The translations under genes were made by a program, and so were the position numbers. From Bradyrhizobium sp. CB2312 (lineage in GTDB: Bacteria > Pseudomonadota > Alphaproteobacteria > Rhizobiales > Xanthobacteraceae), in assembly GCF_029714425.1 (NCBI RefSeq), contig NZ_CP121668.1:5911501-5975500 (forward strand): DNA of 64,000 nt. Reading direction: 5' to 3'. Shown here piece by piece: positions 1 through 64,000 of the stretch (position 1 is the stretch's first letter; the number at the start of each line of letters is the position of its first letter). The notes under the pieces are model-generated. The model was not told the DNA's origin. It did not search any database and was given only the letters and a program-made list of their open reading frames with translations.

Positions 1-660
<660 letters not shown>

Positions 661-2151
661 ATGGTCGACAAGCAACGCGTCATTCCGCTGATCGTGGCCA
701 CTGCTCTCTTCATGGAGAACATGGACTCGACCGTCATCGCGACCTCGCTGCCGGCGATCGCGGCCGATATCGGCACGAGCCCGCTGACGCTCAAGCTCGC
801 CATCACCTCGTACCTCTTGTCGCTGGCGGTCTTCATCCCAGCGAGCGGCTGGACCGCCGACCGGTTCGGCGCGCGCATGGTGTTCACGATCGCGGTCGGG
901 GTGTTCATGGTGGGCTCGGTCGGCTGCGCGCTCTCGACCTCGGTCACCGATTTTGTGTTCGCCCGCATCCTGCAGGGCATGGGCGGCGCGATGATGACGC
1001 CGGTCGGGCGCCTCGTGTTGCTACGCTCAGTCGACAAGAGCGCGCTGGTCAACGCCATGGCCTGGGTGACGGTCCCTGCCCTCATCGGTCCCGTGATCGG
1101 CCCGCCGCTCGGCGGCTTCATCACCACTTATGCCTCGTGGCACTGGATCTTCCTGATCAACATCCCGATCGGGCTGCTCGGCATCTTCATGGCGCTGAAG
1201 TTCATCGATCCCATCAAGAGCGAGACGCAGGAGCCGTTCGATCTCTACGGCATGGTGCTTGCCGGCGTCGGCCTTGCCGGCATCGCGTTCGGCCTCTCCG
1301 TGGCGGGACTCAACCTGCTGCCCTGGAGCACGGTCGCGGCGCTGGTCGTCGGCGGTGCGATCTCGATGACGCTCTACGTCATCCATGCCCGGCGGACGGG
1401 ATCGCCGGTGCTCGACTTCTCGCTGCTGAAGCTGCCGACGCTGCGCGCGGCGATTTTGGGCGGCTTCATGTTCCGGCTCGGCATCGGCGCGCTGCCCTTC
1501 CTGCTGCCGCTCTTGATGCAGATCGGTTTTGGCCTGTCGCCGTTCCATTCCGGCCTCGTCACCTTCGCCTCCTCGTTGGGGGCGATGGGCATGAAGACGC
1601 TGGCAGGCCGCATCATCCGCGCCTTCGGCTTCCGCAACCTGATGACGGCGAACGCGATCATCAGCGCGTTCTTCCTCGGCGTCTGCGCGCTGTTCACCGT
1701 GACGACGCCGCTCTTGATCATCATGGTGATCCTGGTGGTCGGCGGCTTCTTCCGCTCGCTGGAGTTCACCGCGATCAACACGGTCGCCTATGCCGACGTC
1801 GAGACCGCGCAGATGAGCCGCGCCACCACGCTCGTCAGCGTCAACCAGCAGCTCGCGGTCTCCGCCGGCGTCGCCGTCGGCGCCGCCTGCGTGGAGACGA
1901 CGATGTGGCTCAGCCATGTCAGCGAGCTCAATGCCACCGTGTTCGCACCCGCCTTCGTCGTGGTGGCGCTGACCTCGGCCGCGTCGAGCTGGTTTTTCTG
2001 GCAGATGCCGGCCGATGCCGGCCACGAGATCTCCGGCCGCAAGGCCACGGAGATCGCGAGCCGCAAGGGTGCGGGCAAGGGCGCGGCCAAGGCTGCCGTC
2101 AAGGCCGCGACCGAGGATACCCAGGACGTGCGGGACCAGCGGCTGGGCTAG
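661..2151 (+). CDS. MFS drug/metabolite exporter, DHA2-like
   Basis: Inner-membrane secondary transporter of the major facilitator superfamily, probably a proton-driven efflux carrier. The 496-residue protein is hydrophobic throughout. It shows the drug:H+ antiporter motif C (GPVIGPPLGGF, about residues 142-153), followed by WHWIFLINIPIG near 160, typical of the EmrB/QacA (DHA2) group. The N-terminal helix carries MDSTVIATSLPAI, also a hallmark of DHA2. The tail after the last helix is unusually rich in Lys and Ala. I chose ATG 661 because the open frame upstream to a TTG at 580 codes for a basic, non-membrane stretch that is unlikely to be translated. No partner membrane-fusion protein is nearby, so it probably acts alone; the substrate cannot be told. 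Confidence 0.85.
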   Translation: MVDKQRVIPLIVATALFMENMDSTVIATSLPAIAADIGTSPLTLKLAITSYLLSLAVFIPASGWTADRFGARMVFTIAVGVFMVGSVGCALSTSVTDFVFARILQGMGGAMMTPVGRLVLLRSVDKSALVNAMAWVTVPALIGPVIGPPLGGFITTYASWHWIFLINIPIGLLGIFMALKFIDPIKSETQEPFDLYGMVLAGVGLAGIAFGLSVAGLNLLPWSTVAALVVGGAISMTLYVIHARRTGSPVLDFSLLKLPTLRAAILGGFMFRLGIGALPFLLPLLMQIGFGLSPFHSGLVTFASSLGAMGMKTLAGRIIRAFGFRNLMTANAIISAFFLGVCALFTVTTPLLIIMVILVVGGFFRSLEFTAINTVAYADVETAQMSRATTLVSVNQQLAVSAGVAVGAACVETTMWLSHVSELNATVFAPAFVVVALTSAASSWFFWQMPADAGHEISGRKATEIASRKGAGKGAAKAAVKAATEDTQDVRDQRLG

Positions 2152-2370
2152 CGCCGCCATCGGCCGCTCATGCTGGCGGATTTCAGACTTTCATCAACGC
2201 CGATTGATATTTGCCGCCACGCGCAGCGGCTAGAGTGCTGCGTCATGTGAGCCGGCGATGAATGGATGGCTTCCACGCGAAGCCGCCTCCAGTTCGCAGC
2301 TCATCTCACCGCAATTGCGTCTTTCCCTCGATCAGGCCGCCATCTCACGTCCGCCGCCACGGAATTCCAT

Positions 2371-3414
2371 ATGCTCGCGACCCAAAATTCCATTCCAGCC
2401 GCGGAGACGGCGACGGAGCGGCTCGATTTCGAGCGCGCTCGCCAGTCACCCGGCCTGTCGGGGATGCTCGCCGCAAGCGTGGTCGCCGTGATCGCGGCCG
2501 CCTTCGGCGTCATGCTCTGGTATGCCGACAGCTACGAGATCGAGATCGGAACCCGCGTCCGTGGCGACGAGATGCGGCTCGTCAACGGCGAGCTCTCGAC
2601 CGCGTTCGACCGCGATGGCCGCTTCGCATTGGCGCTGGCCGAGGTCACGGCGCGGCGTGCGACGATCCGCCAGGCGCTCGCTGCGCGCGACCGGGCCGAA
2701 TTGATGCGCCAGTCGGAGGAAACCTTTGCCCACCTCCACCAGCAGGCCGGCGTGCAGATCTTCGGTTTCCAGGACAAGAACATCCGTTATTTCCTGCGCG
2801 TCCACAAACCCGAGCAATTCGACGACGACATCTCCGGATTTCGCCCGATGATCGTCGCCGCCAATCGCACCACGCGCCCGCAGGTCGGACTCGAGATCGG
2901 CGTTGCCGGGATCGGCCTGCGCGGGGCGACCATCGTCGAGCAGCAGGGCGTCATGGTCGGCACCGTCGAAGTCGGCCTCGATCTCAAGCCGTTGATCGAG
3001 AGCGTCAAGGCAACGTCCAACGCCGACATTGCGATCGTTATCGTCCCCTCGCTTGCGGGCATCGCACTCGATCCCAAGCTGCCTGCCTTCGGCGATCTCG
3101 TGCTGGCGATGTCGACCGACGACCGGCTCTTCTCTTCGCTGCTGAAGACGATGCCGCTGCGTCCGGCGCATGACAGCGTGGCCGCCGCGCCGACGCTTGA
3201 GGGCCATCGCTATGACCTGATCACGCGGCCGCTCGTCGATTTCAGCGGCCGCATGATCGGCTTCTCCATTGCGCTCAAGGCTGATTACGGCACCGAGCTC
3301 GGACGCTCGCGCACCGAATTGCGTGTCGTTGCGATCTGCGGCGGCATCTGCGCCTTCATGGCATTCGCACTTCTGTTCCGCGCCACGGTCGCTCGCGGCA
3401 GGGCATGGCCATGA
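2371..3414 (+). CDS. Membrane-anchored periplasmic Cache-domain sensor without output domain
   Basis: A 347-residue protein with two membrane spans (about residues 30-50 and 316-336) enclosing roughly 265 periplasmic residues. The segment IRYFLRVHKPEQFDDD (about 138-153) followed by RPMI resembles the double-Cache ectodomains of chemotaxis receptors and histidine kinases. A second ligand-domain half follows (about 170-310). After the second span only about ten residues remain, so there is no HAMP, methyl-accepting, kinase or cyclase module. The stop codon overlaps the start of the ion-channel gene by 10 bases (3405-3414), which suggests coupled translation and a working partnership. ATG 2371 is preferred because codons upstream (to 2266) read as a low-quality leader. 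The family assignment is by pattern, not by search. Confidence 0.72.
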   Translation: MLATQNSIPAAETATERLDFERARQSPGLSGMLAASVVAVIAAAFGVMLWYADSYEIEIGTRVRGDEMRLVNGELSTAFDRDGRFALALAEVTARRATIRQALAARDRAELMRQSEETFAHLHQQAGVQIFGFQDKNIRYFLRVHKPEQFDDDISGFRPMIVAANRTTRPQVGLEIGVAGIGLRGATIVEQQGVMVGTVEVGLDLKPLIESVKATSNADIAIVIVPSLAGIALDPKLPAFGDLVLAMSTDDRLFSSLLKTMPLRPAHDSVAAAPTLEGHRYDLITRPLVDFSGRMIGFSIALKADYGTELGRSRTELRVVAICGGICAFMAFALLFRATVARGRAWP

Positions 3415-4472
3415 GAGCAATCGCCGGCATCCTCGGCCTTTTCCTGACGCTGTTCTGTCTCGTGGCAGCGCCGGCCGAGGCCGCTCCAACCGAGTTGCCC
3501 GCGGGAGCACAGCTACCGGTGCGGGTGCGGGTCGCGGTGCGAATCCTCAAGGTGCTCTCCATCAAGGAGGTCGTTGGAGAGGGACGCCTGTTCGTCGAGG
3601 TCACGCAGCGCTGGACCGATCATCGGCAGGCCTTCGACCCGGTCGCCATAGGCTTCGGACGCCTCGATCGCACGGGTGCGGATGCCGACGCGTATCTGAA
3701 ATCGATCTGGACGCCCGGCCTCGAAATCGAGAATCGCATCGGCGAGCCGGAGGCTCGCACCGTGGCGACGTCGACCTATGCCAACGGCGAAGTGATGCTC
3801 ATCGAGCGCTACGAGGCGCGCTATCGCTTTGGCCTCAACCTCAACGCCTTCCCCTTCGACCGCCAGGATCTCACGCTTTCGTTCTTTCTGCCGCGCCACG
3901 CGGCGCAAGACGCAATCCTGATCTCCACCGAAGCCGATCGGGACATCTCCGGCATCGAGGATACAACCGCGTCGGTCGACTGGCGTGCCGCCGGCCTGCG
4001 CTTCGCCAACCGCGACGCGATGGGCTGGAACGCCCGCAGCTATTCCAAGCTCGACGTGACCATGACGCTGGCGCGGATCTCGACGCACTACCTCCTGCGC
4101 ATCTTTGTGCCAATCATGGCCGTGCTGGCGGTATCGGTTTTCGTGCTGTGGGCGCCGGATCTGATCTCGAAGGACAAGGGCAGCCTGATCTTCTCGTCGC
4201 TGCTCGCGCTCGCAGCCATCAGCTTCACGTTCGAATCGAGTTTTCCGGGCTGCATTTCGCTCAACACCCCGGTCGCCCAGATCATCTCCCTCGGTTACAT
4301 GTACCTGATCGTGGTCCTGATCGTCGACATGTCGCTGGATACAATGTCACGTCGCACGCGGGCGGTGAGTGGCGCCGTGATCGATGAACTGAGGCGGCAG
4401 ATGCGCTGGGCGCTGCCATCCATCATGGCTGCGATCTGCATCGGGGCGGCGGTGCGGGCGATCCCGGTCTGA
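3405..4472 (+). CDS. Prokaryotic pentameric ligand-gated ion channel (Cys-loop family)
   Basis: A 355-residue homologue of GLIC/ELIC-type channels, expected to form an inner-membrane pentamer with a periplasmic ligand domain. A signal peptide (residues 1-26, ending AAPAEA) precedes a beta-rich domain with WTD near the start, IWTPGLEIEN (101-110) and the family hallmark FPFDRQDL (149-156). No cysteine pair flanks the loop, as is usual in bacteria. Four spans follow: M1 (about 228-250), M2 (about 259-280), M3 (about 288-310) and M4 (about 334-352). M2 carries serines at the 2' and 6' positions and leucine at 9' when aligned by eye with GLIC. The residues K-D-K (256-258) sit at its inner mouth, so ion selectivity cannot be predicted. 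It overlaps the Cache-protein gene by 10 bases and is probably co-transcribed with it. Confidence 0.92.
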   Translation: MAMRAIAGILGLFLTLFCLVAAPAEAAPTELPAGAQLPVRVRVAVRILKVLSIKEVVGEGRLFVEVTQRWTDHRQAFDPVAIGFGRLDRTGADADAYLKSIWTPGLEIENRIGEPEARTVATSTYANGEVMLIERYEARYRFGLNLNAFPFDRQDLTLSFFLPRHAAQDAILISTEADRDISGIEDTTASVDWRAAGLRFANRDAMGWNARSYSKLDVTMTLARISTHYLLRIFVPIMAVLAVSVFVLWAPDLISKDKGSLIFSSLLALAAISFTFESSFPGCISLNTPVAQIISLGYMYLIVVLIVDMSLDTMSRRTRAVSGAVIDELRRQMRWALPSIMAAICIGAAVRAIPV

Positions 4473-4499
4473 CCCCGGGGCGTTCCGCTTCAATGTCCG

Positions 4500-5163
4500 T
4501 CACGCGCGGGCCGGCTGCTGCACCGGCATCAGCGCATAGCCGACGCCGCGCACCGTCGCGATCGGCGCCGCCGTTCCGTCATATTGCATCTTCCGCCGCA
4601 GCCGCACGATCAGATTGTCGACCGTGTGCTCGCTGATCTCGCGGGGATCGCGATTGGAGATGACGTCGAGCAGGAAATCGCGGCTGAGCGGCCGCGTCAT
4701 CTGCGAGGCAAGGGCGGCGAGGATGTTGAATTCGCCCGAGGTCAGCTTGACCATGCTGCCGTCGGGACGAAACAGCTCGCGCCGGACCGGGTCGAGAATC
4801 CAGCCGTCGAAGGTGATCACCGATTCCTTGGTCCGGCGCAGGACGCTGCGGATGCGGGCCAGCAGCGTGCGCAGGTTGATCGGCTTGGAGATATAGTCGT
4901 CGCCTCCCGCCTCCAGCCCCGACAGGACGTCGTCATCGGAATCCCGGCTGGTGACGAAGATCAGCCCGCATTGCTCGCCGAGCCGCAATTCGCGCGCGAG
5001 CGCAATGCCGTCGGCGTCGGGCAGGTTGATGTCGAGCAGGACGATGTCGGGCCTGAGCGCAGCGAGCCCCGCGCGCAGCTCGCCGCCGGTCGCCATGCCA
5101 TGCGCGACCATGCCTTCCTCCCGAAGGAACGAGGTCAGCATCAGCCGGATCTCCGGTGCGTCT

Positions 5164-5189
<26 letters not shown>
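4500..5189 (-). CDS. OmpR-family response regulator
   Basis: A 229-residue two-component regulator. The receiver domain starts VLVVEDAPEIRLML, has the phosphorylation site Asp53 in LLDINLP, and the conserved Lys in YISKPINLRTLL. A winged-helix DNA-binding domain follows (from about residue 125, with EHTVDNLIVRLRRKM and the final TVRGVGYAL). It therefore binds DNA when phosphorylated. The gene starts inside the 3' end of the hybrid kinase gene (26-base overlap), so the two form one operon and the kinase is the likely phosphodonor. I prefer ATG 5189, which has AAGGGG just upstream, over a TTG four codons earlier. Domain order is like TorR/ArcA, but the target genes are unknown. Confidence 0.92.
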
Positions 5190-7722
<2,533 letters not shown>

Positions 7723-7830
7723 CCCGGCCTATCCCCGCGCTCATTCACCCTGAGGTCTTCCATTGCAGAGTTGATCCACCCTCGTCCAGAGCCAATGTCG
7801 GCGGCTCTTTCGTTTCCGGCCGGCGGGAAG

Positions 7831-7875
7831 ATCAACGCGCATTGATGGTCGTTTCCACGCCTTTCGCCTACCAGC
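7831..7875 (+). promoter_or_regulatory. Conserved upstream element, copy 1 (ATCAA-N6-TTGAT)
   Basis: ATCAACGCGCATTGAT (7831-7846) is an inverted repeat with 5-base arms. It is followed by GGT, 15 variable bases and TCGCCTACCAG. The same arrangement with the same spacing occurs before the second autotransporter gene (10079-10123). It lies about 140 bases before the ATG at 7973 and could be a promoter plus operator. The TTGATG at 7842 could serve as a -35 box, but no clear -10 is visible. Confidence 0.5.
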
Positions 7876-7972
7876 CCTTTAGTTCGATCCCAGACAGGTC
7901 CGACGTCGCCTCACACGCGGGTCCACGTCGCAGCCAACTGCGGCTGGGATCTTGACGAGTGGGAATTGGGGT

Positions 7973-9799
7973 ATGGCTTTCCTTTGTCTCGACAGGTGCG
8001 CACGTCTCGCCGGCTTCAGGCAGGCGACCTCGGCGGCACCCTTGGCTCTGCTCCGCACGCTCGCGTTGCTCATTCTGCTTCAGGCAACCGGCATAGGCTC
8101 AGCGCTCGCGGCGACCACCTGCGCCGGCATCAATGCCGGCGCCTTCAACGTGAGCGGGGCCGACTCTCAGCCGAACACGCCGGTGACTCTGACTGCCGGC
8201 GACGTCATCAAGCTGAACTACACGTTCGTCGTCGACACGACCCTCGTCTACGGCATCCAGATGGGCGTCGGCGGCCACAACACCGACAACTCCGGCGTCG
8301 TGTCGGGCACGCTGCAGATCACCGTGGCGACGTCGGGCACGCAGAATTTCGGCTGGAACGCCCTCAGCGAAGGCCTGCCGTCGCAGATCGACGTCACGGT
8401 CACCTGCACGGCCGCCCCCAGCCCCGGCCCGGTGGTGACCAGCGCCAATCCGGCATCAGGCCCGATCGCCGGACAGCAAACCACCATCGTCATCGGCCAG
8501 AACCTCACTGGCGCGACCTCGGTCAAATTCGGCGGCGTCAACGTGCTCGGCTTCACGGTGCTGAGCGCAACGCAGATTTCGGTGGTGACGCCGCCGCATG
8601 CGGCGGGTGCGGTCGATGTCACCGTCACCACGCCGCTCGGCTCGGCCACGGGGACGGCCATCTATCGCTACGCCGCGATGCCGGATCCGACCGCGGATCC
8701 GACCGTGAAGGCCATGGTCGACTTCCAGGTTTACACCGTGCAGGTGATGGGACAGCAACAGATCGACAATGTGCAGGATCGGCTGATCGAGCTGCACAAT
8801 GACGACGTTCCCCTGGTCAGCAACAGGGCCTCCTTCGCGCAGATGCCCGCGCAGCAGAAGCAGTATGGCCTGCCGGTTGATGCCGGGGACAAGTCGGCCT
8901 CCGCGTCTGGCATGGCGCAGGCCCGGTCTAAGTCGAAGGATGGACAGGCTGTGCCGGTACCGATGGAATCCGATTCATCGCTGCGCTACTGGACCGCAGG
9001 TGCGCTGCTGTTCGGCCGCGACACCACCTATGCCGATGCCAAATACAACGTGTCCTCGACCGGACTGACCGCCGGCGTCGATTCGCGCCTGACCCGAAAC
9101 CTGAAGGCCGGCGTCGCCGTCGGCTTCGGCATCGATCATGCCACGATCGGCAGCGACGGCTCGCACATCAACGCCAATGTCTGGTCGACGCAGGCCTATG
9201 CCAGCTACCGCGTCGCCCCGCAGTGGTTCATCGATGGCGTCCTCGGCTATGCCGTGGGCCGGCTCGGCAACTCTCGCTACGACAGCTCGGCGCAGGCCTT
9301 CGGCGCCGGACATCGCGGCGCCAATGATCTATTCGGCTCGCTGTCGTTGAACCATGAGATCAAGGTCGAGCGCTGGAAGGTCGCGCCCTATGCGCGGCTC
9401 GACCTGCAATGGATCCGGCTCGACGGCTATGTCGAGACCGGCGCCGGCATCTACAACCTCGCCTTCAACCAGACCTCGGCCGTCGATCTCGCCGGCGTGC
9501 TCGGGACCAGGTTCAGCCATGTGACGGACACGTCTGCCGGCACGCTCAAATCCAGCTTCGAGCTCGCCTATCGCCGCAGCTTCAGCGGCGCCTATACGCA
9601 AGCGATCGCCTACAGCTTCGATCCGACGACCATCTACAGCCTGTTCGGCTCGGCGGAGAAGCGCGACCAGGCCCTGATCGGCCTTGGCTTCGAGCTGCAG
9701 GTGAACCGGTCCGTCAGCCTTGGCCTTCAGCTCGACGAACTGATCGCCAGCAACGCACGGAGCGAGCGCGGGCGTGCGCACGTGAAGATCGGATTCTGA
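7973..9799 (+). CDS. Autotransporter-barrel outer membrane protein with IPT/TIG domain
   Basis: A secreted surface protein of 608 residues. After an N-terminal signal peptide ending near GSALA, a small beta domain (about 45-145) precedes an IPT/TIG immunoglobulin-like fold (about 146-225, with NPASGPIAGQQTTIVIGQNL). A linker with QQQIDNVQDRLIELHND follows. The last 270 or so residues form an autotransporter-type beta barrel ending in the outer-membrane signature VKIGF. The short passenger has no protease motif, so adhesion or surface display is more likely than enzyme activity. I chose ATG 7973 over an upstream TTG at 7952. It is followed by a 63-aa single-span protein gene, and a paralogous pair comes next at 10253-14966. 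Confidence 0.82.
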   Translation: MAFLCLDRCARLAGFRQATSAAPLALLRTLALLILLQATGIGSALAATTCAGINAGAFNVSGADSQPNTPVTLTAGDVIKLNYTFVVDTTLVYGIQMGVGGHNTDNSGVVSGTLQITVATSGTQNFGWNALSEGLPSQIDVTVTCTAAPSPGPVVTSANPASGPIAGQQTTIVIGQNLTGATSVKFGGVNVLGFTVLSATQISVVTPPHAAGAVDVTVTTPLGSATGTAIYRYAAMPDPTADPTVKAMVDFQVYTVQVMGQQQIDNVQDRLIELHNDDVPLVSNRASFAQMPAQQKQYGLPVDAGDKSASASGMAQARSKSKDGQAVPVPMESDSSLRYWTAGALLFGRDTTYADAKYNVSSTGLTAGVDSRLTRNLKAGVAVGFGIDHATIGSDGSHINANVWSTQAYASYRVAPQWFIDGVLGYAVGRLGNSRYDSSAQAFGAGHRGANDLFGSLSLNHEIKVERWKVAPYARLDLQWIRLDGYVETGAGIYNLAFNQTSAVDLAGVLGTRFSHVTDTSAGTLKSSFELAYRRSFSGAYTQAIAYSFDPTTIYSLFGSAEKRDQALIGLGFELQVNRSVSLGLQLDELIASNARSERGRAHVKIGF

Positions 9800-9868
9800 G
9801 ACGGCACCGGGCCGCAGAATCGGTGGCGCGGACACACGAAGACTTCAACACGGCTTCCGGAGGACAAC

Positions 9869-10060
9869 ATGAATGTTGCAGGCAAATCAGCGCGAGCAGA
9901 ATCGGCCGCACGGCCTCGCGCTCAGAATGAAACGGGCTGGCTCCTGGCCGTGGCCGCCGCCTTCCTGATCGTTCACATCGTCGCCCTGACGATCTGCGAT
10001 CGCGCCACGGCGGACCGAACAGCCCCGAGACAATTGGCGCTGTCACAGGACTGCGACTAG
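9869..10060 (+). CDS. Small single-span membrane protein, autotransporter-linked (copy 1)
   Basis: A 63-residue protein with one predicted membrane helix (about 23-43, GWLLAVAAAFLIVHIVALTI), a polar N-terminus and a short C-terminal tail ending in Asp. A ribosome site GGAGGAC stands just before the ATG. It begins 69 bases after the autotransporter-like gene and resembles the 62-aa protein that follows the second autotransporter (14778-14966). Shared features are length, helix position, LLA-x2-AA-x-F-x3-H at the helix core, an Ala-Pro in the tail and a final Asp. The function is not known; a role linked to export or quality control of the upstream barrel protein is inference. Confidence 0.7.
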   Translation: MNVAGKSARAESAARPRAQNETGWLLAVAAAFLIVHIVALTICDRATADRTAPRQLALSQDCD

Positions 10061-10078
10061 CGGCTGCCCGGTCCCAGG

Positions 10079-10123
10079 ATCAATCCGCGTTGATGGTGGA
10101 TTTGCCGTCCGTCGCCTACCAGA
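10079..10123 (+). promoter_or_regulatory. Conserved upstream element, copy 2 (ATCAA-N6-TTGAT)
   Basis: ATCAATCCGCGTTGAT (10079-10094), then GGT, 15 variable bases and TCGCCTACCAG. It matches the element at 7831-7875 without gaps. It begins 18 bases after the stop of the small membrane protein and about 174 bases before the ATG of the Ig-repeat autotransporter. It is probably the regulatory region of that gene. Confidence 0.5.
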
Positions 10124-10252
10124 CCCGACAGAACGATCTCAGGTGTGTGAGATATCAAGCGTTGGCGGATCACCTCCTCTGACGTCCCCTCTCCTCGCCT
10201 GTCCAATCCCTGCGACGTCCATCGCGCGGGATTCGAACGACGGGGACAGGGC

Positions 10253-13200
10253 ATGCATTCCGATGATCTCGATGAGCTAGCGCATGGCGGGCACCTTGAG
10301 AGCAGCCGCGCCACGCGAGCGACATCGTCGTTCGTCAACGCAAAGCCGATCACAACGGTGCTGTTTCGCACCGTTCGAAACGCTGTGGTCGGCCTTTGGC
10401 TGGCTGCCGTTCTGCTCTTCTGCGCGAGCGCCCCGGCCCATGCCTTCCGGACACTCCCGAACGGAACGATCGGAACCGCGTACTCGCAGAGCGTCACGAT
10501 CTATACCGACATCTCCGACTGCCAGGTTTCGAACATAGGCGTCTTCGTGCCGGGGGTCACAGTTTCGGATACGTCGAACAGCCCCACGTGCTCCGTCTCC
10601 ATGAGCGGCACCACGACGGCGGCGGGCACCTATTTCGGGTCCATATCGTTCTTCACCGGGTCCGGAAATCTTCCCCCGGATGCGACCCCGCTGGGCTCGG
10701 GCTGGGGCAGCATCCCCTACCAGATCACGATCGACAAGGCGTCGCCGACGCTGTCGGTCTCCTCGTCGTCATCGTCCATCATCTACGGCAATCCGGTGAC
10801 GCTGACGGCGACGCTGAGCGGCGGCTATTCGCCGAGCGGAACAGTCACCTTCTACGCCAACGGATCGTCGGTCGGGACTGCGTCTCTCTCGGGGATGACC
10901 GCAAGCCTGACGGTCAGTTCGCTGCCGGTCGGATCGGACGCGATCACCGCGAGCTATTCGGGCAACTCCAACAACAATTCGGCTACGAGCGGCTCCGCCG
11001 CGGTCACGGTGGCCCAGATCACCCCCTCGATCGCGCTCGCCGCCTCGTCGTCTTCGGCAAGCTATGGCTCGTCCGTCGCGCTTGTCGCAACCCTGACAGG
11101 CGGGGCCTCGCCAAGCGGCACCGTCACCTTCCTGGAAGGCGCGACCCAGCTTGGCAGCGCCACCATCTCCGGGACGACCGCCATCCTGGCGGTGTCGTCG
11201 CTGTCCGTCGGCCCGCACACGATCACCGCGACCTACAACGGCGACACCACCAACGCCTCGGTCACGTCGGGCTCGATCACCGTAACGATCACGCAGGATG
11301 CGCCGACCGTCACCCTGGGCGCATCCTCGACGTCGACCAGCGCTGGCGACCCCGTAACGCTGGTCGCTTCGCTCAGCGGCGGCACCTCACCGAGCGGATC
11401 CGTCACCTTCTATGACGGAGCCACCTCGCTCGGCTCCGGCATCGTCTCCGGGTCGGCCGCGATGCTGACGGTATCGTCGTTGTCGACTGGATCGCATACG
11501 ATCACCGCCGTCTATGGCGGCGACAGCCATAATGCCGGCGCGACCTCCAACGCCATCACGGTGACGGTCGGCAGCGCGTCGCTGTCAGTCTCGCTTTCGA
11601 GCTCCTTACTGTCGCCGACGCTCGGCCAATCGGTGACCTTTACGGCGACACTTTCCGGAGGCTCCTCGCCATCAGGCTCCGTGACCTTCAAGGATGGCTC
11701 CGCGACACTCGGAGCAGCCACGATTTCGGGCTCAACTGCAACCTTCACGACCTCGTCGCTTGCGGTCGGCACGCATCCGATCACCGCAATTTACGGCGGC
11801 GACGGCAGCAATAGCTCGGCAAGTTCAGGCACGATCACCGTCACGGTCGGCAAGGCCTCGCCGTCACTGACCGTTTCCAGCTCGTCAAGCTCGCCGACCG
11901 TCGGTCAGTCCGTGACCTTCACGGCAACACTTTCCGGCGGCTCCTCGCCGAGCGGCACCGTGACCTTCCAGGATGGCGCCACAGTGCTCGGCTCCGCCAC
12001 CATTTCAGGCTCAAGCGCGACCTTCGCAACTTCCAGCTTCACGGTCGGCACACATGCGATCACCGCCGTCTATGGCGGCGACGGCAGCAACGCGACGACC
12101 ACCTCCAGCGCGATCACGGTGACCGTTGGCCAGGCATCGCCTTCGGTCTCGCTCTCGGGGTCATCGACCGCGCCGGCCGTCGGCCAGTCCGTCACCTTCA
12201 CGGCAACGCTGTCCGGCGGATCGTCACCGAGCGGCACCGTGACCTTCCAGGACGGAGCCACCGTCCTCGGCTCCGCCCCGATCGCGGGTTCGAGCGCAAC
12301 CTTCGCCACCGCAGCGCTTGCGGTCGGGATACACACGATTAACGCGGTCTACGGCGGAGACAGCGGCAACGCCGGAGCGACATCGACCGCCGTGACGGTG
12401 ACCGTCGGCAAGGCGTCGGCCTCGCTCGCGCTCGCGGCCTCGTCGACCTCGCCGTCGGCCGGACAGTCGGTCACCTTCACCGCCACGGTTTCGGGCGGAT
12501 CATCGGCGAGCGGCACCGTGACCTTCAACGACGGCGCCACCGTCCTCGGCTCCGCCGCGATCTCGGGCACGACGGCATCCTTCACGACGGCGGCGCTCGC
12601 GATCGGCGCGCACGGCATCACGGCTGCCTATGGCGGGGACGGCTCCAATGCCGCGGCGACCTCCGGCGCCGTCACCGTCACGGTCGCCAAGGTCTCACCT
12701 TCGATCTCGGTGTCGGCCTCGTTGACGTCGCCGGCCGCCAGCCAGTCGGTCACATTCACGGCAATATTGTCCGGCGGCTCCTCGCCGAGCGGCACCGTGA
12801 CATTCCGGGACGGCGCCTCCACGCTGGGCACTGCGACGGTCTCGGGCTCGACTGCAATCCTCGTGACCTCCGCGCTGACCGCCGGCGGCCATTCCATCAC
12901 CGCGGTCTATGCCGGCGACAGCAGCAATGCCGCCGCGACATCAGGTGCGATCGCTGTGACCGTCGGCCAGGCAGCGCCCTCGATCCTGCTGTCCAGCTCG
13001 ACGACTTCGGCGCCCGCCGGCCAGTCGGTGGTCCTCACCGCGGTGCTCTCCGGCGGCTCCTCGCCATCGGGCTCCGTCACCTTCAAGGACGGCACGACCA
13101 CACTCGGCACGGCGACCATCTCGGGCGCGACCGCAACGTTCGCAACATCGACGCTTGTCGTCGGCTCCCATTCCCTGACGGCGATCTATGGCGGCGACGG

Positions 13201-14737
13201 CAGCAATGCCTCGGCAACATCGAGCGCGATCGCGGTGACGATCGGCAAGGCCGCGCCCTCGATCGCCGTATCGAGCTCGGCGAGCGCACCTGCGGCCGGC
13301 CAGTCCGTCACCCTGACGGCGACATTGTCGGGAGGCGCTTCCCCGACCGGCAGCGTGAGCTTCAAGGACGGCACGACCATGCTGGGCGCGGCGACGATCT
13401 CCGGTTCGACTGCATCCTTCACGACCCCGCCCCTGGCGTCGGGCGCGCATTCGATCGTCGCGGTCTATGCCGGTGACGGCAACAACGCCGCCGCAACATC
13501 AAACGCCATCTCGCTCACGGTCGGACGATCCGATCCTGGCGCAAGCGCGGCGGTGCGTGGAACCGTAGCCTCGCAGGTGTCGACGGCGGTCCGCTTCGGC
13601 CAGGCGCAGATCGGCAACATATTCCAGCGTCTCGAAGGCCTGCACGATGCGGATGATGGCGCATCCGGTTCCGGCCCGATCGCGGCCGCAGGCCCGTCCG
13701 GCGCATCGGCCAGCAATTCCGAAATCGACCGCCGTGCGGCCGGCCTCTTCAACGACCGGCCCGCAGCGGCACAGGCACTCGGCTATGCCGATGAGCTGCC
13801 GATCCGCACGAGCCTGACATCGCAGTCCGACGCCGGCCGTGCCGTCAATCAGCTCGCCGCCGCGCTTCCTCACGCAGTCGAGAGCATCAACAAGGCCAAT
13901 CTGCTGCCCTTCAATGTCTGGGCCTTCGGAACGGTTGGCTTCGGCCGGCTGCAAAGCGACAACAGCTACGACAACCGTTTCACGTCCTCGGGACTGACGC
14001 TCGGTTTCGATCGAACCGTCACCGACGGCCTCAGGGCGGGCGCTGCATTCGGTCTCGGCTTCGACCACAACAAGATCGGAACGGACGGATCGCGGATCGA
14101 CGCGCGCAGCTTCAACGCGACGATCTATGCAAGCTGGAACTTCCTGCCCCATACCTATCTGGACGTCGCCGGCGGTTATGGCTGGCTCCGTTTCGACGGC
14201 AAACGCTGGTCCGGCGACGGCAACGTCATGCTGGACAGTCAGCGCGCGGGCAGCCAGCTCTTCGGCACGGTCGGCGTGAGCCATGTCTCCCGATGGGAGG
14301 GCTGGAAGCTTTCAAGCTACGGCCGTTTCGATATCGTGAACGCGACACTGGGCGCCTACAACGAGACCGGCTCGAGCCTATGGGCCCTGAGCTACGACAG
14401 CATGAATACGACCAGCGTCGCCAGCGTTCTCGGCGGCCGCCTCGCCTATCCGATCCTGCAAAGCTGGGGCGTGCTGACGCCGGCCGTCCGCGCGGAATGG
14501 CGGCATGCGTTCGACGGCGGTTATGTGCAGGGCCTGAACTACGTCGATCTGGTCGGCCTGACCTCCGGCTATGCGCTCAGCGGCACCTCGACCGCACGCG
14601 ACACCATGACCGGCGGTCTTTCCGTGCGCGCCGATGTCGGCAACGCGCTGAGCCTCGATCTGGAATATCTGCTGACGAGCTCCCTCACCGGCATCGAAAG
14701 CCAGAGGCTGCGCGGGGCAGTGAAGTACGGCTTCTGA
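10253..14737 (+). CDS. Giant Ig-like-repeat autotransporter adhesin
   Basis: A 1494-residue surface protein. The leader is long: about 40 polar residues come before a hydrophobic stretch cleaved near APAHA (residue 64), a form seen in large autotransporters. After about 100 residues come ten tandem bacterial Ig-like (Big_3-type) repeats of exactly 93 residues each (about 164-1093). Each has the pattern GQSVTFTATLSGG-SPSG-VTF-DG and an end like TVTVGKA. Then comes a linker with AQIGNIFQRLEGLHD and a C-terminal beta barrel ending GAVKYGF. The repeat rod probably projects the protein from the cell for adhesion. No enzyme motif is visible. The linker and barrel resemble those of the 7973-9799 protein, so the two are paralogues. 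Confidence 0.85.
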   Translation: MHSDDLDELAHGGHLESSRATRATSSFVNAKPITTVLFRTVRNAVVGLWLAAVLLFCASAPAHAFRTLPNGTIGTAYSQSVTIYTDISDCQVSNIGVFVPGVTVSDTSNSPTCSVSMSGTTTAAGTYFGSISFFTGSGNLPPDATPLGSGWGSIPYQITIDKASPTLSVSSSSSSIIYGNPVTLTATLSGGYSPSGTVTFYANGSSVGTASLSGMTASLTVSSLPVGSDAITASYSGNSNNNSATSGSAAVTVAQITPSIALAASSSSASYGSSVALVATLTGGASPSGTVTFLEGATQLGSATISGTTAILAVSSLSVGPHTITATYNGDTTNASVTSGSITVTITQDAPTVTLGASSTSTSAGDPVTLVASLSGGTSPSGSVTFYDGATSLGSGIVSGSAAMLTVSSLSTGSHTITAVYGGDSHNAGATSNAITVTVGSASLSVSLSSSLLSPTLGQSVTFTATLSGGSSPSGSVTFKDGSATLGAATISGSTATFTTSSLAVGTHPITAIYGGDGSNSSASSGTITVTVGKASPSLTVSSSSSSPTVGQSVTFTATLSGGSSPSGTVTFQDGATVLGSATISGSSATFATSSFTVGTHAITAVYGGDGSNATTTSSAITVTVGQASPSVSLSGSSTAPAVGQSVTFTATLSGGSSPSGTVTFQDGATVLGSAPIAGSSATFATAALAVGIHTINAVYGGDSGNAGATSTAVTVTVGKASASLALAASSTSPSAGQSVTFTATVSGGSSASGTVTFNDGATVLGSAAISGTTASFTTAALAIGAHGITAAYGGDGSNAAATSGAVTVTVAKVSPSISVSASLTSPAASQSVTFTAILSGGSSPSGTVTFRDGASTLGTATVSGSTAILVTSALTAGGHSITAVYAGDSSNAAATSGAIAVTVGQAAPSILLSSSTTSAPAGQSVVLTAVLSGGSSPSGSVTFKDGTTTLGTATISGATATFATSTLVVGSHSLTAIYGGDGSNASATSSAIAVTIGKAAPSIAVSSSASAPAAGQSVTLTATLSGGASPTGSVSFKDGTTMLGAATISGSTASFTTPPLASGAHSIVAVYAGDGNNAAATSNAISLTVGRSDPGASAAVRGTVASQVSTAVRFGQAQIGNIFQRLEGLHDADDGASGSGPIAAAGPSGASASNSEIDRRAAGLFNDRPAAAQALGYADELPIRTSLTSQSDAGRAVNQLAAALPHAVESINKANLLPFNVWAFGTVGFGRLQSDNSYDNRFTSSGLTLGFDRTVTDGLRAGAAFGLGFDHNKIGTDGSRIDARSFNATIYASWNFLPHTYLDVAGGYGWLRFDGKRWSGDGNVMLDSQRAGSQLFGTVGVSHVSRWEGWKLSSYGRFDIVNATLGAYNETGSSLWALSYDSMNTTSVASVLGGRLAYPILQSWGVLTPAVRAEWRHAFDGGYVQGLNYVDLVGLTSGYALSGTSTARDTMTGGLSVRADVGNALSLDLEYLLTSSLTGIESQRLRGAVKYGF
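10742..13531 (+). repeat. Ten in-frame 279-base tandem repeats
   Basis: Ten units of 279 bases (93 codons) follow one another without insertion or loss. Units 4-10 are the most alike at protein level, with blocks such as SGGSSPSG and VYGGDGSN recurring. At the DNA level the units are diverged, which suggests old expansion rather than very recent duplication. Confidence 0.85.
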
Positions 14738-14777
14738 TGATGCCAATGATTTCGCCAAGCCTGGAGGACCACTGACA

Positions 14778-14966
14778 ATGTCGATCGGAGAAGAGCAGCG
14801 CGAGAGCTTCATTCAAGCTCCGCCGCTGAGCGAGAATGCGCTGCTGGCGATCATCGCGGCAGGCTTCGTCATGCTCCACGTCCTGACTGCCGTGTCCCTG
14901 CTGCCGCCCTCGGCGACGACGACCGCCGCTCCATCGCTGGAACAGATGCTCGCGCATTACGACTAA
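14778..14966 (+). CDS. Small single-span membrane protein, autotransporter-linked (copy 2)
   Basis: A 62-residue protein with one membrane helix (about 21-42, LLAIIAAGFVMLHVLTAVSL) between a polar N-terminus and a Thr/Ala/Pro-rich tail ending LAHYD. GGAGGACC is found ten bases before the ATG. It starts 40 bases after the Ig-repeat autotransporter gene and is similar to the 63-aa protein at 9869-10060, which holds the same place after the first autotransporter. The function is unknown. Two independent pairs of the same design support it as a real gene and as a functional partner of the upstream protein. Confidence 0.7.
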   Translation: MSIGEEQRESFIQAPPLSENALLAIIAAGFVMLHVLTAVSLLPPSATTTAAPSLEQMLAHYD

Positions 14967-14977
14967 CGGCAACGAAA

Positions 14978-14997
14978 AACGACGGCCTGAGGGCCGC
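14978..14997 (+). terminator. Weak hairpin after autotransporter operon
   Basis: CGGCC-TGAG-GGCCG forms a short stem just after the small membrane protein gene. There is no run of T, so if it acts in termination it is a weak or Rho-assisted site. Confidence 0.3.
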
Positions 14998-15040
14998 CGC
15001 TCTTCATCGTCTGCCGCCCTCTCGGGCCGCTCGAAGCGCG

Positions 15041-17014
15041 TCAGTTCAGCGTGATGCGATAGAGCGTGACGCCCAATCCCAACGGCTTCGGCGTCGAGCC
15101 TGCGGTCGAGCTTTGGAGCTGAACCTCGCCGTTGACCGCGGTCGCCGTGTAGTCCTCGATCAATTGCAGGCTCGGATCCGGTGCGCCGCTGGTGTTGCCG
15201 GAATGAGCGTTCGCGTAGTCGATGAAGTTCTTGAGGTTGCTCGTGGTCGCGTCGACCTGGTAGCGCTTGACCCTCACCGGCCCGCTGTGGCCAACCGTCT
15301 TGAAGATGTTCGAGACGGAAATGGAGAAGTTCTCCGCCGTGCCGGTTCGGGTGTTGGCGTCGTTGTTGAACACCAGATACGGGTCGAAATTGTAGACCAT
15401 GACATTGGTCGAGCTCTGGTCGCTGGTGACGAACGCATTGAGGTGCGACCCCGAGGTCGGCGTCACCGTGACCTGATTGCGCAGCCCCGTCATCAGATTG
15501 TACATCTTGAACACGTTGGTGTGCGGCTTCGGCAGGAAGGTGTAGGAAGTTTCGCTGCCATAAGTGTGCAGCAGGCTGGCCGTGCCGAGGGCCGAAGGAG
15601 CGGCCGGCCCGCCATAGACGAGCCGATCCTCGACCGTGAGGAAGGATCCCATCGTCACGCCCTGGGCCAGCGCCTCCGGCAGGAACGCGGCAACCCATGC
15701 TGCTCCCTTGTGCGACCAGTTGACGTCGCCGTTCGAGCAGCTCGACGGTCCCCATTCCGACAGGAAGAGCGGCACGTTCTGCATGTTGTACGCGTTCAGC
15801 TTGGCCCTGTAGGCATTGGTCATCTGCTCGAACAGGGCGAACGGCTGAGTGACGTCATCGCAGGCATGCTCGACCGTGTTGGTGCGGAGGGTTTCGACCG
15901 AGCCGTAGTAATGGAACGAGAAGTGATTGAGCGGCATGTTGAACTTGGCGCCGTACGGCAGAGCGGACGGATTGAAAACCTGCTCGATGAACTGCTCCTC
16001 CAGCGAGGGGCCCGTTCCCTGCGGTCTCACAATCAGATTCCAGCCGGCCATCGCGGGGCCCGCGACCTCGATGGTCTTGCCGTTATAGGCGCTGTTCTGG
16101 CCAAGCTCGGCGTTCACCGCGGTGATCGCGTCGGCAAAGATCTTCTGCACCGGCAGGAGATTGCGGCCGAGACGCCGCACGTCGCCATTGTTGGGAAATC
16201 CCAATTGCGGCTTGTCCTCGTCGGTGATCGCGTAGGCCTGTGCAGTTGAGCTGAAGCTGTACGTCGTCGGGTTCATCCACCACAGCCAGCGCTTCCAGGG
16301 GCCGAGGTCCGGAGGGGTGCACGTCGAGCCGTTGCACACCGGGTAATCAGCCGCGATGTCGATCTCGTTGCTGACCTCGAAGACCGCCGTTTGCGCGCTG
16401 CCCGTGAACGCCCTGGTGGCGATGTAGCGCACCAGTGCCTTGGCGTAATCCTTGTAGTGATCGATGATTTTCGGGCTGTTGGCGTTGTTCGGATCGATGC
16501 GCCGGTCGCCCCACGTCTCCGGCTCGCCGTAGTGAATAAAGCTGATCGGCATGTGCGAGGCGACCGCCATGCGAGGTGAAAGATTGGCCTTGAGCAGCCA
16601 GTCGAGCTGCCACGACAGCGGGAAGCAATCGCCCGCGCTAAAGGTGGGAGGGGTGGCGGCGTCGTTGCCGCCGAAATTTCCCTGGGCGTCGATGTCGCAA
16701 TATTCATCGGTCAGCAGCAGGCGGGCCCGCTTCGTGCCGATGCCCGCGAGCAGCGGCAGCATCTGATCGGTGAGCGTATCGGGGTAACCGCTCACGGACC
16801 CCGGCGCATTGCCGCTCTGGAAAATGTTCTTCAGGGTGGGCAGCACGTTGCCGCCGTTTTGAGGAAGCGTCGAAGCCGCGTCGATCGAGATGGTCGCGTC
16901 CGCCGCCGCGATCTGAATCTGGCTCAGACTCAGCGCTGTCGCGGCGAGAGCCGCGAGAACAAGACGACGATGCTGCCGGCCCGCTGGACGGCCCGGATTG
17001 TTCAGGATGTGCAT
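15041..17014 (-). CDS. Secreted glycoside hydrolase, clan GH-A (GH39-like)
   Basis: A 657-residue exported enzyme expected to hydrolyse a polysaccharide or glycoside. The signal peptide (residues 1-38) ends near IAAADA. The catalytic barrel has the clan-A acid/base glutamate in FEVSNEID (Glu217) and a nucleophile glutamate in LFLSEWGPSS (Glu420), both at the strand ends expected for GH39-type beta-xylosidases. After about residue 510 a beta-sandwich typical of this group follows. It is larger than classic GH39 xylosidases (about 500 residues), so the substrate is uncertain. It is convergent with the small membrane protein gene at 14966 and is preceded by an AT-rich TATCATAAT motif. The link to the neighbouring exported proteins suggests work on the cell's own exopolysaccharide or on plant polymers. 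Confidence 0.75.
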   Translation of the reverse strand: MHILNNPGRPAGRQHRRLVLAALAATALSLSQIQIAAADATISIDAASTLPQNGGNVLPTLKNIFQSGNAPGSVSGYPDTLTDQMLPLLAGIGTKRARLLLTDEYCDIDAQGNFGGNDAATPPTFSAGDCFPLSWQLDWLLKANLSPRMAVASHMPISFIHYGEPETWGDRRIDPNNANSPKIIDHYKDYAKALVRYIATRAFTGSAQTAVFEVSNEIDIAADYPVCNGSTCTPPDLGPWKRWLWWMNPTTYSFSSTAQAYAITDEDKPQLGFPNNGDVRRLGRNLLPVQKIFADAITAVNAELGQNSAYNGKTIEVAGPAMAGWNLIVRPQGTGPSLEEQFIEQVFNPSALPYGAKFNMPLNHFSFHYYGSVETLRTNTVEHACDDVTQPFALFEQMTNAYRAKLNAYNMQNVPLFLSEWGPSSCSNGDVNWSHKGAAWVAAFLPEALAQGVTMGSFLTVEDRLVYGGPAAPSALGTASLLHTYGSETSYTFLPKPHTNVFKMYNLMTGLRNQVTVTPTSGSHLNAFVTSDQSSTNVMVYNFDPYLVFNNDANTRTGTAENFSISVSNIFKTVGHSGPVRVKRYQVDATTSNLKNFIDYANAHSGNTSGAPDPSLQLIEDYTATAVNGEVQLQSSTAGSTPKPLGLGVTLYRITLN

Positions 17015-17070
17015 GCTATTCCCCAGAAGCAGGATTGCCCGCTTAGATTGCGGCAGACAGCATCATCACC

Positions 17071-17105
17071 CTCGATCGCTACAGGATTATGATAATATCA
17101 CATAA
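17071..17105 (-). promoter_or_regulatory. AT-rich TATCATAAT element before the glycoside hydrolase
   Basis: Read on the minus strand, this contains TATCATAATCCTGTAGCGAT, about 75 bases before the glycoside hydrolase start. Of about 26 positions, some 23 match the element before the 859-aa protein (21221-21256): both share ATCGCTACAG and ATTATGATA on the plus strand. The AT-rich block stands out in a GC-rich genome. Confidence 0.5.
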
Positions 17106-17239
17106 CGAATGATGCGCGCGGGAAGATTGCGAGATGTGCGCCGCGGGCTGTGGGCGGGCAGAACAATTTTTGTCGCCGCCAAGTCTGACGGGATGGTAAC
17201 CGCGCCTGCCTTCAAGAGATCGCGTCGCGAAACAGACAT
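17087..17239 (-). pseudogene. Tat signal-peptide gene remnant
   Basis: A 50-codon frame starting MSVSRRDLLKAG carries a textbook twin-arginine signal (S-R-R-D-L-L-K). After about 25 residues it turns into low-complexity basic sequence and ends at TAA inside the glycoside hydrolase promoter element. No exported body follows. It is probably the cut-off 5' end of an exported-enzyme gene, or less likely a tiny peptide. An AAGG lies upstream of the ATG at 17239. The next gene on this strand is the glycoside hydrolase, which has its own Sec-type signal. Confidence 0.45.
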
Positions 17240-17278
17240 TTTCAACGGCCTTTGCATTGCAAATTCACAAAGACGCCC

Positions 17279-17303
17279 CTCCCTGGACATCAAGGCCAGG
17301 GAG
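17279..17303. terminator. Perfect 8-bp hairpin
   Basis: CTCCCTGG, a 9-base loop, then CCAGGGAG. It lies in the 5' region of the Tat-signal remnant and may be a leftover terminator or leader hairpin. It has no T-run on either side. Confidence 0.3.
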
Positions 17304-17327
17304 AGCAGGCGATAAAATGTAACGCCT

Positions 17328-17350
17328 GATTGTTATGTTATGATATCAAG
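17328..17350. promoter_or_regulatory. AT-rich element with TGATATCA palindrome
   Basis: GTTATGTTATGATATCAAG contains the 8-base palindrome TGATATCA. On the minus strand it reads GATATCATAAC, matching the TATCATAA core of the elements at 17071-17105 and 21221-21256. It faces the Tat-signal remnant on the minus strand and the methyltransferase gene on the plus strand. Confidence 0.42.
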
Positions 17351-17437
17351 TCGATTTCGCGAAGCGCGCGCCGACCAGCAAAAGCAAAAATGCAGACGGA
17401 TTCCCGAACGTCACGCCAAATGACGATATTGCCGTCA

Positions 17438-17456
17438 CAAAATATCATATCGAACG
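17438..17456 (+). promoter_or_regulatory. TATCATAT element before the methyltransferase
   Basis: AAAATATCATATCG lies about 65 bases before the ATG at 17517, at a distance similar to that of the TATCATAA element before the glycoside hydrolase. It is a candidate site for the same regulator or sigma factor. Confidence 0.4.
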
Positions 17457-17516
17457 CGCGCCGCATCAAACTGTCGTATTTCGCGTGATAGACGGTGTCC
17501 GTCGGGACGAATTGGG

Positions 17517-18452
17517 ATGTTGCGCGTGAACAGGCTGTCCAGGGACATCATCAAATCGACCTTCCTGAGGGTGCATCGGGTGGCGCTGAGCGGCGGCCTC
17601 GTCGTGCTGCCGAACCATTACTACACGCCGATCGCCGACGTGCGCGAGCTGGAACGGACGAAGGACAAATGGGCGAAGCGGTCGCCGATGACCGGGATCG
17701 ACGCCGACATCGCGCGGCAAGCCTCGCGCCTGCGGGAGATCGTCAAGCCGTTCGAGCCCGAATACCGCGGCAACAGCACCTACCAGGAAGGCGCGGCCAA
17801 GGGCTTTGGGCCGGGCTTCGGCTATGTCGAGGCGCAAGCCCTGCACGGCGTGTTGCGCTGGCTCAAGCCCAAGCGCGTAATCGAGGTCGGGTCAGGCGTG
17901 TCGACACATTGCGCGACGAAGGCGCTGGCGATGAACGCGTCGGAGGGGCATCCCGGCAGACATACCTGCATCGAACCGTATCCGAGCGATTATCTGAAGA
18001 GCTCGCCCGAGATCGAGCTGGTGGCCAGCAAGGTGGAGGAGCTCGACCCCGCGACGTTCGATCAGCTTGGAGACGGCGATTTCCTGTTCATCGACACATC
18101 GCATGTGGTCCGGCCGGTCGGCGACGTCGCTCACCTCTATCTCGAGGTGATTCCGCGCATCAAGCCGGGCTGCGTGATCCACATTCACGACATCTATTTC
18201 CCCTACTCGTTTCAGCGCGATCTCCTGGACGCGCTGTTCCAGGGCGCCGAGACGACCGTGCTCCAGGCGCTGCTGACCAACAACGACCGGCTGGAGATCC
18301 TGTTCTGCCTCAGCATGCTGCACTATGACGCGCAGGACGTGCTGAAGGAGGTCTTTCCGGAATATGTACCGATCGCCGACGTCAACGGCTTGAACGTGCC
18401 CAATACGACGGGCCATTTTCCATCGTCGATCTATCTGCGCGTGCACGGGTAA
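17517..18452 (+). CDS. Class I SAM-dependent methyltransferase-like protein
   Basis: A 311-residue cytoplasmic protein with a Rossmann-type methyltransferase core (Methyltransf_24-like). The SAM-binding motif I is VIEVGSGVS (about 121-129), and the later GDFLFIDTSHV strand and PGCVIHIHDIYFP segment fit motifs IV and V. The order and the Asp-Thr-Ser-His region are like those of enzymes that modify sugars or polysaccharide precursors, but the substrate cannot be read from sequence. The gene stands between two exported-protein genes, has the TATCATAT element about 65 bases upstream and a strong hairpin right after its stop. This suggests a monocistronic unit under the control of the same local regulator. 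Confidence 0.7.
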   Translation: MLRVNRLSRDIIKSTFLRVHRVALSGGLVVLPNHYYTPIADVRELERTKDKWAKRSPMTGIDADIARQASRLREIVKPFEPEYRGNSTYQEGAAKGFGPGFGYVEAQALHGVLRWLKPKRVIEVGSGVSTHCATKALAMNASEGHPGRHTCIEPYPSDYLKSSPEIELVASKVEELDPATFDQLGDGDFLFIDTSHVVRPVGDVAHLYLEVIPRIKPGCVIHIHDIYFPYSFQRDLLDALFQGAETTVLQALLTNNDRLEILFCLSMLHYDAQDVLKEVFPEYVPIADVNGLNVPNTTGHFPSSIYLRVHG

Positions 18453-18453
18453 A

Positions 18454-18472
18454 CGGTGCCGTAGCGGCACCG
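18454..18472 (+). terminator. Hairpin after methyltransferase gene
   Basis: CGGTGCCG-TAG-CGGCACCG is a perfect 8-bp stem starting one base after the stop codon. The following bases are not T-rich, but the stem also lies between convergent genes, so it could end transcription from either side. Confidence 0.5.
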
Positions 18473-18545
18473 GCGATGGCCGCTGGTGCGTTGTCGCAAG
18501 CAGACGCGCCCGACGATCGAGCGCGCACCGGGTTCGCGCAGGCTG

Positions 18546-21125
18546 TCAGGTATGCGCGGCCAGTTGAGACTGATTGGCCGCATCCTGGGCCGCGCTGACA
18601 AGCGTGCCGCCGTGGCCGTCGGAGGTCAGCACGAAGCTCGTGGCGGCGTACTGGCCGAGCAACGTCAACGACGCGATATGCGTGCCATCGGAGACGGTGA
18701 GATGGCCGCCGCTGTTGCTGGCATTCGCCGTATAGCCGAGCGTCGTGCCCGCACCGCTGAACGCGATATCGGCCAGGTCGATGCGGTCGCCGTCGCCGAA
18801 TCCCGTGATCGATCCGGCGAACGCGTCGGAATTGTCGAGCTGAAGCGTCGCGCCGCCCGGCGCGAAAGCGAGCTTGGCGGTGGAGGTGCCCGGGATATCG
18901 AGTGTCGTGCCTGCTGCGATCGCGGTTACGGCGATGTCCGGAGCGTAGGTCTTTGCAATGGTGATGCGGCCGAGGCTATCGTACCCGTTCACGACGAAGC
19001 CCCCGTCAGGGAGCGCGGCGACCTGGACCCGATCCCCGAACGAGACACCGAGACCGTAGGCGGGACCGGCTGGCTGTTGCTGGTACGCATCGAACACCTG
19101 CGCTTTTGCGGCGTTATTCTCTCGCCAGGTCACGACGAAATTGCCGTCCGCCAACGCGGCGACTTTGGGGTAGAAGGGAGAGAATCCGGAGTCTGGCCGG
19201 TCGAGCCGGAACTGCAATCCAATTTTCGTGCCGTCGGCGGCAAATTGTTGCACCCAGAGCGGGTGAGCAAAGCCGGCTTCATATGACTCCCACGCGATGA
19301 CAAACCCGCCGGTCGGCAGCGCGGCAATGCTGGCGCCGGCTCCGCCGTTTGGCGGTTGTGAGGCGAGTCTGAATTCAGAACCGACCTTATTGCCGCTGGC
19401 ATCAAAGATCTGTGCAGTCATCTCCGGTACGAGTTGATGGGTCTGGACCACAACGAAATTGCCGTCGGCTAAACCCGCCACTCCCCAGGCCCCCGAATCG
19501 ACCGTGATCTCGCTGCCGACCTTGGTCCCATCAGCCGCGAAAATCTGAATCGCGCGGCTGTTCTGGAGGCTGATTTCACCGGTCGGACTCGAATATCCCC
19601 ACTCGACGACGAAGCCGCCGTTTGTGAGCTTGGAGATATCGCCGAGATACACGCTTTGTGGATGGGTTGTCCGGGGGCTGACTTGAAGCGGCGCGCCGGT
19701 CGGGGCGCCAGTCGAGTCGAATAGCTGAACCTCGATGGTGTCGTAGTGCTGAGTCGGGAAGACAGAGGAGTTGTAGGTTTGATGCACGCCCGCGACAGCG
19801 AACCCGCCATTCGCCAGTCCCGTGACCTTGACACCGGGTTGAAACGGCAGGGTCGCCGGAGCGGACACCGGCGCGCCATCCGGACTGAAGATTCTGGCAG
19901 AGCCGGCGTTACCTCCTACGACCACAAAATTTCCGTTCGTCAATGCCGCCATTGGCGCTGGATATATGCTGAAGGAAAAGTCGCCCAGCGGAAACTGAGG
20001 CCCGGCGGCGTGGACGCCCGGCGCAGTCGTCGCGACCTGAAGTGCCGAGAACGACGCCGCGAACACACCCGAAAAATCCGGGCCTCTGCCCATCCCGTCG
20101 ACGATGACGGAGCCATTCTGATCGCCACGCACGAAGGACAAGCCGCTCATCGGCAAGTCGGTAGCACCGACCGTGTAGCTGAACACCATCTTGGTCGGAT
20201 CGCCGAGCGCTTCGGTTGCGGCCGCGTCATAGACCGCGACGCCGCCGTCGTTGAGCGTGAACGTCAGTCCGTCGCCCGTGACCGTCACGGCGCGGCTCAT
20301 GGTCACCGTGAAGACCACGGTGTCGCCCGCATGCGCCACGCCGTTTGATGGCGAAGCGGTGACGGAGGTCACCGTCGTCGGCGGCGTGTCGACGTGGATG
20401 GCCGAGAAGGAGGCGGCGAACACGCCGGAGAAGTCGGGGCCAAGACCCATCCCGTCGACAATGACAGAACCGTTCTGGTCGCCGCGCACGAACGACAGGC
20501 CGTCCAACGGAAGATCGGACGCTCCAACCGTGTAGCTCAACACCATCTTGCTGGGGTCGCCGAGCGCAGCGGTGGCGGACGCGTCAAAAACCGCGATCCC
20601 GCCATTGTTGAGTGTAAACGTCAGCGCGCCGCCAGTGACCGTCACACCACGGCTCATGGTCACCGTGAACGTCACGGTGTCGCCCACGTGCTCCACGCCG
20701 TTTGATGGCGAGGCCACGACAGATGTCACCGTTGTCGGCGGCGTGTCGACCCGAATGCCGGAGAAGGGAGTGGTGAACACGCCGGTGAAGTCGGGGCCTC
20801 GGCCTGTGGAATCGATGATGATGGAGCCGTTCTGGTCGCCACGCACGAAGGAGAGGCCATCCACCGACAAATCGGACGCTGCGACTTTGTAGCTGAACAC
20901 CAACTTGGTCGAATCGCCGAATGCTGCGGTTGCCGCCGCGTCGTAAACGGCAATGCCGCCGTCGTTGAGCGTGAATGTCGGCGTGCCGCCCGTGACGGTC
21001 ACGGCGCTGCTCATGGCCAACGTGAATGTCACGATGTCGCCGGCTTGGATCACACCGCCGGTTGAGGAAGGGGTGATGGTTTCTCTCAAAGCGATGATGG
21101 ACAACACGCTCGTCGGCTCAGACAT
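18546..21125 (-). CDS. Large repeat protein, probable type I secretion substrate
   Basis: An 859-residue protein without an N-terminal signal. It begins with three tandem beta domains of about 119 residues (about 6-125, 126-244, 245-363) sharing VTASPSNG-x2-H-x-GDTV, SGLSFVRGDQNGSVI and GPDFSGVF. Next come roughly seven short repeats of the type L-x-NGGFVV-x-W (about 370-740), which look like a beta-propeller of the FG-GAP kind. The last 110 residues carry ITGFGDGDRIDLADI and a final SDGHGGTLVSA block, a C-terminal pattern I associate with rhizobial type I-exported surface proteins. No transporter gene is adjacent. It is probably an extracellular adhesin or matrix protein. The AT-rich element about 100 bases upstream is almost the same as that before the glycoside hydrolase. 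Confidence 0.65.
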   Translation of the reverse strand: MSEPTSVLSIIALRETITPSSTGGVIQAGDIVTFTLAMSSAVTVTGGTPTFTLNDGGIAVYDAAATAAFGDSTKLVFSYKVAASDLSVDGLSFVRGDQNGSIIIDSTGRGPDFTGVFTTPFSGIRVDTPPTTVTSVVASPSNGVEHVGDTVTFTVTMSRGVTVTGGALTFTLNNGGIAVFDASATAALGDPSKMVLSYTVGASDLPLDGLSFVRGDQNGSVIVDGMGLGPDFSGVFAASFSAIHVDTPPTTVTSVTASPSNGVAHAGDTVVFTVTMSRAVTVTGDGLTFTLNDGGVAVYDAAATEALGDPTKMVFSYTVGATDLPMSGLSFVRGDQNGSVIVDGMGRGPDFSGVFAASFSALQVATTAPGVHAAGPQFPLGDFSFSIYPAPMAALTNGNFVVVGGNAGSARIFSPDGAPVSAPATLPFQPGVKVTGLANGGFAVAGVHQTYNSSVFPTQHYDTIEVQLFDSTGAPTGAPLQVSPRTTHPQSVYLGDISKLTNGGFVVEWGYSSPTGEISLQNSRAIQIFAADGTKVGSEITVDSGAWGVAGLADGNFVVVQTHQLVPEMTAQIFDASGNKVGSEFRLASQPPNGGAGASIAALPTGGFVIAWESYEAGFAHPLWVQQFAADGTKIGLQFRLDRPDSGFSPFYPKVAALADGNFVVTWRENNAAKAQVFDAYQQQPAGPAYGLGVSFGDRVQVAALPDGGFVVNGYDSLGRITIAKTYAPDIAVTAIAAGTTLDIPGTSTAKLAFAPGGATLQLDNSDAFAGSITGFGDGDRIDLADIAFSGAGTTLGYTANASNSGGHLTVSDGTHIASLTLLGQYAATSFVLTSDGHGGTLVSAAQDAANQSQLAAHT

Positions 21126-21220
21126 CGCCCGGTCTCCTCAAACAGTTCCGGCTCGAAATCTGCCTGAGATTGCGTACGCGACAGGAGACCACCGGATCAT
21201 GGCGGCCGGATCATCGCTTT

Positions 21221-21260
21221 GCATCGCTACAGAATTATGATATTATTAACATGATATCGC
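21221..21260 (-). promoter_or_regulatory. AT-rich TATCATAAT element before the 859-aa protein gene
   Basis: On the plus strand it reads ATCGCTACAGAATTATGATA, then TTATTAACATGATATCG. The first part is nearly identical to 17074-17097 in front of the glycoside hydrolase, and the orientation to the gene is the same. It starts about 100 bases before the start codon at 21125. Confidence 0.5.
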
Positions 21261-21368
21261 GCCACAACTCTCAAGACGTCGGATCGACGTCCAAGCGCTC
21301 GGCAAGGGCCGCGCACGGCAACAGATGATCTCGGTCGAGCGGCGAGGCTCTTAGGGAAAGGCTGGATA

Positions 21369-22055
21369 CTATTCTCCGCCCGCCCCACGAAATCCCGTCG
21401 CCAGCACGTAGCGCTCCGACGAGTCTTGCCGGCTCGCCGCCGGCTTCACATGGCGCACCGTCGCAAAGTCGCGCTTGAGCTGGGCGAGCAGATCGGCGTC
21501 GGCACCGCTCTGGAACGTCTTGGCCAGGAACGTGCCGCCGGGCTTGAGCACGTCGCAGGCAAAGGCAGCCGCCGTCTCGACGAGACCGACGATGCGGAGC
21601 TGATCGGTCTTGCGGTGACCGGTGGTGTTGGCGGCCATGTCGGACATCACGACGTCCGCCTTGCCGCCGAGCATTTCCGTGAGCTTGTCGGGCGCATCAT
21701 TGTCCATGAAGTCGAGCTGGGCGAAGTCGACGCCGACGATCTCCGGCATCTCCAGCAGGTCGATCGCGACGACCTTGCCCTTGCCCTCCGCGGAGCCGAC
21801 ACGCTTGGCGGCGATCTGGCTCCAGCCGCCGGGCGCGGCGCCGAGGTCGACCACGGCCATGCCTGATTTCAGCAGCCGGAACTTGTCGTCGATCTCGAGC
21901 AGCTTGAACGCGGCGCGCGAGCGATAGCCTGCCGCCTTTGCTTTCGCGACATAGGGATCGTTGAGCTGCCGCTCCAGCCACAGCTTCGACGACAATTTGC
22001 GCTTGCCGCCGGTCTTGACCTGGACGTGCAAGCGGCCGGTGGTGTCTTTCGCCAT
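21369..22055 (-). CDS. rlmE: 23S rRNA 2'-O-methyltransferase (U2552)
   Basis: The 228-residue RlmE/FtsJ enzyme methylates the ribose of U2552 in the A-loop of 23S rRNA and helps 50S maturation. The SAM motif VVDLGAAPGGWSQ and the K-D-K-E catalytic set are present: Lys in RAAFKLLEID, Asp in DVVMSDMAANTTG, Lys in TFLAKTFQ and Glu in SSERYVLATGF. The N-terminal Lys/Arg-rich segment (TGGKRKLSSKLWL) is typical of alphaproteobacterial members. The ATG lies one base after the stop of the Ppx/GppA gene, so the two form a tight operon, an arrangement that I believe is common in rhizobia. Confidence 0.95.
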   Translation of the reverse strand: MAKDTTGRLHVQVKTGGKRKLSSKLWLERQLNDPYVAKAKAAGYRSRAAFKLLEIDDKFRLLKSGMAVVDLGAAPGGWSQIAAKRVGSAEGKGKVVAIDLLEMPEIVGVDFAQLDFMDNDAPDKLTEMLGGKADVVMSDMAANTTGHRKTDQLRIVGLVETAAAFACDVLKPGGTFLAKTFQSGADADLLAQLKRDFATVRHVKPAASRQDSSERYVLATGFRGAGGE

Positions 22056-22056
22056 C

Positions 22057-23130
22057 TCACCAGCTCCTGAGCGCGCCGTCCTCGCGCATCATCTCGACCA
22101 GCATGCCCTCGCGGAGGCCCCGGTCGGCGACGCGCAGGCGCGGCAGTGGGAAGGCGCGCCTGATCGCATCGAGGATGGCGCAGCCGGCCAGCACGAGATC
22201 GGCGCGTTCGACGCTGATGCAGCTGTTGTTCGCGCGCTCCTCGTAGCTCATGCCGAGCAGCTTGCTGATGGTCGCGGTGATGTCGGCGTCGTTCATCCAG
22301 ATGCTGTCGATGCGGCGGCGGTCGTAGCGCGGCAGGTTGAGGTGAATGCCGGCCAGCGTCGTCACCGTGCCCGAGGTGCCGAGCAGGTGCATATCCGTGA
22401 GATCGCGGCCGTGCTGTTCCGAGAACGGCGCGACGTGGTTTGCCACCTCCCGCTCCATGGCGGCGTAGATCTCCGGCGTCACATCGCGGCCGCCGAACTG
22501 TTCGGCGAGCGTGACCACGCCGTACGGGATCGACATCCAGGCTTTGATGCGCGGCTCCGGATTCTCCGGGTCCCGCTCGATCCGCACCAGCTCGGTCGAG
22601 CCGCCGCCGATGTCGAACAGGATCGCGCCCCTGCCCCGGGGATCGACCAGCGGCGAGCAGCCGAGCACGGCGAGCGCGGCCTCGGTCTCGCGGTCGATCA
22701 CCTCGAGCTCGATGCCGGTCTCGGCCGCGACGCGGCTGCGGAAACCTTCGGCGTTCGAGGCGGCGCGGCAGGCTTCGGTCGCGATCAACCGCAGGCGCCG
22801 CGCCTTGCGCAGATTGATCTTGTCGCGGCAGATGCTGAGCGCGGCGATGGCGCGCTCGATGGCGGCCTCGCTGATGCACCCGGTCGCCGAAACCCCCTCG
22901 CCGAGCCGGATGATGCGCGAGAAGGAATCGACCACGCGAAAGCCGTCGTGGGTCGGACAGGCGATCAGCAGCCTGCAATTGTTGGTGCCGAGGTCCAGCG
23001 CCGCGTAGACGCCGGTTCCGACGGCCTGCGCGGGGACGGCCGGTTCGGTGGCCAACGCCACCGCCGCCATCGACCCCTCCAGCTCACCGTGCGGCACATG
23101 GCCGTCGCGGAGCCGCGTGTGGTCATTCAT
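22057..23130 (-). CDS. Exopolyphosphatase / pppGpp phosphohydrolase (Ppx/GppA family)
   Basis: A 357-residue member of the sugar kinase/Hsp70-like fold. It should hydrolyse inorganic polyphosphate and/or convert pppGpp to ppGpp. Motifs include the first phosphate loop ALDLGTNNCRLLIA, a catalytic acidic region in IDRETEAALAVLGC and the second loop FDIGGGSTELVRI. It is shorter than E. coli Ppx (513 residues) and lacks the C-terminal HD-like domain, as is common in alphaproteobacteria. ATG 23130 is chosen (GGAAAG is 12 bases upstream); a GTG six codons earlier is possible. It is followed after one base by rlmE. Confidence 0.85.
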   Translation of the reverse strand: MNDHTRLRDGHVPHGELEGSMAAVALATEPAVPAQAVGTGVYAALDLGTNNCRLLIACPTHDGFRVVDSFSRIIRLGEGVSATGCISEAAIERAIAALSICRDKINLRKARRLRLIATEACRAASNAEGFRSRVAAETGIELEVIDRETEAALAVLGCSPLVDPRGRGAILFDIGGGSTELVRIERDPENPEPRIKAWMSIPYGVVTLAEQFGGRDVTPEIYAAMEREVANHVAPFSEQHGRDLTDMHLLGTSGTVTTLAGIHLNLPRYDRRRIDSIWMNDADITATISKLLGMSYEERANNSCISVERADLVLAGCAILDAIRRAFPLPRLRVADRGLREGMLVEMMREDGALRSW

Positions 23131-23346
23131 TACGAACTGTCTTTCCACGACCGCAAGGGGCCGATCCGGAATTGCTTTTTCGCCTGAAACATTAGCAGCG
23201 CGGCGGGGCTGCGCAACATCGCATCACATGGGACCATGTCCATTCGTGCGTTGTCGTGAACGGGTCCGTGGGCTATCTGAAAGGGGGTCCGGCCCCTCCA
23301 AGCGCCCCGCGAAATCGCGCAAATGCCGGCTTTTCAGGTCATTTCC

Positions 23347-25719
23347 ATGCAAGAACACACCAAATCCTCCACGCTCGAAAACGCTATTGCACTGCAAAAA
23401 TACGGCGTCGGGCAGCCGGTCCGCCGCAAGGAAGACGACACGCTGGTCCGCGGCAAGGGCCGCTACACCGACGATTTCAACCTGCCCGGCCAGGCCTATG
23501 CCGTGATCGTCCGCTCCACCCATGCCCATGGCGTCATCCGCGGCATCGGCATCGACGCCGCCAAGGCGATGCCGGGCGTACTGGGGGTGTGGACCGGAAC
23601 CGACCTCGATGCCGCCGGCTATGGCCCCTTCACCTGCGGCCTGCCGCTGAAGAGCCGCGACGGCTCACCCCTGCTCCAGACCAACCGTCAGCCGCTCGCG
23701 ACCGACAAGGTCCGCTTTGTCGGCGATCCCGTCGCCTTCGTGGTGGCGGAGACGCTGGCCCAGGCGCGCGACGCCGCCGAGGCCGTGGAGCTCGACATCG
23801 AGCCCCTGCCCGCGGTGACCGATCCCGAGGAAGCAGCAAAGCCCGGCGCGCCGCAGCTTTACGACCACATTCCTGATAACGTCGCGCTCGACTACCACTA
23901 TGGCGACATGGACAAGGTCAATGCGGCCTTCGCCAGCGCCGCCCATGTCACCAGGATCGACATCGAGAACACCCGCGTCGCCGTGGTCTCGATGGAGCCG
24001 CGCGTGGGGCTCGCCTCCTACGACAAGACAACCGAGCGCTACACGCTTCAGGTGCCGACGCAGGGCGTCGCCGGCAACCGCGCCAATCTCGCCAAGAACC
24101 TGAAAGTGCCGAACGAGAAGGTGCGCATCCTCACCGCCAATGTCGGCGGCTCCTTCGGTATGAAGAACATCAACTATCCCGAATACATGTGCATCCTGTA
24201 CGCGGCGAAGGAACTGGGCAAGCCGGTGAAGTGGCTGGACGAGCGCTCCACCAGCTTCCTCTCCGACAGCCACGGCCGCGCGCAGAAGATCCATGCCGAG
24301 CTGGCGCTCGATGCCGAGGGGCACTTCCTCGCGGCAAAGCTGTCCGGCTACGGCAATCTCGGCGCCTACATCACCGGCGTTGCACCGGGGCCGCTCTCGC
24401 TCAACACCGGCAAGAACTTCTCCAGCGTCTACCGCACGCCGCTGATGGGCATCGACATCAAGACGGTGCTGACCAACACCACGCTGATGGGCGCCTATCG
24501 CGGCGCCGGCCGGCCCGAGGCCAACTACTACATGGAGCGGCTGATCGACCGCGCCGCCGACGAGATGGGCATCAACCGGTTGACGATGCGCAAGCGCAAC
24601 TTCATCAAGCAGAACCAGATGCCGTTCGCCGCGTCCTCCGGCGTCACTTATGACAGCGGCGACTTCCAGGCGGTTTTCAACAAGGCGCTCGAAATCTCCG
24701 ACCACGAGAATTTCGCGAAGCGCAAGAAGGAAAGCAAGAAGGCCGGCAAGCTGCGCGGCATCGCGGTCGGCTCCTATCTCGAGGTCACGGCGCCGCCGAG
24801 CGTCGAGCTCGGCAAGATCGTGTTCGATCCTGATGGCACGGTGCAGCTGATCACCGGCACGCTCGATTACGGCCAGGGCCATGCCACGCCGTTCGCGCAG
24901 GTGCTGTGCGAGCAGCTCGGCGTCCCCTTCGAGAGCGTCAAGCTGGTGCAGGGCGACAGCGACATCGTCCACACCGGCAACGGCACCGGCGGTTCGCGCT
25001 CGATCACCGCGAGCGGCATGGCGATCGTGGGCGCCGCCAAGCTCGTCATCGAGAAGGGCAAGCGCGCCGCCGCGCACATGCTGGAGGCGTCCGAAGCCGA
25101 CATCGAGTTCGAAGGCGGCAGTTTCACCATCGCCGGCACCGACCGCAGCATCGACATCATGGAGCTGGCGAGGAAGCTGCATGACGGCAAGGTGCCGGAG
25201 GGCGTGCCTGACTCACTCGACGTCGACCACACCAGCGAGCCGGTGCCGTCGGCCTTCCCGAACGGCTGCCATGTCGCTGAAGTGGAGATCGATCCGGACA
25301 CCGGCGTGGTGCAGATCGTGCGCTACAGCGCGGTCAACGATTTCGGCACGGTGATCAACCCGATGCTGGTCGCGGGCCAGCTCCATGGCGGCGTGGTCCA
25401 GGGCATCGGCCAGGCGCTGATGGAGCACATCCGCTACGACGAGAGCGGCCAGCCGATCACGGGCTCGCTGATGGACTACGCCCTGCCCCGCGCCGAGGAC
25501 GTGCCGAACATGACGGTCGGCGACCATCCGGTGCCGGCGACGACCAATCCGCTCGGCAGCAAGGGCTGCGGCGAAGCCGGCTGCGCCGGCAGCCTGTCGA
25601 CGGTGGTGAACGCGGTGCTCGATGCGCTCTCCGACCACGGCATCAAGCACATCGACATGCCGCTGACCCCGGAGCGGGTGTGGCGCGCGATCCAGGATGC
25701 GAAGGGTCAGGCGGCCTAG
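23347..25719 (+). CDS. Xanthine dehydrogenase-family molybdenum-binding subunit (CoxL form II-like)
   Basis: A 790-residue large subunit of a molybdenum hydroxylase. The active-site loop reads AYRGAGR (about residue 383), the form II signature, rather than the AYxCSFR of true CO dehydrogenases, so the substrate is probably an aldehyde or N-heterocycle, not CO. The catalytic Glu is seen in GCGEAGCAGSL (about 740). The N-terminal GQPVRRKEDDTLVRGKGRYTD is typical of the family. Such enzymes need FAD and 2Fe-2S subunits, but none lies next to this gene. The start at 23347 is chosen because AGG is 10-12 bases upstream; ATG 23323 is an alternative. Confidence 0.88.
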   Translation: MQEHTKSSTLENAIALQKYGVGQPVRRKEDDTLVRGKGRYTDDFNLPGQAYAVIVRSTHAHGVIRGIGIDAAKAMPGVLGVWTGTDLDAAGYGPFTCGLPLKSRDGSPLLQTNRQPLATDKVRFVGDPVAFVVAETLAQARDAAEAVELDIEPLPAVTDPEEAAKPGAPQLYDHIPDNVALDYHYGDMDKVNAAFASAAHVTRIDIENTRVAVVSMEPRVGLASYDKTTERYTLQVPTQGVAGNRANLAKNLKVPNEKVRILTANVGGSFGMKNINYPEYMCILYAAKELGKPVKWLDERSTSFLSDSHGRAQKIHAELALDAEGHFLAAKLSGYGNLGAYITGVAPGPLSLNTGKNFSSVYRTPLMGIDIKTVLTNTTLMGAYRGAGRPEANYYMERLIDRAADEMGINRLTMRKRNFIKQNQMPFAASSGVTYDSGDFQAVFNKALEISDHENFAKRKKESKKAGKLRGIAVGSYLEVTAPPSVELGKIVFDPDGTVQLITGTLDYGQGHATPFAQVLCEQLGVPFESVKLVQGDSDIVHTGNGTGGSRSITASGMAIVGAAKLVIEKGKRAAAHMLEASEADIEFEGGSFTIAGTDRSIDIMELARKLHDGKVPEGVPDSLDVDHTSEPVPSAFPNGCHVAEVEIDPDTGVVQIVRYSAVNDFGTVINPMLVAGQLHGGVVQGIGQALMEHIRYDESGQPITGSLMDYALPRAEDVPNMTVGDHPVPATTNPLGSKGCGEAGCAGSLSTVVNAVLDALSDHGIKHIDMPLTPERVWRAIQDAKGQAA

Positions 25720-25774
25720 GCGAGTTCCGCGACCGGGGGAACGCCGGGGACTTCGCCTGGCATTTCGAAAGAGA

Positions 25775-27217
25775 TCACTTGATCGCCGTTTCGGCGGCGA
25801 TCAACTCTATTCCGTCCGTGGTCTTGATCGTTAGCCGTATCTTTTCCCCGCTGCGGCCATCGGCAATCGCGGCCGAAATGCGATTTCCGTTGTTCGGATC
25901 GGCGCTCACTTCCCCGCTGAACAGAGCCGTGTCACCCTGTTTCAACGTGACAAGCAACGGGATGGCCGGTTCGATGCTGAAGAACTCGGCGACGGCGCGA
26001 GACGCCTCGGCCGAGAAATTGATCAGGATTTTCTCGTTCGCATGCGTCACGTTGCTCATGCCGACGGTCGGGCTGTAGGTTTCCGGAATCGACACCTCAC
26101 TGCGCGCGGGAAAATCTGCGCTGTGGAAAAACTGGTCTGACACGCCCGCCCATAATTCGACGTACGGCCGCCACTCGTTCGGATCCTTCCGGGCATCGGT
26201 TTCGCCGGTGAACGACGGAAACCCCCACGTCCACATTTTCAAGCCCCGCGTGAGGGTATTGTCCGCAATGCGAATGATGCCTTCTGCATTGTCATGGTTG
26301 ATGACGCCCCAGAAATTCCCGCCCTGCATATCCGGTGCAGCATAGGCGATGCCCATCGTTGGCCAGTTCTTGAAGTAGCGCAGGTTTTCGAAGCGCCGCC
26401 TGCCCATACCCGCACTCTCGTCGCCGTGTGCCAGATTGGCCGACCAGGCAGGCGTCGTGTAAGTCCGGATCGGCGCGATGATTTCGGCGCCGCCCGTCGC
26501 CCTGGGATTTTTCGGCTCCGATCCCGGAGCGAGCGTCGTGCACGTCCAGTACTCGTATTGGACCGTCCTGTCGTTCGGATTCTTCAGCACCACGCGCGTA
26601 TCGAGTGCGGCACGATCGGCCTTCAGCGTCACGTAGTAGCTCGCCTCGATGCCGGTCGCGCCCCTGAACTTGCTGGGCCGCGCGGAATAGTCGACGTCAT
26701 CCTTGAACGACATCACGACCGTGACTTCGTCGGCCCCCTCCTTCACCACCCGGAAAGCCCACGGCTTCAGCCACGTCTTGCCGTGCTCGGCATCCGGAAA
26801 CGTTGGGAAGATCCCGCCGTACACCATCAGCCAGTCGTAGTAGAAATTTCCGGCCTTCATGCCGTAGGGCACTCCGACTTCCGTTCGATAAAGCTGCTCG
26901 TGGCCGGTCGGCTTGTAGACCATGGAAAGAATACGCCCCCCGAATTCGGGGACGAGCGTTACCTTCAGATATCGGTTCTCAAGCACGTAGGATTTGAAAT
27001 TGCGTTCGACGATGATGCTCTTGTCGAGCGCCCCGCTGACAAAGCCATTCTCCGCATCAACGGCGAACTTGACGGTGCTCCACGTCGTCGTCTGCTCACT
27101 GAGCGACACACGATCGGGCACCGGCGCGGCGGCATGCGCGACGCAAGGCGCACAGAGCGACAACAGGAGTGCTATTCTGAAACTGACGAAGGCACGCAAG
27201 AAGACCTCAACTGGCAT
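25775..27217 (-). CDS. Secreted DUF5107-type protein
   Basis: A 480-residue exported protein with a signal peptide (about 1-29, ending AHA). The region FKSYVLENRYLKVTLVPEFG followed by GRILSM resembles the DUF5107 domain, a galactose-mutarotase-like beta fold thought to bind carbohydrates. Further aromatic-rich segments (NFYYDWLMVYGGIFPTF, WTWGFPSFTGE) and a C-terminal beta domain of about 100 residues follow. Enzyme function is unknown; sugar binding or lyase/epimerase activity is inference. The ATG immediately follows the TGA of the MaoC-like gene, so it relies on the upstream gene's translation. Its last codons overlap a hairpin at 25779-25804. Confidence 0.65.
   Translation of the reverse strand: MPVEVFLRAFVSFRIALLLSLCAPCVAHAAAPVPDRVSLSEQTTTWSTVKFAVDAENGFVSGALDKSIIVERNFKSYVLENRYLKVTLVPEFGGRILSMVYKPTGHEQLYRTEVGVPYGMKAGNFYYDWLMVYGGIFPTFPDAEHGKTWLKPWAFRVVKEGADEVTVVMSFKDDVDYSARPSKFRGATGIEASYYVTLKADRAALDTRVVLKNPNDRTVQYEYWTCTTLAPGSEPKNPRATGGAEIIAPIRTYTTPAWSANLAHGDESAGMGRRRFENLRYFKNWPTMGIAYAAPDMQGGNFWGVINHDNAEGIIRIADNTLTRGLKMWTWGFPSFTGETDARKDPNEWRPYVELWAGVSDQFFHSADFPARSEVSIPETYSPTVGMSNVTHANEKILINFSAEASRAVAEFFSIEPAIPLLVTLKQGDTALFSGEVSADPNNGNRISAAIADGRSGEKIRLTIKTTDGIELIAAETAIK
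25779..25804 (-). terminator. 10-bp hairpin at the end of the DUF5107 gene
   Basis: TTGATCGCCG-TTTCGG-CGGCGATCAA, a perfect stem that overlaps the last codons. It may protect the transcript end or help termination; no T-run follows on the minus strand. Confidence 0.35.
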
Positions 27218-28018
27218 TCAGGCCGCCGCCTGCTCGCGCGGCTGGTAGATCGCGGTGTGCTGGCAATGCGCAATCGGGGTCGTGCCGTTGGCGACGACCA
27301 GCGCGTCGAGCTCGACGAACCGGTGGCCTTTCTTCTCGTAATTCGCGGTGACCTTTGCCCGGGCGGTGATCTCGTCGCCGGTGCGCACGGCGGACAGCAG
27401 CTGCATGCGGCTGCCGACATGGATCCATGGGCCCAGAATGGTGTTGTCGACCAGCACGCGGTTCATCACGCGCTGGATCAGACCGGGGTGGCCGAGCCCC
27501 TCGCGCGCGAAAATCGGATCGGTCTCCCTGACGTCGGCAAGATAGTCGGTCGCGTCCTGGCCGGCCCAGCGGCGCGGCGTCGTGCCGAGCCATTTGCCAA
27601 TTTCGAACGTCGCGGGACTGACCGGTTTGCGCTCGGCCACCCCCTGCACCTCGACATAGTCCCCCAGTGACACCACCGGCGCAGCCGCCGGCAGCGAGGC
27701 CGTCCCCGTCGCGCAAAGCTCGGTGCGGCTGAAGACCTCGATCGTCAGCAGGCCGTTGTGCTCGGTCGCATCGACGTCGGCGGTCTCGCCGTCGTAGACC
27801 GGCTTGATGAAGCGGGCCTCGACCAGCCCGTGGGAAAGGAAATCGCGGCCCCAGCGGGCGATCGGCACGTGCATCATGTAGGCGAAGACGTCGACGCCCG
27901 GGACGAGCCCGCCGGAAAAGCCGAAGCGGCGCGCCACCGTGTCGTCGTGCATCTTGTTTTCGGACTGTTTTGCAGTGTTGTAGGCCTCGACGCGCCAGGT
28001 TTCGAGCCGGTTCGGCAT
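27218..28018 (-). CDS. MaoC-like double hot-dog hydratase/thioesterase
   Basis: A 266-residue protein with two hot-dog-fold halves. In the first (about 1-110) [21 protein letters not shown] matches the MaoC-type hydratase turn. In the second (about 140-260) [23 protein letters not shown] and [12 protein letters not shown] fit the matching beta sheet. It probably binds a CoA or ACP thioester. It is not possible to decide between enoyl-CoA hydratase and thioesterase from sequence alone. It is directly upstream of the DUF5107 gene on the same strand, with stop and start adjoining; a metabolic link is not obvious. Confidence 0.6.
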
Positions 28019-28125
28019 GGGGTCATCTTCCCTCTATTTTTGTTGCTTCGGGGCCGATCGTAGGCCCCCGGGAACAGCGGTCAATCCCCTCGCCTTTGCG
28101 GCCCGAATGGGGTACCACGCGGCCA

Positions 28126-28629
28126 ATGACTGACACCCCCACCCGCATCTATGTCGACGCCGACGCCTGCCCGGTGAAGGACGAGATCTACCGCGTCGCG
28201 CTCCGGCATAACGTGCCCGTCAGCGTGGTTGCCGGCAACTTTATCCGCGTGCCCCCGGACCCGCTGATCGAGCGTATCGCGGCCGGCGCCGGCATGGACG
28301 CGGCCGATGACTGGATCGCCGAGCGGGCCAAGCCGGGGGACGTCGTCGTGACATCGGACATTCCGCTGGCGAGCCGCTGCGTCAAGGCGGGCGCCGACGT
28401 GATCGCGCCGAACGGGAAACCGTTCACCGAGGAGTCGATCGGGATGACGCTCGCGGTGCGCAATTTGATGACGGATCTGCGCTCAGCCGGCGAAGTCACC
28501 GGCGGCCCGCGCTCGTTCTCGCCGCGCGACCGCTCCGCGTTCCTCTCGGCGCTCGACCAGACGCTGCGCCGGATCCAGCGCCGCCGCACTGACGCGGCCG
28601 CAACGAGCCAGAATTTGAGTCAAGGCTAA
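28126..28629 (+). CDS. DUF188 (YaiI/YqxD) family protein
   Basis: A 167-residue cytoplasmic protein of the YaiI/YqxD family (DUF188), a PIN-like fold. The start of the domain [18 protein letters not shown], the [16 protein letters not shown] motif and the [17 protein letters not shown] motif are all present. Acidic residues in the first motif could bind a metal as in PIN nucleases, but no activity is established for the family. It ends two bases before the ABC-F gene start, so they are probably co-transcribed. The ATG at 28126 begins [15 protein letters not shown] and is the only suitable start near the domain. Confidence 0.88.
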
Positions 28630-28631
28630 TC

Positions 28632-30440
28632 ATGGCGCCGACGCTGATCCAACTGAAGGACATCAGGCTGACCTTTGGCGGCACGCCGCTGCTGTCAGGT
28701 GTCGAGCTCAATGTCGCGCCTTCCGAGCGCGTCTGCCTGATCGGCCGCAACGGCTCGGGCAAATCGACACTGCTGAAGATCGCGGCCGGCCTGGTCGAGC
28801 CCGATAGCGGCACGCGCTTCGTGCAGCCTGGCGCGACGGTGCGCTATCTGCCGCAGGAGCCGGATTTCGGCGCGCACAAGACCACGCTCGCTTATGTCGA
28901 GTCCGGGCTCGCCCCCGGCGACGACCAGCACCAGGCGCGCTACCTGCTGGAGCAGCTTGGCCTCACCGGCGAGGAAAACCCGCACAATCTCTCCGGCGGC
29001 GAGGCCCGCCGCACGGCCCTGGCCTACGTGCTCGCGCCCTCGCCCGATATATTGCTGCTGGACGAGCCGACCAACCATCTCGATCTCGCCACCATCGAAT
29101 GGCTGGAGCAGGAGCTCGACAGCCGCCGCAGCGCGCTGGTGATCATCAGCCACGACCGCCGCTTCCTCACCAATCTGTCGCGTTCGACCGCCTGGCTCGA
29201 CCGCGGCAAGATCAAGCAGATCGACCGCGGCTTTGCCTCGTTCGAGAGCTGGCGCGACGAGGTGCTGGCCGAGGAAGAGCGCGACCAGCACAAGCTCGAC
29301 CGCAAGATCGTCGACGAGGAGCACTGGCTGCGCCACGGCGTCTCCGGCCGGCGCAAGCGCAATGTCAAGCGTCTCGCCAATCTGCACGCGCTGCGCGACC
29401 AGCGCCGCGACTATCGCGGCACCGCCGGCGCCGCCAGTCTCGCCGCGGCGGAAGCCGAGCAATCCGGCAAGCTGGTGATCGAGGCCAAGGGCATCACCAA
29501 GGCCTATGGCGAGCGCAAGATCGTCGAGAATTTCTCGACCCGCATCCAGCGCGGCGACCGGCTCGGCGTCATCGGCCCGAACGGTGCCGGCAAGACCACG
29601 CTGGTCAATCTACTCACCGGCGGGGCGGAGCCTGATTCCGGCATCGTGCGGCTCGGCGCCAATCTGGAGACGGCGACGCTCGACCAGCGCCGCGAAAGCC
29701 TCGATCCCAAATCGACGCTGGCCGAAGCGCTGACCGGTGGCCGTGGCGATCAGATCATGGTCGGCGGCAAGCCGAAACACGTCGTCGGCTACATGAAGGA
29801 CTTCCTGTTCGCCCAGGAGCAGCGCGGTACGCCGGTGGAGGTGCTCTCCGGCGGCGAGCGCGGCCGTCTGATGCTGGCGCGCGCACTGGCAAAGCCCTCG
29901 AACCTGCTGGTGCTGGACGAGCCGACCAACGATCTCGACCTGGAGACGCTCGACGTGCTCGAGGAGATGCTCGGCGATTACGAGGGCACGGTCATCCTGA
30001 TCAGCCACGACCGCGACTTCCTCGACCGCGTCGTGACCTCCGTGATCGCGCCTGAGGGCAACGGCAAGTGGATCGAATATGCCGGCGGCTACAGCGACAT
30101 GCTGAGCCAGCGCGGCGCGGACCTGAAGCGCGAGACGAAGGCGCAGCCTGTTGCAGAAAAGAAAGAGGAACGCGCCCCTGTTCCGTCGTCGGCGCCCAGG
30201 CGGAAGCTGAGCTTCAATGAGAAGCACGCGCTGGAAACACTGCCGAAGAGGATGGACACGCTTCAGGCCGATATTGCAAAATTGCAGCGCGTGCTCGACG
30301 ATCCCAACCTCTACGCCAAGGATCGCAAGACATTCGAGGATACGTCGGCTGCGATCGCCAAGGCCCATGAAGAACTGTCCGCCGCCGAAGAGCGCTGGCT
30401 CGAACTGGAAATGCTGAGAGAAGAGATAGAGCAGGCTTGA
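28632..30440 (+). CDS. uup: ABC-F family ATPase (Uup-like)
   Basis: A 602-residue soluble ATPase with two nucleotide-binding domains and no membrane part. The first domain has Walker A GRNGSGKST, signature LSGGEARR and Walker B LLLDEPTNHLD. The second has GPNGAGKTT, LSGGERGR and LVLDEPTNDLD. They are joined by a basic linker, and a Uup-type C-terminal coiled coil follows (about 520-602). ABC-F proteins act on the ribosome; Uup-type members are linked to large-subunit assembly and to genome stability. The gene follows DUF188 by two bases. Confidence 0.88.
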   Translation: MAPTLIQLKDIRLTFGGTPLLSGVELNVAPSERVCLIGRNGSGKSTLLKIAAGLVEPDSGTRFVQPGATVRYLPQEPDFGAHKTTLAYVESGLAPGDDQHQARYLLEQLGLTGEENPHNLSGGEARRTALAYVLAPSPDILLLDEPTNHLDLATIEWLEQELDSRRSALVIISHDRRFLTNLSRSTAWLDRGKIKQIDRGFASFESWRDEVLAEEERDQHKLDRKIVDEEHWLRHGVSGRRKRNVKRLANLHALRDQRRDYRGTAGAASLAAAEAEQSGKLVIEAKGITKAYGERKIVENFSTRIQRGDRLGVIGPNGAGKTTLVNLLTGGAEPDSGIVRLGANLETATLDQRRESLDPKSTLAEALTGGRGDQIMVGGKPKHVVGYMKDFLFAQEQRGTPVEVLSGGERGRLMLARALAKPSNLLVLDEPTNDLDLETLDVLEEMLGDYEGTVILISHDRDFLDRVVTSVIAPEGNGKWIEYAGGYSDMLSQRGADLKRETKAQPVAEKKEERAPVPSSAPRRKLSFNEKHALETLPKRMDTLQADIAKLQRVLDDPNLYAKDRKTFEDTSAAIAKAHEELSAAEERWLELEMLREEIEQA

Positions 30441-30443
30441 ATC

Positions 30444-30525
30444 GTAGGATGGGTAGAGCGCAGCGAAACCCATCGCTTAAAAGGAATTGCCTCTGATGGG
30501 TTTCGCTTCGCTCTACCCATCCTAC
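30444..30525. repeat. GTAG-type palindromic repeat
   Basis: A long inverted repeat: GTAGGATGGGTAGAGCGC at the left, its near complement GCTCTACCCATCCTAC at the right, and inner arms GCGAAACCCATC/GATGGGTTTCGC. It lies between uup and the aldolase-like gene and belongs to the same family as 31671-31760, 36543-36631 and 42307-42396. Confidence 0.8.
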
Positions 30526-30548
30526 GGGGCCGAAAATAGAGAGAGCCA

Positions 30549-31628
30549 ATGACCACTCCCCTCGCCGCCAAGATCGCCCGCGAATACGGCACGCCCTGCG
30601 CCGTCATCGACATGGACAAGGTCGAGCGCAACATCGCGCGCATCCAGAAGGCCTGCGATGATGCGGGTGTCGCCAATCGCCCGCACATCAAGACCCACAA
30701 GAACCCGACCATCGCGAAGATGCAGGTCGCGGCCGGCGCCAAGGGCATCACCTGCCAGAAGATCGGTGAGGCCGAGATCATGGCCAATGCCGGCATCGAC
30801 GACATCCTGATCAGCTACAATCTGCTGGGCGAAGAAAAGATGGCGCGGCTCGGCGCGCTGAACGCCAAGACCAACATGACGGTCGCCGCCGACAATTCGA
30901 CCGTGGTGGCCGGCCTGCCGAAGGCTGCCGCAGCTTCCGGCCGCCCGCTCTCGGTCGTGGTCGAATGCGACACGGGCCGCAAGCGCGCGGGCGTCGAGAC
31001 GCCCGCGGAAGCGATCGCTCTGGCACGCGAGATCGCGGGGTCGAAGGGACTGGAGTTTGCCGGCTTCATGCTCTACCCGACCGAGACCGGCTGGGGCGAT
31101 GCGCAGAAGTTTTTCGACGAAGCGCTCGCTGGCGTGCGCGCGCACGGGCTCGATGCAAAAATCGTCTCGACTGGCGGCACGCCGAACCTCGTCAACCTCG
31201 GCAAGCTCAAGGGCGGCACCGAGCATCGCTTCGGCACCTACATCTACAATGACCGCATGCAGGTCGCGGCCGGCTCCGCCACCTGGGACGATTGCGCGCT
31301 CCATATCTATTCGACGGTGGTGAGCCGCGCCGCACCCGAGCGCGGCATTCTCGACGCCGGCTCGAAGACGCTGACCACGGATACCGGCGGCCTCGACGGC
31401 CACGGCCTGATCCTGGAGCACCCCGAAGCCAGAATCGCGAAGTTCGCCGAGGAGCACGGCTTCCTCGACCTCTCCCGCAGCAACACGCGGCCGAATGTCG
31501 GCGACGTCGTCCGCATCGTGCCGAACCACGTCTGCGTCGTCGTCAACATGATGGACGAGGTCGTGATGGTGCGCGGCGAGGAGATCATCGGCACCCTGCC
31601 GGTGGCCGCGCGCGGGAAGCTGCGGTAG
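30549..31628 (+). CDS. D-threonine aldolase-like PLP enzyme
   Basis: A 359-residue fold-type III (alanine racemase-like) PLP enzyme. The N-terminal TPCAVIDMDKVERNIARI and RPHIKTHK contain the PLP-binding lysine. A phosphate-binding VSTGGTPN segment and a C-terminal PNHVCVVVNMMDEV, which supplies the metal-binding His in D-threonine aldolases and D-serine dehydratases, are both present. It should cleave D-threonine or a similar beta-hydroxy-D-amino acid to glycine and an aldehyde; the D-serine dehydratase alternative cannot be excluded. It stands alone between two palindromic repeats. Confidence 0.82.
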   Translation: MTTPLAAKIAREYGTPCAVIDMDKVERNIARIQKACDDAGVANRPHIKTHKNPTIAKMQVAAGAKGITCQKIGEAEIMANAGIDDILISYNLLGEEKMARLGALNAKTNMTVAADNSTVVAGLPKAAAASGRPLSVVVECDTGRKRAGVETPAEAIALAREIAGSKGLEFAGFMLYPTETGWGDAQKFFDEALAGVRAHGLDAKIVSTGGTPNLVNLGKLKGGTEHRFGTYIYNDRMQVAAGSATWDDCALHIYSTVVSRAAPERGILDAGSKTLTTDTGGLDGHGLILEHPEARIAKFAEEHGFLDLSRSNTRPNVGDVVRIVPNHVCVVVNMMDEVVMVRGEEIIGTLPVAARGKLR

Positions 31629-31670
31629 GGCTGCGGGAGCGCCCGCGCATCCTTTGAGCGGCAAACTGCC

Positions 31671-31760
31671 GTAGGTGGGCAAAGCGAAGCGTGCCCACGA
31701 CTTCTCGTGGTAACTGCGAAAGATGGTGGGCACAGCGCTTCGCGCCTTTGCCCACCCTAC
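31671..31760. repeat. GTAG-type palindromic repeat
   Basis: The outer arms are GTAGGTGGGCAAAGCG and GCGCCTTTGCCCACCCTAC, with an inner GTGCCCAC/GTGGGCAC pair. The sequence is closely related to the copy at 42307-42396. Its right end overlaps the stop codon of the flavoprotein gene on the minus strand. Confidence 0.8.
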
Positions 31761-32998
31761 GATTTCTGCGATTGGGCGAGCCACTCCAATACACCCCTGC
31801 CCGCGGCAGCTCCAGTCGCGAACGAGGCCTGCAGCAGGTAGCCGCCGGTCGGCGCCTCCCAGTCCAGCATCTCGCCCGCGGCGAACGCGCCGGGCAGCTT
31901 GCGCAGCATGAAGCAGTCGTCCAGCTCATCGAAGGCAATCCCACCCGCGGTCGAGATGGCGCGGTCGATCGGGGCGACGCCGGTGAGCTGAACCGGAATC
32001 GCGTTCACCAGATGCGCTAGCTGCGCCGGCGAGAACGAGGCCAGCTGCCGCCCCGACGCGATGGCGGCTTCCTGCATCAGGCCGATACCGACCGGCGACA
32101 ATTGCGCCGCCTTGCGCAGGAAGTTTGCAAGGGATTGCTTGCCGCGCGTGCCTGACAGGCGCGTGGTCAGTGCGTCGGCGGTGAGGTCGGGCCGCAACGC
32201 GATGGTCAGCGTCGCCTGCCCGACGCCCAACACCGCCTCGCGCAGCTCGGCCGAGAGCGCGTAGATCGCGCCGCCCTCGATGCCGGCGCGCGTGACCATC
32301 GCCTCGCCGCGCACGGTGTGCGCACCGATCGTCAGCGCCACGCCCTTCAGCGGCTGCCCCTCAAAGCGGTCGCGGAACAATTTGGACCATCCAACCGTGA
32401 AGCCGGAATTGGCCGGCCGCAGCTTTGAGATAGCGATGCCTTTCGCCGCGAGGATATCGACCCAGCCACCGTCCGATCCGAGCCGTGGCCAGCTTGCGCC
32501 GCCGAGGGCCAGCACCGTGGCGTCAGCCCCGGTGGCGACCGTACCATTCGGTGTTTGAAACTGAAGCCGCCCCTCAGCATCCCAGCCGGTCCAGCGATGA
32601 CGAAAGGCGAACCGGACGCCGGCGCTATCGAGCCGCCGCAGCCAGGCGCGCAGCAAGGGCGAGGCCTTGAACGCCCTTGGAAACACCCGCCCGCTGGTGC
32701 CGACGAAGGTCGGCTCGCCCAACGCTTCGCTCCAGGCACGCAACGCGTCCGGCGAAAAGGCGTCGATTGCGGCTTGCAGCCTCGGTGCGGCCTCGCGATA
32801 GCGCGCCATGAACTGCGGCAGCGGCTCGCTATGGGTGAGATTGAGCCCGCCACGGCCGGCCATCAGGAATTTGCGGCCAGCGGACGGCATGACGTCATAC
32901 ACGGTGACGCTGGCACTCCCCTGCGCCAGCACCTCCGCCGCCATCAGCCCGGCGGGGCCGGCACCGATGACGGCGATGTGGGATTCGGATGGTGTCAT
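31757..32998 (-). CDS. HI0933-like flavoprotein (BaiN/TIGR03862 type)
   Basis: A 413-residue FAD-dependent oxidoreductase of the HI0933 family. The dinucleotide motif is IAVIGAGPAGLMAAEVLA, followed by the family signature GRKFLMAGRGGLNLTHSE. The C-terminal STAGGIAFDEL and GAFAAGEMLDWEAPTGGYLL segments close the FAD site. Substrate and partner are unknown; some relatives reduce bile acids or act on unknown metabolites. The last codons and the stop (31757-31759) lie inside a GTAG-type repeat, so the C-terminus may have been changed by repeat insertion. Confidence 0.85.
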   Translation of the reverse strand: MTPSESHIAVIGAGPAGLMAAEVLAQGSASVTVYDVMPSAGRKFLMAGRGGLNLTHSEPLPQFMARYREAAPRLQAAIDAFSPDALRAWSEALGEPTFVGTSGRVFPRAFKASPLLRAWLRRLDSAGVRFAFRHRWTGWDAEGRLQFQTPNGTVATGADATVLALGGASWPRLGSDGGWVDILAAKGIAISKLRPANSGFTVGWSKLFRDRFEGQPLKGVALTIGAHTVRGEAMVTRAGIEGGAIYALSAELREAVLGVGQATLTIALRPDLTADALTTRLSGTRGKQSLANFLRKAAQLSPVGIGLMQEAAIASGRQLASFSPAQLAHLVNAIPVQLTGVAPIDRAISTAGGIAFDELDDCFMLRKLPGAFAAGEMLDWEAPTGGYLLQASFATGAAAGRGVLEWLAQSQKS

Positions 32999-33086
32999 GG
33001 CGGGAGTTTAGGCTGAGCTGGACGCCAAAGAATAGGTCGTCATGCCCGCATCCACGGGAGCCACGCGGGCGGTGCCAAGAACGTGG

Positions 33087-33155
33087 ATGGCCGGGACAAG
33101 CCCGGCCATGACGGAAGGCATCATTCCGGGCTCGTCGCTTCGCGACGCCCGGAAT
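33087..33155. repeat. Paired hairpin repeat
   Basis: Two stem-loops in tandem: ATGGCCGGG-ACAAG-CCCGGCCAT (33087-33109) and ATTCCGGGC with GCCCGGAAT (33123-33155). The first also occurs at 34282-34304 with one loop difference. It lies between the flavoprotein and the SDR gene and may work as a shared terminator or an mRNA-stabilising element. Confidence 0.75.
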
Positions 33156-33166
33156 GACGGAGGTGG

Positions 33167-34084
33167 TTAGAGCTTGATCCCCGCCCGTGCCGCGGCTTGC
33201 GCCACGTATTTCTGCGTCTGCTCGAACGCGCCCTGCAACGCCCTAGCCTTCGACATGTCGCTGATCTCAGCGAAATGCGCGGCGATCGCATCGGGCGTCC
33301 ATTCGGATTCCGGCAGGTTGATACCTTCGCTCTCCACGACCTTGATCACCGCAAACGAGCCGGCGCCGGCGCCCATGATGGTGCGGGTCGGCGCGTCCTC
33401 GCTCAGCATGTACTCGACCGCGGGCGTGATCGCGTTCGGCTTCATCAATTGCAGCGCCTGCGGCGGCAGCAGCTCTTCGGTCATCCGGGTCGCTGCTGTC
33501 GGCGAGATGATGTTGACGCGGATGTTGTTCTTGCGGCCTTCCTCGGCGAGCACGTTCATCAGGCCGACCATGCCGGATTTCGCCGCGCCGTAATTGGCCT
33601 GGCCGAAATTGCCGTAGAGGCCGGAGGACGAGGTCGTCAGCACGATGCGGCCGTAATTGCGGTCGCGCATGCCGGCCCAGGCCGCCTTGCAGCAATAGAA
33701 GGTGCCGACGAGATGCACGTCGAGCACCTTCTGGAAATCGGCCGCCTCCATCTTGCCGAACGACTTGTCGCGCAAAATGCCGGCATTGGCGCACATCAGG
33801 TCGACGCTGCCCCACTCCTTGGTGGCGCGCTCGACCATCGCGGTGACCTGCTCGAAATTCGAGACGTCGGCGCCGTCGGCCATCGCGGTGCCGCCCGCTT
33901 TGCGGATCTCCTCAACCACGGCTTCGGCCGGCGACAGCGAGCCGCCGGTGCCGTCACGCGCGCCGCCGAAATCGTTGACGACGACCTTCGCACCGCGGCT
34001 GGCGAGCCCGAGCGCATGCGCCTTGCCGAGACCATTGCCCGCGCCGGTGACGATGGCGACGCGTCCGTCGAACCTGATTGCCAT
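33167..34084 (-). CDS. SDR-family dehydrogenase, peroxisomal multifunctional-enzyme type
   Basis: A 305-residue short-chain dehydrogenase/reductase, probably NAD-dependent 3-hydroxyacyl-CoA dehydrogenase. The cofactor motif GAGNGLGKAHA, the NAG motif in CANAGILRDKSF and the catalytic Ser-Tyr-Lys (TTSSSGLYGNFGQANYGAAKSG) are present. The FGGARDGTGGS insert after the second strand is typical of the dehydrogenase unit of eukaryotic type 2 multifunctional enzymes. Being longer than a plain SDR (about 250) agrees with that class. It lies at the end of the catabolic run, downstream of MaoC and an acyl-CoA synthetase, and fits a beta-oxidation-like step. Confidence 0.85.
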   Translation of the reverse strand: MAIRFDGRVAIVTGAGNGLGKAHALGLASRGAKVVVNDFGGARDGTGGSLSPAEAVVEEIRKAGGTAMADGADVSNFEQVTAMVERATKEWGSVDLMCANAGILRDKSFGKMEAADFQKVLDVHLVGTFYCCKAAWAGMRDRNYGRIVLTTSSSGLYGNFGQANYGAAKSGMVGLMNVLAEEGRKNNIRVNIISPTAATRMTEELLPPQALQLMKPNAITPAVEYMLSEDAPTRTIMGAGAGSFAVIKVVESEGINLPESEWTPDAIAAHFAEISDMSKARALQGAFEQTQKYVAQAAARAGIKL

Positions 34085-34109
34085 GGGTGAAGTCCTGTTC
34101 TTCCCTTTT

Positions 34110-34241
34110 CCTTCTCCCCTTGTGGGAGAAGGTGGCGCGAAGCGCCGGATGAGGGGTCTCTCTCCACAGATGTGCTCGCGGAGAGAGACCCCTCACCCGG
34201 CTTCGCTTCGCGAAGCCACCCTCTCCCACAAGGGGAGAGGG
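34110..34241. repeat. Long inverted repeat between MaoC and SDR genes
   Basis: The left arm hairpin CCTTCTCCC-CTTGT-GGGAGAAGG (34110-34132) and right arm CCCTCTCCC-ACAAG-GGGAGAGGG (34219-34241) are themselves roughly complementary, with GAGGGGTCTCTCTCC and its partner GGAGAGAGACCCCTC inside. It is like the element at 63062-63178. Confidence 0.75.
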
Positions 34242-34281
34242 TCCAAGCGCACCGATTTGAGAGGCTTTTGAGCAGCGATGG

Positions 34282-34304
34282 ATGGCCGGGTCAAGCCCGG
34301 CCAT
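34282..34304. repeat. Hairpin repeat copy
   Basis: ATGGCCGGG-TCAAG-CCCGGCCAT, a copy of the stem-loop at 33087-33109. It sits 12 bases after the stop of the MaoC gene on its strand and may mark transcript ends. Confidence 0.7.
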
Positions 34305-34316
34305 GACGGCCCCGCC

Positions 34317-34796
34317 CTACTCGAAATAGATCAGGCCGAGCCAGTCGGCGACCAGCGCCGGCTTGTCCTCGCCTTCGATCTCGACCGTCACATTGGTGCG
34401 GGACTGGAGCTCATTGGGCTTGCGCAGCTTGGCTTCCGCCAGCACGAAACGGCCGCGGACGCGCTTGCCCGAGCGCACCGGCGAGATGAAGCGCAGCTTG
34501 TCGAAACCGTAGTTCACGCCCATCGTGGTGCCCGCGATGACAGGCATCACCTCATAGGACATGATCGACAGCAGCGACATCGTCAGGAAGCCGTGGGCGA
34601 TGGTGGTGCCGAACGCGGTTTCCTTCTTGGCGCGCTCGGGGTCGACATGGATGAACTGGTGGTCCTCGATCACGTCGGCATAGGTGTCGATGCGGGGTTG
34701 ATCGACCAGGTGCCACGACGATACGCCGATCTCCTTGCCGACCATGGCCTGATAGGCTTCCAGCGAAATTGGCGGCTTCTTCCAGACTTCGTTCAC
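34317..34796 (-). CDS. MaoC-family (R)-enoyl-CoA hydratase
   Basis: A 159-residue single hot-dog hydratase. The MaoC/R-hydratase motif is seen in TYADVIEDHQFIHVDPERAK (Asp-His pair) and the following FGTTIAHGFLTMSLLS. It should hydrate enoyl-CoA to (R)-3-hydroxyacyl-CoA. It starts with GTG at 34796, immediately after the TAA of the acyl-CoA synthetase gene, so the two are tightly coupled. With the SDR downstream these three genes would activate an acid and carry it through hydration and oxidation. Confidence 0.85.
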   Translation of the reverse strand: MNEVWKKPPISLEAYQAMVGKEIGVSSWHLVDQPRIDTYADVIEDHQFIHVDPERAKKETAFGTTIAHGFLTMSLLSIMSYEVMPVIAGTTMGVNYGFDKLRFISPVRSGKRVRGRFVLAEAKLRKPNELQSRTNVTVEIEGEDKPALVADWLGLIYFE

Positions 34797-36512
34797 TTAG
34801 GTCTCACTCCGTGTTTTCGGCAGCTCCGGAAAATCCTCCTCGCGGAATTCCCGGCCGCGCAGCGGATCGCTGCGATCATCGTCGCGTTCGAGCCGTCGTA
34901 GCTGCACACGGCGGATTTTGCCAGAGATCGTCTTCGGCAGCTCGGCGACGATTTCGAGCCGGCGGATGCGCTTGAACGGCGCAAGGCGCGTGTGCAGGTG
35001 TTGGAAGATGGAGAGCGCCGTCGCGGGCGTCCGCTCCGCGCCCGAGGTCAGCAACACGAAGGCCTTGGGGATCGCGAGCCTGATCGGATCGGGGCTCGGC
35101 ACCACCGCAGCTTCGGCGACGAGCTCATGCTCGAGCAGCACGCTCTCCAGCTCGAACGGGCTGATGCGGTAGTCGGAGGATTTGAACACGTCATCGGAGC
35201 GTCCAACGAAGGTGAGATAGCCGTCCTCATCAGCGAAGACGACGTCGCCGCTGCGATAGAGCTCGCCTTCGGCGCCCGAGAGCTTGCCGTCGTCGCCCTG
35301 ATAGCCCTGCATCAGGCCGGCCGGACGATCGGCGCCGAGCAGCAGCGCCACCTCGCCCTCCCTGGCCGGATGGCCATCGGCGTCACTGACCTGCACGCGA
35401 TAGCCCGGCAGCGGCCGGCCCATTGAGCCGACCTTGATAGGCTGCCCCGGCGAGTTGCCGGCAAGCGCGGTCGTTTCGGTCTGGCCGTAACCGTCGCGGA
35501 TGGTGAGACCCCAGGCGGCCTGCACCTGGTCGATCACCTCTGGATTGAGCGGCTCGCCGGCGCCGCAGACCTCGCGCAAGGCCACCTTGAACGAGGCCAG
35601 GTTCTCCTGGATGAACAGCCGCCACACCGTCGGCGGCGCGCACAGCGTGGTGACGCCGCAGCGGCCGATGGTGGCGAGCAGCCCCTTGGCATCGAAGCGC
35701 GGCTGATTGACCACGAACACGGTCGCGCCCGCATTCCAGGGCGCGAAGAAGCAGCTCCAGGCGTGCTTGGCCCAGCCGGGTGACGAGATGTTGAGATGGA
35801 CGTCGCCGGGCTTGAGCCCGATCCAGTACATGGTGGAGAGATGCCCGACCGGATAGCTGCGCTGGCTGTGGCGCACGAGCTTTGGTTTTGCCGTCGTGCC
35901 CGATGTGAAGTAGAGCAGCATCGGGTCGTCGGCGTTGGTCGGGCCGTCGGGCGTAAAACTCTCGGGCGCCTTCGCCGCCTCGTCATAGGCAAGCCAGCCA
36001 TCCGAGGCCGTGCCGACAACGATGCGAGCGATATTCTCGGCACCCAGGCTTGCGAATTTCGCGACCTGGTCTTCGGCCGCTACCACCGCCTTCGCCTTGC
36101 CGCGATCGAGCCGGTCGCGCAGCTCGTCGGCGGTGAGCAGCGTGGTTGCGGGAATCACGACGACGCCGAGCTTGATCGCCGCCAGCATGGTCTCCCACAG
36201 CGGAACCACATTGCCGAGCAGCAGCAGGAGATGATCGCCGCGCTTCAAGCCCTGCGCGCGGAGGAAGTTTGCGACCTGGTTGGAGCGCTGCGAGAGCGCC
36301 GCGAAGGACAGCTTTGTCTGCTTGTCCTGCGCGGTATCGACGATCCAGAGCGCGGGACGGTCCCTGGCGTCCGCGTCCTTCGCGAGCTCGTCGAACCAGT
36401 CGAGCGCCCAGTTGAAGGGAACCGGATCGGGCCAAAGGAAGTCTTTGACCGCTGTCTCGTAATCCGTGCGGTGATGAAGCAGAAACGCGCGCGCTTCCTG
36501 AAATGTGGTCAT
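34797..36512 (-). CDS. Acyl-CoA synthetase (AMP-forming)
   Basis: A 571-residue ANL-superfamily enzyme that converts a carboxylic acid to its CoA ester through an acyl-AMP. The P-loop-like motif is LLYFTSGTTAKPKLVRHSQ; the adenine motif DGYGQTETT and the hinge YRSGDVVFADEDGYLTFVGR also appear. The C-terminal catalytic lysine is in LPKTISGKIRRVQLR. A region RSDDVFKSSDYRISPFELE supports medium-chain or aromatic-acid type activity, but the substrate is not predictable. It is adjacent to and coupled with the MaoC gene. A palindromic repeat separates it from mmsB upstream, so it may have a separate promoter. Confidence 0.88.
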   Translation of the reverse strand: MTTFQEARAFLLHHRTDYETAVKDFLWPDPVPFNWALDWFDELAKDADARDRPALWIVDTAQDKQTKLSFAALSQRSNQVANFLRAQGLKRGDHLLLLLGNVVPLWETMLAAIKLGVVVIPATTLLTADELRDRLDRGKAKAVVAAEDQVAKFASLGAENIARIVVGTASDGWLAYDEAAKAPESFTPDGPTNADDPMLLYFTSGTTAKPKLVRHSQRSYPVGHLSTMYWIGLKPGDVHLNISSPGWAKHAWSCFFAPWNAGATVFVVNQPRFDAKGLLATIGRCGVTTLCAPPTVWRLFIQENLASFKVALREVCGAGEPLNPEVIDQVQAAWGLTIRDGYGQTETTALAGNSPGQPIKVGSMGRPLPGYRVQVSDADGHPAREGEVALLLGADRPAGLMQGYQGDDGKLSGAEGELYRSGDVVFADEDGYLTFVGRSDDVFKSSDYRISPFELESVLLEHELVAEAAVVPSPDPIRLAIPKAFVLLTSGAERTPATALSIFQHLHTRLAPFKRIRRLEIVAELPKTISGKIRRVQLRRLERDDDRSDPLRGREFREEDFPELPKTRSET

Positions 36513-36542
36513 GGTTCGGGCCCGTCGAATTGACCTTCGAGC

Positions 36543-36631
36543 GTAGCCCGGATGGAGCGAAGCGCAATCCGGGGCCGGCTGCGCAATTCGAAGGAACCGT
36601 CCCGGATTTCGCTTCGCTCCATCCGGGCTAC
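36543..36631. repeat. GTAG-type palindromic repeat
   Basis: Outer arms GTAGCCCGGATGGAGCGAAG and GCTTCGCTCCATCCGGGCTAC are near-perfect complements. Inner arms surround a short unpaired middle. It sits between the acyl-CoA synthetase and mmsB and translates in wrong frames to the repeat-derived string MERSEIRD. Confidence 0.85.
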
Positions 36632-36644
36632 GGGCAAAGCCTCG

Positions 36645-37532
36645 CTATTTTCCAGCGAGACTGCGAACGTGCTTGATAATTCCGGAAAAATCCACCCCGC
36701 CCTGGCCGGCTGCGTCGAAAGACTGATAGATCTCCTGCGCATGCTTGCCGAGCGGCGTCGCGGCGCCCGCGGCCTTGGCGGCGTCCTGCGCCAGGGTCAG
36801 GTCCTTCACCATCAGCGCCGAGGCAAAGCCCGGCTTGTAGTCGTTGTTCGCCGGCGAGGTCGGCACCGGGCCCGGAACCGGGCAATAGGTCGTGAGCGAC
36901 CAGCACTGGCCTGACGAGGTCGAGGCGACGTCGAACAGCGCCTGATGCGAGAGGCCGAGCTTTTCGCCGAGCGCAAAGGCCTCGCTCACAGCGATCATGG
37001 AAATGCCGAGGATCATGTTGTTGCAGATCTTGGCCGCCTGCCCCGCGCCGGCGCCGCCGCAATGCACGATCTTCTTGCCCATCTTCTCCAGCACGGGCTT
37101 TGCCGCCGCGAACGCACCCTCCTCGCCGCCGCACATGAAGGTGAGCGTCGCGCCCTTGGCGCCGCCGGTGCCGCCGGAGACCGGCGCATCCACCGAGAGA
37201 ACGCCGCTCTTGGCCGCGAGCGCGTGCGCCTGCCGCGCGCTCTCGACGTCGATGGTGGAGCTATCGATGATCAGCGCGCCCTTGGTCATGACAGGAACGA
37301 CCTCGTTCCAGACGCCGAGCACATGCTTGCCTGCGGGGAGCATGGTGACGACGACATCGGCGCCCTTCACCGCGCCCGCGGCGCTATCGGCGACGCCGGC
37401 GCCATCGGCCTTGGCCTGATTGCGCGAGGCCTCGACGAGGTCGAACGCCACCACCTTGTGGCCGGCCTTGACCAGATTGGCCGCCATCGGGCCGCCCATG
37501 TTGCCGAGACCGATGAATGCGATCGTGGCCAT
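36645..37532 (-). CDS. mmsB: 3-hydroxyisobutyrate dehydrogenase
   Basis: A 295-residue NAD-dependent enzyme of the beta-hydroxyacid dehydrogenase family. It oxidises 3-hydroxyisobutyrate to methylmalonate semialdehyde in valine degradation. The cofactor motif FIGLGNMGGPMAANLVKAGH, the substrate motif DAPVSGGTGGA and the catalytic Lys in GQAAKICNNMI are all clear. It sits in an operon order (mmsA, acyl-CoA dehydrogenase, hydrolase, mmsB) in which the pathway neighbours agree with this role. The start is the only ATG preceding the Rossmann motif. Confidence 0.93.
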   Translation of the reverse strand: MATIAFIGLGNMGGPMAANLVKAGHKVVAFDLVEASRNQAKADGAGVADSAAGAVKGADVVVTMLPAGKHVLGVWNEVVPVMTKGALIIDSSTIDVESARQAHALAAKSGVLSVDAPVSGGTGGAKGATLTFMCGGEEGAFAAAKPVLEKMGKKIVHCGGAGAGQAAKICNNMILGISMIAVSEAFALGEKLGLSHQALFDVASTSSGQCWSLTTYCPVPGPVPTSPANNDYKPGFASALMVKDLTLAQDAAKAAGAATPLGKHAQEIYQSFDAAGQGGVDFSGIIKHVRSLAGK

Positions 37533-37557
37533 CTTCGTTTCCTCCGCTATAGCCTTG

Positions 37558-38625
37558 TTAATTGAATTTGAGCTCGTCGGCCCCGATCTCGGCGAGATAC
37601 GGCGCCAGCATCTCTGGCGTCACGTCCTCGATCCGCGGCGGTGACCAGGTCGGGTTGCGGTCCTTGTCGATCACGGCGGCGCGCACGCCCTCGCGGAAAT
37701 CGTCGCTGCGGAAGACTTCGCATGCGGCTCGATATTCGCGCACCAGGCATTCTTCCAGGTTTGAGGCGGTACGCGCGAGCCGCAGCAGCTTCAGCGTCAC
37801 CACCATGCCACGTGGCGATTTCTCTTTGAGCGTCTTCAGCGTGGCCAGCGCGAACTCCGAGCCGTCGCGCTCGAGCGCCGCAAATATGTCTTCCATGCGG
37901 TCGAAGCCGAACAGCGCGTCAATGATCGGCTCTTTCGCTGCGACCGGCCCCGCAGTCTCACCGGTCGCAAAACCGTTGATGAGCTTGGTCACGTCGGCCG
38001 CGCTCACGCCCGGGCGAACCTTCGTCAGCGCCTCGCGCAGCACCGGCCATTTGGCCGCCGGCACCACGGCATCCGCGAACTTGGCGTGGATCGCGTCGGG
38101 CCCGTTCATGGTCTGGCCCGTGAGGCCAAAATAGGTGCCGATCTCGCCGGGCGAGCGCGACAACAGCCAGGTGCCGCCGACATCGGGGAAGAAGCCCAGC
38201 CCGACCTCGGGCATTGCCAGCTTGGTGCGATCGGTCACGACGCGATGGCTGGCGTGACCGGAGAGACCGACGCCGCCGCCCATCACGAGACCGTCCATGA
38301 ACGCGACATACGGCTTAGGATATCTCGCGATCCGCGCATTCATGACGTATTCCTGGCGCCAGAACCGCGCGCCGAGATCGCCGCCTTCGCGCGAGCTTTC
38401 CCAGAGGCCGCGGATGTCTCCGCCCGCGCAGAGGCCGCGCTCGCCGGAGCCTTCCAGAATGATCAAGGCGACTTCAGGATCAGTCTCGAATCTATCGAGC
38501 GCCGCGTCGATGCCCTCGGACATCTCCAGCGTCATCGCGTTGATCGCCTTGGGACGGTTGAGCCGGATCACGCCCGCCGCGCCCTCGCGGCGAACGATGA
38601 GATCGCCCTCCTCCACAGCACTCAT
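37558..38625 (-). CDS. 3-hydroxyisobutyryl-CoA hydrolase (enoyl-CoA hydratase family)
   Basis: A 355-residue crotonase-fold enzyme, longer than a plain enoyl-CoA hydratase (about 260), as expected for the HIBCH class. It should release 3-hydroxyisobutyrate from its CoA ester in valine breakdown. The oxyanion-hole motifs are SGERGLCAGGDIRGLWE and MGGGVGLSGHASHRV. The catalytic region EVGLGFFPDVGGTWLL follows. Its ATG overlaps the stop of the acyl-CoA dehydrogenase gene by four bases, and mmsB follows after 25 bases. The pathway context separates it from a beta-oxidation hydratase. Confidence 0.88.
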   Translation of the reverse strand: MSAVEEGDLIVRREGAAGVIRLNRPKAINAMTLEMSEGIDAALDRFETDPEVALIILEGSGERGLCAGGDIRGLWESSREGGDLGARFWRQEYVMNARIARYPKPYVAFMDGLVMGGGVGLSGHASHRVVTDRTKLAMPEVGLGFFPDVGGTWLLSRSPGEIGTYFGLTGQTMNGPDAIHAKFADAVVPAAKWPVLREALTKVRPGVSAADVTKLINGFATGETAGPVAAKEPIIDALFGFDRMEDIFAALERDGSEFALATLKTLKEKSPRGMVVTLKLLRLARTASNLEECLVREYRAACEVFRSDDFREGVRAAVIDKDRNPTWSPPRIEDVTPEMLAPYLAEIGADELKFN

Positions 38626-39767
38626 CGCGCGCCCTCGATCAGTTTGCGCGCCACGATGAGCCGCATGATTTCATTGGTGCCTTCGAGGATCTGGTGCACG
38701 CGCAGATCGCGCACGATCTTCTCGATGCCGTATTCGCTGAGATAGCCGTAGCCGCCGTGCAGCTGCAGCGCATGGTTGGCGACCTCGAAGCCGACATCGG
38801 TGCCAAAGCGTTTTGCCATGGCGCACAGCATGGTGGCGTCGGGGTCCTTGCGGTCCAGCGCCGCCGCGGCGCGCCACAGGAAGGTGCGTGCAGCCTCGAG
38901 CTCAATCGCCATGTCGGCAAGGCGGAATTGTAGGGCCTGGAATTCGTCGAGACGTTTTCCAAACGCCTTGCGTTCCTTCATGTAGGCGCGCGCCTTGTCG
39001 AGCGCAGTCTGGGCGCCACCGAGCGAGCAGGCCGTGATGTTGAGCCGGCCGCCGTCGAGGCCGGCCATCGCGATCTTGAAGCCGACGCCCTCTTCGCTGA
39101 GCCGGTTGGCGACCGGCACGCGGGCGTTCTCGAACATCACGGCACGGGTCGGCTGCGCGTTCCAGCCCATCTTGCGCTCATTGGCGCCGAAGGAGACGCC
39201 CGGCGTCTTGCCGTCGATGACGAGGGTCGAAATACCGCCGGGGCCATCGCCGCCGGTGCGCACCATGGCGACCAAAAGGTCGGTGCCGCCGGCACCCGAG
39301 ATGAACTGCTTTTGGCCGTTGAGGACGTAGTGGTCACCGTCGCGCACGGCGCGGGCGCGCAGCGCCGCCGCGTCGGAGCCGGCGCCCGGCTCGGTCAGGC
39401 AATAGCTCGCGATCAGCTCCATGCTGCAAAGCTTCGGCAGCCATTGGTGGCGCTGGGTGTCGCTGCCGAAGGCATCGATCATCCAGGACGCCATGTTGTG
39501 GATCGAGATGAAGGCCGATGTTGTCGGGCAGCCCGTCGCCAGCGCTTCAAAAATCAGCGCCGCGTCGAACCGGCTCATCGCGGATCCCCCGACATCGTCG
39601 CGGATGTAGATGCCGCCCATACCAAGGCTTGCTGCCTCGCGCATCACGTCGACGGGGAAATGCTTCTCCTCGTCCCAGCGCAGCGCGTGCGGCGCGATCT
39701 TCTCCGCCGCAAACGCCAACGCCATGTCGCGAACCGCGACCTGATCCTCGTTCAGAGCGAACTGCAT
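38622..39767 (-). CDS. Isobutyryl-CoA / acyl-CoA dehydrogenase
   Basis: A 381-residue FAD flavoprotein of the acyl-CoA dehydrogenase family. From context it should oxidise isobutyryl-CoA to methacrylyl-CoA in valine degradation. Signatures are CLTEPGAGSDAAALRARA (flavin and substrate pocket), and near the C-terminus LHGGYGYLSEYGIEKIVRD and EGTNEIMR, which carries the catalytic Glu. Short branched-chain specificity is inferred from the operon, not from single residues. ATG 39767 is chosen because GAGAGG stands before it; the open frame upstream to TTG 39785 looks untranslated. It lies 24 bases after mmsA. Confidence 0.88.
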   Translation of the reverse strand: MQFALNEDQVAVRDMALAFAAEKIAPHALRWDEEKHFPVDVMREAASLGMGGIYIRDDVGGSAMSRFDAALIFEALATGCPTTSAFISIHNMASWMIDAFGSDTQRHQWLPKLCSMELIASYCLTEPGAGSDAAALRARAVRDGDHYVLNGQKQFISGAGGTDLLVAMVRTGGDGPGGISTLVIDGKTPGVSFGANERKMGWNAQPTRAVMFENARVPVANRLSEEGVGFKIAMAGLDGGRLNITACSLGGAQTALDKARAYMKERKAFGKRLDEFQALQFRLADMAIELEAARTFLWRAAAALDRKDPDATMLCAMAKRFGTDVGFEVANHALQLHGGYGYLSEYGIEKIVRDLRVHQILEGTNEIMRLIVARKLIEGAR

Positions 39768-39791
39768 CGCGGCCTCTCGCTCCAAGGAGAA

Positions 39792-41288
<1,497 letters not shown>

Positions 41289-41323
41289 GGAATGATCTCC
41301 TTGAGGCCTGATCCGCTTTGACA

Positions 41324-41352
41324 AATCCTATCGACCTGCATTTTATAGGATT
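41324..41352. promoter_or_regulatory. Perfect inverted repeat in the mmsA-lysR intergenic region
   Basis: AATCCTAT, 13 bases, ATAGGATT. The site lies between the divergent mmsA and LysR genes, 36 bases before mmsA and 35 before the LysR start. This is a good candidate operator for the LysR-type regulator, controlling both genes. Confidence 0.7.
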
Positions 41353-41386
41353 CAAGTCTGAGATATTGCACCATAGATGTGCGAAA

Positions 41387-42295
41387 ATGCTGGATCAAGG
41401 TAGCATCGACTGGGACGACTTTCGCTTCGTGCTGGCCATCGTACGGGGCGGCTCGGTGTCGGCTGCGGCCAAACAGCTCGGGGTCGATCATGCCACCGTG
41501 ATCCGCCGCGTTGACCGGCTGGAGAAGCACCTGTCGGCCAAGCTGTTCGACCGGCGCAAGACCGGCTACCTGCTCACCGAAGCCGGGCAGCGCGTCGCCG
41601 ACAGCGCGGAAGCGATGGAATCCACTATCGTCGCCAACCAGGAGCAGGTCGGCGGCTCCGTGGCGCGGCTGACCGGCACGGTACGGATCGGCGCGCCCGA
41701 CGGGTTCGGCACAGCCTTCCTGGCGCCGCGGCTGGCGCCCTTCGCGGACCGCTATCCCGATCTCGACCTGCAACTTGTAGCGACCGCGCGGCTGTTCAGC
41801 CTCTCCAAGCGCGAGGCCGATATCGCGATCAGCCTCACCATGCCGAAGGAAGGCCGCATCGTCGGCCGCAAGCTCCTGGACTACCGCCTCGGGCTTTATG
41901 CCGCCCCCGCCTATCTCGACCGCTTCCCGACAATCGCCTCGCGGCAGGACCTGCCGCAGCACCGCTTCGTCGGTTACATCGAGGAGCTGCTGTTCACGCC
42001 GGAGCTCGACTATCTGCCGCAGGTGTCGCCGCGGATCTCCGCCCGCTTCCGCAGCGCCAATCTGATCGCGCAGCTCAATGCCACCCTCTCCGGCTTCGGC
42101 ATCGCGGTGCTGCCGCATTTCATGGCGAGCGATTACCCGCAGCTCGTCGCAGTCCTGCCGGAGGAGATCTCGATCACCCGGACGTTCTGGATGCTGATGC
42201 ACGCCGACAGCAAGGACCTCGCGCGGATCAGGGCGGTGGCGGATTACATCGGGGAGATCGTCGAGCGCGAGCGGGCGCTGTTTGCGGGGAGATGA
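41387..42295 (+). CDS. LysR-type transcriptional regulator
   Basis: A 302-residue LysR regulator. The N-terminal winged helix-turn-helix (WDDFRFVLAIVRGGSVSAAA, then KQLGVDHATVIRRVDRLEKHL) is followed by an effector domain. ATG 41387 (MLDQGSIDWDDF) gives the normal family start; the frame extends 23 codons further upstream but that would include the operator. It is divergent from mmsA and most probably controls the valine catabolic operon in response to a pathway acid or CoA ester; the inducer is unknown. Confidence 0.88.
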   Translation: MLDQGSIDWDDFRFVLAIVRGGSVSAAAKQLGVDHATVIRRVDRLEKHLSAKLFDRRKTGYLLTEAGQRVADSAEAMESTIVANQEQVGGSVARLTGTVRIGAPDGFGTAFLAPRLAPFADRYPDLDLQLVATARLFSLSKREADIAISLTMPKEGRIVGRKLLDYRLGLYAAPAYLDRFPTIASRQDLPQHRFVGYIEELLFTPELDYLPQVSPRISARFRSANLIAQLNATLSGFGIAVLPHFMASDYPQLVAVLPEEISITRTFWMLMHADSKDLARIRAVADYIGEIVERERALFAGR

Positions 42296-42306
42296 ACGAC
42301 GGTCTC

Positions 42307-42396
42307 GTAGGGTGGGCAAAGGCGCAAAGCGCCGTGCCCACCATCTCTCTCCAATAGCGACGAAGTCGTGGGCACGCTTCGCTTTGCCCACCCTAC
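42307..42396. repeat. GTAG-type palindromic repeat
   Basis: Outer arms GTAGGGTGGGCAAAGGCGC and GCTTTGCCCACCCTAC, with inner GTGCCCACC/GTGGGCACG arms. It lies between LysR and TetR genes (convergent), is closely related to the copy at 31671-31760, and may help end transcription from both sides. Confidence 0.8.
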
Positions 42397-42406
42397 GGCA
42401 TCTCGC

Positions 42407-43027
42407 CTAGTTCTGCTTCTTCTTGGACGGTGCAGCCTTTACCGGCTCGCGCTTCGCGCCCTCCAGCGCGCTGTCCTTGCCCGCCTTCAGCACCTCGTCC
42501 GACAAGTCGCTGGAGCCGGCGATGCGCGCCAGCAGCATAGTGCCGGCCATCGTCGCCAGCGTCGCGATCGCCTGCTTGCGCGCGGCCTTGCGCGGCTGGT
42601 TCGGGATGAAGTCGGTCATCATCTCGATCATCTCGTCGAGCTTGCCGGCAAAGGCCTTTCGGGTCTTCGGGCTCTCGCGGGCGATCTCGGCCCCGAGCGC
42701 CGGAATCGAGCAGCCATGGCCGGGATTGTCGCGATGCAGCGCGGAGAGATAGGTCTCGACGATCTGGGCCAGCTGCTTTTCTGGCGCGACCTGATCGGAC
42801 TGCTTGCGCCAGTGCTCCATCGAGCGGTCCATGGCGTAGGCGAAGGCCTCGATCACCAGCGCCTCGCGCGAGTCGAAATGCGCGTAGAAACCGCCATGAG
42901 TCAGGCCCGCCTCCTTCATGAGGTCGGCGACGCCGATGCCGTGGGCGCCCTTCTCGCGCAGCCGCACAGAGGCCTTCTTCACGATCCGATCGTGGGTTTC
43001 CTGTTTGTGTTCCCGGGAATAGCGCAT
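42407..43027 (-). CDS. TetR-family transcriptional regulator
   Basis: A 206-residue repressor. The helix-turn-helix region GIGVADLMKEAGLTHGGFYAHFDSREALV (in parts) is the typical TetR DNA-binding domain, followed by an all-helical ligand domain with CSIPALGAEI. The C-terminus is Lys-rich (KKKQN). A small palindrome GAGAT-C-ATCTC (43048-43058) lies about 20 bases before its start and may be an autoregulatory operator. Its target could be the adjacent fatty-acid genes (thioesterase, hydratase, thiolase), but that is inference. Confidence 0.85.
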   Translation of the reverse strand: MRYSREHKQETHDRIVKKASVRLREKGAHGIGVADLMKEAGLTHGGFYAHFDSREALVIEAFAYAMDRSMEHWRKQSDQVAPEKQLAQIVETYLSALHRDNPGHGCSIPALGAEIARESPKTRKAFAGKLDEMIEMMTDFIPNQPRKAARKQAIATLATMAGTMLLARIAGSSDLSDEVLKAGKDSALEGAKREPVKAAPSKKKQN

Positions 43028-43097
43028 GCGAGTCTCATTGAATGTCGGAGATCATCTCATAACACAGAAATCAACCAGGCGGTGCATTAATTCGTGT

Positions 43098-43625
43098 TCA
43101 GACATTGCCGATCATGGAAAAGGTTGCAGTTGCATGGACTGCGAGCGCGCCCTTGCCGTCGCGCACATAACCCTCGGTGTAGCTGGTCTGGCGACCCAGC
43201 TTGATGATCTTGCCTTCGGCCGAGATCAGCCCCGACCGCACCGACAGCGGGCGCAGGAACGTCATCTTCAGGTCGAGGGTCACGGACGATTGGCCAGCCT
43301 CCAGGCGTGTCGAAATGGCGCAGCCCATGGCGGTATCGATCAGCGCCGCCGCCGTCGCGCCATGCAGCAGCCCGATGGTATTTTCGAGATCCTCGCGCGG
43401 CTCCAGTTCCATGACGATTCGCCCTGGCTCGACCACGGCCATGACGAAGCCGATCAGCTTTGCGAAGGGCGGCGGCGGCAGCCGGCCGTCGCGGATGCCA
43501 AGCATGGCGTCCATGCCCGACAGCCCCATCGCCGCTTTCGCGACCGGCGCCGGCACCTGCCAATCCACCATGCGCTCACGCCGCTGCGCCGGCGAAAACA
43601 GGTCGAGTTGATCAAGTTCGGTCAT
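43098..43625 (-). CDS. PaaI-like hot-dog thioesterase
   Basis: A 175-residue acyl-CoA thioesterase of the PaaI/YbgC type. The domain starts near residue 60 (GFVMAVVEPGRIVMELEPRED) and carries LLHGATAAALIDTAMGCAI, where the HG-x-x-x-x-x-x-D motif holds the active site. It should hydrolyse short or aromatic acyl-CoA esters. It has an unusually long N-terminal extension of about 55 residues before the fold. It is transcribed toward the TetR gene and divergent from the enoyl-CoA hydratase at 43781. Confidence 0.82.
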   Translation of the reverse strand: MTELDQLDLFSPAQRRERMVDWQVPAPVAKAAMGLSGMDAMLGIRDGRLPPPPFAKLIGFVMAVVEPGRIVMELEPREDLENTIGLLHGATAAALIDTAMGCAISTRLEAGQSSVTLDLKMTFLRPLSVRSGLISAEGKIIKLGRQTSYTEGYVRDGKGALAVHATATFSMIGNV

Positions 43626-43637
43626 GGCGGCCCCTTT

Positions 43638-43655
43638 GTATGATGTATGTCATAC
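43638..43655. promoter_or_regulatory. Inverted repeat GTATGA-N6-TCATAC
   Basis: GTATGATGTATGTCATAC, 12 bases before the thioesterase start and upstream of the hydratase. It is a candidate operator between divergent genes; the nearby TetR regulator could bind it. Confidence 0.5.
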
Positions 43656-43780
43656 TATGTCACGGACTTCGCGCTGGCAACACTGTCCCTACCCCGCTTG
43701 ACAAGCCGGCCGTTTCGGCCCGGAAGTGGATGCCGACGCGCGCGCCTCGCGCCTGTCCACGAAACCTTCGAGATGCCCCG

Positions 43781-44551
43781 ATGGAAATGCTCAACAATCA
43801 CTGCGGCGTGACGCGCGATGCGCGCGGTGTCGTTCATGTCGCGATCTGCAACGCCGGCTCGCTCAACATTCTGGGCTCGCCCGTGACCGACGCGGTGCGC
43901 GAAGGCCTGCAGCAGCTTAGCTCCGACCGCAGCATCCGCGTCCTGGTGCTACGCGGCCAGAGCGAGAAGAGCATGATCGGCGGCGCCGACGTCAAGGAGA
44001 TGGCCAAGCTCGACCAGACGTCAGCCGAGGCCTTCATCAGCCGCCTGCGCGATCTCTGCGAGGCCGTGCGCCAGTTTCCGGCTCCCGTGATTGCGCGAAT
44101 GCCGGGCTGGTGCCTCGGCGGCGGGCTCGAGGTCGCAGCCGCCTGCGACTTCCGCATCGCCGCGCATGATGCGCATTTCGGCATGCCGGAGGTGCGCGTC
44201 GGCATCCCCTCGGTGATCCACGCGGCCCTGCTGCCGCGCCTGATCGGCTGGGCCCGCGCGCGCTGGCTGGTGATGACGGCTGAGAACATCGACGCGGCAA
44301 CGGCGCTGGCCTGGGGCTTGATCGACAAGGTCGCTCCGGCGGGAGGTCTGGATGCTGAAGTCGAGCATCTGGTTCGGGCCCTGCTCGAATGCGGCCCGGA
44401 AGCGCTGCGCTCGCAGAAGGCACTGCTGCGGCAATGGGAGGAGCTGCCGCTGACGGAATCGGTGAATTTGAGCGTCAAGGTGTTCGGCGAATCGTTCCTA
44501 ACGGACGAGCCGACGCGGCTGATGCAGGCGTTCGTGAACAGGAAGCGGTAG
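43781..44551 (+). CDS. Enoyl-CoA hydratase/isomerase family protein
   Basis: A 256-residue crotonase-fold enzyme. The oxyanion-hole motifs are IGGADVKEMAKL and GWCLGGGLEVAAACDFRIA. The usual hydratase Glu positions are visible in the FGMPEVRVGIPSVIHA region. It probably hydrates or isomerises an enoyl-CoA, but the replacement of the typical catalytic pattern in that region makes the exact reaction uncertain. It starts at ATG 43781 because no earlier in-frame ATG has a ribosome site. It is divergent from the thioesterase and upstream of a thiolase, with a hairpin repeat in between. Confidence 0.78.
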   Translation: MEMLNNHCGVTRDARGVVHVAICNAGSLNILGSPVTDAVREGLQQLSSDRSIRVLVLRGQSEKSMIGGADVKEMAKLDQTSAEAFISRLRDLCEAVRQFPAPVIARMPGWCLGGGLEVAAACDFRIAAHDAHFGMPEVRVGIPSVIHAALLPRLIGWARARWLVMTAENIDAATALAWGLIDKVAPAGGLDAEVEHLVRALLECGPEALRSQKALLRQWEELPLTESVNLSVKVFGESFLTDEPTRLMQAFVNRKR

Positions 44552-44592
44552 ACCTGCCGCCGAGTAGCAGCCGTCGCCACACCCAAGGTGTC

Positions 44593-44698
44593 ATGCCCCG
44601 CGAAGGCGGGGCATCCAGTACGCCGCGGCGCCAGTTGCAAAAGCGAATTCGCCAACGCGGGCCTCTGGAATACTGGATTGTCCGCCTTCGCGGACAAT
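44593..44698. repeat. Double hairpin palindromic repeat
   Basis: ATGCCCCGC-GAAG-GCGGGGCAT (44593-44614) and ATTGTCCGC-CTTC-GCGGACAAT (44677-44698), with outer CCAGTA/TACTGG complementary arms between. It fills the gap after the hydratase gene and is like the tandem hairpins at 33087-33155. Confidence 0.8.
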
Positions 44699-44830
44699 GA
44701 CAGCGTCGTTTGGGGCGGCGGCTGCACTGACGCCAAAACACTGGCGTCGACCACCCTCCAAACGAACGACCAAATCTCATCCGACCCACGACATTTTCTC
44801 ATCCCTCGCGCGGTTGCATTTTTTGCGCCG

Positions 44831-44847
44831 CATCATATGATGATCAT
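44831..44847. promoter_or_regulatory. Palindromes before the thiolase gene
   Basis: CATCATATGATG (44831-44842) is a perfect 12-base palindrome and overlaps ATGATCAT (44840-44847). They are about 35 bases before the thiolase start, a typical operator position. Confidence 0.5.
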
Positions 44848-44879
44848 AATCTTACACATCATCGCCAGGGAGTTTTGTC

Positions 44880-46076
44880 ATGGCCGAAGCCGCCGATCCC
44901 GTCGTCATCGTCTCCGCCGCCCGTACCCCGCTCGGCCGCTTCATGGGCGAGCTGTCGCCTCTCCCCGCCCACAAGCTCGGCTCGCACGTGATCGGCGCCG
45001 CGCTGGAGCGCGCAAAGCTTGCGCCGGAAAAGATCGATGAGGTCTTCATGGGCTGTGTGCTGCCGGCCGGCCAGGGCCAGGCGCCGGCGCGGCAGGCCGC
45101 GCGCGCAGCTGGCCTGCCCGATGCCACCGGCGCCACCACGGTCAACAAGGTCTGCGGCTCCGGCATGAAAGCCACCATGCTGGCGCACGACATCATTCGC
45201 GCCGGCTCGGCCGAGATCGTCATCTCCGGCGGCATGGAGAGCATGAGCAACGCGCCCTATCTGCTACAAAAGGCGCGTGGCGGCTATCGCGCCGGGCACG
45301 ACCGCATCATCGACCACATGATGATGGACGGCCTCGAAGACGCCTACGAGACCGGCCGCTCCATGGGTGATTTCGGCGAGGCCACCGCGGAGACCTACCA
45401 GTTCACCCGCAAGGACCAGGACGCCTATGCGATGGAGACCCTCAGCCGCGCCCGCAAGGCGGTCGAAGGCGGCGCCTTCAAGGCCGAGATCGCGCCGATC
45501 ACGCTGACCGAGAAGGCCGGCCCGCGCATCATTGCTAATGACGAGCATCCGCTGAAGGTCGATCCGGCAAAAATCCCCGGGCTGAAGCCGGCGTTCCGCG
45601 CCAACGGCACCATCACGCCGGCCGCCTCCTCCGCCAATGCCGACGGCGCCGCCGCGCTGGTGCTGACGAAGCGCTCGCTGGCCGATCGCAATGGCCTGCC
45701 TGCCATCGCCGAGATCAAGGGCCACGCCACCCACAGCCAGGAGCCGCAATGGTTCACCACCGCGCCGATCCCGGCGATCCGCAAGCTGCTGGACAAGGTC
45801 GGCTGGGCTGCCTCCGACGTCGACCTGTTCGAGATCAACGAGGCCTTCGCCGTGGTCGCGATGGCGGCGCAGCGCGACCTCGGCATCCCTCGCGACAAGC
45901 TGAACATCAACGGCGGCGCCTGCGCGCTCGGCCATCCCATCGGCGCGACGGGCGCACGGCTGATCGTGACGCTGCTGCATGCGCTCGAGGCCAATAACCT
46001 CAAGCGCGGCGTCGCGGCGCTCTGCATCGGCGGCGGCGAAGCCACCGCGATCGCCGTGGAACGGCTGACGCACTAA
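44880..46076 (+). CDS. Acetyl-CoA acetyltransferase (thiolase)
   Basis: A 398-residue thiolase that condenses or cleaves acyl-CoA with acetyl-CoA. The active-site Cys is in NKVCGSGMKA, His in GGACALGHPIGATGAR and the second Cys in ALCIGGGEA. It should serve fatty-acid or amino-acid breakdown, or polyhydroxybutyrate and ketone-body metabolism. Its upstream region carries two palindromes and its end a good Rho-independent terminator, so it is probably monocistronic. The ATG at 44880 is preceded by CAGGGAG. Confidence 0.93.
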   Translation: MAEAADPVVIVSAARTPLGRFMGELSPLPAHKLGSHVIGAALERAKLAPEKIDEVFMGCVLPAGQGQAPARQAARAAGLPDATGATTVNKVCGSGMKATMLAHDIIRAGSAEIVISGGMESMSNAPYLLQKARGGYRAGHDRIIDHMMMDGLEDAYETGRSMGDFGEATAETYQFTRKDQDAYAMETLSRARKAVEGGAFKAEIAPITLTEKAGPRIIANDEHPLKVDPAKIPGLKPAFRANGTITPAASSANADGAAALVLTKRSLADRNGLPAIAEIKGHATHSQEPQWFTTAPIPAIRKLLDKVGWAASDVDLFEINEAFAVVAMAAQRDLGIPRDKLNINGGACALGHPIGATGARLIVTLLHALEANNLKRGVAALCIGGGEATAIAVERLTH

Positions 46077-46112
46077 CGCCTGATATTCTGAATCCCGGAT
46101 GTCCTGAATTGA

Positions 46113-46138
46113 GGGAAGTCTGTCATTTCAGACTTCCC
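46113..46138 (+). terminator. Rho-independent terminator after thiolase
   Basis: GGGAAGTCTG-TCATTT-CAGACTTCCC, a perfect 10-bp stem with a 6-base loop, followed by CTTTCC. This is the best terminator in the window. It starts about 36 bases after the thiolase stop. Confidence 0.85.
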
Positions 46139-46203
46139 CTTTCCGTGCCAGACTGCAAAGATGACGCAGGTCTCCAAGACCTGCCAACCAAGATTGAGGC
46201 CCA

Positions 46204-47499
46204 ATGATCTCGAACTGGCTCGCGGCGGCACTCGGCCGCCGCAATATCCACTATGGCTGGGTGATGGTCGGCGTGACCTTCCTCACCGCGCTGATCAGCG
46301 CCGGCACGGTTGGTGCGCCCGGCGTCTTCATCGTCCCGCTTCAGAAGGAGTTCGGCTGGAGCACGGCGGAGATCTCCTCCGCGCTGTCGATCCGCTTCAT
46401 CCTGTTCGGGCTGATGGCGCCGTTCGCGGCCGCTCTGCTCAACCGCTACGGCCTGCGCAACGTCACGCTGGCGGCGCAGCTGATCGTGGTCTCGGCGCTG
46501 GTCGCTTCGCTCGGCATGACCCAGGTCTGGCAGCTCATCGCCCTGTGGGGCGTCGTGATCGGGATCGGCACCGGCATGACCGCGCTGGTGCTGGGCGCCA
46601 CCATCGCAACGCGCTGGTTTGCGGCAAGACGCGGCCTCGTCGTCGGCATCATGACGGCGAGCGTCGCCACCGGCCAGCTCGTGTTCCTGCCGCTGCTCGC
46701 AAGCCTGACCGAACGCTACGGCTGGCGGCTTGCGCTCGGCTTCGTCTGCATCGCGCTCGGCGTATCGGCGATCGCTGTGCTGCTCGCGATGCGTGATCGG
46801 CCGAGCGACGTGGGCTTGCGTCCGTTCGGCGATGAAGGCACGGCACCCCTGCCCGCCCCGCCGGTCAACCATGGCTCGATCACGGGCGTGGCCCTCGGCA
46901 CGCTGCGAGATGCCTCGAAGTCGAGTGCGTTCTGGATCCTATTCGCGACCTTCTTCGTCTGCGGCGCCTCCACCAACGGTCTCGTCCAGGTGCACCTGAT
47001 CCCGATGTGCCTCGATTTCGGCATCCCGCAGGTGCAGGCGGCGAGCCTGCTCGCGGCAATGGGCATCTTCGACTTCTTCGGCACCATCATGTCGGGCTGG
47101 CTCTCGGACCGCTACGACAACCGCTATCTGCTGTTCTGGTACTACGGCCTGCGCGGGCTCTCGCTGATCTTCTTGCCCTTCAGCGATTTCTCGTTCTACG
47201 GCCTCTCCGTCTTCGCGATGTTCTACGGGCTCGACTGGATCGCGACCGTGCCGCCGACGGTGCGTCTCACCGCGCAGAAGTTCGGACCCGAGCGCGCCAA
47301 TCTGGTGTTCGGCTGGATCTTTGCCGGTCACCAGCTCGGCGCCGGCACCGCAGCGTTCGGCGCCGGCTTCTCGCGGACGGTCTATCAGAGCTATCTGCCT
47401 GCGTTCTTCATCGCCGGCGCGCTCTGCGTGTTCGCCTCGCTGATCGTGCTGGCGCTGTCGCGGCAGCCCAAGCCACAGCCGAAACCTGCAATGGCTTAG
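46204..47499 (+). CDS. MFS transporter (OxlT/monocarboxylate-like)
   Basis: A 431-residue inner-membrane carrier with about 12 spans. The N-terminal half has GVTFLTALISAGTVGAPGVF and EFGWSTAEISSALS; the central loop and second half carry GWLSDRYDNRYLLF, resembling the DxxGRK-like motif. This pattern is seen in the oxalate/formate-monocarboxylate group, so an organic acid is a likely substrate, but this is a guess. The gene ends overlapping the porin stop by two bases (convergent). It is preceded by the thiolase terminator, which fits a separate transcript. Confidence 0.83.
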   Translation: MISNWLAAALGRRNIHYGWVMVGVTFLTALISAGTVGAPGVFIVPLQKEFGWSTAEISSALSIRFILFGLMAPFAAALLNRYGLRNVTLAAQLIVVSALVASLGMTQVWQLIALWGVVIGIGTGMTALVLGATIATRWFAARRGLVVGIMTASVATGQLVFLPLLASLTERYGWRLALGFVCIALGVSAIAVLLAMRDRPSDVGLRPFGDEGTAPLPAPPVNHGSITGVALGTLRDASKSSAFWILFATFFVCGASTNGLVQVHLIPMCLDFGIPQVQAASLLAAMGIFDFFGTIMSGWLSDRYDNRYLLFWYYGLRGLSLIFLPFSDFSFYGLSVFAMFYGLDWIATVPPTVRLTAQKFGPERANLVFGWIFAGHQLGAGTAAFGAGFSRTVYQSYLPAFFIAGALCVFASLIVLALSRQPKPQPKPAMA

Positions 47500-48893
47500 T
47501 ATCTGATCGTGGTGGTGACGCCGAACACTGCGGCGTCACCGATCCGCGAGACACCGGTCGGATCGTTCGGATTGGGGATGCCGCCGGAGGGCCGCCACAC
47601 GTATTGGAAGTAAGGTGCAATCAGCCAGCCCGGCTTGATGTGCGCCTCGTAGATCATCTCGAGCAAGGTCTCATTGCTGCGCACCGGCCCCTGCACGCCG
47701 GTGTAGAAATTGGTGTCGAGATCGAGATTGCGCGCCGTGTTCGAGATCCGCATATAGGCCATGGCCACGCCGAAGCGGTCGAGCGGCCGGCCCGGCGTGA
47801 AGCCGACGAAGCCGATGCCGCCGTCCAGATAAAGGTCGATCAGATTGCGGTCCGGCGGGCTGTAGGCGATGCGGCCGAACGCGGTGACGCCGGGCAGCGA
47901 GGCTGAGGTGCTGTTCTCCTTGACCTCCGGTGGACGGTAGAGCACCTGCTCGACCACGGCGAAGATGCCGTAATTGCCATGAAGCTTGGCCGCAAAGCCG
48001 CTGCCGTCAGGGTCGGCGATCGATTGTCCCTCCGCCGTGAAGCGCTGGCTGTCGAACGAACCATAATGCTTCCACGCGCCGGGCGTGAAATTTCCGGCGA
48101 GCGGACGGCCACCGATATCGATGTCGTAGTTGAAGCGGACTTGCCCGATCACCCAGGGCGGATCGTTGACGCGGAATGCGAGGCCGTGATGGTCGCGCAG
48201 CTGCGGATCCTGATCGCCCGGGCCGGACGGATCGCCGTTGAACACTGCACCGAACAGCGTGACCTGGTCCGACAGCGTGGCCTTGACGCGGATGCCGGGC
48301 ACCGCGATCGGCGGCGCCGGGCCACCGGCCGGAAGGTTGCTCGCCTTGATCGCGGGCCAGCCGAAAGTGCCGTTGATGAAGAGATCGTCGGTCTCGCTGT
48401 CGAAGAACTCGACATCGGCGGCCTGCTGGCCAGCCCTGATGTTGAGCCGGTCGTTGAAGAAACTCTGCTCGAAATAGGCGTTGTAGAGCCGCTGGTCCGG
48501 CAGCGCCTCGATCTCGCTGATGGTCGCGAGATTGACCACGTAGTTGCGCGAGAGTCCCTGGCCATAGATCACGAAGCCATTGGCGTAGAAGCGGCCGCCG
48601 GTCCAGCCGACCAGCTTGTCGAGATCGGCATCGACCGACAGGTCGAGCCGGCCGAAATGGATGGCGCCGCGCTTCACGCCGCCGGCGACGTTGGCGATGT
48701 TGTCCGCGATGTAGGTGGCGCCGAAATTGAGGCCCTTGTTGGCGAGGCCGTCATGCCACTCGTTGAACCATTTCGGAAACAGCCATTCGGCCGCGCTCTC
48801 GTCCTTGGCGCCGGCGAATGCCTCCGTGCTCGCCAGGGCGAGCGCAATGGCGACGGCGCCCTGCAACAGCAATCTATGGGCAGTCGCGATCAC
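47496..48893 (-). CDS. Carbohydrate porin, OprB family
   Basis: A 465-residue outer-membrane porin. The signal peptide ends near TEAFA (residue 27). The mature protein is beta-barrel-rich, with VPGIRVKATLSDQVTLFGAV and NGDPSGPGDQDPQLRDH matching OprB porins, and a C-terminal TTTIRY typical of barrel ends. It should let small sugars or other solutes cross the outer membrane. The gene overlaps the end of the MFS gene on the opposite strand. Downstream of a CorA-like gene, it could share a transcript with it. Confidence 0.82.
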   Translation of the reverse strand: MIATAHRLLLQGAVAIALALASTEAFAGAKDESAAEWLFPKWFNEWHDGLANKGLNFGATYIADNIANVAGGVKRGAIHFGRLDLSVDADLDKLVGWTGGRFYANGFVIYGQGLSRNYVVNLATISEIEALPDQRLYNAYFEQSFFNDRLNIRAGQQAADVEFFDSETDDLFINGTFGWPAIKASNLPAGGPAPPIAVPGIRVKATLSDQVTLFGAVFNGDPSGPGDQDPQLRDHHGLAFRVNDPPWVIGQVRFNYDIDIGGRPLAGNFTPGAWKHYGSFDSQRFTAEGQSIADPDGSGFAAKLHGNYGIFAVVEQVLYRPPEVKENSTSASLPGVTAFGRIAYSPPDRNLIDLYLDGGIGFVGFTPGRPLDRFGVAMAYMRISNTARNLDLDTNFYTGVQGPVRSNETLLEMIYEAHIKPGWLIAPYFQYVWRPSGGIPNPNDPTGVSRIGDAAVFGVTTTIRY

Positions 48894-48899
48894 GGCAGG

Positions 48900-49919
48900 C
48901 TATTTTTTGAAGATGCCCGTGCGCCGCATGAACAGATAGGCCGCACCGACCGAGCAGATCATCAGCGCAGCCGCCCAGATGAATCCCTCGTCGACATCGG
49001 TGAGCGGCAGGCCCTTGGTGTTCATGCCGAAGATGCCGGTGATCAGCGTCGGCGGCAGCAATAGCGAGGTCACGATCGAAAGCGTGTGGAGGTGGCGATT
49101 GCTTTCCTCCTCGTTCTTGAAGCGCAGCTCCTCCTCGAGCAGGCGGCTGCGCTCGCGCAGCTCGACGATGTCGTGGTCGAGGCCGTCGAGCCGCTGCGCC
49201 AGCTTGCCGGCATGGATGCGTAGCGCGGGCGCGAGATGGTCGGTGTTCTTCTGGTCGAGGCGGTGGAACAGCACGCGCAATCCGGTGAGCTGGCGATGCA
49301 GCCTGACGCAGGTCCGACGCAGCCGGCCGAGATTGCGACGCATCTCGGGCTTGGCGTCATCGGCAAGAATGCGCTCCTCGATGTCGTCGATCTCCTGGCC
49401 GAGCTTGTCGACCATCCGGTCGAGCGTGTCGGCGACCTCGTCGACGATCTTCTCCAGGAGATGGGCGACATTGTCGACGCGGTAGCCGCCTTCGAGCACG
49501 CGCCGCGTCGCATCCGCCGAGCACAGCGCCTGATGGCGGCCGGAGACCAGCAAATGCTCGGTCATGGCGAAGCGCAGGAACGCGGTTTCCTCCGTCGCGC
49601 TGTCGATCTCGCGCACGAGATCGGAGAACACGCCGTAGACGCAATGGTCGATGACGTGGAGCTGCTGGAACGTATCGTTCGACAGCAGCAGCTCGCGCGC
49701 GAGCGGTGGCAGCGGCGATGCCGCGATCCACGGCCGCACGCGACCATCTGTCAGGTTGAAATGCAGCCAGAGCCGTCCATCATGGCTGAACTCGATCGGC
49801 TGGTCGATCGGCAGCGCCTCGGCGCTGCCGTCGGCGTGCAGGCGAAACGCCCAGACCAGGCCGGGAATGGCGGGCTCTTTATTCTCTATCGCGCTGACAA
49901 GCTTTGCCGGCTCAGCCAT
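48900..49919 (-). CDS. CorA-family metal ion transporter (ZntB-like)
   Basis: A 339-residue inner-membrane channel-like carrier. A large cytoplasmic alpha/beta domain is followed by a long helix (about 140-275) and two C-terminal spans. The first ends with the GMN signature (TGIFGMNTKGLPL). The region after GMN is TKGLPL, closer to the ZntB group than to CorA, so zinc (or another divalent ion) is likely. It starts at ATG 49919, as the frame extending to TTG 49931 adds only four codons. The porin gene lies seven bases downstream. Confidence 0.86.
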   Translation of the reverse strand: MAEPAKLVSAIENKEPAIPGLVWAFRLHADGSAEALPIDQPIEFSHDGRLWLHFNLTDGRVRPWIAASPLPPLARELLLSNDTFQQLHVIDHCVYGVFSDLVREIDSATEETAFLRFAMTEHLLVSGRHQALCSADATRRVLEGGYRVDNVAHLLEKIVDEVADTLDRMVDKLGQEIDDIEERILADDAKPEMRRNLGRLRRTCVRLHRQLTGLRVLFHRLDQKNTDHLAPALRIHAGKLAQRLDGLDHDIVELRERSRLLEEELRFKNEEESNRHLHTLSIVTSLLLPPTLITGIFGMNTKGLPLTDVDEGFIWAAALMICSVGAAYLFMRRTGIFKK

Positions 49920-50032
49920 GGCCAACCCCAACCGTCAACAGATGCCCCGCTCCGGAAGATGGCTGACGGCATCTTCCGGACCCACGGGTACTCAATTACG
50001 GCATTGTTACAGTTTGATGATGGCGAGCCGCC

Positions 50033-50815
50033 CTACTCGGCGGCCAGCCCCGTCGCGGCGGCTTCGGCTTCCTTGACGTAGTCGTGGACGACGCGGCCGA
50101 ACGGCAGCGTCAGGTCGGCGATGTAATGGTGCGCGCCGAGGCAGCGGCGAACCGGGAAGTCCGCAACCGGCGCATTGACATGCGGCACCAGATGCAGCCG
50201 GCCCGGCCCCATCCACGAGCCCTTCGGCACGATGTCGATCAGGTTGATCGCAACGAGCTGGCAGACTTCGAGGCGGCCGTCGACGCCGGGGATCATCTTC
50301 AGATTAACTTGCGTCTTCGACAGCGTCGCGCGGGTGAGATCGCCGTTGCCGGCCATGCTCTCGTGCTTGTAGCCCATCGTGCCCATAGCGACGAGCTGGC
50401 CGGCATATTCCAGCGTGCCGGTCAGCGTGTCCTTGACGATATCGAGTTTCGGGTGGGCATACTTCTTGGGGAAGCCCCAGATCTCGCGGCCCGCGGCAAT
50501 CGGCGGATCGTCGTCCAGATACATCTGCGAGACGAAGTTCACCTCCTCGCCGTTGAGGCGCGCGGGGATGACGAGACCGGACTCGGTGTAGCTGCCGAAG
50601 CCGGAGGAGTCCGGCATCTTGATCCATTCGTAATGCACGATCGGCTGGTCGACCGGCTCGAGCGGCTCAGGCAGGCCGGCGCGGATCAGGTCCGGGTCGG
50701 TCTCGTAGGTGATGACCAGGAATTCGCGGTTGACGAAGCGGTACGGGCCGGCCGGATAGCTCGGTCCCGCAGCCGGCATGGACGGAAGTCTCAGCACGTC
50801 TTCCCTGCGCATCAT
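50033..50815 (-). CDS. adc: Acetoacetate decarboxylase
   Basis: A 260-residue enzyme that decarboxylates acetoacetate to acetone and CO2 through a Schiff base. The hallmark EIWGFPKKYAHPKL contains the catalytic lysine pair. Other conserved parts are SQMYLDDDPPIAAGRE and PRRCLGAHHYIADLTLP-like C-terminal sequence. ATG 50815 or the next ATG (50812) is the start; AGGAG precedes both. It is divergent from the patatin gene. The pairing suggests turnover of ketone bodies or polyhydroxybutyrate, but the hydroxybutyrate dehydrogenase I would expect is not in the window. Confidence 0.9.
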   Translation of the reverse strand: MMRREDVLRLPSMPAAGPSYPAGPYRFVNREFLVITYETDPDLIRAGLPEPLEPVDQPIVHYEWIKMPDSSGFGSYTESGLVIPARLNGEEVNFVSQMYLDDDPPIAAGREIWGFPKKYAHPKLDIVKDTLTGTLEYAGQLVAMGTMGYKHESMAGNGDLTRATLSKTQVNLKMIPGVDGRLEVCQLVAINLIDIVPKGSWMGPGRLHLVPHVNAPVADFPVRRCLGAHHYIADLTLPFGRVVHDYVKEAEAAATGLAAE

Positions 50816-51042
50816 GATCTCCTGTGTGATGCCTCTGTGACGCTGGCCCGGCGGCTCACGGATATTATGCAAATTGCTAGCCGCCGTCATTGACTGCGAT
50901 GTGAAGGATTTCCGTCAGCCGCGCGACCTGCCGCCATTCCGGCTGCGGCCACCGTGCATGCGGATGATGCATCGGCGCCGCAATTGTCATCACACCGTCA
51001 CCGCGCGACGCAATCGTTTGGGAGAGGCAGGAGGCATCACCC

Positions 51043-52218
51043 ATGGACGCCCGTACGTCGCAACCGACACATTCGACACATCAGCGCCCTTCGCGCGGCT
51101 GGCGGCCCGAGCGCTGCGATCGCGTCGCGCTGGTGTTGCAAGGCGGTGGCGCGCTCGGCGCCTACCAGGCCGGCGTCTACCAGGCGCTGCATGAGGTTGG
51201 CATCGAGCCCGACTGGGTCTGCGGTGTTTCGATCGGCGCGATCAATTCCGCCATCATCGCCGGCAACAAGCCGGAGAAGCGGCTGGAGGCGCTGCGCATC
51301 TTCTGGGAGCGCATCACCAACCGCAAGATCTGGCACTACACGCCCGATGGCGACGTCTTCCGCCAGTGGCGCAATCTCTACAGTGCCTGGATGACGTCGG
51401 CGATGGGCCAGCCCGGCTTCTTCAGCCCGCACCAGGTCAATCCCTGGTTCAGCCCGGTCGGCGCAAGGACCGCCACCAGCTATTACGACACGATGCCGCT
51501 GAAGGAGAGTCTGCTCGAGCTCGTCGACTTCGACCTCATCAACGAGAAGAAGGTCCGCTTCGCGGTCGGCGCGGTCAACGTGCTCTCCGGCAACTTCATC
51601 TATTTCGACAACGCCCATGACGAGATCGAGCCGGAGCACATCATGGCCTCCGGCGCCCTGCCCCCGGCGCTGCCGATGGTGCGGATCGGCACCGATCATT
51701 TCTGGGACGGCGGCATCGTCTCCAACACGCCGCTGCAGCATCTGCTCGACCAGGAGGACGCGCTCAACTCGCTGGTGTTCCAGGTCGACCTGTTCAGCGC
51801 CCGCGGCGTGCTGCCGCGCTCGATCCAGGACGTGATGGCCCGCCACAAGGACATCATGTATTCCTCGCGCACGCGCCACAACACCGACGTCTACCGCCGC
51901 ACCCACAATCTCAAGGTCCTGCTCTACAAGGCCTTGGCGAAGCTGCCGGATGAGCAGCTGTCCGACGAGGAGCGCAAGCTCAAGGCCAGCCTGCGCAACA
52001 TGCCGGGGATCGCGATCCTGCATCTGATCTACCAGCAGAAGGCCTATGAGGGCGACGCCAAGGATCACGAGTTCTCGGGCACCTCGATGCGCGAGCACTG
52101 GACCTCTGGCTACGAGGACACCAAGCGCACGCTGAAGCGCCGCGACTGGATCAAGATGCCCGAGGAAGGCATGGGCCTCGTGGTGCACGACGTGCACCGG
52201 GAGACGGAGAGCGCGTGA
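51043..52218 (+). CDS. Patatin-like phospholipase
   Basis: A 391-residue lipid acyl hydrolase. The oxyanion motif is GGGALGAYQAG (from about residue 35), the nucleophile Ser in GVSIGA (about 61-66) and the catalytic Asp in DGGIVSN (about 223). The C-terminal half resembles the DUF3734 region found in rhizobial patatins. Substrates could be phospholipids or, in this context, polyhydroxybutyrate granules. Divergent from acetoacetate decarboxylase, with about 230 bases between. The start is fixed by GGGAGAGG-like sequence just before ATG 51043. Confidence 0.85.
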   Translation: MDARTSQPTHSTHQRPSRGWRPERCDRVALVLQGGGALGAYQAGVYQALHEVGIEPDWVCGVSIGAINSAIIAGNKPEKRLEALRIFWERITNRKIWHYTPDGDVFRQWRNLYSAWMTSAMGQPGFFSPHQVNPWFSPVGARTATSYYDTMPLKESLLELVDFDLINEKKVRFAVGAVNVLSGNFIYFDNAHDEIEPEHIMASGALPPALPMVRIGTDHFWDGGIVSNTPLQHLLDQEDALNSLVFQVDLFSARGVLPRSIQDVMARHKDIMYSSRTRHNTDVYRRTHNLKVLLYKALAKLPDEQLSDEERKLKASLRNMPGIAILHLIYQQKAYEGDAKDHEFSGTSMREHWTSGYEDTKRTLKRRDWIKMPEEGMGLVVHDVHRETESA

Positions 52219-52688
52219 AGAGCGCGCGTCGCACGAGGTGCTCCAAACAAAAATTCGAAAACAACCCCATGCACAGTAGCCGAGGCTTGGCGGGTCAATG
52301 ACTTGCCCGTTCCGCAAGCGAATTTGACACGTCGGGCAAAACACCGGCATATTGGCATCGTCGCAGGTCTGCGCGGGACGCTCATGTCTGGGCATCAATG
52401 GACACGTCGCGGAGTGTCCTCGGGCCGCGCGCAAACACCCGGCTCATGCACCAAAGATCAATAAGCTGCGCTAGGTCCTAGCAGCACGCCAGCGAAGCCC
52501 GGCACCGAGGTTTCGGTTAACGCGAAGCGCCTGCAATCTCTACCGCGCGGCTTCGTCAATGGTGCTGACGGTAATCCCCCGGAATTGCTGTTGCGCCTGG
52601 CCCGGTCTGGGATGTGTCATTCAACGCATCCACTTCGAGACAGACGGCTGCCCTGCAGCCGGGTCGTACATTGGGTCTGGAGATGATC
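52219..52688. other. Intergenic region, possible dispersed repeat
   Basis: A 470-base gap after the patatin gene. No gene is supported. Part of it (about 52230-52420), read on the minus strand, encodes FCPTCQIRLRNGQ and CAWGCFRIFV; these resemble recurring non-coding-derived strings I associate with repeats in this genus. I give this only as a suggestion. The right part should hold the promoter of the 52689 gene. Confidence 0.3.
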
Positions 52689-53114
52689 ATGCGCAACATA
52701 GCATCGGTGATGGCAATCGTGATCTCGTTGAGCGCGCCGGCTTTGGCCCAGAAGGCCGAGATCGACGCAAACAATGCGAAATGGATCGAACTGTTCAACA
52801 AGGGCGATTTTGCCGGGATTGCGTCCCTTTACACCGCCGACGCGATCGCATTCCCGCCCGGCTCCGCGATGGTGCAGGGCCGAACAGCCATCGAGGCAAT
52901 GTGGAAAGGCATGGCTGAACGAGCGACCGATCCGAAGCTTACAACGGTGGATGTCAAACCGCTTGGCCCTTCCGCGGCACGCGGGATCGGCACGTTCGTC
53001 CTCAAGACCAAGGGATCGGCACCGCAGGAAATCGCCGGCAAATATGTCGTTGTGTGGGAGAAAGTCGGAGACGACTGGAAGCTCGCCACCGACATCTGGA
53101 ACGATGGCAAATAG
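52689..53114 (+). CDS. Secreted NTF2-like (DUF4440/SnoaL-type) protein
   Basis: A 141-residue protein with a signal peptide (about 1-20, ending PALAQ) and an NTF2-like cone fold. The pattern NNAKWIELFNKGDFAGIASLY, then TADAIAFPPGSAMVQGRTAI is typical of the DUF4440/SnoaL-like ketosteroid isomerase group, whose members bind small molecules or act as enzymes. A catalytic site cannot be assigned. GGAG lies six bases before ATG 52689, which decides for this start over upstream ATGs at 52683 and 52614. Confidence 0.75.
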   Translation: MRNIASVMAIVISLSAPALAQKAEIDANNAKWIELFNKGDFAGIASLYTADAIAFPPGSAMVQGRTAIEAMWKGMAERATDPKLTTVDVKPLGPSAARGIGTFVLKTKGSAPQEIAGKYVVVWEKVGDDWKLATDIWNDGK

Positions 53115-53301
53115 CCCTCTTACGGTTTGCAGGTCCGTTCTGCGCCGGAAGGGAAGAATCGGGACCGTGCCCGAGGACGGCGCGTTGGATCAAACCGACG
53201 CACCTGTTCATTCGCCGTTGTTATTCGAGACGCCGGCGTTATCGTGCGCCTGCGGCACAGCCGCGACATTCATCCGATAATTCTAGTGATGGGAGAATCG
53301 C

Positions 53302-53577
53302 ATGAAATTCATAACCACCTGGAGCGTACCCCAAGGCACCTTCAATGCAGCCGTCGCCCGCTTTCTGGAGACCGGTGGCGCGCCACCCGAGGGCGTCAAG
53401 ATGCTGGGTCGTTGGCATGGCATGAATGGACAGGGATTTGCGATCTCTGAATCGAGTGATCCAAAAGCCATGTATCGTTGGCTCGCGCAATGGTCTGACC
53501 TGCTCCCATTGACCGTTACGCCTTGCCTCGAGGACGGAGACGCGGGAGAGGTGATGGCGTCGCTCCCCAAACGGTGA
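53302..53577 (+). CDS. DUF3303 family protein
   Basis: A 91-residue cytoplasmic protein matching the DUF3303 pattern: MKFITTWSV at the start, GRWHGMNGQGFAISESSDP in the middle and a Trp-rich helix RWLAQWSDLL. It is probably a small dimeric alpha-beta barrel; the role is unknown. GGGAG stands 10 bases before the ATG. It follows the NTF2-like gene after 187 bases and is likely to be transcribed separately or weakly coupled. Confidence 0.8.
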   Translation: MKFITTWSVPQGTFNAAVARFLETGGAPPEGVKMLGRWHGMNGQGFAISESSDPKAMYRWLAQWSDLLPLTVTPCLEDGDAGEVMASLPKR

Positions 53578-53789
53578 CCGTCAAGCGTTGATCATCGATA
53601 CCCACGTCGCTGCCGCCGCCGAAACCGGCGGCAGTGACATGCTCGCCAGCGACGACGCCGCCCCTATGGGCGCGCCGTTGCCCAGGACATCATGAGCTGG
53701 GCTTATTATGTGCTGATGGATGGTGCGTTCCTTCGCAACCAGCCGTAAGTCCCGAGCGTTCGTCGCCGCCCGAGCGGACGCGCCGGTCA

Positions 53790-54011
53790 TCACCTGGTTC
53801 GCTCTTTCAGGGGTGCTCGTTCGCTCTCTTCAGAGAAGTGGAGACTCTTGATGATCATTGTCAATGAAAGTGCGATGAATAACCAGAGCAGCAGGCTCAC
53901 CGCCCCGCCGATTAGCAGGCCACGAAAGACGCGTATCCCGTCATCCTCGTCAACGTGCTTCGGGTGCTTGTGACGCGTATGGCGATCGCGGATCGGATCG
54001 ATTTCACCCAT
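53790..54011 (-). CDS. Small single-span membrane protein
   Basis: A 73-residue protein. A polar His/Asp/Arg-rich N-terminus (MGEIDPIRDRHTRHKHPKHV) leads to one membrane helix (about residues 33-55, LLIGGAVSLLLWLFIALSLTM) and a charged C-terminus. No family is recognised. Its reading frame and N-terminal composition support it as real; ATG 54011 is preferred over an upstream TTG. It is not clearly linked to a neighbour. Confidence 0.5.
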   Translation of the reverse strand: MGEIDPIRDRHTRHKHPKHVDEDDGIRVFRGLLIGGAVSLLLWLFIALSLTMIIKSLHFSEESERAPLKERTR

Positions 54012-54185
54012 CCGCAATGCAAGGATCGTCCGGTCAAGTACTTCAAGAGTGAATTCAGTGTACCTCCTTCGAGGTACCTCATTCGCTCAGCGATGCCGGC
54101 CGGCACTCCGCCGGAAATTCGGTAAATCATCGGTCGATTCGGCAGGCTCCCGGCTTCGCGCTCAGGCGCCGCCCCCGTCGCCGGG

Positions 54186-54362
54186 TTACGTTTGCTGTTC
54201 ATCTCTGGTCAGCGCTTCAAGTCGATCCAATTGACCTGCCAAACCAGCAAAGCTTCTCGCAATATTCTTCATCATGAAAGCGCGGTCTTTGGAGATGCCG
54301 GATTTTTGAGAAAGTGTTCTGTATCGCTGTGCCAGTTCCAAGCATTGCGCGGCAGTAACCAT
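54186..54362 (-). CDS. Small helical conserved protein
   Basis: A 58-residue protein starting MVTAAQCLELAQRYRTLSQK and ending LEALTRDEQQT. It looks entirely helical, with RAFMMKNIARSFAGLAGQLD in its second half. I recognise this as a type of short protein frequent in Bradyrhizobium, but no function is known. A strong GGAGG ribosome site lies four bases before the ATG at 54362, which separates the real gene from the longer open frame that continues upstream. Confidence 0.68.
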   Translation of the reverse strand: MVTAAQCLELAQRYRTLSQKSGISKDRAFMMKNIARSFAGLAGQLDRLEALTRDEQQT

Positions 54363-54811
54363 TTGGCCTCCAAGGCTCGATTTCGCCCGAGGGATAAAAA
54401 GCAACAACCCCTCGAGCAGCGGCTTGGTTCCCTGCCTGTGCGCAATCGAACCTGGCAGCGGCGGTCCAAGGGAAACGGGTCGCGACATAAGCCCAGGCAG
54501 CGCGATGCTCGCGAGCCTCTCGGCAAGGCCGCGGAAGACGTGCGGACCTGTAACGAGGCAGCAACGGGACCGGTGAGCCTCCGCCTCCGCGCGGCCGTCG
54601 ACCAACGGCGATGGCCTGCGAAGACAGGCGAGCGGCACAAGAGGCGCCCCGGCGTGACCGGCTGATCGTCGTTGTTCTCTCTGCGGGTCGGCACACCAAG
54701 CCGGTCCACAGGTTCTTGCCATATTGCCGTTAGACTCGCCGCCTCAAACGTGGACAATGGCCGAAAGCGCTTCGCGCGCAGTGCACACCAAGATGCGCCA
54801 GAGGAAACAAA
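54363..54811. other. Intergenic region without recognised genes
   Basis: A 449-base gap between the small helical protein and the FAD oxidase gene. Long open frames exist on both strands but lack protein character and ribosome sites. It should hold both genes' promoters; I see no clear operator. Confidence 0.4.
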
Positions 54812-56287
54812 ATGCCGGCTGCCTTCCCGTCGTCCGTCCCCGCTATCCCGACCGCTCCCTTGACCGCCTCCCTGCGCGATGCGCTGCGCGCGATCGTGGG
54901 CGACAAGGGCCTGATCGAGGACGAGCATGGCAAGCAGCCGTTCGTGACGGACTGGCGCGGATCGCTGGTCGGCGGTGCCGGCGCCGTCGTGCGTCCCGGC
55001 AGCACCGAGGAAGTCTCGCAAGTGGTGCGGCTGTGCCATGAGCACGGTGTCGCCGTCGTGCCGCAAGGCGGCAATACCGGCCTGATGGGCGGAGCCACAC
55101 CCTGGCCCGCGCACACCGGCATCGTGCTGTCGCTCGGCCGTATGAACCGTGTGCTGGAGGTCGATCCCGTCGGTTACGCGATGACGGTCGAGGCCGGCTG
55201 CGTCTTGCAGACGCTTCAGGAGACCGCAAGCCAGCACGACAGGTTCCTGCCGCTCAGCCTCGGAGCCCAGGGCTCGTGCATGATCGGCGGCAACCTCTCG
55301 ACCAATGCCGGCGGCGTGCAGGTTCTGCGCTATGGCAATGCCCGCAACCTCGTCCTCGGCCTCGAGGTCGTCCTCGCCAACGGCGATGTCTGGGATGGAC
55401 TACGCGCGCTCAAGAAGGACAACACGGGCTACGACTTGAAGCACCTTTTCATGGGCGCCGAAGGCACGCTCGGCATCATCACCAAGGCCGTTCTCAAGCT
55501 GTGGCCGGCGCCGAAGGACGTCTGCACGGCATGGCTGGCGATCCGCGATCCGCGCGCGGCACTGGAAATCCTGTCCGACGCGCATGCGGCGTCCGAGGAC
55601 AATGTCGGCTCCTGCGAGCTGATGAGCCGTGCCGCGATCGACATGGTGCTGCGTCATATTCCCGGCACCCAGGATCCGCTGAAGGCGGAGACCCAATGGT
55701 ACCTCCTGCTCGAATGGTCGTCGGCGCGCCCGCGCCAGGACGGGGCCGACGGCATGTCCGAGAGGATGGAGCAATTCCTCGCCGATCAGCTCGAGGCCGG
55801 CCGCGTGCTCGACGCGGCGATCGCGCAGACGGTCAGTCAGTCGCGCAACATGTGGCGCATCCGCGAGAGCGTCGCCGAGGGCTCGCGGGCCGAGGGTCCG
55901 GGCCTCAGCTACGACGTCTCGGTGGCGATCTCCAAGATTCCTGATTTCATCGACAGGGGGCTCAAAGCCGTACTCGACATTCTCCCGAGCATCCGCCCCT
56001 ACCCGCTCGGGCACATCGGCGACGGCAATCTGCATTTCTCGTTCATGGGGCCGAAGGGCATGGATCAGCAGACGCTGAACCAGTACACCGCCGCCATCAC
56101 GCGCGCCGTGAACGACCTCATCACCTCCATGGGCGGATCGATCTCGGCCGAGCACGGCATCGGCATCGACAAGCTCGACGAGCTCAGCCACTACCGGTCG
56201 AAGACCGAGCTCGACATCATGCGGACCATCAAGCGTGCGCTCGATCCGCAGAACATCATGAATCCCGGCAAGGTGCTCCGGCTGTGA
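54812..56287 (+). CDS. FAD-linked oxidase, GlcD / D-2-hydroxyglutarate dehydrogenase-like
   Basis: A 491-residue flavoprotein of the vanillyl-alcohol oxidase fold. The FAD-binding half has PQGGNTGLMGGA and IGGNLSTNAGGVQVLRYG; the substrate half ends with GHIGDGNLHFSF and AEHGIGIDK, which carries the metal-binding and catalytic histidines. The class oxidises D-2-hydroxy acids such as D-lactate, glycolate or D-2-hydroxyglutarate. GAGGAAAC stands before ATG 54812. No GlcE or GlcF partner is adjacent, so the D-2-hydroxyglutarate type, which works alone, is favoured. Confidence 0.88.
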   Translation: MPAAFPSSVPAIPTAPLTASLRDALRAIVGDKGLIEDEHGKQPFVTDWRGSLVGGAGAVVRPGSTEEVSQVVRLCHEHGVAVVPQGGNTGLMGGATPWPAHTGIVLSLGRMNRVLEVDPVGYAMTVEAGCVLQTLQETASQHDRFLPLSLGAQGSCMIGGNLSTNAGGVQVLRYGNARNLVLGLEVVLANGDVWDGLRALKKDNTGYDLKHLFMGAEGTLGIITKAVLKLWPAPKDVCTAWLAIRDPRAALEILSDAHAASEDNVGSCELMSRAAIDMVLRHIPGTQDPLKAETQWYLLLEWSSARPRQDGADGMSERMEQFLADQLEAGRVLDAAIAQTVSQSRNMWRIRESVAEGSRAEGPGLSYDVSVAISKIPDFIDRGLKAVLDILPSIRPYPLGHIGDGNLHFSFMGPKGMDQQTLNQYTAAITRAVNDLITSMGGSISAEHGIGIDKLDELSHYRSKTELDIMRTIKRALDPQNIMNPGKVLRL

Positions 56288-56312
56288 TGACGCCGGGCAC
56301 CCCGCGATTGTC

Positions 56313-56849
56313 TCAGCCGCGCGGGTTGACGATCGTATAGCCCCGCAAGGAGCGCGCGTGCATGCGCGTGGTGTGGCCGCCGGAATTGGCGTCATAGGCC
56401 ATCCACATATCGCCTCCGAGGTGCTGCTCCAGGACAAACACATGCCCCCGCCTGGCCGCGACCATTCCCGGCGCCGGCGCTGTGCGCGGGAAGCGCAGCC
56501 AGTTCGAAGCGAGATTCAATTCCGGCACGACACGACCGAACACGCGCAGGGACGCGCCGCAGCCGCAAAACGATGAGGGGCAGCCGGCGGGTCGGCCGCC
56601 GACGATGCGCTCGCCGGACGCGACGATCGTGGTGGCGGTGTTGCCTGCATCGGTCAATGTCATTTGGGTTGAGCGATAGGCTTGCAACGAATGCCTCGGA
56701 GACCGCTCGCGCCGCGTCTGCGCATACGAGAAGTCGCAGGGCATGGTGACGTTGCATTCAGGCGCCAGGAGAGCGCGATAAGGCCGCGCTTCCGAGGCCG
56801 CGGAGGTGACGATAACGATGATGCACGCGGAAAGAACTTGCTTGATCAT
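56313..56849 (-). CDS. Secreted conserved protein, possible CHAP/NlpC-like fold
   Basis: A 178-residue exported protein (signal peptide about 1-21). A middle part with CPSSFCGCGASLRVFGR, followed by PGMVAARRGHVFVLEQ and WMAYDANSGGHTTR, has the order Cys, His, Asp/Asn seen in cysteine peptidases of the CHAP/NlpC type. This similarity is by eye only. If right, it may trim peptidoglycan or another polymer in the periplasm. It converges with the FAD oxidase gene, with 25 bases between their ends. Confidence 0.5.
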   Translation of the reverse strand: MIKQVLSACIIVIVTSAASEARPYRALLAPECNVTMPCDFSYAQTRRERSPRHSLQAYRSTQMTLTDAGNTATTIVASGERIVGGRPAGCPSSFCGCGASLRVFGRVVPELNLASNWLRFPRTAPAPGMVAARRGHVFVLEQHLGGDMWMAYDANSGGHTTRMHARSLRGYTIVNPRG

Positions 56850-57119
56850 TGCAGGACTCTGAGTTGGAGGGTCCTGCCCCGCTCGGCAGAGATCAATAAA
56901 GGTTTGGCCGAAATGGGCCTAAAGGGCGGCGGAAAAACCGCTTCAACTTAGGCACTTGACTTAGATTATGTTCAAAGTGTCCGGTTCGCAGCGCGATTTG
57001 AACATGCATGGATCGAGCTCGAGCTGCGACGAGGCGGAGGAGCTCCGCGCCGAAGCCGCCAGCGCAAGGACCAACCGCAGCGTGGACGCTGCGGCGTGTC
57101 CGGGCGAGGATGCCCGCCG

Positions 57120-58817
57120 CTACTGCATCATCGTGGCCGCGATCTTCTCAGCCGACATCAACACTGGAAAATTGGTGTTGGCGCACGGCACCACCGGGAA
57201 GATCGAGGCGTCGACGACGCGCAGGCCCTGGATGCCTTTGACCCGGCCTTGGCTGTCGACCACCGCCATCGGATCATCGGCACGGCCCATCCGGCATGAG
57301 CATGAGGCGTGCCAGACACCGATGGTCGCCTTGCGCACGAAGGCTTCCAGCGCCTCGTCGTCGTTGATCACCTGGTCGAAGGTGAAGCCTTCGACGACGA
57401 AATTGTCGATCATGTAGTGGCGCAACGCCGCGGGCCCGTCCATTAAGGTCGCGGCGATCTTGGTCAGGATCCTGTTCTTGGTATTGACCACGCCGATCTT
57501 GCGGACCTTGTCGGTATAGGCAGCCGGGAACGGCTTGTCCGTCACCTTCTTGACGATGTCGCTCATCTGAATGGCCGCCATCTTGCGGAAGCCGCTCATC
57601 AAGCGATCGAGATCGCGGCGGTCGGACAGCAGATTGAACTCGACGATCGGTTCGGCCGCGGGATCGCGCGAGGCGAGCTTGACCTGTCCGGTCTCGGAAT
57701 AGGTCTTGTTCACGAAAGTCAGTAGCGACCCGATCTGCTCGCCGACGGCGTGCCAGGCCGATTTGCTCAGCAGAACGACAAACATGTCGCCCTTCGGCAC
57801 GCCTTCGAGCCCGGACGAATAACGCAGGCCGAGCTGCATGTGGCGCCTGGTGTGCTCGTTCATGCGCGCGCCGCGGCGGACGAAGGACGACAGCGAGATC
57901 GAAGGATGATCCATCAGACGCTGGCCAACGCCGGCAAGGCCCATCAGGACGGGAATGCCCATATCCTTGAGGTGGCCGACCGGGCCAATGCCGGCGCGCA
58001 GCAGATGCGCCGGCGAATGGATGGCGCCGCTGGAGAGGATGATCTCGCGGCCCCGGAATTCCTGCTCGCGGCCGTCGACCAGCGCCTTCACGCCGACGCA
58101 TTGCGTGCCTTCGAACAGCAGCCCTCGGACTTGCGTGTTGGTGGAGATGGTGAGGTTGGCGCGCTGGCGCGTGCCGCGGTCGAGATAGCCCATCGCGGCC
58201 GAGACGCGCTGCTCGGCCTGGTTGGAATGCGTCACCGGGAAATAGCCGTCGACGAACTCGCCGTTCTGGTCGGCGACGAATTGATGGCCGGCCTGGTGGA
58301 AGGCGTCGGCGAAGGCCTGCGAATGTCTTGTCCAGTGCTCGCGCGGAATGCGGCGCACGGGAATTCGGCCATCCTTGCCGTGATACGGGCCGTCGAAATC
58401 GAGGTCACGTTCGACTTTCTTGAAGAACGGCAGCACGTCCTTCCACGTCCACCCCTCGGCGCCGCGCGCGTCCCATTCGTCGTAATCGGTCGGCGCGCCG
58501 CGATTGGCCATCTGGCCGTTGATCGACGAGCCGCCGCCGAGCACGCGCGCCTGCTCGTATTTGCGCAAGGGCGGACGGGCTTCGTTGGGATTGTTGTGGC
58601 TGACGACCTGGGTCGTCACCTTGAGCTCGGTCCAGTGGAAGCGCGGGTCGAAATAGGCCGTGCCCGGATAGCTGTCCCTGATCTCGGCCGGCTCGTTGCC
58701 GGGCGGCGTGTCCTGTCCGGCTTCGCACAGCAGGACCTTGTTGGCGCTCCTGGCGGAGAGCCGGTGGGCCAGCACGGAGCCCGCCGAGCCGCCGCCCACG
58801 ATGATGTAGTCGTACAC
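57120..58817 (-). CDS. GMC-family oxidoreductase (choline dehydrogenase-like)
   Basis: A 565-residue FAD enzyme of the glucose-methanol-choline family, likely an alcohol dehydrogenase. The N-terminal dinucleotide motif is YIIVGGGSAGSVLAHRLS; ARVLGGGSSINGQM is the second GMC signature. The active-site His is in GVWHASCSCRMG, and the C-terminal CANTNFPVLMSAEKIA closes the flavin site. It starts with GTG at 58817 with GAGGAAG upstream. The frame continues to 59264 but that part is read from a repeat and the neighbouring gene. It lies after the carboxyltransferase in the IclR-linked gene run. Confidence 0.86.
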   Translation of the reverse strand: MYDYIIVGGGSAGSVLAHRLSARSANKVLLCEAGQDTPPGNEPAEIRDSYPGTAYFDPRFHWTELKVTTQVVSHNNPNEARPPLRKYEQARVLGGGSSINGQMANRGAPTDYDEWDARGAEGWTWKDVLPFFKKVERDLDFDGPYHGKDGRIPVRRIPREHWTRHSQAFADAFHQAGHQFVADQNGEFVDGYFPVTHSNQAEQRVSAAMGYLDRGTRQRANLTISTNTQVRGLLFEGTQCVGVKALVDGREQEFRGREIILSSGAIHSPAHLLRAGIGPVGHLKDMGIPVLMGLAGVGQRLMDHPSISLSSFVRRGARMNEHTRRHMQLGLRYSSGLEGVPKGDMFVVLLSKSAWHAVGEQIGSLLTFVNKTYSETGQVKLASRDPAAEPIVEFNLLSDRRDLDRLMSGFRKMAAIQMSDIVKKVTDKPFPAAYTDKVRKIGVVNTKNRILTKIAATLMDGPAALRHYMIDNFVVEGFTFDQVINDDEALEAFVRKATIGVWHASCSCRMGRADDPMAVVDSQGRVKGIQGLRVVDASIFPVVPCANTNFPVLMSAEKIAATMMQ

Positions 58818-58875
58818 GATTGGCGCTTCCTCTTGTTCTTGTTGGCGGAGCTTAGCGTGTTTTTTGAGATTCTGG

Positions 58876-58897
58876 ATTGCTTCGCTGCGCTCGCAAT
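58876..58897. repeat. Short palindromic repeat fragment
   Basis: ATTGC-N12-GCAAT with TTCGCTGCGCTC in the loop. In one wrong frame it encodes the familiar repeat-derived string HCERSEAIQ. It lies between the GMC and carboxyltransferase genes. Confidence 0.55.
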
Positions 58898-58906
58898 GAT
58901 TGGCGT

Positions 58907-60466
58907 CTACGGCCTGATCGTCATGTTCTCCGGTGGTCCAGGTTTCCGCAGCGGCTCGGCCAGCCGCGCGAATTCGCATAGCAGCGACCGCGTCTTGCGG
59001 GGATCGATGATCTCCTCGACCCAGAATTTTTCGGCCGAGCGGAACGGCGAGCGCAGCTTGTTCAGCCGATCCTCGATCTCCCGGAGCTTGGCCGCCTTGT
59101 CCTCGGCCGCGTCGAGGTCCGCGCGGTAGGCGGCCTCGATGCCACCTTCGAGCGGCAGCGAGCCCCAATAGGCCGACGGCCAGGCGTAACGGATCGAGAA
59201 GCGGTCGGCGGGCTGATGCACCACACCGGCGACACCGAAGGCGTTGCGCAGGATCACGGTGCACCAGGGCACGGTGGTCTGGTTGACCGCGGCCATGGCG
59301 CGGACGCCGTGACGGATGGTCGCGGCCTTCTCGGCGTCGAGGCCGATCATGAAGCCGGGGCAGTCCATGAGATAGACGATCGGCAGATGGAAGGTTTCCG
59401 CGAAGTCGACCCAGCGCACCACCTTCTGGCAGGCATCCGCCGTCCAGGAGCCGCCGTAATGGAAACTGTCGCTGGCGAGCACCATCACCGCCCTGCCCTC
59501 TAGCCGGGCGAGACCGACAATGATCGGTTTGCCAAAGTTCCTGGCGACCTCGAAGAACGAGCCCTTGTCGACGACCGACTCGATGATCGGCCGCATCTTG
59601 TAGACCTGCTTGCGGTTGCGCGGCACAGCGTTCATCAGCGCTTCGTCGCCGCGCTCGGGATTGTCGGTACAGGGCAAGGTCGGCGGCAGCTCGTAGACCG
59701 ACGACGGCAGATAAGACAGGAAGCGTCGCGCGCAGGCAAACGCCTCCTCCTCGGTATCGACGGCATGATCGACCGCGCCGGCGCGGGTCTGGATGTCGGC
59801 GCCGCCGAGCTCCTCCTTCGAGAGATCCTGTCCCAGCGCCTTCACCACCGGCGGGCCCGCGACGAACATCGCGGACTTCCGCGTCATGATGGAATAGTGG
59901 CTGGCGGCAAGGCGCGCGGCGCCTAAGCCCGCAACCGAGCCGAGACCGAGTGCGACCACGGGCACACGCGACAGGTTCTCCGTCGTGAAGCGATACCAGC
60001 GCGTGCCGCCGATACCACCAGGCAAATTCGGTGCGCCCTTGGTTTCGATGGTCTTGACCGAGCCGCCACCGCCGGAGCCTTCGATGATGCGGACGATGGG
60101 CAGACGGAAGTCGTGCGCCATCTCCTCCGCCATCAGCGGCTTTGCCGAGATCGACGCATCGGCCGAACCGCCGCGTACCGTGAAATCGTCGCCGACGACC
60201 ACCACGGTGCGGCCGTCGACCCGCGCGCGGCCGAACACGCAGTTCGCAGGCGTCAGTTTCTTGAGATCGCCGCTGGAATCGTACTCGCCGATGCCGGAGA
60301 CGGCACCGATCTCGTGGAAGCTGCCTTTGTCGATCAGTCTGTCGATACGTTCCCGAACAGTCAGCCGGCCCTGGTCATGCTGTCGCTTGACCTTGTCAAC
60401 GCCGCCCATCTCCCGCGCGAAGGCTTCGCGCCGGGCGAGCTCGTCGAGTTCCGGCTTCCAGTTCAT
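58907..60466 (-). CDS. Acyl-CoA carboxylase carboxyltransferase subunit
   Basis: A 519-residue biotin-dependent carboxyltransferase. Each half has a crotonase-like fold. The N-terminal VDKVKRQHDQGRLTVRERID is typical of propionyl/methylcrotonyl-CoA carboxylase beta subunits; GSGGGGSVKTIET and DSFHYGGSWTADACQK mark the two oxyanion sites. It transfers CO2 from biotin to an acyl-CoA. A lone biotin-carrier gene lies about 1 kb away on the other strand, but no biotin carboxylase is in the window. Its start overlaps the end of the IclR gene by 71 bases, so they are co-transcribed. The substrate acyl-CoA is unknown. Confidence 0.86.
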   Translation of the reverse strand: MNWKPELDELARREAFAREMGGVDKVKRQHDQGRLTVRERIDRLIDKGSFHEIGAVSGIGEYDSSGDLKKLTPANCVFGRARVDGRTVVVVGDDFTVRGGSADASISAKPLMAEEMAHDFRLPIVRIIEGSGGGGSVKTIETKGAPNLPGGIGGTRWYRFTTENLSRVPVVALGLGSVAGLGAARLAASHYSIMTRKSAMFVAGPPVVKALGQDLSKEELGGADIQTRAGAVDHAVDTEEEAFACARRFLSYLPSSVYELPPTLPCTDNPERGDEALMNAVPRNRKQVYKMRPIIESVVDKGSFFEVARNFGKPIIVGLARLEGRAVMVLASDSFHYGGSWTADACQKVVRWVDFAETFHLPIVYLMDCPGFMIGLDAEKAATIRHGVRAMAAVNQTTVPWCTVILRNAFGVAGVVHQPADRFSIRYAWPSAYWGSLPLEGGIEAAYRADLDAAEDKAAKLREIEDRLNKLRSPFRSAEKFWVEEIIDPRKTRSLLCEFARLAEPLRKPGPPENMTIRP

Positions 60467-61370
60467 TCACTCCCTCCGAATGGATCGGCTTGTTATTGTT
60501 GTGCACGGCCATGGCGACCGGTTTACGCGAGATACGGTTGTTGAAGGCGTCGCCTTCCGCGCCCTCCATCAGGCTGCCGAGCGAGCGGCCGAGCGCGAGC
60601 ATCAGCGGCGCGACCTCGGCATGCAGACGCTCTTCGTCGTACATCGCCGACAGAAGCCCGATCGTGATGACGACGAAGGTCTGGTATTGCGGCGACCAGA
60701 TCGGCACCGCGAGGCCATTGATGTGCGGGCTCCACAGGCCGCAGGCCACGACATAGCCGCGCTCGCGCAGCGACTGACGGTTGGCCTCGATGCGGGGCTT
60801 GAGGATCTTCACAGCCTCGGGCGCTTCGCGCTCCATCTCCGCGATGAAGGCATCGCCGACTTCCGGCGCCAGTGCCGCCGTGTAGGCCGCGCCCGCGGCG
60901 GTCGACGCCATCGAGATGCGGCTGCCGGTGCCCTCGTGCAGCCCGAGCGCCGCGGCCGAGCGCGCGAACTGGAGATAGACGAGATGGAAGCGATCGGGAA
61001 CGACGAAGCCGACCGTGCCCGGAAGCTGCTCGGCGACTTCCTGGAGCCGCTGGCGGATCATGCTGCGCAGCTGCGCGCCCTTCATCATCGAGGCGCTCAT
61101 CGCCACCGCGCTCGGGCCGATGCGATATTTCTGATCGCGCGGCAGATAGACCAGCTGCCCCATGCGGGTCAGCGTGTGCGTGAGCCGCGAGACCGTCGAT
61201 CGCGGCAGGCCGCAGCGATTTGAAATCTCGAGATTGCCGAGCCTCGCCTCGTGGCCCTCGAAGCATCGCAACACGTCGAACGCGCGCGACACCACCTGGA
61301 TGACATCGCCCTCGCCGGCGTCGCCAGCGAGCGCACCTTGCCTACTCAACCGCTCCGATCGTCGTCCCAT
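60396..61370 (-). CDS. IclR-family transcriptional regulator
   Basis: A 324-residue regulator. The N-terminal winged helix-turn-helix (LEISNRCGLPRSTVSRLTHTL) is followed by the IclR effector domain (about 95-270), with GSRISMASTAAGAAYTAALAP and VVACGLWSPHINGLAVPIW. The C-terminal 35 residues extend beyond the usual family length because the frame overlaps the carboxyltransferase start. Overlapping palindromes at 61386-61409, just before its start, suggest autoregulation and control of the divergent biotin-carrier gene. The TRAP transporter downstream may belong to the same regulon. Confidence 0.88.
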   Translation of the reverse strand: MGRRSERLSRQGALAGDAGEGDVIQVVSRAFDVLRCFEGHEARLGNLEISNRCGLPRSTVSRLTHTLTRMGQLVYLPRDQKYRIGPSAVAMSASMMKGAQLRSMIRQRLQEVAEQLPGTVGFVVPDRFHLVYLQFARSAAALGLHEGTGSRISMASTAAGAAYTAALAPEVGDAFIAEMEREAPEAVKILKPRIEANRQSLRERGYVVACGLWSPHINGLAVPIWSPQYQTFVVITIGLLSAMYDEERLHAEVAPLMLALGRSLGSLMEGAEGDAFNNRISRKPVAMAVHNNNKPIHSEGVNELEAGTRRARPARSLRAGDGRR

Positions 61371-61385
61371 GTTCCCTACCGTTTG

Positions 61386-61409
61386 TTCCGCTCTGCGGAA
61401 TTAAATTCC
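61386..61409. promoter_or_regulatory. Overlapping palindromes before IclR and the biotin carrier
   Basis: TTCCGC-TCT-GCGGAA (61386-61400) and GGAATT-A-AATTCC (61397-61409) share a half-site. Three half-sites in a row are known for IclR-type regulators such as PcaU, so this is a good candidate binding site between the divergent genes. Confidence 0.6.
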
Positions 61410-61464
61410 ACTTGCAGACGACGCTACCTCAGGCATTTTGCGACGACAACAAAAAGGCGATGGC

Positions 61465-61686
61465 ATGCCAGAAATTAAGATCCTCACGGAGGTGGCGGGG
61501 CGAATCTGCGCAACTCCCGTGCAAGTTGGAGGAACCGTTGCGGATGGTGATGACGTTGTAGTCGTCGAAGCGATGAAGATGGAAATTCCGGTGCCTTCGC
61601 CCGCGAGCGGCACGATCACATCGCTCCTCGTCAAGCTGGATGACGTCGTTGCCGAAGGACAGGCGATCGCGATTATCGCGAACTGA
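61465..61686 (+). CDS. Stand-alone biotin carrier protein
   Basis: A 73-residue biotinyl domain alone. The biotin attachment motif is EAMKMEIPV, with the paired hairpins typical of this fold (GGTVADGDDVVVVEAMKME and KLDDVVAEGQAIAIIAN). It should be biotinylated on Lys and work with the carboxyltransferase across the intergenic region and with a biotin carboxylase encoded elsewhere. It is much shorter than AccB (about 160) and lacks the N-terminal linker. ATG 61465 is used, since an earlier ATG (61438) adds only a basic leader. Confidence 0.88.
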   Translation: MPEIKILTEVAGRICATPVQVGGTVADGDDVVVVEAMKMEIPVPSPASGTITSLLVKLDDVVAEGQAIAIIAN

Positions 61687-61778
61687 GTGCATTCTCCGTC
61701 GTTTCCGCGACAATCTGTCAGTCGCATTCCAGCATGCTCGGGACGGCGTTGCCATCGCCTGATCGCGATGACATGATC

Positions 61779-61806
61779 TGTTTCAAAACAAACTCTGTTT
61801 CAAACA
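61779..61806. promoter_or_regulatory. Two TGTTT...AAACA palindromes before the TRAP operon
   Basis: TGTTTCAAAACA (61779-61790) and TGTTTCAAACA (61796-61806), spaced by 17 bases from start to start, about 50-75 bases before the TAXI gene. This is a tandem operator in a good position. Confidence 0.6.
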
Positions 61807-61854
61807 AAGAACGAAAACTCTTCGCGGCAAACGCGAGGATCATTGGAGGGAAAC

Positions 61855-63021
61855 ATGCTTCGTGGGCTGGTCATGCTCGCGCCTGCCTTGGTTGCGGGCA
61901 TTTCATTTGTGTCTACACGCTATGCATTCGCCGAAGACATCAAGCTGCCGGCGACATTGACCTTCACCGCCTATGACACCGGCACCGCCGGCTTCAACAT
62001 CGCGGTCGGCGTCGGCAAGATGATGAAGGACAAATACGGCACCGACGTCCGCGTGCTGCCCGCAGGCAACGATGTTGCGCGGCTTGCACCGCTACGCGCC
62101 AAGCGCGCAGCATCATCGGCGATGGGATCTGGCACCTATTTCGCGCAGGAAGGCGTGTTCGAGTTCGGCGCAAAGGAATGGGGCCCGCAGCCGCTCCAGA
62201 TCATGCTCTCGACGGTCGATTGCAATTGCGGTTCGCTTGGCGTCGCAGCCGACACCGGCGTGAAAGAATTGAAAGACCTGAAAGGCAAGCGCGTCGGCTT
62301 CGTGGTCGGCTCGCCCGCGCTGAACCAGAATTCCCTCGCGGTGCTCGCCTTCGCCGGCCTGACGCAGAAGGACGTCAAGGCCGTCGAGTTCGCCAGTTAC
62401 GGCGCGATGTGGAAAGGCCTGATCAACAACGACGTCGACGCCGCCTTCGGCACCACCATCACCGGCCCCGCCAAGGAAGCCGAGACCTCGCCGCGCGGCC
62501 TGATCTGGCCGCCGCTGCCCGCCAAGGACCGGGAGGGCTGGGCGCGGATGCAGAAGGTCGGCTCGTTCTTCTTCCCGCAAGTCGCGACCTGCGGCGCCGG
62601 CATCTCGCCCGACAAGCCGGTCGAGCTCGGCAACTACCCCTACCCGATCTTCGTCGCCTACGCCTCGCAACCGGCTGACCAGGTCTATGCGATGACGAAA
62701 GCGATGATCGCGAATTACGATGCCTACAAGGACTCCGCGCCCGGCGCCGGCGGTCTCGCCGCCGACCGCCAGACCAAGAACTGGGTGGTGCCGGTGCATC
62801 CCGGCGCGGTGAAGGCGCTGAAGGAAGCCGGCCAATGGTCGGATGCGCAGGAGGCGCACAACAACAAGCTGTTCAAGCGGCAGGAAGTGCTCGCTGCCGC
62901 CTGGACGGAGTACGGCAAGTCCAATCCGCCGTCGGACGACAAGGCTTTCCTCGACGGCTGGATGAAGGCGCGCGCGGCGGCGTTGGCGAAAGCCGACATG
63001 CCGAACGGGTTCGAGGATTAG
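61855..63021 (+). CDS. TAXI-family TRAP transporter solute-binding protein
   Basis: A 388-residue periplasmic solute receptor. The signal peptide (about 1-26) ends near RYAFA. Mature sequence shows the TAXI pattern: TFTAYDTGTAGFNIAVGVGK near the start and a later GKRVGFVVGSPALNQNSLA. It captures a carboxylic-acid-like solute and passes it to the fused membrane protein encoded downstream. It is 60 residues longer than usual TAXI proteins. TTGGAGGGAAAC just before ATG 61855 decides the start. Tandem palindromes lie upstream. Confidence 0.85.
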   Translation: MLRGLVMLAPALVAGISFVSTRYAFAEDIKLPATLTFTAYDTGTAGFNIAVGVGKMMKDKYGTDVRVLPAGNDVARLAPLRAKRAASSAMGSGTYFAQEGVFEFGAKEWGPQPLQIMLSTVDCNCGSLGVAADTGVKELKDLKGKRVGFVVGSPALNQNSLAVLAFAGLTQKDVKAVEFASYGAMWKGLINNDVDAAFGTTITGPAKEAETSPRGLIWPPLPAKDREGWARMQKVGSFFFPQVATCGAGISPDKPVELGNYPYPIFVAYASQPADQVYAMTKAMIANYDAYKDSAPGAGGLAADRQTKNWVVPVHPGAVKALKEAGQWSDAQEAHNNKLFKRQEVLAAAWTEYGKSNPPSDDKAFLDGWMKARAAALAKADMPNGFED

Positions 63022-63061
63022 CGCGAGATGGGCTCGTTCGATGCTACGCGCGAAGTGCGCT

Positions 63062-63178
63062 CCCTCCCCCGCTTGCGGGGGAGGGTTGGGGAGAGGGCGT
63101 CTCCACGGCGGGATTCCCCCAGAGCAGAGAGCCCTCACCCGGCGCTGCGCGCCGACCTCTCCCGCAAGCGGGAGAGGT
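63062..63178. repeat. Inverted repeat between TAXI and TRAP permease genes
   Basis: CCCTCCCCCGC-TT-GCGGGGGAGGG (63062-63085) and ACCTCTCCCGC-AA-GCGGGAGAGGT (63155-63178) are tandem stem-loops. It resembles the 34110-34241 element. Within an operon it may cut expression between the receptor and the permease (high receptor, low permease). Confidence 0.75.
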
Positions 63179-63258
63179 TGAGGAGCCCGCGGCCCAACCG
63201 CTTCAACCAACTGCCATTCGCTTAGTCGGTATTTAGCAGCCCACGCGCGGGGTCGATC

Positions 63259-64000
63259 ATGTCTGTTTCCACCAACACCGACCCGCAAGCACAAGCCAAG
63301 CGCGTCGTGTTCGACGATCCGCACGGCGCGGCCGGCAACATGCAGGAGGCCGAAGTCACCCGCGTCCGCACATTGCGCGGCGCCTGGCGCTGGACGCTGA
63401 TCGTCGCGACCGCGGCGACCATCCTGCTCTGCATCAACCAGCAATTCTCGCTGCGCTTCTTCATCGGCTATACCCAGCTCAACACGGAGTATTTCTATCT
63501 CCTGATTGCGCTGATGTTGCCGTTCACGTTCCTGATCTTCCCGGGCACCAAACGGGCGCCGCTCGACCGCATTCCCTGGTATGACCTCGTCTTCTTCGTC
63601 GTGACCATCGCCGCCGCGCTGCTGTTGATGTCGAACGTGCGCAAGGCGGCTGAGGCCGGCTGGGAATTCGGCGGCGCGCCGAACACCGTGATCGCGGCAG
63701 GCCTCGTGATGTGGGTCATGCTGATGGAGGCGCTGCGCCGCACCGGCGGCTGGAGCCTGCTGCTGAGCGTACTGCCCTTCACCGTCTACCCGCTGTTCGC
63801 GGAGGCCGGTTGGCTCGGGCCGTTCCGCGGCACACAGTCGACGCTGGAGCAGGCCACCGCCTATCACGTGCTCTCGGGCGAGAGCCTGCTCGGCATTCCG
63901 ATCCAGGCGTTCGCCGACACCGTGATCGGCTTCCTCGTGTTCGGCACCGCGTTGATGATGACCGGGGCCGGCAAGTTCTTCATCAACCTCGCCTTCGCGC
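63259..64000 (+). CDS. TRAP transporter fused permease, N-terminal part
   Basis: An inner-membrane TRAP permease of the fused 4TM/12TM type that partners TAXI receptors. The frame is open from ATG 63259 to the window edge (247 codons). The start MSVSTNTDPQAQAKRVVFDD is a soluble leader of about 45 residues. Then come hydrophobic helices with GAWRWTLIVATAATILLC, FFIGYTQLNTEYFYLLIALM and a conserved TVIAAGLVMWVMLMEALRR. The segment FADTVIGFLVFGTALMMTG at the end is the start of the DctM-like large part. It follows the TAXI gene by 237 bases that hold an inverted repeat. Confidence 0.88.
   Translation, partial: MSVSTNTDPQAQAKRVVFDDPHGAAGNMQEAEVTRVRTLRGAWRWTLIVATAATILLCINQQFSLRFFIGYTQLNTEYFYLLIALMLPFTFLIFPGTKRAPLDRIPWYDLVFFVVTIAAALLLMSNVRKAAEAGWEFGGAPNTVIAAGLVMWVMLMEALRRTGGWSLLLSVLPFTVYPLFAEAGWLGPFRGTQSTLEQATAYHVLSGESLLGIPIQAFADTVIGFLVFGTALMMTGAGKFFINLAFA

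Follow-up and report, generated by a model that had tools for sequence, protein, structure and literature searches.

Bacterial pentameric ligand-gated ion channels (pLGICs) are structural models for nerve receptors, and their natural signals and roles are largely obscure. An additional domain can be present in the same chain as the channel, as is the case for the extra N-terminal domain of DeCLIC. Outside this channel class, the alpha2-delta subunit, of which Cachd1 is a relative, is a Cache-containing accessory protein of an ion channel. Regarding stand-alone Cache proteins, a predicted operon of Rhodopseudomonas encoding one such protein together with a pLGIC was reported by Tasneem, Iyer, Jakobsson and Aravind, who proposed that the two cooperate (2004; PMC549065). 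The article further describes fusions of PBP-I modules to pLGICs and, in other prokaryotes, Cache/MCP-N fusions, raises the possibility that such modules, whether Cache or binding protein, sense or concentrate the channel ligands, perhaps for chemotaxis, and draws a parallel to the Cache-containing alpha2-delta subunit of the voltage-gated calcium channel (PMC549065). In a census of Cache domains published in 2016, 811 of 883 dCache_3 proteins possess kinase, chemoreceptor or c-di-GMP outputs and alpha2-delta is assigned to the dCache_1/VWA kind; ion channels do not figure among the outputs listed for dCache_3, nor is a dCache_3 protein listed as structurally solved (PMC4822843).

The pair described here is of the same kind as the Rhodopseudomonas operon, namely a stand-alone Cache beside a pLGIC without fused sensor, and comes from a related genus. 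Both the pairing and the idea of cooperation have been known since 2004, which answers the question, left undecided in a preliminary description of the locus, of whether the pairing had been described. In the searched literature, outside which most subscription papers lie, neither another description of a Cache-pLGIC operon nor a count of, or an experiment on, such pairs was found. While the 2004 report concerned one bacterium, the present analysis covers 60 loci out of 60, a second channel type, HAMP-like tails, spacing statistics and structural models, and what is new relative to it is that the pair is kept together across many species. The locus likewise resembles the fused-sensor pLGICs (PBP-I, MCP-N/Cache, DeCLIC) in that a pLGIC is joined to an extra periplasmic module, possibly modulatory, but here the Cache is a separate two-span membrane protein whereas the sensor of fused pLGICs lies within the same chain. 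With alpha2-delta it would share the condition of Cache-containing accessory protein of an ion channel, but alpha2-delta serves an unrelated channel class.

The window, i.e. the whole stretch of 64,000 nucleotides of Bradyrhizobium sp. CB2312 that was analysed, contains the following features, the two open reading frames of the preliminary description being both found where it had placed them.

2371..3414, forward strand: dCache_3 sensor gene, 347 aa (open reading frame, Pfam, AlphaFold2 model, PDB fold matches)
3400..3403, forward strand: AGGG, possible ribosome-binding site, by eye, 7 bases before ATG 3411
3405..4472, forward strand (likelier start 3411): pentameric ligand-gated ion channel gene, 355 aa from ATG 3405, 353 aa from ATG 3411
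3411..3414, forward strand: ATGA overlap of the likely channel start with the Cache stop TGA at 3412-3414 (sequence)
3849..3875, forward strand: Pro-loop motif FPFDRQDLT of the channel (sequence)
4167..4247, forward strand: M2 pore segment SKDKGSLIFSSLLALAAISFTFESSFP, with Asp -1', Ser 6', Leu 9' and Phe 16' (by alignment)

The first gene encodes a protein matching Pfam dCache_3 (PF14827; E 3.6e-22, 79.5 bits for a cut-off of 25.7). Because this match, which spans residues 76-224 and profile positions 16-163 of 239, mainly covers the first module, the second Cache module is predicted from the AlphaFold2 model (mean pLDDT 89), which shows two PAS-like sheets flanked by a long helix at the N-terminus and another helix at the C-terminus and whose top PDB fold matches are double-Cache sensors, namely DctB, McpH, PctA and Tlp3. 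The membrane spans, located with the help of this model and of hydropathy in relatives, are placed at about residues 30-52 (TM1) and 318-338 (TM2), with the periplasmic Cache modules between them; since about 10 residues of cytoplasmic tail follow TM2, the protein is without an output domain. A kinase, chemoreceptor or cyclase is what usually follows a dCache_3 domain, although the definition of the domain does not include it. The initial reading as a double-Cache-like, two-span sensor lacking an output is thus borne out by the family match, the model, its structural neighbours and the short tail, and the first protein is indeed modelled as a double Cache domain.

Among relatives, conservation was measured on alignments of Cache and channel (A6, A7) of 56 rows each, comprising the window and 55 of the 60 loci presented below, the effective number of sequences in the paired alignments being about 34-39. 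All 56 paired Caches match the dCache_3 family at E <=0.1. Both membrane spans are visible in the rows read, with G324 near-invariant in TM2; as to TM1, which one start-codon rule trimmed from many Rhizobium rows, it was judged on rows read directly. Conservation of the Cache peaks in the membrane-distal module, with 0.70 vs. 0.51-0.55 in the other Cache regions measured. The residues R143, R158 and R184 are kept in 56/56 paired rows, as well as in at least 90% of another Cache alignment (A4), which includes five unpaired relatives.

The second gene encodes a protein matching Pfam Neur_chan_LBD (PF02931; E 1e-12, 48.4 bits for a cut-off of 26). Its nearest solved relative is GLIC (E 4.9e-16), the proton-gated channel of Gloeobacter, from which the channel of the window differs by its constant Cache partner and by an acidic -1' residue adjoining Lys 0'; superposed on GLIC, the model gives TM scores of 0.74 (target length) and 0.66 (query length). 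With a mean pLDDT of 83, this model comprises an N-terminal signal-like helix, a beta ectodomain and four helices M1-M4, at residues 224-247, 253-277, 287-315 and 321-350. Numbering from ATG 3411, F147, P148, F149, D150 and Q152 of the Pro-loop, as well as the pre-M1 Arg R222, are invariant in 56/56 channels. Regarding the assignment as a Cys-loop-type channel, the WTP and FPFDRQDL motifs, the signal-like helix and the four helices stand, but the Pro-loop is without a Cys pair, like that of other bacterial members. M1 and M2 are the best-conserved channel regions measured (0.79). In M2, for which the prime numbers were set by alignment to GLIC and to the nicotinic receptor M2, 51 of the 56 channels have Asp -1', 54 have Ser 6', 54 have Leu 9' and all have Phe 16'; among the five without Asp at -1', one has Glu and four have neither Asp nor Glu. 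The acidic -1' next to Lys 0' in the channel of the window is as in nicotinic receptors, and from the acidic -1' ring the pore is predicted to be cation-selective. In the genome of the window, a search with the Pfam ligand-binding model retrieved one gene, the channel at 3405-4472, and a later profile search retrieved a second pLGIC relative, with a binding-protein domain fused in front (L126).

The two genes overlap by 10 bases from the first ATG (3405), as first described, and by 4 bases (ATGA) from the second ATG (3411), which is the better start because AGGG sits seven bases 5' of it; the 10-base figure consequently holds for the first start codon and gives way to 4 bases for the likelier one. 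In the 60 relatives, from which the window itself is left out, script-picked starts gave 29 overlaps of 4 bases, 11 overlaps of 1 base and 20 gaps of 1-89 bases. These counts vary with the choice of start, an alternative rule applied to the same 60 loci giving 33 overlaps of 4 bases and 12 of 1 base. Overlaps of 4 or 1 bases thus occur at 40/60 loci (45/60 under the alternative rule), and the 4-base overlap is the commonest spacing under both rules. Tight overlaps of this sort are consistent with coupled translation.

The association of the two genes was examined in a GTDB species set (84,980 species, each represented by a single genome), scanned with two channel peptide patterns, i.e. with channel sequence alone; channel relatives devoid of the two query peptides would escape such a scan. 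This yielded 60 loci, and at 60/60 of them a Cache gene, recognized with a profile of paired Caches, immediately precedes the channel gene, in the same orientation and in a frame of its own. The 60 loci are not independent; some are from metagenome bins, and some contigs are shared with the genus and family searches. The genera include Bradyrhizobium, Rhodopseudomonas, Rhodoplanes, Bosea, Chelatococcus, Pseudolabrys and Phreatobacter, as well as Rhizobium, Ciceribacter, Shinella, Hoeflea and Reyranella, and one betaproteobacterial record, Acidovorax delafieldii (L082), has both genes. At the Rhodopseudomonas loci (L078, L080, L081), identity to the proteins of the window is about 51% for the channels and about 41% for the Caches, and paired channels range down to 37% identity. 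Within the same genus, the channel occurs in 5/146 genomes with the Cache gene adjoining in 5/5; within the family, a channel match occurs in 15/296 genomes with a Cache match directly upstream in 14/15, the fifteenth (G375), counted in the 15 and outside the 14, being partial with one stop codon. With the channel in so few genomes and the Cache beside nearly all of its occurrences, the pair is patchy yet travels together, and the association with channel homologues supposed from one locus is recovered in the species set, the family and the genus alike.

Chance adjacency is negligible, because no other cluster of neighbouring genes exceeds 17/60 loci and the genome of the window contains just three matches to its Cache in 9.8 Mb. 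Besides, the pairwise distances of Caches and channels are correlated (r 0.96 over 56 pairs, for a maximum of 0.18 in 2000 shuffles), as expected for a co-inherited pair; adjacency and correlation alone do not show binding. Cache and channel are thus well supported as a genetic unit, and the two-part device put forward in the preliminary description holds at this level; its further suggestion, namely gating of the channel by the Cache or delivery of ligand from one to the other, keeps the status of a proposal.

As for the origin of the Cache protein, channel-less Cache matches of the family search lie mostly in frames of about 640-1160 residues; short frames of 162, 197 and 225 aa and a weak match of 402 residues are the exceptions. 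At 16/17 unpaired dCache_3 loci, the frame continues, by eye, into HAMP-like and signalling sequence. The paired Caches of Rhizobium and Reyranella retain about 46-67 residues after TM2 (26 in L112), and the pattern of a HAMP start (RP.. L......A.G) is present in many of the tails read; in the branch of Bradyrhizobium, Bosea and Rhodopseudomonas, the tail is reduced to 7-13 residues. After TM2, the Pfam HAMP model scored 27.8 bits in L083, above its cut-off of 25, but 17.2 in L103 and 14.9 in L117, a locus of the second channel type; at E <=0.1 it matched 5/56 paired Caches, which is a weak signal, and it found none in the Cache of the window. A HAMP profile built from 15 of the 17 unpaired relatives scores the paired tails poorly (best E 0.0012), the putative HAMP origin of these tails resting on Pfam and on the sequence pattern. 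In a quick tree, 69 paired and 17 unpaired Caches are separated by one branch, with the reservations that the tree is unrooted, that long-branch warnings apply at this place, that ten duplicate loci were left out and that the unpaired sample comes from one family. The simplest reading of these sequences, a suggestive one, is that loss of the output from a receptor gave the paired Cache, and that one branch later also lost what remained of HAMP.

A divergent second channel type (type II) was found in two genomes of the family (G225 and G199, 28% and 24% identical to the channel of the window, respectively) and in one genome from another family of the phylum (G833), where it is present in 1/18 genomes, i.e. 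G833 itself. At all three loci, a dCache_3 gene recognized by Pfam lies directly upstream of the channel with a 4-base overlap, the starts being ATG, ATG and GTG. At 14 loci of other pLGIC-like matches, originating from the family search (L020), the class search (L051-L054) and the phylum search (L118-L126), the Cache profile found nothing in flanks of at most 1.5 kb, some of which were ended by the contig. As the Cache accompanies type I, that of the window, and type II but none of these 14, having a Cache partner is a property of certain channel types. Elsewhere among bacterial pLGICs, different sensor modules may be in use: L126, in the genome of the window itself, has a periplasmic-binding-protein domain fused ahead of the pLGIC and no Cache, and L123, a weak pLGIC match, adjoins an NMT1-like binding protein.

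Family matches and models, constant adjacency at the loci examined, tight spacing, the absence of an output domain and conservation of the channel core were observed, and on this basis the Cache protein is most likely the membrane-anchored sensory subunit of the channel. Cache and channel would form one signalling unit, in which the Cache would be a membrane-anchored periplasmic sensor whose dCache_3 ancestor, a receptor of the chemoreceptor type or the kinase type, presumably lost its cytoplasmic output, and in which the pLGIC would stand in for that output. The channel is proposed as the output because the output domain is missing, the membrane spans are kept and the partner is constant. Gain or loss of a ligand at the Cache, perhaps in the distal module, would alter its ectodomain or its two membrane helices; the change would reach the channel pentamer by direct contact, and the pentamer would open or close its pore, putatively cation-selective, so that cations flow, with whatever role such a flux may have in the cell. 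Taken as a whole, the explanation that the Cache sensor controls the pLGIC by contact, with ion flux as the output, has in our judgement somewhat better than an even chance of being correct. Several points weigh against it. The dimer of Cache sensors and the pentamer of the channel have no symmetry in common, the HAMP signal in the tails is weak, and the acidic position of the pore lacks its Asp in the few channels mentioned above. A stricter version is put forward tentatively, its chances falling a little short of even: Cache and channel would make up an obligate heteromeric receptor, a chemoreceptor-type sensor stripped of its output would gate a channel of the neurotransmitter-receptor type, and ion flux would replace a methyl-accepting, kinase or cyclase output.

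A further point against control by the Cache is loop C of the channel, where all 56 channels have Gly-Trp and 55 of them have Arg or Lys as the last residue of GWNAR; judged by this conservation, the channel may bind a ligand of its own without input from the Cache, and there is therefore room for a second ligand or for a simple hand-over of ligand. The latter leads to the most serious competing explanation, close to the proposal of 2004 (PMC549065), according to which the Cache does no more than bind a small molecule and raise its concentration close to the membrane, where the ligand then occupies a site on the channel itself. The binding proteins fused to, or encoded beside, the pLGIC-like proteins of L126 and L123 go in the same direction as loop C. 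Such ligand capture would have no need for two membrane spans, both of which are seen in relatives, or for a HAMP-like tail; on this argument from design, it is considered unlikely, though worth keeping in mind.

The Cache could alternatively be an assembly or stability partner, helping the channel to fold or keeping it shut without sensing anything. Its upstream position and the tight spacing of the genes would be in keeping with a chaperone, or with an inhibitor that guards against leakage through the channel; the conservation peak in the distal Cache module and the three arginines kept in every paired row rather suit a putative binding site, these arginines being retained in dCache_3 relatives without a channel as well. 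This explanation is a poor candidate. Less probable still is that the outputs are independent, the Cache acting through mixed dimers on full-length dCache chemoreceptors and being merely co-expressed with the channel. Dimerisation is common among Cache sensors, and the genome of the window has two further dCache_3 matches, in frames of 734 and 676 aa; against it, the paired Caches are set apart from the unpaired ones by the branch described above, long-branch warnings included, and of the 15 family matches to the Cache whose frames measure about 350-520 aa, 14 pair with a channel, the other being a weak match (E 1.4e-4). Lastly, although type I loci probably stem from one ancestral pair and the 60 are accordingly not independent, neighbourhood through shared ancestry alone, without functional link, is highly improbable given that flanking genes differ among loci, that the pair is patchy yet travels together, that it spans such divergent channels and reaches Acidovorax, and that type II repeats the Cache-channel layout.

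If the Cache gates the channel, ion flux joins the outputs of a very common class of bacterial extracellular sensors, and the channel field gains a two-subunit bacterial receptor. If the two do form an obligate heteromeric receptor, the Cache would be, as far as the literature searched shows, the first separate accessory subunit known for bacterial pLGICs. It would also parallel, by convergence, the Cache-containing calcium channel subunits, and the existence of type II would then imply either an old arrangement or one that has arisen twice. Even if the Cache does not gate the channel, the pair still narrows the search for the role of the latter. In practical terms, a channel type not seen without its sensor offers a handle, namely to find the ligand of the Cache and then its effect on the current.

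Regarding the class of that ligand, an anionic molecule is weakly hinted at and was not retained: the citrate sensor CitA is a close one-module fold match to the Cache model (TM 0.83 by target length), and the invariant R184 aligns with the Arg of an SLRG stretch in CitA, in a profile match reaching just E 0.69. A plasmid collection gave no match. Concerning further members of the unit, frames of at least 100 aa flanking the pair at the 60 loci were clustered; with a top cluster of 17/60, a third conserved gene was rejected, and so were the response regulator and the hybrid kinase beside the pair in the window, which are absent from the recurrent neighbour clusters. The clusters found at 5 loci or more all belong to one syntenic upstream region, whose listed members are all Rhizobiaceae and which consists of a 603-aa frame on the opposite strand, by eye an acyl-CoA dehydrogenase, together with overlapping or adjoining frames.

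The gene pair, composed of the dCache_3 sensor gene and the overlapping pLGIC gene, is also carried by a betaproteobacterial record, namely a contig of Acidovorax delafieldii 2AN (L082). The channel encoded at this putative Acidovorax locus is 53% identical to that of the window, which together with the presence of the pair in such a record suggests that both genes were transferred jointly.

Outside the window, the Bradyrhizobium sp. CB2312 genome harbours a further pLGIC-like protein (locus L126), while the phylum search also uncovered a pLGIC-like gene adjoining a gene for a periplasmic binding protein (locus L123):

G000:C1:6792742-6793182, (-) strand, pLGIC-like protein of L126
L123:1105-2217, strand not given, pLGIC-like gene
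L123:2276-3454, strand not given, NMT1-like periplasmic binding protein (Pfam)

The L126 frame spans 766 aa. Pfam assigns its N-terminal part to the periplasmic-binding domain Peripla_BP_6 (E 9.7e-40), and the C-terminal part is a channel region, whose best PDB match has an E value of 1.5e-7; the Pfam scan of the frame gave no channel-domain match. This genome seems to encode two kinds of sensor-channel. The channel profile also matches four further frames from the phylum search (L118, L121, L124 and L125), which are 776-797 aa long and, judged by eye, resemble fusions with binding proteins. Regarding L123, the pLGIC-like gene is a weak match, below the cut-off (Pfam, 22.9 vs. 26 bits), and the layout resembles the PBP-II neighbourhoods of pLGICs reported in 2004 (Tasneem et al., 2004; PMC549065).

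Around the pair, the window contains:

580-2151, (+) strand, DHA2-type MFS efflux transporter, upstream of the pair (TIGR00711)
4500-5201, (-) strand, response regulator with DNA-binding domain (domain scan)
5164-7722, (-) strand, hybrid histidine kinase with receiver and Hpt regions (domain scan)
7952-9799, (+) strand, outer-membrane autotransporter-like protein with IPT/TIG-like stretch (by eye)

The TIGR00711 match barely exceeds its cut-off (231.2 vs. 230.2 bits). The two-component genes, downstream of the pair and convergent to it, are absent from the recurrent neighbour clusters of the 60 species-set loci; by eye, they also adjoin the pair in L003 and L005, two other loci from the searches.
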